Virus record (IMG/VR): IMGVR_UViG_3300033148_001466
Span: 1-33,335 of that record
Source: a virus
Reading direction: 5' to 3' (one strand)
DNA length: 33,335 nucleotides
Part shown: in pieces, positions 1-33,335 of the stretch
Position numbering within the stretch: the stretch's first letter is position 1
How the letters are laid out: each line of letters starts with the position of its first letter
Position numbers and translations under genes: made by a program
The notes under the pieces: model-generated
What the model saw: the letters and a program-made list of their open reading frames with translations, nothing else
Told to the model about the DNA's origin: nothing
Database searches by the model: none

Positions 1-733
1 GATTTCTCCTAATTAACTTTCCGTCAGCATACCATCCATCTACTTTACGAGTAATAGTAGAATCTTTATAAGCATTTCTAATAGATGAATCAAGTTCCTG
101 AAGAACTTTCAATTTAACTGCTCTATCATATTCAGGAGTGCCTAATCCATACTTGTCAAGAGCAGTATCTTCCTTTACAGCTTTCTCCAATTTGGCAAGA
201 TGTTTAGCTGATATAACTTCGGCTTTAGCTTCAACGTCCCTGGTTGCTTCCTTCCTCTCAACAAATTCTCCAAAATTCATTGCTCCAGCTTTAGCAACAT
301 CCTTAGCTGCTTCCATTAACTTTGGATCACCTAAAGCAGATCTAAGAAACCTTTCTTTATCAGTAGGCTTCAACATCTCATATTCCCTCTTTGACATAAT
401 ATCTGTATCACCTAACTTTTTAGACTGAGTAACAAATAGTGCATAAGCCTTGTCGTCAGGAGAGAGTGTTTTCCATACTCTATGAGTAACTTGTCCAATC
501 CCTGGAACCTCAATTGGATAAGGAGTGTCAAGTACTTCGGGAGTCCTATATTTCTCAGCAGTCGCTCTTGCCTGGTCAGCTAAGGCACTTTTGTATATCA
601 TATCTGATATATCAGTAATACCTTTTCTAGAAGCTTCATCCTTCTTCAATCCAAGTTCTTCACTTTGATGTCCGAGCATTAATGCTGCTGAAATCATCTC
701 AGGTGTTAGTCCAGCTAAATCACTTGGCCCCAT
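1..733 (-). CDS. Putative virion protein, incomplete at window edge
   Basis: A minus-strand reading frame starts at ATG 733 (MGPSDLAGL...) and stays open for 244 codons to the left edge, so its C-terminus is missing. The visible part is charged and mostly helical in character, rich in Lys, Glu and Ala, with no membrane segment. It follows the 126-aa gene by 17 nt and has no clear SD, so it may be translated by coupling. Its place at the distal end of the virion operon, after a glycine-zipper protein, suggests an internal or ejected virion protein. That is inference from position only; I do not recognise the family. Confidence 0.72.
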   Translation of the reverse strand, partial: MGPSDLAGLTPEMISAALMLGHQSEELGLKKDEASRKGITDISDMIYKSALADQARATAEKYRTPEVLDTPYPIEVPGIGQVTHRVWKTLSPDDKAYALFVTQSKKLGDTDIMSKREYEMLKPTDKERFLRSALGDPKLMEAAKDVAKAGAMNFGEFVERKEATRDVEAKAEVISAKHLAKLEKAVKEDTALDKYGLGTPEYDRAVKLKVLQELDSSIRNAYKDSTITRKVDGWYADGKLIRRN

Positions 734-750
734 AGTATTGCTGGAACTAT

Positions 751-1131
751 CTACGGGGCTAGTCGAAAAGGGCTAGGCCTCGAGTCTCCACTTAAACCTG
801 TAGATTCAGTCTTTGTTGCATCTCCTACTCCTCCAATTCCATCACCAAGTACAGATGAAGGACCTGTTAGATTAAACTTATCCTTATCAACAGTCATCTT
901 CCCTCCACCACCAAGGATCCCAGAAAGCATCTTTGAGAAGTTTTGGGCTGTTATACTCTGCTGAGTCACTTTATCAAGACCGGCAGCTACAGAACCTTCA
1001 CCTGCCAAAGCAGCTCCTGAACCAGAAAGCATTTGTAAGAATAGTTTATTTTGGAATAGTTTAGATATAGAATCCATCATCCCTGTTCCCCCACCCATAC
1101 TAGCATTTTTAAGGGTATTATATTGATCCAT
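751..1131 (-). CDS. Small Gly/Ser-rich putative virion protein
   Basis: This 126-aa protein has a GGAGG SD seven bases before its ATG. It is rich in Gly, Ser, Ala and Met, with a GGGG run near residue 75 and no cysteines. The composition fits a flexible or membrane-interacting internal virion protein. It lies just downstream of a 25-bp boundary repeat and upstream of the gene that leaves the window, in the same operon. The family is not recognised. Confidence 0.7.
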   Translation of the reverse strand: MDQYNTLKNASMGGGTGMMDSISKLFQNKLFLQMLSGSGAALAGEGSVAAGLDKVTQQSITAQNFSKMLSGILGGGGKMTVDKDKFNLTGPSSVLGDGIGGVGDATKTESTGLSGDSRPSPFRLAP

Positions 1132-1146
1132 TATAGTACCTCCACC

Positions 1147-1171
1147 AGTGAATTAAATTAATTAATTGACT
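1147..1171. repeat. 25-bp palindromic boundary repeat, copy 1
   Basis: This is a 25-nt near-palindrome beginning AGTGAATTAA and ending AATTGACT. It overlaps the TAG stop (1170-1172) of the 286-aa gene and lies just before the SD of the 126-aa gene. It is one of eleven same-length copies in the window. Confidence 0.9.
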
Positions 1172-2030
1172 AAAGCAACCCTGCAATACCTCCAACTACT
1201 GCACCAATAGCAGTACCCCATCCAGGAGAAATCATACTACCTGCAGCTGCTCCAGACATAGCACCACCTATAACTTTAGATGCAGTAGATGGACCACCTG
1301 TTGCATCAGATGTCGTCTCAGTCCTAGCCCCTTGCAAAGCACCAAGATTAGCTCTTTCTTGTGCTAATACAGTAAATGGCCATAGTTTGTCTTTAGCTAC
1401 TATCTCACAATTTATAGCAACCTCATCAAATTTAACAGTAGCAGCAGACTTTATTATATCTAAGTAAGTACTAACAACTTGATGATTCCACGAGAGATGT
1501 TTACCAAATAGATCTACAGCTACAGGAACAAGGGAGTATTGTAACTTAGCATCAAAGTCAGCTAATTTCTTTAACCTACCCTGTTCAATTACTGACTCAC
1601 CCATGATAAATGTACTTGACATAACTGAGTTAATATCTCTCATACCTGCCCTAAACCTTGGCAGTATATCTTGTTCAATATCATCAGTTAATAAATCTCT
1701 ATGAGCATCAGAGACATTTCGTATTGTTTCTGTATTCTGAACATCAGATAATACCTGCTCAAACAGACTTTCAATATCAACTCCAGCCATAAACTTCCCA
1801 AACATATCATATAAGGATGGAAAACTACTCATAGCATAACCTATGCCATAAATAGCATCATCATTATCTAATTGTACATAGTCTGCATATGGCGAACTTG
1901 CTATTGGTCTAAGTATATTTCCATAGGATCTAGACTCATCTAAAAAGTCCTCATGATGATTCTCAACATAGCTTGCATATCTAACTATGTTAACATTAGT
2001 TCCACCACTATCTCCTCCACCTCCACCCAT
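1170..2030 (-). CDS. Putative internal virion protein with glycine-zipper C-terminus
   Basis: This 286-aa protein has a Gly-rich N-terminus (MGGGGGDSGG), a long helical middle, and a C-terminal tail of about 35 residues (GGAMSGAAAGSMISPGWG, then GAVVGGIAGLL) typical of glycine-zipper membrane-inserting segments. The SD GGAG precedes the ATG by six bases. In podoviruses, proteins of this layout near the end of the structural operon are often ejected proteins that enter the host envelope. That role is inferred from composition and position. The stop codon lies inside boundary repeat copy 1. Confidence 0.75.
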   Translation of the reverse strand: MGGGGGDSGGTNVNIVRYASYVENHHEDFLDESRSYGNILRPIASSPYADYVQLDNDDAIYGIGYAMSSFPSLYDMFGKFMAGVDIESLFEQVLSDVQNTETIRNVSDAHRDLLTDDIEQDILPRFRAGMRDINSVMSSTFIMGESVIEQGRLKKLADFDAKLQYSLVPVAVDLFGKHLSWNHQVVSTYLDIIKSAATVKFDEVAINCEIVAKDKLWPFTVLAQERANLGALQGARTETTSDATGGPSTASKVIGGAMSGAAAGSMISPGWGTAIGAVVGGIAGLL

Positions 2031-2039
2031 GATAGACTC

Positions 2040-2468
2040 CTATAAATTAAAAGAGTATTTGCGTATAGTACTTCCTACTCCAGTATAATCAGCTATTTCA
2101 GCCATTCTTGGATTCTTGGATTCTGCAGTCATTACTTTACATTGAGCTTTTGTTGCTACTTCAATCATATCCTTGAAAGTCTCTAACCAAACCTCTTTAC
2201 TTTGATGATTAAAAGAATAAATATTATGAACGTACAAGTGTCTTACTCCAGTCATACTATCAATGTGAAAAGATATAATGAATATAATAACTATATTATT
2301 ATCCTTCTTACCTATAAAACATAGCTTCTTTCCACTAAGTAAGTCCTGTAACAAAGTTAAACAATAAACTCCTTGATACTCTTTTTTCACTTCATCTGAC
2401 TCCAAAGCGCCAAATTTAATCACTTCCCAAAAACTTGGTACTTGAATACTTGATAATTGAATAAGCAT
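2040..2468 (-). CDS. Small virion-operon protein, possible GNAT-like fold
   Basis: This 142-aa protein has a hydrophobic central strand (NIVIIFIISFHID), followed by VRHLYVHNIYSF and then a helix, KEVWLETFKDMIEVAT. The strand, 'LYVHNIYS', helix order resembles the core of GNAT acetyltransferase folds carried in some podovirus structural operons. No clear acetyl-CoA loop is visible, so the assignment is weak. It sits 2 nt from the 417-aa gene, and its SD (AGAGGAA) lies within that gene's 3' end, implying coupled translation. Confidence 0.65.
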   Translation of the reverse strand: MLIQLSSIQVPSFWEVIKFGALESDEVKKEYQGVYCLTLLQDLLSGKKLCFIGKKDNNIVIIFIISFHIDSMTGVRHLYVHNIYSFNHQSKEVWLETFKDMIEVATKAQCKVMTAESKNPRMAEIADYTGVGSTIRKYSFNL

Positions 2469-2469
2469 C

Positions 2470-3723
2470 TTAATAATTCCTCTCTAAAGAATCTAAAAAA
2501 CTAAATCCATGAATTATTCCATTTATCTTTAATTGGTCTATAGCAAAGTCAGCCCATGTAGACATTCTAAATTTTATCTGAAACTCCACTCCATAGCATG
2601 GAAGATATACAATACCTCTTGGTGTAAACTTAACCCACGGAGTGCTGGCAAATGTAGCAGTATGTGACATTCTATAATTTATAGCTGCTTCCATTGTCTG
2701 TGGAGTGTCAGTAGAGACTTCTATATTAAATATAGTTTTTTCCTTCCTTGTATTCATGTCATAGATATCAGTAGTGAATGTTATAGTTGGAATAACAACT
2801 GCTTCCGGACTACATATTATAGCAGTAGTTTTATCATACCCAAAGCCACTTACATTAACTCCACTGGAAGCTAAACTGTTATCTTTACATGAATAAGTAT
2901 AGCCATAAGTCCCATCACAGATATAGATAAAATCCTTTAACTTATCTAATATCATAACTGGATTGACCATAACAGACAAAAATTCTTTATAGCCAATCTT
3001 TTTAATGTCACTTGATAATTCACATAAGTCCCCATTAGAATCTATATACCAGTGAACTTTATCAGTTCCAACTTGGGCATCCCTACCTTTAATTCCTACA
3101 TCAGACAACTTTCTAAATCCCCAAGCTGTTTGATTAGGAGCCATAAGCCCAACACAATCCCTTCCATATACTGCTATATTATCATTTAGTTTACAAAGAC
3201 TATATAAAACACCTAACTCCTTTATATAGCCCTCTCCAGCCTCATTTGAATGATCTATTGTAAAGTCAAGGCTACCTATCTTAGACCACATAACTTTGTT
3301 AAAGTTACTAACTTCAACATGGATAAAGGCTGAACTATCATCTGCACCTTTAGTGTTAATAGCAAAGTCAAATGATAGTGTGTCTACTACAACAACACTA
3401 CCTTCAACAACTTCACCATCTATATCAAAAGAGAAGTCTAAAGTATCTGAATCAATCCAGATATTTGCACATTCTCCAGATATACTAAAGTCAAATAACA
3501 GCCTTCCTAATGGAGTGCTTCCACTCCCAGTATAGTCACAATCAAAGTATGTAGCTAATGCTGGATCAGAGACTACAGGAGGAGTATAAACACTTGTCCC
3601 ACTTAAGTCTACACTGAAATTTAATTTATTAGCTATAACATCTTTATTTGTGACACTAAGTGCACTACCATAAAGGCTAAATGAAAACCTTGGAGTGTTA
3701 CATACAATAGTTATATCAGCCAT
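2470..3723 (-). CDS. Putative tail or fibre-associated virion protein
   Basis: This 417-aa protein is rich in beta-strand. The N-terminal 140 residues contain repeated strands of the type LNFSVDLSG, LLFDFSISG, LDFSFDIDG and LSFDFAINT, which look like internal duplications. The middle (about 180-300) has periodic strands with YGRDCVGL, YIDSNGDL and FIYICDGTYG, suggesting a propeller-like or knob domain. The SD is AGGA. Position after the adaptor and other tail-completion genes suggests a tail or appendage protein. No named family is recognised. Confidence 0.7.
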   Translation of the reverse strand: MADITIVCNTPRFSFSLYGSALSVTNKDVIANKLNFSVDLSGTSVYTPPVVSDPALATYFDCDYTGSGSTPLGRLLFDFSISGECANIWIDSDTLDFSFDIDGEVVEGSVVVVDTLSFDFAINTKGADDSSAFIHVEVSNFNKVMWSKIGSLDFTIDHSNEAGEGYIKELGVLYSLCKLNDNIAVYGRDCVGLMAPNQTAWGFRKLSDVGIKGRDAQVGTDKVHWYIDSNGDLCELSSDIKKIGYKEFLSVMVNPVMILDKLKDFIYICDGTYGYTYSCKDNSLASSGVNVSGFGYDKTTAIICSPEAVVIPTITFTTDIYDMNTRKEKTIFNIEVSTDTPQTMEAAINYRMSHTATFASTPWVKFTPRGIVYLPCYGVEFQIKFRMSTWADFAIDQLKINGIIHGFSFLDSLERNY

Positions 3724-3732
3724 TAGCTAGTC

Positions 3733-4179
3733 CTAGATATCAACTTGTATATTCTGGATAGTCAAAGTTCCACCGTCAGCCTGTGTGATTTCACTGCCAA
3801 AGTCTATATATCCAATGATAGGATCAGCAGAAACACCATCTCCTGCATCCACTGTAACTGTATCATCAAAGATAATCATACCTGGAGTAGGTCCTATAGC
3901 TCCACCTGCAGCAGTCCAAGTAATATCATTCCAAGTTATTTCACATCTATCATTGGCATCACTATTTGTTAGTGTAACACCAGCTAATGTTTTAGTGTTC
4001 TGAGTATAACCAAAACCAGTTCCTAACTCACTTGCTGACACATCTGCATATCCATCATGAGTATCTTCATTGAACGTAAATCCAGTGTCCATTAAGATTG
4101 CTTTAAATGAGTCACCCTTAAAGTCAATTTTAGCATTAGCCAAACACACCCTTGCCATATTTGATACTTCAGTTGCCAT
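3733..4179 (-). CDS. Conserved phage structural protein (beta-rich)
   Basis: This 148-aa protein resembles a widespread, functionally unassigned phage structural family. It begins with a short helix, then has the strand FKAILMDTGFTFNEDTHDGY, a 'DVSASELGTGFGY' turn, 'CEITWNDITWTAAGG', 'IGPTPGMIIFDD' and a final 'IIGYIDFGSE' strand. I recall this pattern from many siphovirus and podovirus genomes, usually near tail or head-completion genes. GGAGG lies ten bases before the ATG. The exact virion role is not known to me. Confidence 0.8.
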   Translation of the reverse strand: MATEVSNMARVCLANAKIDFKGDSFKAILMDTGFTFNEDTHDGYADVSASELGTGFGYTQNTKTLAGVTLTNSDANDRCEITWNDITWTAAGGAIGPTPGMIIFDDTVTVDAGDGVSADPIIGYIDFGSEITQADGGTLTIQNIQVDI

Positions 4180-4192
4180 AATCTATTTCCTC

Positions 4193-4588
4193 CTATCCTA
4201 TACCATAATTTTTTAGTTCTACTTCACGACTATTTAAAGAAAATTTATTAAAGTCGCAAGGAATACATCTCCATTGAGACTTCCAGTTTCCACCTACTTG
4301 ATTACCAGGTTTAGTATTAACTGGATAACACTTCATAGCGTTACCACAATTAGGACACTTTTTAGCCTTTGTTTCATATTCAATTTGTGCTGCTTCAAAT
4401 TTAGCTATATCTTCTTGTGCTTGTAATTCACGTTCTTTCATATAATCCAAGAAAGCCTTACCACCTTTTCCCATACTATAACCATTATCTTCAAAGTTAA
4501 ATATCAGGTTACGCAGCTCCTGGAGAACTTTGCCTGTGTGTGCTGCTGTAAGTTGTTCCATTGTTTTAGGCATTAGATACATTGCCAT
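4193..4588 (-). CDS. Zinc-ribbon protein in virion operon
   Basis: This 131-aa protein has an N-terminal helical half with charged coiled-coil character (about 40-75). It ends in a C4 zinc ribbon: CPNCGNAMKCYP, then WRCIPCDF. No SD precedes the first ATG (4588) or the nearby Met codons. The start overlaps the 3' end of the upstream reading frame (stop at 4573) by 16 nt, so its translation probably depends on ribosomes arriving through that frame. This matters because that frame is reached only past an in-frame TGA. Function unknown. Confidence 0.7.
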   Translation of the reverse strand: MAMYLMPKTMEQLTAAHTGKVLQELRNLIFNFEDNGYSMGKGGKAFLDYMKERELQAQEDIAKFEAAQIEYETKAKKCPNCGNAMKCYPVNTKPGNQVGGNWKSQWRCIPCDFNKFSLNSREVELKNYGIG

Positions 4589-4902
4589 AAATAATAAGTA
4601 AAATAATAATTAGCTAATCCATTACATCCTGAAGGTGATCCGCAGGGTGGTGATGGATACGAACACAAATTAGGGGTAGCGCAAGAACCTGACACAACCC
4701 AATAATTATAGATAGCATAAGCACAGTCATTAAAACCATCGGGACCTGGAAGATACCATTTTGTATTACCAACTATATACTCTATTACAGCTTTGCTTGC
4801 TATGTCGCAGGCATCATTAGATGAATTCCAGCCACAACCATAACAGCGACCTTGATATACCCACTCTGCATCACTCTCATTCCTAATCTCCGCTATAACC
4901 AC
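4573..4902 (-). CDS. C-terminal part of Cys-rich virion protein, downstream of in-frame TGA
   Basis: This is a 109-aa segment that could formally start at GTG 4902 but has no convincing SD. It is in the same frame as the upstream 176-aa gene. The 18 intervening codons are all sense (DVDYGAVASITITDTCGT), and only the TGA at 4957-4959 separates the two. The stretch SITITDTCGTVVIAEIRNE reads like the last strands of an Ig-like domain begun upstream. A Cys-rich tail follows (RCYGCGW, SYPSPPCGSPSGC). I therefore regard it as the C-terminal half of one protein of about 304 residues, made only if TGA is read as sense, or as the remnant of a broken gene. Confidence 0.6.
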   Translation of the reverse strand: MVIAEIRNESDAEWVYQGRCYGCGWNSSNDACDIASKAVIEYIVGNTKWYLPGPDGFNDCAYAIYNYWVVSGSCATPNLCSYPSPPCGSPSGCNGLANYYFTYYLWQCI

Positions 4903-4921
4903 AGTCCCACAAGTATCTGTT

Positions 4922-4959
4922 ATTGTTATCGAGGCGACCGCCCCATAGTCAACGTCTCA
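4922..4959 (-). other. In-frame TGA followed by SECIS-like hairpin (candidate)
   Basis: On the minus strand the TGA (4959-4957) is followed, after 17 nt, by the tetraloop GGTC (4939-4936) closed by GGGGC/GCCTC. A lower stem continues: TAT/ATA, then GTTG/TAAC, with a one-base bulge and a small internal loop. Bacterial SECIS elements lie directly 3' of the UGA and carry a GGU-containing apical loop at roughly this distance. The match is by eye. The upper stem is short and includes one G-U pair. Confidence 0.35.
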
Positions 4960-5487
4960 TGTACCATCAGCACAATCTAACCGTTCACCTCGATTGTCTG
5001 ACTGATACGAGGAAGCTCCATTCCCATTCCACGTATACCCAGTTCCACTCACAGTATAAGTAAAAGGAGCACACCCATCAAGAACATATACATTAATACT
5101 ATATCCTGCTGTAATAGTATCAGGGGTATTATCGTCATCAAATGTTAGGTCATCTACTTCAGGATCATTACAACAAGGATAGACTCTGCCATGTCCATAG
5201 TCATATCCATATACTTCATCTTCTCCTTCTTCTCCTTCTCCATACTCACCGCTATACATAGGTATTCCATAACCACCACCACAGCCGTATCTTCTACCAT
5301 ATAGATTCTTCCACCAATAACCACAAGGGTTATGACCAGGGGTAATTGGAATTCCTGTAGGATCATCTAAGTCCCAAACAGGTTGAAAACTTGTCTTTAT
5401 GTCATCTCCTATATTATACCTATCACTTATCCTACTTGGAATAAAGTCAAATGGAGTTTGTCCTTTATATGTCTTCCAGTCAGTCAA
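4957..5487 (-). CDS. Cys-rich virion protein with Ig-like domain, N-terminal part
   Basis: This 176-aa reading frame starts at TTG 5487, nine bases after a GGAG SD; no early ATG exists in this frame. It has a Gly/Tyr/Glu-rich linker (about 60-100: YGCGGGYGIPMYSGEYGEGEE) and then an Ig-like beta region (NTPDTITAGYSINVYVLD, CAPFTYTVSGTGYTW). It stops at TGA in the middle of that domain, and the same frame continues for a further 127 codons. In similar phage Ig-like repeats I would expect Cys near this point (an 'ACG..ITVTD.CG' pattern), so the TGA may replace a Cys codon. Confidence 0.7.
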   Translation of the reverse strand: MTDWKTYKGQTPFDFIPSRISDRYNIGDDIKTSFQPVWDLDDPTGIPITPGHNPCGYWWKNLYGRRYGCGGGYGIPMYSGEYGEGEEGEDEVYGYDYGHGRVYPCCNDPEVDDLTFDDDNTPDTITAGYSINVYVLDGCAPFTYTVSGTGYTWNGNGASSYQSDNRGERLDCADGT

Positions 5488-5488
5488 G

Positions 5489-6025
5489 TTAAATTTCTCC
5501 GTCTAACTCTAAATCAAAACCTAATTCTCCAGCTAAGATAAATATAGATATGTCAGAAGGACCAAGCATTACTTGACCATTAAAGTCACATGCAGCACCG
5601 AAGGTAGGTAAGGTAGTTACCTCTGAATATGCTCCAGTTTGAGGATTTCTTACAACTGTCACTACTCCATTTGACAAACAGATATAATCAACAAAGTCTA
5701 AGACCCTCCAAGTAAGACCCATTGCTACAGTAATCTTTAAACTTAAACTATCACCTACATACTCATATATTTTAGTCCTTCCACATACAAGTATATGGTT
5801 AGATAAGATAAATAACTGAGGATAAGGAAAGTTATCTGTAATTACATCTGTATCAATTCGAGCCATCTGAGTTAATGATCGAAGTGCTTTATCTTTACCT
5901 ATCATTCCAGATAATGCAGACATAGAAAAATTATTTCTCTGGTTTGAGTCAACTTTCCTCAATCCAGTGGCTAACTCATCACTAGAGATAGTTATAGAAA
6001 ACTTCCCATTCTTCATTACTTCCAT
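5489..6025 (-). CDS. Putative tail/head-completion protein, propeller-like
   Basis: This 178-aa protein starts at an ATG that overlaps the previous stop (TAATG), so it is translationally coupled. After a polar N-terminus it has regular beta strands: PYPQLFILSNHILVCG, TKIYEYVGDSL, YICLSNGVVTVVRNP and FGAACDFNGQVMLG. These resemble blades of propeller-like phage stabilisation or tail-tube-associated proteins. It follows the adaptor and a 119-aa gene. The family is uncertain. Confidence 0.7.
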   Translation of the reverse strand: MEVMKNGKFSITISSDELATGLRKVDSNQRNNFSMSALSGMIGKDKALRSLTQMARIDTDVITDNFPYPQLFILSNHILVCGRTKIYEYVGDSLSLKITVAMGLTWRVLDFVDYICLSNGVVTVVRNPQTGAYSEVTTLPTFGAACDFNGQVMLGPSDISIFILAGELGFDLELDGEI

Positions 6026-6384
6026 TACATAATCCCATTTGAATCTACACTTTCAGCATTAAAGTTAAGACTACCAATAGCTGGCTTATTTTCAATATCA
6101 GATGAAGTTATTAATTTTATTCTTTCTTTTATAAGAGGTGTAGCTTTATCAAGTATCTCTTTATATTCAAGAGAAGTATTTTCTGACTCAACTTGTTCAA
6201 CTACAGAACGGACAGTAGATATGTTTGACTTGAACTCAGGATGACTTTCGTAGAATTTCTTATTCATTTTATTAGCTACAGCATGTTCTTGGATTAGATT
6301 ACCAAGAACTTCTGGCATACGAAGTAATATAGCTTCAGTCACTTCAAACACTATCTTATTAAATTCTTCAGTAGTTATAGTCAT
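6025..6384 (-). CDS. Small helical protein of the head-tail region
   Basis: This 119-aa, largely helical, acidic protein has GGAGG ten bases upstream of its ATG. It lies 5 nt after the adaptor gene, and its stop overlaps the next start. The N-terminal helix (EEFNKIVFEVTEAILLRMPEV) is amphipathic. No catalytic or metal-binding motif is visible. Position suggests a head-tail joining or chaperone role, but I do not recognise it. Confidence 0.65.
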   Translation of the reverse strand: MTITTEEFNKIVFEVTEAILLRMPEVLGNLIQEHAVANKMNKKFYESHPEFKSNISTVRSVVEQVESENTSLEYKEILDKATPLIKERIKLITSSDIENKPAIGSLNFNAESVDSNGIM

Positions 6385-6389
6385 CTAAT

Positions 6390-7115
6390 TTATCCCTCCA
6401 TTTGACTTAGCCCTTGAATTTCTTCTTCAACAACATCCTTATCAATTTCAGATGCACTAATCCTTATTGCATCTATCCAATTCTTAGAGTTTTCTGTACC
6501 CCTGGAAAGTGTTTCAAGTTTGTACAAAGCGGCTTGAAGAACTAAATCAGCTTCTTCAATAACCCAGAAATTTTCATCTTCATCAGCACTTAAATCAGCT
6601 TGCTTAAATACTCCAAATATTTCTATTGTATGTATTTCATCAGCAGGCGGAGCTATTAGGATTCCACGATAGTTATAATTTGTATCATCTTCATCCCAAG
6701 TCTTATCAACAAATGTGGCAAGGTCATCTCTGTTAGTAGTCTCAAGAGCCCTTAGCTCTGCTAATGTGTAATAGTATGGAGTACCACTTTCAGTATCAGA
6801 AGCTTGATCAGCGAAGTAAGTTCTAAAGATATTAAAAGGTACTTTTGTGAGTTCAAATCTTTCTTCAGAATTATTAGCCCAAACTTCCTTTATAAATCTA
6901 CACTTATGTTGAAATGTTAGTGAGTATGCATCTACAGCTAATTCAAAGAATAACCTAGCTCTACATTCTGGTACATTAGCTAATTTTTCAAGTAGATGTA
7001 TCCCAGCATTTATGTAGAAGTTAGCTCCATTATCTACAAAATCCACAGCATCTTCAATTAAGTCATATCTACCAGATAGTTTTACAAAGCTAGTCCTTAC
7101 CTGTAATAAGTTCAT
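6390..7115 (-). CDS. Head-tail adaptor (connector) protein
   Basis: This 241-aa protein begins with a helix (MNLLQVRTSFVKLSGRYDL), followed by YINAGIHLLEKLANVPECR, an internal beta section (FELTKVPFNIFRTYF, GILIAPPADEIHTIEIFG) and a C-terminal helical domain (VIEEADLVLQAALYKLETLSRG). That is the layout of gp6/gp10-type phage adaptors, which dock under the portal. It is the first gene after major capsid and its hairpin, as expected. The SD GAGG follows boundary repeat copy 2. Confidence 0.75.
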   Translation of the reverse strand: MNLLQVRTSFVKLSGRYDLIEDAVDFVDNGANFYINAGIHLLEKLANVPECRARLFFELAVDAYSLTFQHKCRFIKEVWANNSEERFELTKVPFNIFRTYFADQASDTESGTPYYYTLAELRALETTNRDDLATFVDKTWDEDDTNYNYRGILIAPPADEIHTIEIFGVFKQADLSADEDENFWVIEEADLVLQAALYKLETLSRGTENSKNWIDAIRISASEIDKDVVEEEIQGLSQMEG

Positions 7116-7124
7116 CTTATCCTC

Positions 7125-7149
7125 AGTGAATTAATTTAATTAATTGACT
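7125..7149. repeat. 25-bp palindromic boundary repeat, copy 2
   Basis: AGTGAATTAA...AATTGACT, placed between the capsid hairpin and the SD of the adaptor gene. Its last two bases also belong to the hairpin stem. Confidence 0.9.
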
Positions 7150-7172
7150 GGGGAGTGTTAATTACTCCCCAG
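7148..7172 (-). terminator. Hairpin downstream of major capsid gene
   Basis: CTGGGGAGT and ACTCCCCAG form a perfect 9-bp stem with a 7-nt loop, 24 bases after the capsid stop. On the minus strand it is followed by the AT-rich boundary repeat rather than a clean T-run. It could be a partial terminator or an mRNA-stabilising 3' stem that raises capsid expression. Confidence 0.7.
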
Positions 7173-7196
7173 CCAGTTAAATGTTACTAATGAATT

Positions 7197-8498
7197 TTAT
7201 GCTAATTCATTAGGTTGACCAAATCCATTAAGGACGGCACACTTCTCTGAAAGGCCAAACTCAAGGCCACATTCAGTAAGCCATTCCTCATTAGTTCCAT
7301 CAACTCGACGCTGGCCATATCCTTCAGGATGAGATTTAGAAGAGTTCTCACCATAGAACGAGGTATCATCAATGTAGCGATAGCCAAGTTCCTTAGGTTC
7401 CAGAATAACCATCATGTTACGAGTTGTGGCATCATAAGAGAACAGAGGATGAGTTTTCATATAGATACTCCCAAACGGAGTAACCCATTCCCTAATCTGC
7501 ATACCGTAGGTCTTAGTACCAGGAACAAGGTTAATCTGACCACCTGCCATAGCTAAAGCATCAATGCCAAGCAGAGCACCAGAACCGACAAAGGCCACTT
7601 TCTGATCTGCCCCATAACGGAAGATCTGCTCCAGATAAGCCTTAAACCAGGTTTCACCACCTGCTGCCCAGGTCTGACCTGTGTAATCAGTATTCAAAGT
7701 AAAGTCATCACAATTCGCTGCTGCATACTGACGAATGAAGTTAATAGCACCCATAGTGGTCCGCTCAGGCTTGCCATTGTCTCCAACGTTCTCAGTTTTA
7801 ATTCCCCACCAGTAAGCAAGCTCCATTTCCCAAGAATGCATCTCAAGGGCTTCAGCTTTGGCTTTCTGATACTGATCACCAGTACGAAGACGAGTCTTTC
7901 GAGCTGTCCGAGTAATAGAAAGAGGAGTCCGAAAGATTTGAGTGTAGTTATAAACCTTAGTAGGATTAAGGCTTATTGAATCAGGCATCTCACCACCCTC
8001 AGGGTTAATGTTACCGATAATTTTAAAGCAATCACAATCAGAAAGATCATGACTACCTGAATTATCATCATCTTCAAGCAAGCTAACTGCATACGCCTCG
8101 TAAGTCCCTCCACGATAGACATCAGTGACCTTTCCAACTACATCAACAGCATAGTCAGAGGCATCACGAAGAAGGATCTGATGGCCTGCACGAACACGTT
8201 TGAAGACGGTAGTGTCAGTGGTATAGACAAAAAGAGTATCGCCTGCAACTCCACCAGTGACATAAGCAGTAGTCAGACCAGCATCTGTGTAGACTTGAGT
8301 TACATCTCCATCTACAGCTGTCATCGCCTGAGTCCACCAGTTAAATTCCGGATCGTCTACTTTAGAAGATCCCATCATGGAAAGCATAGCGGTAAGTGGA
8401 GCTTGACCGTTAGGATAAAGTTTCAAAATCTTTTGACGCCAGTTCTTAGGGCGCTGTCCATCAACCCAGTCGCCATTTCCTCTCATTCCAAGAAACAT
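7197..8498 (-). CDS. Major capsid protein, SU10 family
   Basis: This 433-aa protein carries the pattern I associate with the SU10/DUF5309 major head protein family: an N-terminal AMLSMMGSSKVDDPEFNWWT segment, a central beta domain, then 'NPTKVYNYTQIFRTPLSIT', the long helix 'YQKAKAEALEMHSWEMELAY' and 'WGIKTE'. The C-terminal part (TPFGSIYMKTHPLF...MVILEPKELGYRYI) fits an HK97-like A/P domain. GGAGG lies ten bases upstream, and the codon choice is GC-richer than its neighbours, as for a highly expressed gene. It forms the icosahedral shell. Flanked by a probable decoration gene and a 3' hairpin. Confidence 0.88.
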   Translation of the reverse strand: MFLGMRGNGDWVDGQRPKNWRQKILKLYPNGQAPLTAMLSMMGSSKVDDPEFNWWTQAMTAVDGDVTQVYTDAGLTTAYVTGGVAGDTLFVYTTDTTVFKRVRAGHQILLRDASDYAVDVVGKVTDVYRGGTYEAYAVSLLEDDDNSGSHDLSDCDCFKIIGNINPEGGEMPDSISLNPTKVYNYTQIFRTPLSITRTARKTRLRTGDQYQKAKAEALEMHSWEMELAYWWGIKTENVGDNGKPERTTMGAINFIRQYAAANCDDFTLNTDYTGQTWAAGGETWFKAYLEQIFRYGADQKVAFVGSGALLGIDALAMAGGQINLVPGTKTYGMQIREWVTPFGSIYMKTHPLFSYDATTRNMMVILEPKELGYRYIDDTSFYGENSSKSHPEGYGQRRVDGTNEEWLTECGLEFGLSEKCAVLNGFGQPNELA

Positions 8499-8518
8499 AA
8501 TTTATACCTCCATATAGT

Positions 8519-8959
8519 CTAAAGTCTATAGACTACAAAAGTGCTAGTAGTTGTTTTCCTACATCTGAAAGTACCAGAACTAGGAAATTCAGAATCTGTA
8601 TGAGCAGATTCAATGATAGCATTACCAACAATAGTAATCCCATCACTAGCGGTTAATGTAATAGTATCTGCCAAAGCAGCTGACAGATTTATGATAGTAA
8701 AGTCAAATGAAGCATTGTTAATCATGAAGGCTGTCAAAGCAGCATCAAGCAATGCTCCGGTTGGTAGTGTGTAAGCTTGAGTTGCACCAGCATCATGAGT
8801 ACCTGCAATGATACCTTTAAGCAAATTAGCAGCAGTAATTGTAGCTGCTACAGTCATTGCTGCAGGTGCAACTTGCTGTTTAAGTGCTAAGGCATTTACA
8901 AGAACCTCAGTATCACTGGAAATTATTCCTCGTTTTAAAAGACTATTACGGAATCCCAT
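8519..8959 (-). CDS. Putative capsid decoration or head-stabilising protein
   Basis: This 146-aa protein, 20 nt upstream of major capsid, has a strong GGAGG SD. It has Ala/Thr-rich beta strands (AMTVAATITAANLLKG, DFTIINLSAALADTITLTA, SDGITIVG) and ends with FRCRKTTTSTFVVYRL. Small beta-rich proteins encoded next to capsid are commonly decoration or cement proteins. That role is inferred from position and composition. Confidence 0.7.
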   Translation of the reverse strand: MGFRNSLLKRGIISSDTEVLVNALALKQQVAPAAMTVAATITAANLLKGIIAGTHDAGATQAYTLPTGALLDAALTAFMINNASFDFTIINLSAALADTITLTASDGITIVGNAIIESAHTDSEFPSSGTFRCRKTTTSTFVVYRL

Positions 8960-9008
8960 TTAGTGCCTCCGTTCTACAGCCTGTTTAAGTTAGACTGCTA
9001 AGTTAAGG

Positions 9009-9383
9009 TTAAAATTGTTTAGGAAATAGATCATCCCATGTAAACCTAAAAGCTCCAACCATATGCCAGAAGAGTCCATCACTATACCATAATGAAGGTG
9101 CACAAGATTCGTAGTAAACTACATCATCTCCCCAACATTCAGAATCACCTTTATCAGTAATAGTTACAGAATTAACTCCATCAGCTTCACGAACTAAGAT
9201 ACTATAAAATCGTCCTCTGGCATCGGCTACTGGAGGTAAGGTAATAGTAATAGGACCAGTATCTCCATTTGCACTTGGACGTAGTACATAGTCCCTAGTG
9301 CTCATTTGATAGTCGGCCTCAGGATTATGATATTTGTCAACTACTTCCTTATCATGCTGGGCAAATTTATCCTCTAATGCCAT
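9009..9383 (-). CDS. Beta-rich head protein, short paralogue of the 292-aa protein
   Basis: This 124-aa protein is clearly related over its first 110 residues or so to the N-terminus of the protein at 9986-10864. Shared blocks include MALED.., AQHDK..VDK, TRDY, RPSA.G..G.I.ITLPPVA and GRFYSIL. The two look like a gene duplication, with this copy lacking the C-terminal 170 residues. GAGG precedes the ATG. Location between scaffold and capsid genes suggests a surface or decoration role. Confidence 0.75.
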   Translation of the reverse strand: MALEDKFAQHDKEVVDKYHNPEADYQMSTRDYVLRPSANGDTGPITITLPPVADARGRFYSILVREADGVNSVTITDKGDSECWGDDVVYYESCAPSLWYSDGLFWHMVGAFRFTWDDLFPKQF

Positions 9384-9398
9384 AACAAGCCTCGATTA

Positions 9399-9722
9399 TT
9401 ATATACTACCTACTATCTTTTCAAATAGTGAAATGTGTTGTTCGCTGAGCATAGACTTATCATTGAAATCTAATAGAACCTTCTGTGCTATACCAATAAC
9501 AGTTTCATTGATTTCTATATCAATTTCATCTATTGCTATAGCAGCTTCACGATTCCACTGTGCACTTTTACCTACCATTACAAAGTTAAGAGATTTCAAT
9601 TCAGTCTCATTAAAGGAAAGATTCTCACGAGCCTCCCTTACCAATTTCAATGTAGCAAAGTTATCCTTGTGAGTTGCAAGTATGTCACCTAATAAAATTC
9701 TCTCAAGTACATCTAATTTCAT
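9399..9722 (-). CDS. Small helical protein, function unknown
   Basis: This 107-aa, mostly alpha-helical, acidic protein (MKLDVLERILLGDILATHKD...) has GGAG nine bases upstream of its start. No Cys, metal or membrane motif is seen. It lies in the head-gene cluster, 15 nt before the 124-aa paralogue, and its 5' leader carries a conspicuous 10-bp inverted repeat (9753-9811). Confidence 0.65.
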   Translation of the reverse strand: MKLDVLERILLGDILATHKDNFATLKLVREARENLSFNETELKSLNFVMVGKSAQWNREAAIAIDEIDIEINETVIGIAQKVLLDFNDKSMLSEQHISLFEKIVGSI

Positions 9723-9752
9723 AATGATACTCCTGTTGTATCCCTGGAAATT

Positions 9753-9811
9753 AATTGCAGGAAGACTGACCAGGAATCAGCTTTTCGAGTCATGTACTCT
9801 ATCCTGCAATT
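9753..9811 (-). ncRNA. Candidate three-way-junction RNA element in a leader
   Basis: AATTGCAGGA (9753-9762) and TCCTGCAATT (9802-9811) form a perfect 10-bp outer stem. Inside it are two further hairpins: CTGA/TCAG around positions 9766-9780 and GAGT/ACTC around 9787-9799. Read on the minus strand it lies between the 31-aa ORF and the SD of the 107-aa gene. It could control translation or processing. It lacks a tRNA layout and a T-run, so it is neither a tRNA nor a standard terminator. Confidence 0.4.
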
Positions 9812-9815
9812 TATG

Positions 9816-9911
9816 TTAGTCATCTTCATAATCAGGCTCACTATCCTCATCCTTACCCTCTATAGGATATCCCATGAGCACTTCAATTGCTTCGAGTCTA
9901 GTTTCTGCCAT
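9816..9911 (-). CDS. 31-aa acidic small protein
   Basis: A short ORF with a strong SD (ATGGAGG, nine bases before ATG) encodes MAETRLEAIEVLMGYPIEGK followed by an acidic tail ending in DYEDD. Thirteen of its codons are for Asp or Glu or lie in the acidic tail. It sits between boundary repeat copy 3 and the structured element. The good SD supports translation, but no family is known to me. Confidence 0.5.
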   Translation of the reverse strand: MAETRLEAIEVLMGYPIEGKDEDSEPDYEDD

Positions 9912-9928
9912 ATTAAATTACCTCCATA

Positions 9929-9953
9929 AGTGAATTAATTAATTTAATTGACT
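9929..9953. repeat. 25-bp palindromic boundary repeat, copy 3
   Basis: AGTGAATTAA...TTAATTGACT, located between the end of the 292-aa gene and the SD of the 31-aa ORF. Three ATTAAGC words follow at 9964-9990. Confidence 0.9.
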
Positions 9954-9985
9954 ATCAATTTTAATTAAGCCAATTAAGCTTAAGA

Positions 9986-10864
9986 TTAAGCAAACGCTGT
10001 ATCATCAGAAAGCACGATATAGTACGTAGATCCATTTATACGACACTTAAGAAATCCATCAGCAGCATTTGCAGTGTGATCGTAAAAGAAGTCACCGTCT
10101 CCACTTGTGACACCAGTAATGTCAAACAGGAAACCGGCACTATCAAACTGAGCCTTTTCAGCTCCCCAAACATTAAGTCCCATGAGAGCTAAAGGAACAC
10201 CACCACCCACATAGCTAGTAGGAAGATTAAGTTCACCTTCAAACAACCAGTAAGTTCCACGACCACCTGGTACAGCTCCAGCAGGCATATCAAGTTCGGC
10301 ACAGATCACACCTGCTAAACCAGTAACATAACCTGAATCATTGAAGTTTATAACACCTACTATCGCATTTCCCCAATTCCCAACTTGGACATCTGAATAA
10401 AGTGTGTATCGAACAGCTTCAGCCATAGTAACAGCAGCTGCACCTGTCAGAATTAATTGAGCAACATCACATCTGATCACAGTACCTGCATCAGTCCTTG
10501 CAGATGTAAATGACACACCTCTTATTCCAAGAGGAGTCATAGCCCACTTAAGACCGTCAGAGTAGAATATTGCACCCTGGTTAGGTCCATCAAAGGGAAT
10601 ATCAGCACACCAATTCTCACTATCGTCATTGTTATCTACAACAGTTACAGTGTTAGTTCCATCAGCAGCCCGAATAAGGATGCTGTAAAATCTACCCTTA
10701 GCCTCTGCTACAGGAGGCAGTGTAATAACAATTGCTCCACTTTCACCATCAGCTGATGGACGAACTATATAATCACGAGTAGTCATCTCATAGCTAGCAA
10801 TAGGATCATGGAACTTATCCACTACCTGTTTATCATGTTGTGCTGCTCTATCTTCTAATGCCAT
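9986..10864 (-). CDS. Beta-rich head protein, long paralogue
   Basis: This 292-aa protein has an N-terminal 115 residues matching the 124-aa protein at 9009-9383 (MALEDRAAQHDKQVVDKFHD..., RPSADGESGAIVITLPPVA). It then has an extra beta-rich C-terminal domain from about residue 130 (VRYTLYSDVQVGNWG, VICAELDMPAGAVPGGRGTY, LALMGLNVWG), like phage proteins placed between scaffold and capsid. GGAGG lies before the ATG. Likely a head surface or decoration protein, inferred from context. Confidence 0.75.
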   Translation of the reverse strand: MALEDRAAQHDKQVVDKFHDPIASYEMTTRDYIVRPSADGESGAIVITLPPVAEAKGRFYSILIRAADGTNTVTVVDNNDDSENWCADIPFDGPNQGAIFYSDGLKWAMTPLGIRGVSFTSARTDAGTVIRCDVAQLILTGAAAVTMAEAVRYTLYSDVQVGNWGNAIVGVINFNDSGYVTGLAGVICAELDMPAGAVPGGRGTYWLFEGELNLPTSYVGGGVPLALMGLNVWGAEKAQFDSAGFLFDITGVTSGDGDFFYDHTANAADGFLKCRINGSTYYIVLSDDTAFA

Positions 10865-10879
10865 AATCTAAAACCTCCG

Positions 10880-11848
10880 TTAAGATTCTAAGGCCTTATC
10901 CATTTCGTCTGACTGTTTGTCAAAGTCGGATGAGGCAGATTTAGTTGATTGCCGTTGTCCACTTTTTCCACGACTAGGTGGAGGTGGAAGTTTGTCTTTA
11001 TCCTTATCTCCATCTCCATCTCCATCCTTGTCCTTATCTTTATCTTTGTTATCTTCAGACTTTTTAATCCCAAGACGTTTACGAACTTCTTCAGCTACAT
11101 CTGGAAGAAGTTCACTATAATCTTTATTAGGATTCTGTTCAGCTAACTCATCATAAACAATTGCTACTGATTTCTTCCAAGGAACCAGATCTTCATTATC
11201 TGTATAGAATTGTTTATTTATAGATTGAAGTTCTTCTTCAATACTTCTTGTACTATGCATGACCTCAGGTAAAGTTGAAATTACAGAATCTACAGACTTT
11301 TTACTATAACCTTTACCAATTTCAACTCCCTTCATATAAACTTTGTTTAAGACTTTATTAAATACATCAGGATCACGAGTTAACTCATCAAGATCCGTGC
11401 CATCAAGAAAGTCTTCCTCAGAAATCTTATCTTCTTCTGAAGAATCATCTTTTGATTTTTCATCTTTATGGTCATCTCCAGAAGGCTTCTTGTCAATAGA
11501 TTTCCTTACTTCATCAAGTTCCATACGAAGACTCTTTAATTCAACATCACGAGGATCTTCATCTTTATCTTTATCCTTATCATCAGAAGATCCATCTTTT
11601 GAATCATCATCCTTTTTATCATCCTTTTTATCATCTTCGTCTTTATCCTTATCCTCTTTATCTTTGTCAGGATCAAAGTCAGGATCAGTGTCATCCTTGT
11701 CATCTTTATCATTCTTATCATCACCTGATGTATCATCTTTCTGATCATCAGCATCGTCAGATTTAACATCTTCTTCTCCAGCTTCAGGTTCTTCAAGAGC
11801 CTTCTCCATCTCATCCATTTCTTCTTGTATCTGTTTTTGGTCTGCCAT
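10880..11848 (-). CDS. Putative scaffolding protein with Asp/Lys-rich region
   Basis: I place the start at ATG 11848 (MADQKQIQEEMDEMEK) because a CTGGAGG SD lies just upstream; a longer in-frame start at 11908 would run through a boundary repeat. The 322-aa product is extremely acidic. Residues about 25-100 are almost only Asp, Lys, Ser and Glu, followed by a coiled-coil (RDVELKSLRMELDEVRKSID), a helical middle, a second DKDKDKDGDGDGDKDKDK tract and a basic C-terminus. A charged, helical protein between portal and capsid fits an assembly scaffold. The low-complexity DNA creates many spurious ORFs on both strands. Confidence 0.75.
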   Translation of the reverse strand: MADQKQIQEEMDEMEKALEEPEAGEEDVKSDDADDQKDDTSGDDKNDKDDKDDTDPDFDPDKDKEDKDKDEDDKKDDKKDDDSKDGSSDDKDKDKDEDPRDVELKSLRMELDEVRKSIDKKPSGDDHKDEKSKDDSSEEDKISEEDFLDGTDLDELTRDPDVFNKVLNKVYMKGVEIGKGYSKKSVDSVISTLPEVMHSTRSIEEELQSINKQFYTDNEDLVPWKKSVAIVYDELAEQNPNKDYSELLPDVAEEVRKRLGIKKSEDNKDKDKDKDGDGDGDKDKDKLPPPPSRGKSGQRQSTKSASSDFDKQSDEMDKALES

Positions 11849-11862
11849 TTTCTTTGTCCTCC

Positions 11863-11887
11863 AGTTAATTAATTTAATTAATCCACT
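11863..11887. repeat. 25-bp palindromic boundary repeat, copy 4
   Basis: AGTTAATTAA...TAATCCACT. It contains the TAA stop (11874-11876) of the 103-aa gene and abuts the SD of the scaffold-like gene. Confidence 0.9.
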
Positions 11888-12185
11888 TATCATCATCCTC
11901 TTTATCAATATTTAATACATCTATGAATACATCTAATATATTCAACATGTATGATACAGCTTTCATTCTACCATTCAAATCACCTAGATGAAGAAGAACT
12001 GAAGCAGTTGAAGGATTATTTGTCTCAGTATCATCTACGATAGTTTTCATCTCCTCATTAAATCCTTCAGACCATACAGATAGTTCTCGCTTAATATCTT
12101 TCCATAGTATAGACTCTCTAAATTCCTCGATCTGGGATCTAGTAGCATTAACAACTATACCAAATTCTTGTCTTTCCTTATCCAT
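11874..12185 (-). CDS. Small protein between portal and scaffold
   Basis: This 103-aa helical protein starts at 12185, eight bases inside the 3' end of the portal gene, with a GGAGGAG SD. It contains QIEEFRESILWKDIKRELSV and a C-terminal helix, AVSYMLNILDVFIDVLNID. The composition resembles small 'DUF' proteins found just after podovirus portals. The stop lies inside boundary repeat copy 4. Confidence 0.7.
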   Translation of the reverse strand: MDKERQEFGIVVNATRSQIEEFRESILWKDIKRELSVWSEGFNEEMKTIVDDTETNNPSTASVLLHLGDLNGRMKAVSYMLNILDVFIDVLNIDKEDDDKWIN

Positions 12186-14139
12186 TAAACTCCTCCGAAG
12201 GTATTACATTTCCTTTTTCTGCTTCCCTTAATACTTTCTCATCGTCCATTTGAGTAGGCTTAATACGCTCTATGTTACGTTTGAAGTCCCCTACATTCTT
12301 TGCTCCAAGTTGCTGAGCTATATACATAAAGATACGAGTTACATCAAACTGTTGATATAGTTCAGGTTGCCCTGCGATTATTTGAAATAACTGAACCCAA
12401 GACTCGGAGAAGTTACTACCTGGGACAGATCCATCTCTAGCTATTAAATCATAGTTAATTGCCATATCAAGAGGTGAGACAGGAACTTTAGTTTTCCCAA
12501 ACTGAGCCATTAAATTCTCTTCATTTCTTCCAGTTATACGAACAAAGGTTTCCTTAGTCATATATTGCTGAGTATGCACAGCAAACATTTCACCTATGTC
12601 TTGCATAAACTGCATACCAATTATCATAGCTATCCGCTGAAGACGTGAGACAGCTGACCCACGAGTACCTTGAAACTCACCTTTGGTAAGCCTCTCAGGG
12701 CCACCTTGACGTAGTGAACCAGACATTGATTGATCAGCACCTGAAATTCTATCCATCCACTGAGTTACATACATAGAATCTGAAACATTAGATCTAGTAA
12801 TATCTGTTACTTGAAGCTGCTTAACAACCTTATCAACTCCATGTCCCCATGCAGGACGACGTAAGCGGATTAATTTGCCAGCTTTAGGATCCTTTAAATC
12901 ATTAATGTTGACTAGATAAGGGTCAACTACAAACATATCATTGATAGCCTTACGGACATTTTCTACATGGCTATTAAACATAAAGTCAAGAACTCCCTGT
13001 AGCCCTTTTAATACCTCAAGTCGACCTATAGGAGTTATCGAATATCCATCGTATTCAGGACTAGCAACTGCCATAGGATACATTCCATGATAGTGGTCAG
13101 CTTTATAACATTGAGTTATTATATCATCTGCTGAAAGACGAAAGAACCATTTTTCAGGGTACTCACTAGTACTTAATTTCCAATCCTTAGGGATAAGAGT
13201 AACAAACATGTTTATATTGTCTACAGGATTAGTTGAACTTACTTGATTCTGCCTCATTGTCTTAGATGATCCACCAAACTTCGTCTCTCGCTGACTATCA
13301 TCTTTAGCTAAAGAAGATCGCTTGCTAGATTTTTCTTTAAGATACTTCACATTGAACATACTATCACTATTATTACGTTCTTCTGAAAGCATGTTCATGT
13401 AGTTATCACGACTAATCCAACCACAGAATTCCCCATCTTGAATTCTATCACTTGACACTGATGGGTCAGGGAGCCAGAGATAGGGGTCTATGCTACTTAA
13501 AGAATTACCTTCAAATACTAATCCATCAACATAGTTAACATTAGTTTGAGTAGATTCTTCTCCTGATTCATCTAATGATGTTATAGAAGATCTTATCGGC
13601 ACTTTTCCATAACGCTTAGTCCATTCAGGCATACCAGGTCCTATACCATAACTAAAACTATCCCTAAGGATGGTGTGAAGGGCTAAGGGAACTTTAGTCT
13701 TAATACAATGTAAGCGGATAACAAGTTCCAATAACATGGCACCTATAGTATCATCATCTTCTACTCCTTCATACTGAAACATAGGATCTTGAAAAAATGC
13801 CATAGACATGTAAGTTAGAAGTGCTTCAAGATTACTATAAGAATAAGGAAAGATAATAGATACAGGTTTTCTGGAATCTTCTTCTTTAACATTTTTCTCT
13901 ACATCACTTAAAGGAATGTAAGTTGTTAAAACCTTATCTATCTCATTCCATGAGCTATAACGCTTAGACATTACACGTTTGGATTCAGATGCTCGCTGCC
14001 ATATCTTATTACGAAGACTTTCATGAAGATCAGATTTTGGGTCTAAGTCTAATTCATAAGGGTAGCTATAGTCATGATGAACATTGCTATAATTACTTTG
14101 TCTAGTTTCAGCTGAATCACCTTGTACAATGTAAGGCAT
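12178..14139 (-). CDS. Portal protein
   Basis: This 653-aa protein has the layout of podovirus portals. It has an N-terminal helical region with 'RASESKRVMSKRYSSWNEID', a 'PYSYSNLEALLTYMSMAF' segment, a central stem/crown region with 'SLSSIDPYLWLPDPSVS', and a C-terminal helical segment (FQGTRGSAVSRLQRIAMIIG, MQFMQDIGEMFAVHTQQYM). It follows the terminase genes in the operon and precedes the scaffold-like gene. The GGGAG SD lies within the stop region of the preceding gene. The portal forms the dodecameric DNA entry channel. Confidence is from size, motifs and position together. Confidence 0.82.
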   Translation of the reverse strand: MPYIVQGDSAETRQSNYSNVHHDYSYPYELDLDPKSDLHESLRNKIWQRASESKRVMSKRYSSWNEIDKVLTTYIPLSDVEKNVKEEDSRKPVSIIFPYSYSNLEALLTYMSMAFFQDPMFQYEGVEDDDTIGAMLLELVIRLHCIKTKVPLALHTILRDSFSYGIGPGMPEWTKRYGKVPIRSSITSLDESGEESTQTNVNYVDGLVFEGNSLSSIDPYLWLPDPSVSSDRIQDGEFCGWISRDNYMNMLSEERNNSDSMFNVKYLKEKSSKRSSLAKDDSQRETKFGGSSKTMRQNQVSSTNPVDNINMFVTLIPKDWKLSTSEYPEKWFFRLSADDIITQCYKADHYHGMYPMAVASPEYDGYSITPIGRLEVLKGLQGVLDFMFNSHVENVRKAINDMFVVDPYLVNINDLKDPKAGKLIRLRRPAWGHGVDKVVKQLQVTDITRSNVSDSMYVTQWMDRISGADQSMSGSLRQGGPERLTKGEFQGTRGSAVSRLQRIAMIIGMQFMQDIGEMFAVHTQQYMTKETFVRITGRNEENLMAQFGKTKVPVSPLDMAINYDLIARDGSVPGSNFSESWVQLFQIIAGQPELYQQFDVTRIFMYIAQQLGAKNVGDFKRNIERIKPTQMDDEKVLREAEKGNVIPSEEFNG

Positions 14140-14328
14140 TTAGTGTCTCCCACCTTTATTCTTTAAATCATTCGAGTAAGTCGTAATAGCTATTTCCATA
14201 GCCCTTAGATATTCATCTGCAATCTGTAAAACTTTAGTTGCTTGTAGCAAGCAGCCTTTTAATTTAGTTGTCCCATTTCGGATACCGGCCTGTAAAATTG
14301 CAAGGTCTGTCTCTTCTTGATCTGTCAT
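14140..14328 (-). CDS. Small helical protein upstream of portal
   Basis: I choose ATG 14328 (MTDQEETDLAILQAG) because it overlaps the previous stop (TGAAATG) and follows a GGTGG SD. A longer frame from 14364 lacks one. The 62-aa product is helical (LKGCLLQATKVLQIADEYLR) and soluble. It could be part of a lysis set with the two preceding small genes, or a portal accessory. No family assigned. Confidence 0.6.
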   Translation of the reverse strand: MTDQEETDLAILQAGIRNGTTKLKGCLLQATKVLQIADEYLRAMEIAITTYSNDLKNKGGRH

Positions 14329-14329
14329 T

Positions 14330-14575
14330 TCATACACCACCATTAGTTCTTTTAGTTCGCTCATCTATCCGAACAACAGCTTCACCTATTTCTGCCAATT
14401 TATCTGTGATCTTCTCAAACTTCTTATCTCCCTTCTCAAGAATATCTTTGAATGCGTCCAGGTGAATGTCACAGCTTTTTTGATCAACCTTGTAGTCAAT
14501 CTTCTTCTGTTGCATTCTAAATATGAGCCCCACCATCCCTATAACAGTTCCACCTGTAGCTATTTCTGTCCACAT
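14330..14575 (-). CDS. Small membrane protein with coiled-coil, possible holin/spanin-like
   Basis: The start at 14575 (MWTEIATGGTVIGMVGLIF) follows GGAG and overlaps the previous stop (TGAAATG). The 81-aa protein has one N-terminal transmembrane segment (residues about 4-20) and then a long charged helix (DILEKGDKKFEKITDKLAEI) ending NGGV. Size and layout fit holin-like or inner-membrane spanin-like phage proteins, but neither is proven. It lies next to a small metalloprotease-like gene. Confidence 0.65.
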   Translation of the reverse strand: MWTEIATGGTVIGMVGLIFRMQQKKIDYKVDQKSCDIHLDAFKDILEKGDKKFEKITDKLAEIGEAVVRIDERTKRTNGGV

Positions 14576-14576
14576 T

Positions 14577-14876
14577 TCACATCTCCAAGTCAGGATTAAT
14601 AACTTCTTTATCAGCATGATTTAATAGGTGTTGTAACTCATGCCCTGCCACAGCCCAGTAAGGTTTGATTGTTAGTTTGCCGTCCTTGCGCCTGTATCCC
14701 CGGAACCACATGAAAGGGCCAGAGGATAATACACAGCCAAAGCGTCCGGGAGCGTCCAGGATAGGGTGATTCTTGCCACAGAGCATGATAGTTATACCCT
14801 CGACATTAATGTCCTTACGGTAGCCCTCTGGTAGGCGTTTGGGCCATGTTGAGAATAAGTTACTGAACCAGGACAT
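14577..14876 (-). CDS. Small metalloprotease-like protein (HExxH)
   Basis: This 99-aa protein contains AGHELQHLLNHAD: His79-Glu80-x-x-His83 with a further His87. This is a zincin-type HExxHxxxH pattern in which the Glu would be the general base. Residues 30-70 are strands (GITIMLCGKNHPI, FGCVLSSGPFMWF). Its ATG overlaps the previous stop (TAATG). The GC content is visibly higher than in the capsid genes. It may act on peptidoglycan peptides or on a virion protein; the substrate is unknown. Confidence 0.65.
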   Translation of the reverse strand: MSWFSNLFSTWPKRLPEGYRKDINVEGITIMLCGKNHPILDAPGRFGCVLSSGPFMWFRGYRRKDGKLTIKPYWAVAGHELQHLLNHADKEVINPDLEM

Positions 14877-15550
14877 TACTTAACCTCGATTAACTGGTCA
14901 ATTTCACTCTTGCCTTCGGTTGCTGTCTGTGTCGGCATAGGGCAAGGCACCCCAGCATAGACCACTTTCGGATACCACCTGTCCAAAAGTTTCGGCTTGC
15001 CGTCTGCAATCCACTGAGCCATATTGCCTCTTTTTGGTATCAGGTTGTCGTGTTCATCCTTATTACCTGTATACCAGGAACTATACATCAACCTCTGTGC
15101 TATAGGTAAGTACGCCGAGTCTTTCAGGGACTTCTGCGCTATTTCCTGAATTGATGCGCCTAAATATTCTAATCGCTTGTTGAGTATTTCCCACTTTGCT
15201 TCATCGGAGGTTATCACATAAATCAGCTTCTCACCTCCGTATTCCCCTACTATCTGGTAGTCTCGAAGATTGCCTGCGCCCAATTTCGGTCTTGTCGTTG
15301 TCCATTTGTCTATTTTCTCCTCATAGATAGCTTCTTGCTTAGTTTTACCCGTTGGCTTGCCTTCCTCATCCAGAGTATCAACCGTATTATAGCCCGTAAG
15401 AACCTTGTATTTCTGCTCATGCTGTTTAATCTCAAAGGTTGTGGAGAAATAGCCCTGGTAGATTTCAGCACCATAAGTCATACTGTGCAACATTAACACC
15501 ATACACCCAATGATTATACTCGTTACAGCTCCCCATAAATAGTGTACCAT
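14876..15550 (-). CDS. Exported or membrane-anchored protein of unknown function
   Basis: This 224-aa protein begins with a hydrophobic segment (WGAVTSIIIGCMVLMLHSM) and a plausible signal-peptidase site after YGA (about residue 28). The rest is hydrophilic, with FEIKQHEQKYKVLTGYNTVD and a Lys/Glu-rich part. GGAGAG precedes the ATG. The GC-rich codon use matches the adjacent 99-aa gene and the fibre-like genes. It may act in the periplasm or sit on the virion. No family recognised. Confidence 0.65.
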   Translation of the reverse strand: MVHYLWGAVTSIIIGCMVLMLHSMTYGAEIYQGYFSTTFEIKQHEQKYKVLTGYNTVDTLDEEGKPTGKTKQEAIYEEKIDKWTTTRPKLGAGNLRDYQIVGEYGGEKLIYVITSDEAKWEILNKRLEYLGASIQEIAQKSLKDSAYLPIAQRLMYSSWYTGNKDEHDNLIPKRGNMAQWIADGKPKLLDRWYPKVVYAGVPCPMPTQTATEGKSEIDQLIEVK

Positions 15551-15559
15551 TTCTCTCTC

Positions 15560-18037
15560 CTAATTTAGTAATTCCGAATCACTCAATATTCTACGCCATC
15601 CCTCTGCCTGTTGTGAATGAACCGGCCCTGTAAGTCCTACACATGTCTCAAAATTAGCTCCTACCGGATAAGTCCCGTCATAGGCAACAGCAGTTCCCCA
15701 GGTGATTGTATTTCCTGTGGCAGTTGCAAATCCAACTCGCATTTTGGCTACGTTATCAACCAAATATCCAGCTTGCCAGAATCCTCTATACCAAGTATCT
15801 TTTGCACCATTTACATCAACTTTAGCCTCTGTGGTTCCATCAAAGACACATAGCTCCCCATTCTCGTTAAGGTATAGTCCTGACTGTGCATTGCCATCTG
15901 TGGAGAATAGCCCATAATCTCCGGTTGCTACATCCCCATGGTCGAATCCTGGCCTGAACCAAAAGCTCATTGAGAAGTGAGGCCCCATTCCATTCCAACT
16001 ATTTGTAGTTTCTTTGAGTGTAAAGTTATCAAAGTCCCCGCTTGAGTCAATAGCCGTAGACGTTAGCCTAATCCCGCCACCAGCAGTTCCAGTATATTCA
16101 AATGTGAACGAATTAGTTGTCGCATCTGTTACAGTAGATGAAATTACATAGCTCCCTGTTTCATCTTTGATAGTCCAATTAGAAACAAGATTAGCAACAT
16201 CAAATTCTAACTTGTAGACTTTCCCTGAAGCCATTACAGCTTGAGCATCAGGAAGCGTACAGTATTGACCTATAGCATTAGCGGTAACGGTAAGATCATT
16301 TGTTTCATCGTAAGCATTAATGTCGCCATTAGTCCATGAGGTAGCAGCCGAAAAGTCCCTGTCACCTTGAACAGTTATCAACTCTCCCCCCAAAGCCTCC
16401 GCAAACATATTCCCTGTGCCCAATACATCTTTGGGCAGATTCCACCTGGGATACCCACCGCCTTCTGTCGCCCTGGTGACAGCAGAGCCTTCTGTGTAGA
16501 TTGGGCTTGAGGGGAATTTCTTGTTAAGCTCAAACTGTCCCCAATCATAAATCATTGATCGTACTGCATCTACCACCGTAGCAGTATTTGCCCAAACTGT
16601 TGTATTAGCCGGAAATAGATAAAGATAAGCAGTTACATTACCAGAGCTATCGTTAGTTGCTCTAATCCAAAATCTCCACCAATTACCATAACTATCACAA
16701 CCAGTATCCATCTCTACACTTCTGGCTCCCGTTTTAGTATTTATATTTGATATCGTTGTTATTCCACTTCCTCCAGAGAGTAGCAGTTTTAACATTGGAA
16801 AGGTAGTTTCCTCAGTATCTTTTTTAATAAAAAATGAGAATACATGTGTTTCATTATCATCTGCGATTGTAACTGGTTGATAAACACCTTCTACAGCAGC
16901 AACTGAATTGTCCCCTACAGTATGGGCAATGTTATTAACTCCATCAATACCTATTTCATTCTTAGTATGTACAGGAGTTCCTTGTTCTGTCCAACTTCCT
17001 GCTTCATCTAACTTTCTATTCCACAGACACTCATTCACTCCCTCCGGCTCTCCCAGCCCTGCCCAGTACCCGCCTACAAATTCATGACGGTACTGGTCAT
17101 TATTATACCAGCCGAGCAGATTGCCATCAGGGTCATCTTCTGTGAACAGGACGTATTCGATAGCGTTGAAATTAAAGTTGGCATCATACTTCCAGCCTTC
17201 TGAGCCAGTTGGGGTTTTGGTTACGTGGAGGCCGGAAGGGTCGCAGTCGGTTACTTCTTGAAGTAACGTATCTTTAACAAAAATAGTATGACCATTAACA
17301 GTCATATACACATAAGTACTAAAATCATTTCCACCCGCACTTGGCTGAACTTGATAGCCACTAAGAGACTGCCAAGAACCGGACGTTGTTATGAAGTCAA
17401 AACTTTCGTCAGGGTTTAGGCGTAGTTTAAAGACGACATTGCCAGATGTTCCATTTATTGCTTTCGCTTCACCTTTGTATAATTTACCCGTAACAGTTCC
17501 AGCATTTTGCTGAAAGCCTTGAGAATCCGCTGTGCGTGTAATTATATAGTGGTCAGTATCGAAAGTTAAAGTGGAATCAAAAGGAGTCCAATCACCTGTA
17601 TTATCAGCAGAGCAATCATCATCTACGATAGTTGAAAGTGTCTCCCCACCACCACCAGCCCCAACATAGGCAACAGCTTTCAGCCCTGCATCATCAACCA
17701 GCGTGATCTTCTCACCTGTATTAGCGTGGGCACTATAATTCTTCCCACTCACACAGAACCAGCTCTGCCCATCTGCAAAGCTGCTCTCACTATTAGCAGA
17801 GACAACAGCCTCGCCAAATACCACGGATTCCTGTACCCAGCCGTTGGCAACGCTATTCCGGCCTTCAAAGATGCCATCACCAAGACCAACAAAGTCTACA
17901 TCAGGATTAACACCACAACTCGGAGTAAAGGGTATCCTGAAATCAGGCAATACCAACTGAGTATAATTCCCACCTGCAAATACAAACGGAGGTAAGGCCA
18001 GGAAGCCGATCAGTATTGCAATAATTATCTTTAACAT
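15560..18037 (-). CDS. Large fibre-like protein with signal peptide, carbohydrate-binding and LamG-like domains
   Basis: This 825-aa protein opens with a clear Sec signal (MLKIIIAILIGFLALPPFVF, cleavage after VFA at residue 21). Beta-sandwich modules follow: an N-terminal module, a carbohydrate-binding-like module at about 335-500 (NECLWNRKLDEAGSWTEQGT, HVFSFFIKKD, WWRFWIRAT), and a C-terminal LamG/concanavalin-like module from about 680 (FSMSFWFRPGFDHG, DTWYRGFWQAG, WRRILSD). Such modules bind host glycans in receptor-binding fibres. AAGGAGG overlaps the stop of the preceding gene. An N-terminal signal peptide on a tail fibre is unusual. Confidence 0.78.
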   Translation of the reverse strand: MLKIIIAILIGFLALPPFVFAGGNYTQLVLPDFRIPFTPSCGVNPDVDFVGLGDGIFEGRNSVANGWVQESVVFGEAVVSANSESSFADGQSWFCVSGKNYSAHANTGEKITLVDDAGLKAVAYVGAGGGGETLSTIVDDDCSADNTGDWTPFDSTLTFDTDHYIITRTADSQGFQQNAGTVTGKLYKGEAKAINGTSGNVVFKLRLNPDESFDFITTSGSWQSLSGYQVQPSAGGNDFSTYVYMTVNGHTIFVKDTLLQEVTDCDPSGLHVTKTPTGSEGWKYDANFNFNAIEYVLFTEDDPDGNLLGWYNNDQYRHEFVGGYWAGLGEPEGVNECLWNRKLDEAGSWTEQGTPVHTKNEIGIDGVNNIAHTVGDNSVAAVEGVYQPVTIADDNETHVFSFFIKKDTEETTFPMLKLLLSGGSGITTISNINTKTGARSVEMDTGCDSYGNWWRFWIRATNDSSGNVTAYLYLFPANTTVWANTATVVDAVRSMIYDWGQFELNKKFPSSPIYTEGSAVTRATEGGGYPRWNLPKDVLGTGNMFAEALGGELITVQGDRDFSAATSWTNGDINAYDETNDLTVTANAIGQYCTLPDAQAVMASGKVYKLEFDVANLVSNWTIKDETGSYVISSTVTDATTNSFTFEYTGTAGGGIRLTSTAIDSSGDFDNFTLKETTNSWNGMGPHFSMSFWFRPGFDHGDVATGDYGLFSTDGNAQSGLYLNENGELCVFDGTTEAKVDVNGAKDTWYRGFWQAGYLVDNVAKMRVGFATATGNTITWGTAVAYDGTYPVGANFETCVGLTGPVHSQQAEGWRRILSDSELLN

Positions 18038-18051
18038 ATCAGCTCACCTCC

Positions 18052-19689
18052 TTAGTAAGTTACGCTACCGATTTTCACGTAATATTTAATCTCAAGCCAG
18101 GAAACACCAATGTCCTGTTCATAATCATCTTCTGCATCTGAAATATCCCTATTGAGTGAGAATCGTACAGTCTCACCAGCAGCCAGATTAGTAATTGTAA
18201 CAACTACCCATCCTGTAGTCCATGAATCCCATTGAGTATCAGCACCAAGATCGTTAAGATCATCTTCCTCTGAAACCACGAGCGTTCCTTCCGCACAAGT
18301 CACCAGATCACCATCACCTATGGAACAGCCCGCTATTTGAAAAGCCACCCCTTCTGTTGCAGCCGGGGCCGTAGCATTGGAGATCAAGCCACGCACTCGT
18401 ACCTTGACTTCATTAGCTGTGACTTCCTGTAAATCAGCAGGCACCACCCACTCGAAAATTAAATCTTCATCTGCCACATCGTCAAAATCCCTGTATTTAA
18501 CCTGGTCTTTAGCAGTCAGTCCAGCCGGTGAACTTGTTCCGCCTTCTGCCCACGAGATAGGAATTGACTCAACTACAACATTGGTCGCGGTTACAATAGG
18601 ATGAATATGGATATCTACAAGAATCTTGGAATTAGCTCCTTCCTCAGTTAAGGCATATCCAATTATCACAAAAGGGCCAGAAGAAGGCGCAACATTCGTT
18701 ATTCCCCCTGCTATTGTCGCAGTATAAAGCTCATCACCAGCAACCCAATCCTCAGAATTAGGATTAATGTCATTACCTTTAGTGCTGTTTACCGCTTCCA
18801 ATAGTCCTTCTGTAACAATAAACCCTGTTGTATTTTGCGAAATGGCCTCAGCAGCCAATCCTCTTGTTTTATATTTACTGGCATCATCAGCATCCGAAAG
18901 ACCAACTTTTACAAACGCACTCCCAACTGCCCCTGACACATATACCGGCTGCCCTGAAATAAGAGCAGAAGTATTCTCCTCTTTTACACGTAAAACATCC
19001 AAAACAGGTGCTCCATCATCATCTGCTAAACATCTTACAGTCCAGGTTGTACCATCACATGTAGCAATCCCCATATGCCCGTAATGAATAGTTTGAATAG
19101 CTCCTGCCTCATCGTTCTGTACATATAAATCTTCTCCTTCCTCATTTGCCATATTGAAAATAAAATAAAATAGATTAGCAGTCTCAGGAGGAAGTTTAAC
19201 ATCTCTATCTGTTCCATCAGGATCAAGCTTTTGGATAACTGTGTCAGTAATAACCATAGTCTTGGTTGCAGCTAATGTTTCTACATTCTGATCAAGATAT
19301 AAGATATTACCACTTAATATAGTAGCATGTACTGCCGCCGGAGTAGTACCACCAATAGTAGTATCATTAATACCTCCACCTGTTATAGCTATATTATCAT
19401 CATCTTGAGTTGATATAGTGCCAAGACCTAAATTAGTTCTAGCATCAGCAGCTGTACTCGCACCTGTTCCACCATCTACAACAACTAAATCAGTAATACC
19501 AGTAATTGTTCCACCAGTTACAACTATATCCTCAAATGTCTGCTCACCAATCCAAACATGATCTTCAAGCAAGAATTGATTAAGTGGAAAACCTTCTCTA
19601 GGCCCACCTTGACTTGGACCTTCAGCTAAGGAAACTGACGCAAATAGAATAATAAACAAAGCTGTCAGATACTTAAACAAACTTTTCAT
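18052..19689 (-). CDS. Tail-fibre-like protein with signal peptide
   Basis: This 545-aa protein starts with a Sec signal (MKSLFKYLTALFIILFASVS, cleavage after SLA at about residue 22). It then has a typical tail-fibre motif, VDGGTGASTAADARTNLGLG (71-90), seen in many phage fibres. The middle is threaded with beta strands (VLRVKEENTSALISGQPVYV) and resembles phage head-fibre or peptidase-like decoration repeats. The C-terminal domain is beta-sandwich-like (EWVVPADLQEVTANEVKVRV). SD GAGG. It probably forms part of an adsorption apparatus with the next gene. Confidence 0.78.
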   Translation of the reverse strand: MKSLFKYLTALFIILFASVSLAEGPSQGGPREGFPLNQFLLEDHVWIGEQTFEDIVVTGGTITGITDLVVVDGGTGASTAADARTNLGLGTISTQDDDNIAITGGGINDTTIGGTTPAAVHATILSGNILYLDQNVETLAATKTMVITDTVIQKLDPDGTDRDVKLPPETANLFYFIFNMANEEGEDLYVQNDEAGAIQTIHYGHMGIATCDGTTWTVRCLADDDGAPVLDVLRVKEENTSALISGQPVYVSGAVGSAFVKVGLSDADDASKYKTRGLAAEAISQNTTGFIVTEGLLEAVNSTKGNDINPNSEDWVAGDELYTATIAGGITNVAPSSGPFVIIGYALTEEGANSKILVDIHIHPIVTATNVVVESIPISWAEGGTSSPAGLTAKDQVKYRDFDDVADEDLIFEWVVPADLQEVTANEVKVRVRGLISNATAPAATEGVAFQIAGCSIGDGDLVTCAEGTLVVSEEDDLNDLGADTQWDSWTTGWVVVTITNLAAGETVRFSLNRDISDAEDDYEQDIGVSWLEIKYYVKIGSVTY

Positions 19690-19703
19690 AATACTTACCT
19701 CAC

Positions 19704-20006
19704 TTATTTATAGTATGTAACTATTGCTGTTACATCATCTGTTAAAGCAATCATGCGAAGTTGACGAATTGCCTGAGGATTCGTAAAGTAGAGACTGGTT
19801 CCATTATATACAGGATGTCCCTCGACACCAACTACTTCTGGATCTCCACTATCTATTCTATACCTAATATTTCCATCTTCAAAGGTAATATAGACAGCAT
19901 TTGCATTTCCCCTTAATGCCTCAGTAAGTCGTACAACTACAGCATCTGTGATAGTCAATTTTTCATAGTCGATAGGTGTCCTATCTATATATTGAACTAT
20001 TTGCAT
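19704..20006 (-). CDS. Small beta-rich phage protein
   Basis: This 100-aa protein, made mostly of strands (AVYITFEDGNIRYRIDSG, LYFTNPQAIRQLRMIALT, VTAIVTYYK), is typical of small conserved structural proteins encoded after TerL. The SD is GGAGGACAATT. It is 2 nt from the terminase stop and probably belongs to the virion, but the role is unknown. Confidence 0.7.
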   Translation of the reverse strand: MQIVQYIDRTPIDYEKLTITDAVVVRLTEALRGNANAVYITFEDGNIRYRIDSGDPEVVGVEGHPVYNGTSLYFTNPQAIRQLRMIALTDDVTAIVTYYK

Positions 20007-20007
20007 T

Positions 20008-21576
20008 TTAAATTGTCCTCCAATCTTCTATGGGATCTTCATAGTCAAGTTCCCTGTATTCATCTTCTGGATCTTCCAGATCATCCTTAGGTGCAAAGTA
20101 TCTTTCACCAAGCTCCAACATCTCAACAACATATGCTGTAGCATCCATAATGTCCCAGAGCTTTGATCTTGGGAACATTCTTAGTTGTTGTTCTAAGTTT
20201 TTTATCTTTGGGCAAGCTGCATTGTGATAGATGTAGCCTAGTCTATAAAATGGGACTAGCTCACGTATGCGGAGGACTTTCCCCTTTTCATTATTCTGCC
20301 CACCACGAGCTTTTAGCCAGATTAATTCAAAGAATTTACCACGATGAAACATCTCATTTTTAAGTGGTTGTTTAATAAACTCGTTTAAGGAAGTCTCCTC
20401 AACTCCTGCAACATTGCAACCGAGAGATATAGCCATCTGAAAAAATGCATCGTAGATCTCATCAGGATACATCTTTTCAGATACTATGTCTCTGATATAA
20501 AGACGGGCGCTTTTTAGATCTATACCTATTCCAACAATAGCGGATTCGGCACTGTGGATTTTCTTTGTTTTGGCAGGGTCTAGGATTACTATAGACTCTA
20601 TATTTTTGTTTAGTTGAACTTCAGCATCAGTTAATTTTAAGTCTATTTCTGGCCTGAAAGTTCTTTCTGGGGGAATGTTGTAGTATTTGAAGTAGCTATC
20701 TTGGAATGAAGAATCTTTGGTTGAGATAGGTAAGTTTCTTAATTCACGAAAGAATACATCAGTTTGTCCACTATCTACATGATCTTGCCATTCCTTAGCA
20801 ATTTCTTCATTTGACATGAACTCAGGAGCTATTGAATTAAACTCATCGTCACAGGCTTCTATCCTTTCCGACTTCCATTCAGGAGAATCTATTAATCTTT
20901 GAAGCACTGAATCTTCATGCTTTAATGTGTCAATGTAGACTATCTTGTAAGTTTTTGCTTGTTGGCCTATACGAGGTACAGATTTAACAACATCTGCATA
21001 GAGCCACTCGTAAAGTTTATCTCTGTAATCCTTATTATCTATATGCAAAGGATCTTCGAGATCATCTATGATAATTAGACCAGGGCGATCATTTTTAAAT
21101 AAGACACCACGAACTTGCTGCCCAGCTCCACGAGGCCAGACTAAGGTGTCATAAGCTACCCAAGCTTTCTTGCTAAAGGTTTCCTCAAATTCTGCTTTGT
21201 CGGTATCTCTATGTTTGAAATGACCGAAGAAGTGTTTAATAGATCTATTAACTACAAGTTCACGGCGTAGGTTTTCGGTTTGGAGGGATGCTGCATCATG
21301 GCTTTTGTTTATATAGCAGATGAATCCTGTGTAATTGAATAAGATATATCTTGAGGTGAGAGCAAGAGCAACCATGGAAGTCTTTCCCCAACCACGAGGA
21401 GCGGCTATCACTACTTTATTGTCAGGTCCGTCTATTAGATCAAATATCTTTCCATGGACTTGAGGAGCGAAAGGGAGAGAGAAACGTTCAGGGAAGAAAG
21501 TCTTAGCAAGTACTTCAGTCGAAACACTGCAGTAGGAAAGAAGTTCAGATATTGAGTTGTCTAATGCATAATCCAT
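20008..21576 (-). CDS. terL: Terminase large subunit
   Basis: This 522-aa DNA-packaging motor has a Walker A variant at residues 59-66 (APRGWGKT) and a Walker B at about 167-175 (LIIIDDLED). Its C-terminal RNase H-like nuclease has catalytic acids in VILDPAKT, in GVEETSLNEF and in WDIMDATAYV. The size is normal for the family. The start has no SD: boundary repeat copy 5 lies directly upstream, 7 nt before the ATG, so initiation may depend on the upstream gene. It pumps DNA into the procapsid through the portal. Confidence 0.93.
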   Translation of the reverse strand: MDYALDNSISELLSYCSVSTEVLAKTFFPERFSLPFAPQVHGKIFDLIDGPDNKVVIAAPRGWGKTSMVALALTSRYILFNYTGFICYINKSHDAASLQTENLRRELVVNRSIKHFFGHFKHRDTDKAEFEETFSKKAWVAYDTLVWPRGAGQQVRGVLFKNDRPGLIIIDDLEDPLHIDNKDYRDKLYEWLYADVVKSVPRIGQQAKTYKIVYIDTLKHEDSVLQRLIDSPEWKSERIEACDDEFNSIAPEFMSNEEIAKEWQDHVDSGQTDVFFRELRNLPISTKDSSFQDSYFKYYNIPPERTFRPEIDLKLTDAEVQLNKNIESIVILDPAKTKKIHSAESAIVGIGIDLKSARLYIRDIVSEKMYPDEIYDAFFQMAISLGCNVAGVEETSLNEFIKQPLKNEMFHRGKFFELIWLKARGGQNNEKGKVLRIRELVPFYRLGYIYHNAACPKIKNLEQQLRMFPRSKLWDIMDATAYVVEMLELGERYFAPKDDLEDPEDEYRELDYEDPIEDWRTI

Positions 21577-21582
21577 AATATT

Positions 21583-21607
21583 AGTTAATTAAATTAATTA
21601 ATTTACT
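21583..21607. repeat. 25-bp palindromic boundary repeat, copy 5
   Basis: AGTTAATTAA...AATTTACT. It contains the TAA stop (21603-21605) of the DUF1353 gene and occupies the place where the SD of TerL would be. Confidence 0.9.
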
Positions 21608-22028
21608 TGTTAGCACCAGATACTTCTTCTAATGTTGATTTAACCTTAAGTTTATGAAAGTATCCAAAGACAGCACGGACAACTAATGTTTTAACATTTC
21701 TGCGACATGATCTATTAAATCTAGCAAACCATCCTCCATTTAGTATATTGTCTCTACATTTTTGGACTTCTAAATAAAGGTCAGCTGCTTGTTGCTTAGT
21801 TACAATAGGATCACTGTTCTTTCTACACCAGTAATCGTGCACAACTCTACCTACTTTAGATGTAGATTTGATAAAGAGAACTGATTCATAATCACATATG
21901 AATCCTTCAGGGATGACAACTACTTTATCTAATATCTTACTATAATAGGAAAATGGTAGATAGAGTTCTACATATCTACTACCAATAATATCTTTTACAA
22001 TTAAGTCTGATAATAGTTTAGTTTCCAT
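21603..22028 (-). CDS. DUF1353 family protein
   Basis: This protein matches the DUF1353 phage family: a first strand, ELYLPFSYYS, then VVVIPEGFICDYESVLF (the family's 'VPaGF.tDfaS' block) and RVVHDYWCRK (the 'avvHDyly' block). I choose ATG 22028 (METKLLSDL, 141 aa) because the domain begins directly after it. ATG 22073 would add 15 residues and overlap the upstream gene by 56 nt. The SD for 22028 (GAGGGAG) is very close, so the start is uncertain. The family occurs in many phages, and its function is not established. Confidence 0.75.
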   Translation of the reverse strand: METKLLSDLIVKDIIGSRYVELYLPFSYYSKILDKVVVIPEGFICDYESVLFIKSTSKVGRVVHDYWCRKNSDPIVTKQQAADLYLEVQKCRDNILNGGWFARFNRSCRRNVKTLVVRAVFGYFHKLKVKSTLEEVSGANK

Positions 22029-22185
22029 CTCCCTCAAAAGATATATCTGAAAAGCTATCCTCTTGTGAAACATTTATAGTTTGACCACCGCCAATAATAC
22101 TATAACCTTCAACTTTTAAGATATCTTCTATTTGATGTCTTATACTTGGATGTATCTGTGGAGTAACTTTCAGTATAAATTTCAT
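22018..22185 (-). CDS. 55-aa protein between TerS and DUF1353
   Basis: This short gene has an excellent SD (GGAGG before ATAA-ATG). The product, MKFILKVTPQIHPSIRHQIE..., ends with an acidic tail, VSQEDSFSDISFEGDGN. The pattern of a strand, a helix and another strand (LKVEGYSIIGGGQTI) suggests a small folded alpha/beta unit. It overlaps the DUF1353 gene by 11 nt and belongs to the packaging operon. Confidence 0.72.
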   Translation of the reverse strand: MKFILKVTPQIHPSIRHQIEDILKVEGYSIIGGGQTINVSQEDSFSDISFEGDGN

Positions 22186-22206
22186 TTATAAAACCTCCAT
22201 TGATTA

Positions 22207-22785
22207 CTAAGATCCATCTTCTACTTCAACAACCTTTCCTGCAGCTACAGCCGCTTCAATTCCCCTACGTTTGAACTCATCTATCTCTTCAGCTTTCAAT
22301 GACATATGTACTGAGCGAGTATCTATACGAGTAGGAGCTTTCATTCCTGCAAGTTCAAGTGCAACAGTGTCAGCAGTGTCTTTTTGCATCTTTAATGATA
22401 CATCTGGGTCGAAATTTTCTGATTCAGCTTTCTGATCAGCGCTAAGAATCCTCTCATATACATCGAGGGACTTCTTAGTCAATTCCATAACTTTATCTTG
22501 GAGCTTTTCAAATTCCCCATCTCTTTCCTTTCTCTTATCTGATGTAGCTTGCATACCGAGAGAAGAGTTTAAAGTGTTAGATACTGTCTGAGGATGAATA
22601 TCTAACATTTCAGCTATCTCCACTTGCTTATGGCCCAGAAGTGCTAAGTTAATAATTTCCCTGGAACGCTGCCAAAGTTGCTTGATGTCAAACTTTCTCG
22701 TCCCATCTTCATTATCTCTTTCTCTCCTCTTATCTTGATCTCTAAAGTCAAATCCATATAAAGATGTAGTATCTGCATAGGCCAT
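22207..22785 (-). CDS. terS: Terminase small subunit
   Basis: This 192-aa protein is the first gene of the leftward operon. It has a helix-turn-helix at about 50-73 (LGHKQVEIAEMLDIHPQTVS), a central coiled-coil helix region (EFEKLQDKVMELTKKSLDVY) and an acidic C-terminus, in the usual order for small terminases that recognise the packaging site. It lies upstream of TerL. GAGG lies eight bases before the ATG, and the promoter at 22805-22833 would give a leader of only about 13 nt. Confidence 0.8.
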   Translation of the reverse strand: MAYADTTSLYGFDFRDQDKRRERDNEDGTRKFDIKQLWQRSREIINLALLGHKQVEIAEMLDIHPQTVSNTLNSSLGMQATSDKRKERDGEFEKLQDKVMELTKKSLDVYERILSADQKAESENFDPDVSLKMQKDTADTVALELAGMKAPTRIDTRSVHMSLKAEEIDEFKRRGIEAAVAAGKVVEVEDGS

Positions 22786-22804
22786 ATTTCAATCCTCTGT
22801 TTTC

Positions 22805-22833
22805 ATTATGACACATTTCAGCCTAAATGTCAA
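22805..22833 (-). promoter_or_regulatory. Leftward promoter of the virion operon
   Basis: On the minus strand: TTGACA (22833-22828), 17-nt spacer, CATAAT (22810-22805), preceded by TGT as an extended -10. The predicted start near 22798 lies just before the SD of TerS. Confidence 0.75.
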
Positions 22834-22857
22834 CAATTTTCTTTAATCATTTAACGT

Positions 22858-22882
22858 AGTTAATTAAATTAATTAACCCACT
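22858..22882. repeat. 25-bp palindromic boundary repeat, copy 6
   Basis: AGTTAATTAA...TTAACCCACT, in the divergent control region, 25 bases upstream of the -35 of the leftward promoter. Confidence 0.88.
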
Positions 22883-22901
22883 AAACATTTGAAACTATTC
22901 T

Positions 22902-22975
22902 CTAATTAATCAATTAATTAATTAGTTAATCAATCATTGATTAGTAGGCCATCAATGATCAATATGGATCATTTA
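22902..22975. promoter_or_regulatory. AT-rich operator-like cluster in the divergent region
   Basis: This stretch between the two divergent promoters holds several inverted ATCAAT/ATTGAT words, including a perfect dyad AATCAAT-C-ATTGATT (22928-22942), and ATCAATGATCAAT at 22951-22963. The density of half-sites suggests repressor or activator binding. No repressor gene is identified in the window. Confidence 0.45.
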
Positions 22976-23058
22976 GTTAATTTTTAGTATAAAATGTGAG
23001 GGAGGTAACCCCACCGCCTATGAACCCAACTATCCCCCATCGACCTCGAATAAATATG

Positions 23059-23086
23059 TTGACAAGGGGTGTGTATATGGTATGAT
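23059..23086 (+). promoter_or_regulatory. Rightward early promoter
   Basis: TTGACA (23059-23064), 16-nt spacer, TATGAT (23081-23086) with TGG directly before it as an extended -10. It drives the genes at 23199 and 23626, which end at the terminator at 23806. The leader of about 105 nt contains no convincing ORF. Confidence 0.8.
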
Positions 23087-23198
23087 GTAATTAAATGATG
23101 ATTTAAGTGTTCTTTGATAATTAGATGGTTAGGCATGAACCAGTGAATCATGTCACAAGCTTTGTGGGTAGTCCATAATGTAACATCGAGGTGTTATT

Positions 23199-23570
23199 AT
23201 GGATATAAAGGAATTGGTTAAAGGTATCAATTTAACTAAAGCATGTTCGATTAGACCGGATAAGGACTCGAGTGATTCCAAGACGGTTACATTGAATGTA
23301 AAGTTTAACGATATACCTTTACAAGCCGTGTTTGACAAAGCGGTATCGAGCGCTGTCATCCAATGGCAAAATGGCCCTGGTCGGAATAAATTTGACACGT
23401 GGAAGCACGGACAGGTTGTCAATGTTGATTTTAAAGCACCAGGCCGAGCGCCGCAATTATCTCCAATTGAACAGTTTACAGTTGAAGCAAAAGCGGCCGG
23501 AATTAACACGGATGACAAAGTAGCATTGAAAGCGTACATTACAAAGCGTATCAATGAAATGGTAGTATAA
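23199..23570 (+). CDS. First early protein, function unknown
   Basis: This 123-aa protein has SD GAGGTG. It is basic to neutral, with strands (SKTVTLNVKFNDIPL, GQVVNVDFKAPG) and C-terminal helices (SPIEQFTVEAKAAG, ALKAYITKRINEMV). In layout (beta half, Trp-containing middle, helical C-terminus) it resembles the 122-aa protein at 28445, and both follow strong promoters and are followed by intrinsic terminators. A distant relation or shared abundant-protein role is possible but not demonstrated. GC and codon use suggest high expression. Confidence 0.75.
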   Translation: MDIKELVKGINLTKACSIRPDKDSSDSKTVTLNVKFNDIPLQAVFDKAVSSAVIQWQNGPGRNKFDTWKHGQVVNVDFKAPGRAPQLSPIEQFTVEAKAAGINTDDKVALKAYITKRINEMVV

Positions 23571-23625
23571 CATAAACCCAGGACTATTCACAAGGTATAA
23601 CTATTATATAAAGGAGGTGATACTA

Positions 23626-23796
23626 ATGGATATAAATAAGACCGTAAGGGAAATACAGAAGTTAGGCATCCCTTTACAAGACTGCTTGAAGATATCAGCA
23701 GCCTGCTGGTTCGTAGTGGCTTGTAGAAATACCGAGAAGGATGTCTATGATGAACTAGTAAAAGCTTATGGACAGCAGTTAGATGAATTGTACTAA
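23626..23796 (+). CDS. 56-aa early protein
   Basis: This protein has a near-perfect SD (AAGGAGGTGA, eight bases before ATG). The 56-aa helical product (MDINKTVREIQKLGIPLQDC, then CWFVVACRNTEKDVYDELVK) has three Cys but no CxxC pair. It is the second gene of the promoter-23059 unit and ends 9 bases before the terminator. A small host-takeover protein is plausible from its early position; nothing in the sequence identifies its target. Confidence 0.72.
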   Translation: MDINKTVREIQKLGIPLQDCLKISAACWFVVACRNTEKDVYDELVKAYGQQLDELY

Positions 23797-23805
23797 TATC
23801 TAAAG

Positions 23806-23837
23806 CCTTCTATGTTAATTCATAGAAGGTTTTTTAT
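23806..23837 (+). terminator. Intrinsic terminator of first early unit
   Basis: CCTTCTATG and CATAGAAGG form a perfect 9-bp stem with loop TTAATT, followed by TTTTTTATT. Confidence 0.92.
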
Positions 23838-23909
23838 TGCCTTCTACAGCTTTATCTATCTCCTCTAATCTGGGGAAACTGGCACTGATTATAATAAGAT
23901 AATTGATTA

Positions 23910-23934
23910 AGTGAATTAATTAATTTAATCCACT
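23910..23934. repeat. 25-bp palindromic boundary repeat, copy 7
   Basis: AGTGAATTAA...TTAATCCACT, between the terminator at 23806 and the promoter at 23960. Confidence 0.9.
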
Positions 23935-23959
23935 ATATCTAATTAATCATTGTTTATTG

Positions 23960-23989
23960 TTGACAACTATACCTTAGATATGATACAAT
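23960..23989 (+). promoter_or_regulatory. Early promoter upstream of the iteron region
   Basis: TTGACA (23960-23965), 18-nt spacer, TACAAT (23984-23989) with TGA directly before it. The predicted transcript starts near 23996, at the first 8-bp iteron unit, and has a leader of about 265 nt. Confidence 0.75.
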
Positions 23990-23999
23990 GATCGGTATT

Positions 24000-24226
24000 A
24001 TATGTTGATATGCGGATATGTGTTTATGTTAATATGTTGTAATGCTGATTGAGGGGGGAGGGTATATATGTCGATTAAATATATGCTAGCCTATAGAGAT
24101 ATATATATAGTATAGAATGAATAATATATATATATGTTAATATGTCGTTATGTCGTTTATAAACATACCGACCTGCCTCCCTCAATTGACATTACAACAT
24201 AGGGACATATTGACATATCAACATAT
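24000..24226. repeat. 8-bp iteron arrays in opposed orientation
   Basis: Consecutive 8-mers of consensus WTATGTTG lie at 24000-24047 (six units, forward), 24132-24155 (three units, forward) and 24187-24226 (five units, reverse). A single copy sits at 24066. The outer arrays with their flanks (ATTGAGGG beside the left array, its complement beside the right) form an imperfect inverted repeat of about 65 bp around an AT-rich centre of TATA runs. No gene is present in this stretch. It is a candidate origin, partition site or operator array. Confidence 0.75.
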
Positions 24227-24261
24227 TAAATTGATCATTTAACTAAAGTGGAGGTAGAAAG

Positions 24262-24855
24262 ATGAAAGAAGATAGTACGAAAGGGAAAGCGAGGATTATG
24301 CCAGTTAATTATAAAGGAGATGTGCTGGTGCAGGCGTGGATAGATGCTAGAAAGTTAGCAGTGTTAAGTATGTGGTTGGATAAAGGAGGATATGTCACGA
24401 GGCATTTAAGTGATTTAATTAAGTTTACAGTTGATGAGTTGGTTAATCAGTTAGTTGAAGCAGGGATAGTAGAGAAGATAGAGTTTAGTAAGGATGCTAG
24501 AGATTTGCTGATGATGAAGTATAGAGCTCAATTGAATCCAGGAGGGAGAGGAGAAAGGAATGCATTGCATAATCTACATTTAGATGAGTTGAGGAGAGGT
24601 AATGTTTATAGGGATGAGAGGAGTAAGACTGTTTATGGAACAGGAATACCTCAGGTATTTGATATAGATAAAGCTGTTAAGATATATAAAGAGAAGGAGA
24701 GGAATGAGAAGATAGAGGAACAGATAAAGAAGCAGACTATTGAAGCATTTAAGGATCCTAGGGTTGTAGAGGTAGATGATGAAATAAAGGTTGATGTGGA
24801 GAAGAATGTAGCTAAAGCGAAAGAGAATGATGAGAAGTTGAAAGATATGCCTTAG
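24262..24855 (+). CDS. Possible ribbon-helix-helix DNA-binding protein next to iterons
   Basis: This 197-aa basic protein has SD GGAGG. The N-terminal part reads as a strand (DVLVQAWID), helix (ARKLAVLSMWLDKGG) and second helix (HLSDLIKFTVDELVNQLVEA), similar to a ribbon-helix-helix fold. A basic middle (LLMMKYRAQLNPGGRGERN) and a long charged C-terminal helix (YKEKERNEKIEEQIKKQTIE) follow. Proteins of that fold bind tandem 7-8-bp repeats, and arrays of 8-bp units lie directly upstream, so autoregulation or an origin/partition role is likely. This is inference; the fold was not tested. Confidence 0.7.
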   Translation: MKEDSTKGKARIMPVNYKGDVLVQAWIDARKLAVLSMWLDKGGYVTRHLSDLIKFTVDELVNQLVEAGIVEKIEFSKDARDLLMMKYRAQLNPGGRGERNALHNLHLDELRRGNVYRDERSKTVYGTGIPQVFDIDKAVKIYKEKERNEKIEEQIKKQTIEAFKDPRVVEVDDEIKVDVEKNVAKAKENDEKLKDMP

Positions 24856-24883
24856 GGACCATGCGTTAGCATGTTAGCTACCA

Positions 24884-24917
24884 ATATTAGTATCAATATC
24901 TATATCAATACTAATAT
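24884..24917. promoter_or_regulatory. AT-rich dyad after the iteron-linked gene
   Basis: ATATTAGTAT (24884-24893) and ATACTAATAT (24908-24917) are perfect 10-bp arms around a 14-nt centre holding two TATCAATA-like words. There is no T-run, so an operator seems likelier than a terminator. The 240-bp gap 24856-25092 otherwise holds repeat copy 8 and a promoter. Confidence 0.5.
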
Positions 24918-24935
24918 AAATGTCAATGTTGATTA

Positions 24936-24960
24936 AGTGAATTAATTTAATTAATTCACT
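24936..24960. repeat. 25-bp palindromic boundary repeat, copy 8 (perfect)
   Basis: This is the most symmetrical copy: arms AGTGAATTAATT and AATTAATTCACT are exact reverse complements around one central T. It lies 40 bases upstream of the next promoter. Confidence 0.93.
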
Positions 24961-24999
24961 GAATCGTAAACAGTTTGACATTTCCAGATTGGATTGTTA

Positions 25000-25029
25000 T
25001 TGACAAGTGATAGGTAGATGTGATATGAT
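25000..25029 (+). promoter_or_regulatory. Early promoter with doubled TTGACA
   Basis: TTGACA (25000-25005), 18-nt spacer, TATGAT (25024-25029), preceded by TGA. Another TTGACA lies exactly 25 bp upstream (24975-24980). Confidence 0.75.
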
Positions 25030-25092
25030 GTTGGTATTAAATGATTAAATGAAGATGATGTTAAATAAACTATGAAAGGAGATGAATAAATT

Positions 25093-25269
25093 ATGTCTCA
25101 TATAGTTAAATTAGGTGCGAAAGCCATCACAGATTATATGATGGAAGATGTTGATGAGAAACATCGAAATGAATCATTAGCCTGGCACGCAGGATTTTAT
25201 GCAGGATTAAATGAAGCAGGCATGTTAACTCAGGACGAACTAGACGATCTTACAAATGAGTTGAGGTAG
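25093..25269 (+). CDS. 58-aa early protein
   Basis: This protein has SD GGAGATG nine bases or so before its ATG. The helical product (MSHIVKLGAKAITDYMMEDV, ESLAWHAGFYAGLNEAGML) ends with an acidic helix, TQDELDDLTNELR. The conserved-looking 'AWHAGFYAGLNEAG' segment suggests a small folded helical hairpin. It is the first gene after the promoter at 25000. Function not recognised. Confidence 0.7.
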   Translation: MSHIVKLGAKAITDYMMEDVDEKHRNESLAWHAGFYAGLNEAGMLTQDELDDLTNELR

Positions 25270-25332
25270 TGAATTGACCTAAGTATGTCATTAAACTACT
25301 TTAATTAAATAATGATAAAAGAGGTGAAACTA

Positions 25333-25569
25333 ATGAAAAAGCCTACAAGTAATTCAAAAGCACTAAGAGATTTGGCTGATGCAGAAGGATATGTTGATGT
25401 AATAAATATGTTAAATGATCTAATGACAGATCAACCTTTCTTATGCAATACTGTCTGTATGAATTGTGGAGCACAAGATAAAATGGAACCTGATCAAGGT
25501 GCAGGTTATTGTAGTGAATGTGGAATGAATGAAGTTAAACATGCCTTTGTGTTAGCAGAAGTAATTTAA
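25333..25569 (+). CDS. Zinc-ribbon early protein
   Basis: I place the start at ATG 25333 (MKKPTSNSKALRDLADAEGY, 78 aa) because GAGGTGAAACTA precedes it. A frame from 25312 has no SD. The C-terminal half is a C4 zinc ribbon (VCMNCGA, 17 residues, YCSECGM). The N-terminal helix contains VDVINMLNDLMTDQPF. Such small ribbons in phages may bind nucleic acid or host proteins; which of the two is not visible. Confidence 0.72.
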   Translation: MKKPTSNSKALRDLADAEGYVDVINMLNDLMTDQPFLCNTVCMNCGAQDKMEPDQGAGYCSECGMNEVKHAFVLAEVI

Positions 25570-25620
25570 TATGGAACTTTTAATAGTAACCCATAAGAAT
25601 ATAAACTATGAAACAATGCC

Positions 25621-25645
25621 AGTCAATTAATTAATTTAATTTACT
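25621..25645. repeat. 25-bp palindromic boundary repeat, copy 9
   Basis: AGTCAATTAA...TTAATTTACT, immediately left of the cassette-like island. It includes the stop of a doubtful 19-codon ORF (25571-25630). Confidence 0.9.
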
Positions 25646-25672
25646 AAAGATGCTACAATAGAAGGCTTATTT

Positions 25673-25918
25673 ATGGACATAGACGATTTATGCAAAGCAA
25701 GTAGTGCTGTTTATTTGGCAACAGACGAATTGGTCGCACAGAATTTACCTAAAAAATTAATATGGGCAGTAAAAGAGATAAAGTTGCTCCGTGGAATTAT
25801 CGCATCCCAACAAGCCGTTCAAGCGGATGCGCAAAATCTGTGCAAGTATTGTGAAGACATTGGTCGCAATGGTGAACATAGCTGGTTTTGTCGTAAATGC
25901 GGCGCACCGCTTAACTAA
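25673..25918 (+). CDS. Zinc-ribbon protein, first gene of cassette-like island
   Basis: This 81-aa protein has a weak SD (AGAAGG). The N-terminal 50 residues are helical (CKASSAVYLATDELVAQNLP, LLRGIIASQQAVQADAQN). The C-terminus is a zinc ribbon: LCKYCEDIGRNGEHSWFCRKCGAPLN. The stop TAA lies in GCTTAAC, the left part of an attC-like half site. Its more GC-rich, less AT-biased codon use differs from the flanking phage genes, as for a captured gene. Confidence 0.7.
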   Translation: MDIDDLCKASSAVYLATDELVAQNLPKKLIWAVKEIKLLRGIIASQQAVQADAQNLCKYCEDIGRNGEHSWFCRKCGAPLN

Positions 25919-25927
25919 TCGTTAGAC
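25903..25927 (+). mobile_element. attC-like site A (right half)
   Basis: ACCGCTTAAC, five spacer bases, then GTTAGAC (25921-25927), matching the L' and R' boxes (GTTRRRY) of integron attC sites. A full R'' partner upstream is not evident, so only the right half is supported. Confidence 0.55.
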
Positions 25928-25949
25928 TACCAATGAGGAGGATAGCAAA

Positions 25950-26288
25950 ATGATAGATATTGGATTTGAACGATTATCAGACGAGGTTGTTTTAATTGAC
26001 GGTAAATACTATTGCGAAATGTCGGATGAAGAAACGGCTGTATCTGTGTGGCTGCAACCTAACAGATGTCCTGCCTGCGGAGGAGAGGTAATATATTATC
26101 ATTCGTCCGTAACATCTGGAGATGGCATTACAAGAGTGGTCTGTAAAAAGAAGTGTCAAGGATGGAAAGTTTTGCAAGAGATAGATAGAAAGAAATCTAA
26201 CAAGACTGATCCAGCCAACCAAGTAACCTTGGCGGCTGATACATACATTATGCACAGGAGGTTTTATGAAAAAGAAAGACATACTTAA
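25950..26288 (+). CDS. Zinc-ribbon cassette protein reading through attC B
   Basis: This 112-aa protein has SD GAGGAGG. The core is a C4 ribbon (RCPACGGEVIYYHSSV, then VVCKKKCQGW). Unlike the usual case in which a cassette gene stops in the R'' box, this frame passes it as TCT-AAC-AAG and translates the whole attC (KTDPANQVTLAADTY). It stops inside the next gene, overlapping it by 23 nt. The last 30 residues or so are therefore probably not native. It is the gene of cassette 25921-26247. Function unknown. Confidence 0.68.
   Translation: MIDIGFERLSDEVVLIDGKYYCEMSDEETAVSVWLQPNRCPACGGEVIYYHSSVTSGDGITRVVCKKKCQGWKVLQEIDRKKSNKTDPANQVTLAADTYIMHRRFYEKERHT
26195..26253 (+). mobile_element. attC-like site B
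   Basis: R'' ATCTAAC (26195-26201), L'' TGATCCAGCC, a CCAAG/CTTGG inner stem, L' GGCTGATAC, and a degenerate R' ATTATGC (26247-26253). ATC(C)AGCC pairs with GGCTGAT leaving one extrahelical C, as in attC sites. The 50-bp core recurs at 26818. Confidence 0.68.
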
Positions 26289-26463
26289 AGCTATAGAAGG
26301 TATAAAAAATATTGCCGATGATGATGAAATGGCACATAGTGATGAAGATGCTTTGCGGGAAAGCTTTATAGAATATATAGCAACTCGCAAAGATTCTCTT
26401 GGCGAAAAAGCTCGGCTTGTTTTGACAACAAACAAAATTAACTTTGTACGATGGTATGCATAA
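26266..26463 (+). CDS. Small cassette-borne acidic protein
   Basis: This 65-aa protein has SD AGGAGG. The product (MKKKDILKAIEGIKNIADDD, HSDEDALRESFIEYIA, ARLVLTTNKINFVRWYA) is helical and ends in the conspicuous 'RWYA'. I recall similar small hypothetical proteins in phages and environmental DNA, without function. Its stop codon TAA is part of the R'' box GCATAAC of attC site C, the standard cassette arrangement. The cassette start TTATGCAC (from 26248) complements that R'' (TGCATAA). Confidence 0.78.
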   Translation: MKKKDILKAIEGIKNIADDDEMAHSDEDALRESFIEYIATRKDSLGEKARLVLTTNKINFVRWYA

Positions 26464-26518
26464 CCAGCTGTTACAGCCGACTTGCAGAAAGCTGAGCGGC
26501 TGAACTATATTGTTAGAC
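26458..26518 (+). mobile_element. attC-like site C (best match)
   Basis: R'' GCATAAC (26458-26464), L'' GTTACAGCCG, a short variable centre, L' CGGCTGAAC, five-base spacer, R' GTTAGAC (26512-26518). L'' and L' pair with one extra A, the extrahelical base expected of attC. The total length of 61 bp equals that of classical short attC sites. Confidence 0.82.
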
Positions 26519-26532
26519 CTAAAGGAGAGACA

Positions 26533-26571
26533 ATGGAAGAAGCATGGCCAGAGAAGTTAAAAGTTTGCTAA
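26533..26571 (+). CDS. Minimal 12-codon ORF in a near-empty cassette
   Basis: AAAGGAGAGACA precedes ATG and the frame reads MEEAWPEKLKVC, stopping in the R'' box of site D. The 22 bases 26521-26542 (SD plus first codons) are identical to the start of the 64-aa gene at 26881. This cassette may be a deletion derivative of that kind of gene. Whether the peptide is made or matters is doubtful. Confidence 0.35.
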   Translation: MEEAWPEKLKVC

Positions 26572-26623
26572 CCAGTGTTGCAGTGGAGCGAAAAAGCCCG
26601 CCCGCTGAAATTAATCGTTAGGA
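26566..26623 (+). mobile_element. attC-like site D
   Basis: R'' TGCTAAC (26566-26572), L'' region GTTGCAGTGGAGCG, L' region CGCCCGCTGAAAT, R' GTTAGGA (26617-26623). CAGTGG-GCG pairs with CGCCCGCTG (one wobble, one extrahelical A). Length 58 bp. Confidence 0.72.
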
Positions 26624-26629
26624 GTCAAT

Positions 26630-26821
26630 ATGCACACAAAGCCAATAGAAGATAGTGAAGGAAGATTCAATGGATGGACTGCAACTACAAGGGGGTGTCC
26701 AAAGTGCGAAGGTCTGGTACTGTTTCGCAGATGGGAGTCGCACTGTGGTGGATACATTGACTATCAATATCGGTGCCAGGTATGCGGACATTTGTGGTGG
26801 GTTGATGGACCGGACTCCTAA
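26630..26821 (+). CDS. Zinc-ribbon cassette protein
   Basis: This 63-aa protein takes its SD (AGGAG) from the R' box of the preceding attC. It contains GCPKCEGLVLFRRWESHCGG and YRCQVCGHLWWVDGPDS, a C4 zinc ribbon. The stop TAA is in the R'' box TCCTAAC of site E. The 10-bp sequence GTTAGGAGTC at the cassette start is the exact complement of GACTCCTAAC at its end, as expected for a complete cassette. Function unknown; DNA/RNA or protein binding is plausible. Confidence 0.75.
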   Translation: MHTKPIEDSEGRFNGWTATTRGCPKCEGLVLFRRWESHCGGYIDYQYRCQVCGHLWWVDGPDS

Positions 26822-26874
26822 CAAGACTGATCCAGCCAACCAAGTAACCTTGGCGGCTGATACACACGAAAGGA
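26816..26874 (+). mobile_element. attC-like site E
   Basis: R'' TCCTAAC (26816-26822), then the same core as site B with one mismatch over 50 bp (26818-26867 against 26197-26246). The R' position reads GAAAGGA (26868-26874) instead of GTTRRRY, so the right box is degenerate. Confidence 0.66.
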
Positions 26875-26880
26875 GAGACA

Positions 26881-27075
26881 ATGGAAGAAGATGTAACGTG
26901 TAATTTCTGTGGGAAGACATCTGCGAATGTTGATCACCTTGTAGGGGGGTCAGGCGTGTACATCTGTGGTGAATGTGTCCGCCTGTGCTCGAATGTAATG
27001 GAAGAGGCAAAGCAAGAACGAGATCAACGGCTTTACAGAGAAGCAATTTTCAAGGAATTCTGGGAAGGGGCTTAA
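26881..27075 (+). CDS. ClpX-type zinc-finger small protein
   Basis: This 64-aa protein has SD GGAGAG. Residues 7-42 match the zf-C4 domain found at the N-terminus of ClpX: CNFCGKTSANVDHLVGG, then VYICGECVRLCSNVMEE. In ClpX this domain dimerises and binds substrates and adaptors. Here it stands alone with a charged C-terminal helix, so it could interfere with or adapt a host Clp protease. That is inference. It is followed by the degraded attC-like site F. Confidence 0.8.
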   Translation: MEEDVTCNFCGKTSANVDHLVGGSGVYICGECVRLCSNVMEEAKQERDQRLYREAIFKEFWEGA

Positions 27076-27128
27076 TCCTTCTCCTTCCCTAAAGCCCGCA
27101 AAATAGCCTTCATCACAGGGCCAGCACT

Positions 27129-27148
27129 GCTTAACTATATTGTTAGGA
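27129..27148 (+). mobile_element. attC-like site F (right half)
   Basis: GCTTAAC, spacer, GTTAGGA (27142-27148). Its 14 bases AACTATATTGTTAG (27133-27146) equal those of site C (26503-26516). The left half is not clear; CTTCTCCTTCCC near 27077-27090 roughly complements the start of this cassette (GAAAGGAGAG). Confidence 0.5.
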
Positions 27149-27154
27149 GTACTA

Positions 27155-27307
27155 ATAACTAAAAAAGAGAAAAGAAAATATCAGGTAAGAGAGGAAGCCT
27201 GCTATAACAGGGATTGTTTTCTTCCATTTACTGGTAATGAAAGAAAGATTTGTAGGCTATACGAAATGGGCAGATGCCCAGAGAAATATAAACAGCGCAC
27301 TACTTAA
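27155..27307 (+). pseudogene. Cys-rich ORF with ATA where a start is expected
   Basis: After R' of site F an AGGAG SD is followed, five bases on, by ATA and an open frame of 50 codons (ITKKEKRKYQVREEACYNRD, then LYEMGRCPEKYKQRTT). Four cysteines are spaced CYNRDC and C..., about nine residues, C, like a small zinc-binding unit. No ATG, GTG or well-placed TTG lies at the start. Either the start mutated (ATG to ATA), which inactivates the gene, or initiation is non-standard. The frame overlaps the leader of the next gene. Confidence 0.45.
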
Positions 27308-27317
27308 GGAGAAAGCC

Positions 27318-27458
27318 ATGAAAAAGAAGATTGCTAGAAGATGGTTGAGGAAGATGAACTGGAAAATTTTGAAGTGTAATATTGGATTGGAGAGGATGTC
27401 TCCATCAGATAATAAGTACTATAGGAAATGTATGAGGGTTCTTCTTCATCATGAATAA
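27318..27458 (+). CDS. 46-aa basic protein
   Basis: I choose ATG 27318 (MKKKIARRWLRKMNWKILKC) because AAGGAG lies just upstream; the frame is open to 27237 but has no SD there. The product is strongly basic, with KKKIARRWLRK and YYRKCMRVLLHH. Nucleic-acid binding is possible from charge alone. It overlaps the following gene by 8 nt. Not recognised. Confidence 0.6.
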   Translation: MKKKIARRWLRKMNWKILKCNIGLERMSPSDNKYYRKCMRVLLHHE

Positions 27459-27645
27459 GAAACTTTACAAAGGATCCTTTAACATCAGTGGAATGTCTGT
27501 CACTTTATATACTCAGACAATTAATAGTGATAAGGCATTCCTTAATTTCATTAGCCAATTATCAAGAAATTATAACCTAAACAGGAGACATTTTCTAAGT
27601 ATGTTTGATGGGAGTAAGGATAACTATTATGTTAAGGAGGAATAA
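27451..27645 (+). CDS. 64-aa early protein
   Basis: This short protein begins MNKKLYKGSFNISGMSVTLY and contains a helix (SDKAFLNFISQLSRNYNLN). It starts 8 nt inside the preceding gene with no strong SD, so coupling is likely. The following gene's SD AAGGAGG lies at its end. Function unknown. Confidence 0.62.
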   Translation: MNKKLYKGSFNISGMSVTLYTQTINSDKAFLNFISQLSRNYNLNRRHFLSMFDGSKDNYYVKEE

Positions 27646-27647
27646 TT

Positions 27648-27935
27648 ATGGTAACTATCTTAGGCCACCACATTTCTATCATTCGTGAAGGAAGGACTAA
27701 AATACCAAGAATATTCAAAGATGAACATCCCTCACCTAAATACAATACTAGATCAAAAACTATCAAAGAACATTCAGGGAAAGTATCTGCCATTTCCATC
27801 AGGCTCAAAACTGGTGAAATTAAGTCAATTAAGATAGGAACCCATATAGATGTAATAAACACCTTTAACTGTAATCCAGAGGATGTTGATGCTACTGGTT
27901 GGTTACTGGAAAATGGCAACTATATTTGGAGGTAA
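27648..27935 (+). CDS. 95-aa early protein
   Basis: This protein has an excellent SD (AAGGAGG). It is basic, with strands (VTILGHHISIIREGRTKIPR, GKVSAISIRLKTGEIKSIKI) and ends WLLENGNYIWR. It looks like a compact beta-rich protein. No family recognised. It is tightly packed between neighbours in one rightward transcript. Confidence 0.68.
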   Translation: MVTILGHHISIIREGRTKIPRIFKDEHPSPKYNTRSKTIKEHSGKVSAISIRLKTGEIKSIKIGTHIDVINTFNCNPEDVDATGWLLENGNYIWR

Positions 27936-27938
27936 AAG

Positions 27939-28022
27939 ATGCTAATTGAATTAAGTAAGATTGCTTTCTTTATAGTGATAATAGTATGTTTTATTATAGC
28001 TTATAGACATTTAGATAAATAA
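27939..28022 (+). CDS. 27-aa single-pass membrane peptide
   Basis: GGAGG lies seven bases upstream of the ATG. The peptide MLIELSKIAFFIVIIVCFII then AYRHLDK is one transmembrane helix with a short basic cytosolic tail. Early phage membrane peptides of this size may affect the host envelope or exclusion. Its existence rests on the SD and the clean hydrophobic segment. Confidence 0.6.
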   Translation: MLIELSKIAFFIVIIVCFIIAYRHLDK

Positions 28023-28034
28023 GGAGAATAAACT

Positions 28035-28307
28035 ATGTCTTTTACAGAAGAAGAAAAAGAAGAATTAATTCTTGAATGTGCTAATGCTAAGTCAAGATGT
28101 AAGGAGGTATGGCAGACTCTTCTCACACTTGAAAAGATTACCAAGACCTATTTCAAAATTCACTATCTATGGAAAAATAGATTTGAGAAGGCTGATAGGA
28201 AACTGGCTGAGGATAGAATTATACATTGTGATCTTAACCATAAGGAAAATAAGAAGGGTAGTCTGACTAAAGCTGACTTAGAAGAAATTTTAGATCAATT
28301 GGAATAA
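28035..28307 (+). CDS. 90-aa helical early protein
   Basis: This protein has SD AAGGAG. It is highly charged and helical (MSFTEEEKEELILECANAKS, KNRFEKADRKLAEDRIIHCD), likely a helical hairpin or coiled coil. It is the last gene before the promoter at 28353. Not recognised. Confidence 0.7.
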   Translation: MSFTEEEKEELILECANAKSRCKEVWQTLLTLEKITKTYFKIHYLWKNRFEKADRKLAEDRIIHCDLNHKENKKGSLTKADLEEILDQLE

Positions 28308-28352
28308 TTATTCTGAATCAACACAACTTGACAAAATGATCAAAAATAATTA

Positions 28353-28381
28353 TTGACATCTCGCTGTAGATGTGTTATAAC
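28353..28381 (+). promoter_or_regulatory. Early promoter with doubled TTGACA
   Basis: TTGACA (28353-28358), 17-nt spacer, TATAAC (28376-28381) with TGT before it. A second TTGACA sits exactly 25 bp upstream (28328-28333), as at the promoter at 25000. Confidence 0.78.
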
Positions 28382-28444
28382 AAATATTAACGATTCAATT
28401 TACCATTATTACTTTTACTAACCTTTAACATGGAGGAAGAAAAG

Positions 28445-28813
28445 ATGAAAGATTTACAAGTGTCTGCAGTTTACCACTCAGGGAAAGAAGATGAAAGGGC
28501 TGGAAGTATTAACGTAAAGGCACCGGAAACAGCGGAAGAGGCAGTAAGTATGTTTGGCGGCGAGGCGGTCTTGACTAACTCTATTGCTAATTGGGTAGTT
28601 AAACTTCAAGGGAATGTGCGTGCTGGCTTGAGCAAAGGTGAGTCTACTGAGATTATGCAGACAAGGCTCGGTGGATCAAAGATGGGTATCGCTGCTGCTA
28701 AAACCGCTATGGATCCTAAGGCTGCATGGTTGGCTTCTTATCAGGCTGCTGATCCTAAAACTAGAAAGTCTATGAAAGCAGATCTCCTGAAGCAGGCCGA
28801 AGCAATTGGTTAA
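28445..28813 (+). CDS. Early protein in its own promoter-terminator unit
   Basis: The start is ATG 28445 (MKDLQVSAVYHSGKEDERAG); the ATG at 28430 overlaps the GGAGG SD. The 122-aa product has a beta part (SINVKAPETAEEAVSMFGG), a helical middle (SIANWVVKLQGNVRAGLSKG) and an Ala-rich C-terminus (AAAKTAMDPKAAWLASYQAA). It has a private promoter (28353) and terminator (28852) and codon use richer in GC than its neighbours, signs of high expression. Ala/Lys-rich helices would suit a DNA-binding or nucleoid-like role, but this is a guess. Confidence 0.75.
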   Translation: MKDLQVSAVYHSGKEDERAGSINVKAPETAEEAVSMFGGEAVLTNSIANWVVKLQGNVRAGLSKGESTEIMQTRLGGSKMGIAAAKTAMDPKAAWLASYQAADPKTRKSMKADLLKQAEAIG

Positions 28814-28851
28814 CCTTTAACCTGATTCATAGTCATTGTGACACCTCCTTT

Positions 28852-28886
28852 AAATCCCTGGGAGATAAAACTCTCAGGGATTTTTC
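28852..28886 (+). terminator. Intrinsic terminator
   Basis: AAATCCCTG and CAGGGATTT, extended inward by GGAG/CTCT with a small A-rich loop, followed by TTTTT. Confidence 0.9.
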
Positions 28887-28923
28887 CTCACCTTAAAATG
28901 ATTAATGTGGAGATGAACGATGA

Positions 28924-28948
28924 AGTAGATTAAATTAATTAATTTACT
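28924..28948. repeat. 25-bp palindromic boundary repeat, copy 10
   Basis: AGTAGATTAA...AATTTACT, between the terminator at 28852 and the SD of the next gene. It has a left-arm variant (AGTAG). Confidence 0.85.
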
Positions 28949-28967
28949 AAACAAGGAGAAAAAGCAG

Positions 28968-29207
28968 ATGAGATTTTACAGTATGACATTATTTATAGAT
29001 AAGATATTAATATCCCACCTTCAACATGATCGAAAAGATGGAAGTTGGCCTATCACATTAAGTATTAACAATAGTGATGAGTCTTACAGCAATCCTCAAA
29101 TAGATATATTTTTCAGTAATGAATCCTCTTACATAAATTTCAAGAATTCAGTAATTCAAGGTTATGAGAAATACCTTAGAAGTAAGAAGGAGTCTCATAA
29201 TGGCTAA
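28968..29207 (+). CDS. 79-aa early protein before ligase
   Basis: This protein has SD AAGGAG. The alpha/beta product has strands MRFYSMTLFIDKILIS and WPITLSINNSDESYSN and a helix, SYINFKNSVIQGYEKYL. It overlaps the ligase start by 8 nt. Function unknown. It begins the unit after repeat copy 10. Confidence 0.68.
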   Translation: MRFYSMTLFIDKILISHLQHDRKDGSWPITLSINNSDESYSNPQIDIFFSNESSYINFKNSVIQGYEKYLRSKKESHNG

Positions 29208-30051
29208 GTGGCAACGATGGAAGAATATAATGAAATGCTATCCATTTGAGGAAAAGCGCTTAGCTAAATGGGAACCTCCTTACATCATTCAACCTAAATA
29301 TGATGGAGTTAGATGTAGAGCTATACCACTTGAAAGTGGAGATTATATTCTACTATCAAGTGAAGAAAATGTCATCTATTCAGTTCCTCATATCAATGAA
29401 GAATTAAAAAGTCTTTCAGTAACTCACTGGGAGTATGATGGCGAACTTTACACTCACGGAATGAGTTTTGAACAGATCACTTCTATAACTTCTCGAACAG
29501 TTAATATTCATTCTGATTACAAAGAGATGAACTTTCATATTTTTGATATAGTAACTGATAAACCTCAACACACTCGATTATCACTACTAATCGGAATGAA
29601 GAATGAGTTCAAGAAATATTTACATCTTCAGCTATCTAAATACTGGATATGTGATAATCTTGAGGAGATAATGAGAGTTTACGATAAACTTATCTCTATG
29701 GATTATGAAGGGATTATTGTAAGACATTGCCAAGCTCCTTATGAACGTAAACGTAGTCTATGGGTTATGAAATTCAAGCCTAAAAAGGAGGATAACTATA
29801 TCATCAAGGGTTATAAAGAAGAAATGTCAATTAGCGGCAGTCCGAAAGGGTGTCTCGGGACTCTCATATGTGAAAGTGGAGACGGAAATGAATTCTCGAT
29901 TGGCACAGGATTTACTGATGAAGTACGATATGCTTTATGGATGCAGAAAGAGAGCTTACTTGGAAGTACTGCAAGAATTCAATATCAGCACTTAACCTCA
30001 GGAAAAAAGGTTCCTAGATTTCCAGTATTTATGGAGGTAATAGATGGATAA
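29200..30051 (+). CDS. ATP-dependent DNA ligase
   Basis: This 283-aa ligase starts at ATG 29200 (MAKWQRWKNIMK), chosen for its AAGGAG SD; a longer in-frame start at 29164 has none. Motif I is QPKYDGVRCRA, with the AMP-accepting Lys33. Motif III is YDGELYTHG, motif IV is DYEGIIVRH, and motif V is LWVMKFKP followed by YIIKGY. A short OB-fold domain follows. The size is that of minimal phage ligases. It seals nicks in phage DNA during replication or repair, with ATP as cofactor. Confidence 0.9.
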   Translation: MAKWQRWKNIMKCYPFEEKRLAKWEPPYIIQPKYDGVRCRAIPLESGDYILLSSEENVIYSVPHINEELKSLSVTHWEYDGELYTHGMSFEQITSITSRTVNIHSDYKEMNFHIFDIVTDKPQHTRLSLLIGMKNEFKKYLHLQLSKYWICDNLEEIMRVYDKLISMDYEGIIVRHCQAPYERKRSLWVMKFKPKKEDNYIIKGYKEEMSISGSPKGCLGTLICESGDGNEFSIGTGFTDEVRYALWMQKESLLGSTARIQYQHLTSGKKVPRFPVFMEVIDG

Positions 30052-30068
30052 TAAGAAGATCCTGTGAT

Positions 30069-30206
30069 ATGAGCCCTATACCAATTATATCTTGTCATAA
30101 TTGTAAGCCTGATCTATGGAAAGTAATTAACATTGGAAAGGGAGAATACAAATGTCAGAAGTGTGGAAAGATTATTAATGAAGTTCTAAAAAGAAAGGAG
30201 AACTAA
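30069..30206 (+). CDS. 45-aa zinc-ribbon protein
   Basis: This small ORF encodes MSPIPIISCHNCKPDLWKVI followed by EYKCQKCGKIINEV: two CxxC knuckles 17 residues apart, a typical zinc ribbon. The SD is weak (AAGAAG, distant). It lies 17 nt after the ligase, and its 3' end supplies the AAAGGAG SD of the HIRAN gene. Possibly a DNA- or RNA-binding accessory. Confidence 0.65.
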   Translation: MSPIPIISCHNCKPDLWKVINIGKGEYKCQKCGKIINEVLKRKEN

Positions 30207-30207
30207 A

Positions 30208-30537
30208 ATGGAAGAAAAAGCACTATACGAATTCTATGTAGCAGGAGTCCAGTTCCATGATTTATCTGCTTGCATCAATGATATTAAGGTAGATGATATC
30301 TTGGCCCTTAGAACAGAACCTACTAACAGATTTGACCCTAATGCAGTCAGAATTGAACTTAATCTTGATGATCATAGCATAATGCTTGGCTATATTCCTG
30401 CTAAAGGTGAGGGATTATCTGCTAAGGTTTCTGCTAAATTAGAAATGGACCCTTTGATTTGTAAGGTTTTGGAAGTTAATCCCGGAGCAAAGACTTGGGA
30501 ACAGTTAAAAGTTGGAATCTTTAATTTGGAGGATTAA
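30208..30537 (+). CDS. HIRAN-domain protein
   Basis: This 109-aa protein consists of one HIRAN domain: FYVAGVQFHDL, a DDILALRTEPTNRFDPNAVR block (the 'EP.N.yDpnAv.v' signature) and MLGYIPAKGEGLSAKV. HIRAN domains bind DNA ends or ssDNA at damaged or stalled replication sites (as in HLTF/Rad5) and also occur alone in phages. SD AAAGGAG. Together with the ligase it belongs to a DNA-metabolism set. Confidence 0.85.
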   Translation: MEEKALYEFYVAGVQFHDLSACINDIKVDDILALRTEPTNRFDPNAVRIELNLDDHSIMLGYIPAKGEGLSAKVSAKLEMDPLICKVLEVNPGAKTWEQLKVGIFNLED

Positions 30538-30540
30538 GAG

Positions 30541-30885
30541 ATGCGTAAATTCTATTGTTCGTCTTGTGGGATTGAACTAACCTACATTCGCAAAGCTATC
30601 CCTGGAAAAGGTTACATCGCTAACATGATTGAGCCTCATGAATGTGAAGGGTTTGCTATTAAGGAAACTATTGATGACAAAGAAACCCTTCTCCAAATCA
30701 TAGAGAACCTTAAACCTATAGGTAGAGCCATTGTTGCAAAAGACAAAGGTAAACCTATAAATCAATTTAACCCTGGTGATCATAGAGATGATAAATCAAA
30801 GATAACATCAAGTGCTCCTGCAAGTATTCTTAGTTCTGTCAAATCTATGAGTACATCAGATAAGGAGTTAGACGATGATATGTAG
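30541..30885 (+). CDS. Protein with N-terminal zinc knuckle
   Basis: This 114-aa protein has SD GGAGG. It begins MRKFYCSSCGIELTYIRKAI, followed by MIEPHECEGFAI. There is one CxxC pair plus a CxxH-like later part, so zinc binding is probable but incomplete by eye. The C-terminus is polar and Ser/Lys-rich (SSAPASILSSVKSMSTSDKE), probably disordered. It overlaps the next gene by 11 nt. Function unknown. Confidence 0.68.
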   Translation: MRKFYCSSCGIELTYIRKAIPGKGYIANMIEPHECEGFAIKETIDDKETLLQIIENLKPIGRAIVAKDKGKPINQFNPGDHRDDKSKITSSAPASILSSVKSMSTSDKELDDDM

Positions 30886-31075
30886 ATTTTGTGGTAATAA
30901 ACTATATTGTCAAGATAGTAGGCAATCAGACAAGTATACTCGTATAAGAGAATACGGTTGTGCTGACTGTAACAAAGTATTTAACTCAATAGAACAACTT
31001 GACCCTGAACCCCTCAACAAAGATATGCAAAAAAGCTTTGTTGAATATGTGAAAGCGAGAAAGGAAAATGCCTAA
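30875..31075 (+). CDS. NrdR-like zinc-ribbon protein
   Basis: This 66-aa protein has ICRFCGNKLYCQDSRQSDKY and EYGCADCNKVFNSIEQLD. The arrangement CxxC, 'DSR', Arg/Tyr-rich turn, CxxC, then 'F.s.E' closely follows the zinc ribbon of the NrdR repressor of ribonucleotide reductase, without its ATP-cone. It could be a stand-alone DNA-binding ribbon. It overlaps both neighbouring genes. Confidence 0.72.
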   Translation: MICRFCGNKLYCQDSRQSDKYTRIREYGCADCNKVFNSIEQLDPEPLNKDMQKSFVEYVKARKENA

Positions 31076-31373
31076 AGTATATGTTGTAAATAAAAGTACT
31101 CATGACTTCAGCGGAGCAAAGAAATTTGGCAAGTTAATATACTGTACTGAAGGTCGAATGAATCGCTTTGATACTAATAATATGTTGAGGAAATTTAGTG
31201 ATGCAATGAGGAATTCTAACGAAGATGATTATATATTGCTATGTTCACTAAATGTCATGAACGCTATGGCATGTGCAACCTTTGCCTGGAAGCATGGAAC
31301 ACTTAACTTACTTCTTTACAAAGATAGAGCCTACATGGAGCGTAATCATAAATTTAATAAGTCAATTAAATAA
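31068..31373 (+). CDS. Conserved early phage protein, function unknown
   Basis: This 101-aa protein starts MPKVYVVNKSTHDFSGAKKF, continues with GKLIYCTEGRMNRFDTNNML and a hydrophobic strand, YILLCSLNVMNAMACATFAW, and has a basic end. I recall short proteins with 'VYVVNKS.HDFS.A..YG.L...T.G' in several phages, of unknown role. The SD AGGA is close. Its stop lies in boundary repeat copy 11. Confidence 0.75.
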   Translation: MPKVYVVNKSTHDFSGAKKFGKLIYCTEGRMNRFDTNNMLRKFSDAMRNSNEDDYILLCSLNVMNAMACATFAWKHGTLNLLLYKDRAYMERNHKFNKSIK

Positions 31374-31384
31374 ATTAATTTACT
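31360..31384. repeat. 25-bp palindromic boundary repeat, copy 11
   Basis: AGTCAATTAA...AATTTACT. It includes the TAA stop (31371-31373) of the preceding gene and lies 2 bases before the next ATG, where an SD would be. Confidence 0.88.
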
Positions 31385-31386
31385 TA

Positions 31387-31539
31387 ATGATTGTTAGTTC
31401 ACTTCTATTCACTGGTGTATATTTTTCAGGCCAGGTGCTTCTTGCTTGGAAAGATGAACAGGATAGAAAACCATTAATTATTGAAAGGTACTATGAGCAA
31501 GTAGCACCAAGTGTCTGGATAGAAAGGAGTAAGAGATGA
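31387..31539 (+). CDS. 50-aa membrane-anchored peptide
   Basis: ATG 31387 directly follows boundary repeat copy 11 and has no SD. The product MIVSSLLFTGVYFSGQVLLA begins with a transmembrane or signal-like segment, followed by a charged soluble part (WKDEQDRKPLIIERYYEQVA). The stop overlaps the next start (ATGA). Translation may depend on coupling from the 101-aa gene. Confidence 0.55.
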   Translation: MIVSSLLFTGVYFSGQVLLAWKDEQDRKPLIIERYYEQVAPSVWIERSKR

Positions 31540-31706
31540 TAAGTGAAAGAATGTTAAGGAAGTGGAGGAAGGAAGCGCTACAAAATATTAAGTATATAAG
31601 AACTAAAGCAATTGAACAAACACAAGTAAATGAGGAGATAGAAGATCAAAATAGAATTCTTAGGATGACTCAAGAACTCCTCGACCAACATCTTTTGAGT
31701 AAATAG
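31536..31706 (+). CDS. 56-aa coiled-coil protein
   Basis: SD AAGGAG; the ATG overlaps the previous TGA. The product (MISERMLRKWRKEALQNIKY, QTQVNEEIEDQNRILRMTQE, LLDQHLLSK) is one long charged helix, likely a coiled coil. Function not visible. Confidence 0.66.
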   Translation: MISERMLRKWRKEALQNIKYIRTKAIEQTQVNEEIEDQNRILRMTQELLDQHLLSK

Positions 31707-31715
31707 GGGAAAGCT

Positions 31716-31913
31716 ATGAATGTAAATATTTATGGGCTATCAATATTTGCTGAGGGAAAGATAAAATATAAAGATGAAGTATATGCACGAGGATTTAGGT
31801 TCTATACATTTGATTATTTCACAGATGAAGATACACACAAGATTGGCTTTGGACTTAGATTGTGGAATATTGGTATATCAATAAGTAAAACTACAGAATA
31901 TATAGATGAATAA
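31716..31913 (+). CDS. 65-aa beta-rich protein
   Basis: SD AGGGGA. Strands NVNIYGLSIFAEGKIKYKDE and ARGFRFYTFDYFTDEDTHKI and a final IGFGLRLWNIGISISK suggest a small beta sheet. It sits before the nuclease gene in the same transcript. Not recognised. Confidence 0.66.
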   Translation: MNVNIYGLSIFAEGKIKYKDEVYARGFRFYTFDYFTDEDTHKIGFGLRLWNIGISISKTTEYIDE

Positions 31914-31927
31914 ATAAGGAGGATAAG

Positions 31928-32269
31928 ATGATAACTGAACATCCATCTTGGACCATAATCGACTCATCTAAAATAGACGACTACCTCCGCTGTCCTCGGC
32001 GCTTCTTCTTTTCTCATGTTTTAGGTTGGCGCCTTGATGTCCCAATACATGATCTTTACTTTGGTGAGTGTTGGCACATGGCTCGTGAATACCAACTAAT
32101 CCATGGGTATGAGGAAGTCGAGGCAGCTCACAATGTATTCCTCAAACACTATCGTAAGAAGTTCCCTGAAAGCACAGATCCTAATTTTCGACCAAAGGTA
32201 CCTGATGCTGTTTATCAAGCCCTATTAAACTTTCGTGTAACTTACTTGTGGGACGGTTCCAATAGATAG
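31928..32269 (+). CDS. Cas4/RecB-like nuclease, N-terminal part (frameshifted)
   Basis: This 113-aa frame has SD AAGGAGG. It begins SSKIDDYLRCPRRFFFSHVL, the 'S.l..y..CPr.f.y' opening of PD-(D/E)XK Cas4/RecB-like nucleases, with the first Cys that may bind an Fe-S cluster. FGECWHMAREYQLIHG follows. It stops at TAG 32267-32269. The remainder of the same protein is found in another frame, joining near 32247-32251. A full protein would be about 310 residues. Confidence 0.75.
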   Translation: MITEHPSWTIIDSSKIDDYLRCPRRFFFSHVLGWRLDVPIHDLYFGECWHMAREYQLIHGYEEVEAAHNVFLKHYRKKFPESTDPNFRPKVPDAVYQALLNFRVTYLWDGSNR

Positions 32270-32291
32270 TAGACGCCATCTACACTTCCGA

Positions 32292-32858
32292 ATGGACTCA
32301 CTGTTAAAGCGTAAAGAAGATGGAAGGATTTTTTCTTGGGACCATAAGACAACAAAAGCCAGCTATATAAGATGGCAATCTTGGGACATGCAGTTTTTTC
32401 TAAGTGTTCAAAATGGCACTTACACTCACTGCATGTATTGTATATTTCCACCTGAGCAGGTTCTTGGAGTTGAGTTCTGCGGAGTCGGATTTGAATACCT
32501 TTCTCGTGGATCTAAGCAACGTCCTGCTGGATATTACTCTGAACTAAAGCGTGTTCCTGCTTTCAAATCCCCTGACCAAATGAACGTGTGGTTGTGGACA
32601 GTTATTGACACCTACAACGATATTGAAAGAGATTTTGATAGACTAAGTCATTGTACTGAAGATGATGCAGTTCTTCAAGCCTTTCCTATTCGTGAAACTG
32701 GCTGTACCATGTATAGAGGATGTGAGTTCCATGACCTATGTGTTCTGTGGAGTAATCCACTTCGTCAATGTCAAGAGCCTCCTCTTGGATATAGGCAAGA
32801 GTTTTGGGACCCTTCGATAAAGGACTCCAGGAATAAGATGAATCTTGAATGGAGATAG
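32292..32858 (+). CDS. Cas4/RecB-like nuclease, C-terminal part (frameshifted)
   Basis: This is the second part of the nuclease. The frame is open from about 32239 and encodes GTVPIDSRRHLHFRMDSLLK, then GRIFSWDHKTTKASY. The Asp of RMDSLL and the D-x-K of WDHK are the PD-(D/E)XK catalytic residues. Three Cys near the end (ETGCTMYRGCEFHDLC) suit the C-terminal Fe-S cysteines. The first ATG, 32292, has no SD, supporting a broken gene or +1 frameshifting rather than a separate gene. The partner is probably the ATPase that begins at 33194. Confidence 0.75.
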   Translation: MDSLLKRKEDGRIFSWDHKTTKASYIRWQSWDMQFFLSVQNGTYTHCMYCIFPPEQVLGVEFCGVGFEYLSRGSKQRPAGYYSELKRVPAFKSPDQMNVWLWTVIDTYNDIERDFDRLSHCTEDDAVLQAFPIRETGCTMYRGCEFHDLCVLWSNPLRQCQEPPLGYRQEFWDPSIKDSRNKMNLEWR

Positions 32859-32860
32859 TT

Positions 32861-33181
32861 ATGATAGAAATAATGAATCTTAGAAATACTAAACCATCCT
32901 TACCTTATGACTTTAAAGTAGATAGAACAACTCCTCTTGGGAACAAGTTCGTGATGCATAAAGAGTCTGATAGAAACTTGGTATGTGATCAGTATGATGA
33001 ACACTTTTCTGATCTACTAGAATCTGAAAGACCGATGAAATACTTTATGCAGATATATACAGCTTATAAAGAGCATAGAACAGTAAGATTATTCTGTTGG
33101 TGTGCTCCAAAGAGATGTCATGCAGAAACTATTAAAAAAGTTTTAGATAACATTAAAAAAGCATTAGAAGAAATAAAATAA
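32861..33181 (+). CDS. DUF4326 family protein
   Basis: The start is ATG 32861 (MIEIMNLRNTKPSLPYDFKV) after a GGAG SD; ATG 32849 overlaps that SD. The 106-aa product has VDRTTPLGNKFVMH, CDQYDEHF and LFCWCAPKRCHAETI. These match DUF4326 ('R.tpLGNpf', 'CdqY', 'C.CaP..CHad.i'). The family is found in phages and plasmids; its activity is not established. The conserved Cys and His suggest a metal or active site. Confidence 0.85.
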   Translation: MIEIMNLRNTKPSLPYDFKVDRTTPLGNKFVMHKESDRNLVCDQYDEHFSDLLESERPMKYFMQIYTAYKEHRTVRLFCWCAPKRCHAETIKKVLDNIKKALEEIK

Positions 33182-33193
33182 GGAGATAACTAA

Positions 33194-33335
33194 ATGTCCT
33201 ACGATGCAAAGACTGAATTGGCTAAGGTAAGACAATACTACTCAGAAGATAAACTACAAAAACGCTTCAGTGCTTTAGTAACTGGTGAGACTAACTCAGG
33301 TAAGACATATCTATTAAGAACTTGCCGTAAACCTA
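33194..33335 (+). CDS. P-loop ATPase, Sak4-like start, incomplete
   Basis: SD AAGGAG. The visible 47 residues include TGETNSGKTYLLRT, a Walker A (GxxxxGKT). The spacing from the N-terminus and 'SGKT.LL.T' resemble phage nucleotide-binding (Sak4-type) recombination proteins, which are often encoded beside a Cas4/RecB-like exonuclease, as here. It continues beyond the window, so the family is provisional. Confidence 0.65.
   Translation, partial: MSYDAKTELAKVRQYYSEDKLQKRFSALVTGETNSGKTYLLRTCRKP

Follow-up and report, generated by a model that had tools for sequence, protein, structure and literature searches.

A probable, partly decayed CALIN within the early operon of an uncultivated tailed phage

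Integrons are regarded as a bacterial gene-capture system spread by plasmids and transposons. Clusters of their attC recombination sites that lack a nearby integron integrase (CALINs) have also been described in phages: a screen of 10,705 phage genomes revealed 17 CALINs, among them CALINs of virulent phages, and five of the six phage attC sites tested recombined with attI1, as stated in the main text of Qi et al. 2023 (PMC9892861). The arrays reported there in virulent phages match the statement, in an earlier note on the DNA analysed here, that attC sites had been reported in some phage genomes. The present analysis concerns the IMG/VR virus record IMGVR_UViG_3300033148_001466, a metagenome contig of 33,335 bases, the whole of which is referred to below as the window. 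Genes for the head, portal and terminase lie on its minus strand (751-23554); the early genes follow on its plus strand from position 24262, with a DNA ligase at 29164. Within the early operon, at 25673-27150, tiny genes are separated by integron-type recombination sites, which suggests that the phage took up gene cassettes. We conclude that this stretch is very probably a CALIN, now partly decayed, that a virulent tailed phage has captured.

Recombination sites of the array

Sites were sought with a box-and-hairpin scan for R'' (RYYYAAC), an L'' containing a single extrahelical base, L' and R' (GTTRRRY). Plasmids carrying class 1 integrons, and phages for which attC sites have been reported, served for calibration. 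An earlier, looser box score proved too noisy in AT-rich DNA and was replaced by a stricter score together with a covariance model of our own, R1. The model was built from 20 compact attC sites, none of them from the window: three plasmid sites, three sites of phage TJE1, and the remainder from GC-rich viral contigs. As the training sites were chosen by the box-and-hairpin scan, the two tests are not fully independent, and the R1 E-values are rough. On the R1 scale, the experimentally tested TJE1 sites, which belong to the training set, score 44.8-51.9 bits, and held-out sites of Vibrio and Shewanella phages score about 20-25 bits. A scan against Rfam matched no family.

Up to E = 10, R1 finds three sites in the window (S2, S0 and S3), all of them in the array. 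They lie within 0.82 kb, each above threshold with E < 0.01; the class is defined by two or more attC sites no further than a few kilobases apart. Box scores of 19.9 for S2 and 19.6 for S0 are close to those of the reference sites of aadA (20.0) and blaVIM-2 (19.9); random sequence with the dinucleotide frequencies of the window yields 0.017 sites scoring at least 19.5 per 33 kb, against two within 0.7 kb in the window. The earlier note had described RYYYAAC and GTTRRRY boxes, paired L boxes and an extrahelical base for the sites in general. This description fits S0, S2 and S3, which contain the four ordered boxes with an extrahelical base in L'', and fails for S1 and S4, which lack R', and for S5, a half site.

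Site S0 (25805-25927, plus strand) spans 123 bp and scores 36.8 bits (E = 4.7e-6). Its boxes are TCCCAAC (R''), GTT[C]AAGCGG (L'', extrahelical base in brackets), CCGCTTAAC (L') and GTTAGAC (R'), enclosing a 74-nt centre; the centre and the L' arm are formed by the 3' end of the gene at 25673-25918. Its right arm had previously been taken for an isolated right half at 25903. Folding of the bottom strand, proposed in the same note, gave a mixed outcome: the centroid structure of S0 has the attC form with an 11-bp stem, but the minimum-energy fold does not. The canonical site of the array is S2 (26458-26518, plus strand; 41.7 bits, E = 4.3e-7), with the boxes GCATAAC, GTT[A]CAGCCG, CGGCTGAAC and GTTAGAC; boxes and spacer lengths match the attC that follows blaVIM-2, and the extrahelical base differs. 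The boxes of S3 (26566-26623, plus strand) are TGCTAAC, TT[G]CAGTGG, CCGCTGAA and GTTAGGA; its R1 score is modest (22.6 bits, E = 0.0055), and its bottom strand by itself does not fold to the attC form. All three of these sites look still recombinogenic.

Four full sites had been proposed in all, of which those at 26458 and 26566 stand, while those at 26195 and 26816 have a broken R' box. The latter two are the degenerate attC-like sites S1 (26195-26253, plus strand; 11.5 bits with filters off) and S4 (26813-26875, plus strand; 5.7 bits with filters off). S1 combines R'' ATCTAAC and the hairpin CAGCC/GGCTG (z = -3.1) with ATTATGC in place of R', the G having been lost. S4 has the same hairpin (fold z = -3.1), a good R'' and a good L''/L' pair, and GAAAGGA instead of GTTRRRY. 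The two are copies of a single 50-nt hairpin, 98% identical and both below the R1 threshold. Their identity stops at the expected crossover point, and the sequences differ beyond it, as would be seen if one attC had been joined to a different cassette in each case. An exact search for their left arm in the viral and genome collections returned no match, and neither a source integron nor its integrase was found. The array ends on the right with S5 (27129-27150, plus strand; GCTTAACTATATTGTTAGGAGT), which is indeed an isolated right half, as the earlier note had it. The right arm of S5, GCTTAACTATATTGTTAG, is identical to that of S2 (26499) at 17 of 18 positions; it has no convincing left arm and no R1 match above 6.2 bits. 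The sole match to the S2/S5 right-arm pattern elsewhere lies within a long coding gene without attC and was judged to be due to chance.

Cassettes and the genes they encode

In an integron cassette, the R' side at the start has to be complementary to the R'' end of the same cassette. Over ten bases, own ends pair at 8 positions in C1, 8 in C2, 5 in C3 and 10 in C4, and foreign ends at 3-7. The complementary ends are TTATGCA/TGCATAA in C2 and GTTAGGAGTC/GACTCCTAAC in C4. The summed pairing of 31 was reached in none of 20,000 draws of GTT/AAC 10-mers from the window. Complementarity of the ends is thus found for C1, C2 and C4, and the pairing of C3 is no better than chance.

The gene at 25673-25918 (plus strand), 5' of the first attC, encodes 81 amino acids with a C-terminal Cys4 motif of Zn-ribbon type; it has no left cassette boundary and no homologue among the relatives. 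All genes of the array run in the same direction. Cassette C1 (25922-26247) carries an ORF at 25950-26288 for a Zn-ribbon-like protein of 112 amino acids with weak Lar-like similarity and no match in phages. This ORF runs through the S1 hairpin to 26288 and overlaps the start of C2, giving the protein a tail encoded by the attC. The ORF of C2 (26248-26512; ORF 26266-26463, 65 amino acids) belongs to phrog_10733 (E = 1.4e-12) and has relatives in a podovirus and a Bacillus phage, where they adjoin genes for replication and recombination; no attC matches were found in those regions. Cassette C3 (26513-26617) is 105 bp long, and its sole ORF, MEEAWPEKLKVC at 26533, preceded by a Shine-Dalgarno (SD) motif, has 12 codons. 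C4 (26618-26868) encodes a Zn-ribbon-like protein of 63 amino acids (26630-26821) with no match in viral contigs or phages, and the SD of this gene is the R' box itself, GTTAGGAG. C5 (26869-27142) lacks a recognisable R' and R'' and encodes a standalone ClpX C4-type zinc finger of 64 amino acids (26881-27075; PF06689, E = 2e-14). Standalone fingers of this type occur in phage early regions both here and at positions 3942-4160 of the relative L125, and are possible modulators of ClpXP adaptors.

The proteins of the gene at 25673, C1 and C4 have cysteine pairs resembling Zn ribbons, and their family matches are weak. A search of the cassette proteins against defence models gave no meaningful match. 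Two features described in the earlier note were borne out: SD motifs are present for C1-C5, and the stop codons of C2, C3 and C4 fall inside R'' of S2, S3 and S4, respectively. A 22-nt leader covering the SD and the first codons is identical in C3 (26521-26542) and C5 (26869-26890), suggesting a common cassette stock or recombination between cassettes.

The locus in related phages and the origin of the array

Among named phages, Desulfofustis phage LS06-2018-MD01 comes nearest, with 45% terminase identity, and at least 56 contigs in IMG/VR carry related terminases with identities of up to 76-79%. A search for proteins of the tyrosine recombinase family PF00589 was negative in the 33-kb record, in agreement with the earlier statement that the window has no integrase, and in 27 related records, many of them 45-52 kb long. 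The lineage, an uncultivated group, therefore looks strictly lytic; the array lacks the intI of a complete integron, with no recognised attI, and has the integrase-free surroundings of a CALIN. Terminase matches in genome contigs were considered as a guide to the host. The four contigs carry conflicting MAG labels (bacterium, Nanohaloarchaea, Nitrospirae and WOR-3) and are probably mis-binned phage contigs, so no host was assigned. Two further contigs of the WOR-3-labelled MAG, which also includes a phage contig with a related terminase, each carry one attC-like site (37 and 32 bits).

The array lies between conserved early genes, in keeping with the early-region location given in the earlier note. 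Homologues in the loci L003-L085 are present for 24262-24855 (14 loci) and for the genes from 27451 onward, and the ORFs of 25093-27307 have none at E = 1e-3, except for one weak match to the right-border ORF at 27237-27458. A larger set of loci added weak matches to 25093-25269 in one locus and to the C5 finger in the early region of L125 (42%). The distance between the homologues of 24262 and 28430 varies from 1.8 to 7.8 kb across relatives, which marks the interval as a hypervariable zone. In one relative, about 300 bp with one small ORF separate the homologues of 24262 and 27451, against ~2.6 kb in the window; this arrangement shows roughly how the site would look if the array were missing. 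The GC content of the array is 43%, and that of the remaining early region is 35%; the array value is reached by 10% of equal-size windows in the whole record, and is thus not unusual.

In 1.05 Mb of relatives and a partly overlapping 0.52 Mb surrounding the 28430 homologues, R1 at E = 10 found nothing outside a single contig, IMGVR_UViG_3300013137_000003, and 34 whole records searched at E = 0.5 held no sites beyond those of the same contig. Its two attC-like sites (24.3 and 21.0 bits) lie 198 bp apart at 9147-9400, share the 20-mer TAACACAGAGTTGAGCAGTG, which was found in no other viral contig, and flank one small ORF between the 28430 homologue and the ligase, a different early-region position from that of the window array. 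The cassette ends are complementary at seven of seven positions (TTAGACA/TGTCTAA), and by the extrahelical base the sites are oriented opposite to the enclosed gene. The region differs between relatives, a comparison that the earlier note had proposed; one of them has another small cassette elsewhere in the early region, and the array itself occurs in none of them. By its generic pattern, the VIM-2-like attC class was also found in 11 IMG/VR viral contigs of 61-71% GC, with further attC-like sites mostly in arrays; these contigs provide context and are not relatives of the window phage. In one of them, with phage genes recognised by eye, the attC sites run against the likely genes.

The hairpins could be ordinary phage intercistronic elements, such as terminators or RNA-processing and stability hairpins, that resemble attC by chance; S1 and S4, strong hairpins without R', and the resemblance of the cassette genes to phage early genes speak for this. 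It is made very unlikely by the ordered R'', L'' with its extrahelical base, L' and R' at canonical spacings, by R1 E-values of 4e-7 and 5e-6, by the complementary cassette ends, and by relatives whose equally dense small genes show no such sites. The record is a metagenome contig known from assembled sequence alone, and the array might accordingly be an assembly chimera of a phage contig with a bacterial integron fragment. However, the genes flanking the array to its left and right come from a single phage family and retain its order, so that a chimera requires two independent false joins within ~1.5 kb; the array also matches the strand and spacing of the operon, and a second relative carries an attC pair of its own. 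We consider a chimera extremely improbable.

As a special case of a captured CALIN, the cassettes may be of phage-gene origin, small early genes having gained attC ends and been exchanged between phages and host integrons, in place of bacterial cassettes that came along as passengers. The other members of the C2 family in phage replication regions, the counterpart of C5 without attC in the early region of L125, and the abundance of small Zn-ribbon genes in the early regions of relatives are consistent with such an origin. It appears rather unlikely, given that the GC content of the array exceeds that of the surrounding early region, that C1 and C4 have no phage match, that such genes may also occur in bacterial integrons, and that no intermediate was seen. 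A wider proposal, to which we likewise give little credence, is that the virulent phages in question repeatedly make integron cassettes out of early-region genes, or acquire them as such, and that host integrases shuffle phage early genes for host takeover or counter-defence during lytic infection, making phages a source of cassettes and not only a vehicle.

The capture of a CALIN by a virulent phage, essentially the phage-borne island suggested in the earlier note, is borne out by the site anatomy with its three R1 sites, the cassette boundaries and their complementary ends, the lack of a tyrosine recombinase, the placement between conserved phage genes, and the absence of the array from nearly all relatives. 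The phage or its ancestor would have gained several small cassettes, most likely through a host-cell integron integrase that used folded single-stranded phage DNA as its substrate during replication, or alternatively through illegitimate recombination that brought in a fragment of a host array. Early transcription of the phage itself would most simply account for the reading of the cassettes, each from its own ribosome-binding site; they and may have been kept because they are read along with the early genes; any benefit to the phage would likewise be conjectural. As S1 and S4 have lost R' and S5 is a half site, the array appears partly frozen, and some residual mobility may persist. That phages move or collect cassettes, as also proposed earlier, is an inference: the array is unique to the window record among its relatives, and a single relative carries a different small cassette.

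Relation to described systems

Cassettes in a lytic lineage without a recombinase of its own indicate that entry into virulent phage genomes is possible, and transfer between cells may follow. The uncultivated phage group is distant from the reported CALIN phages, and the phage-type genes of the cassettes make the question of cassette origin more directly testable. CALINs in virulent phages have already been reported, and the window array is therefore a further case of a known phenomenon. The lineage is not named in the main text of PMC9892861, and the literature searched yielded no paper that deals with attC sites of viral contigs; as far as we could find, this is apparently the first report in the lineage.

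The phages of the Desulfofustis phage LS06-2018-MD01 group, including its IMG/VR relatives, share with the window their terminases and the conserved early genes as far as the ligase gene, but have no attC sites save for contig IMGVR_UViG_3300013137_000003. Compared with class 1 integron arrays, S2 has the boxes and spacers of the blaVIM-2 attC except for the extrahelical base, whereas the window array has no recognised intI, attI or Pc and no resistance genes. A close likeness is to the CALINs of the virulent phages TJE1, P12002L and H101/PH101, which, as described in the main text of PMC9892861, also consist of an attC cluster that has small cassettes but lacks an integrase; the TJE1 sites are detected by R1 as well. 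Those phages are unrelated to that of the window, and recombination with attI1 was demonstrated there, whereas the window sites are read from sequence. The window array further differs from the arrays described for them in that two of its sites are visibly decayed and its tiny cassettes are dominated by Zn-ribbon-like genes.
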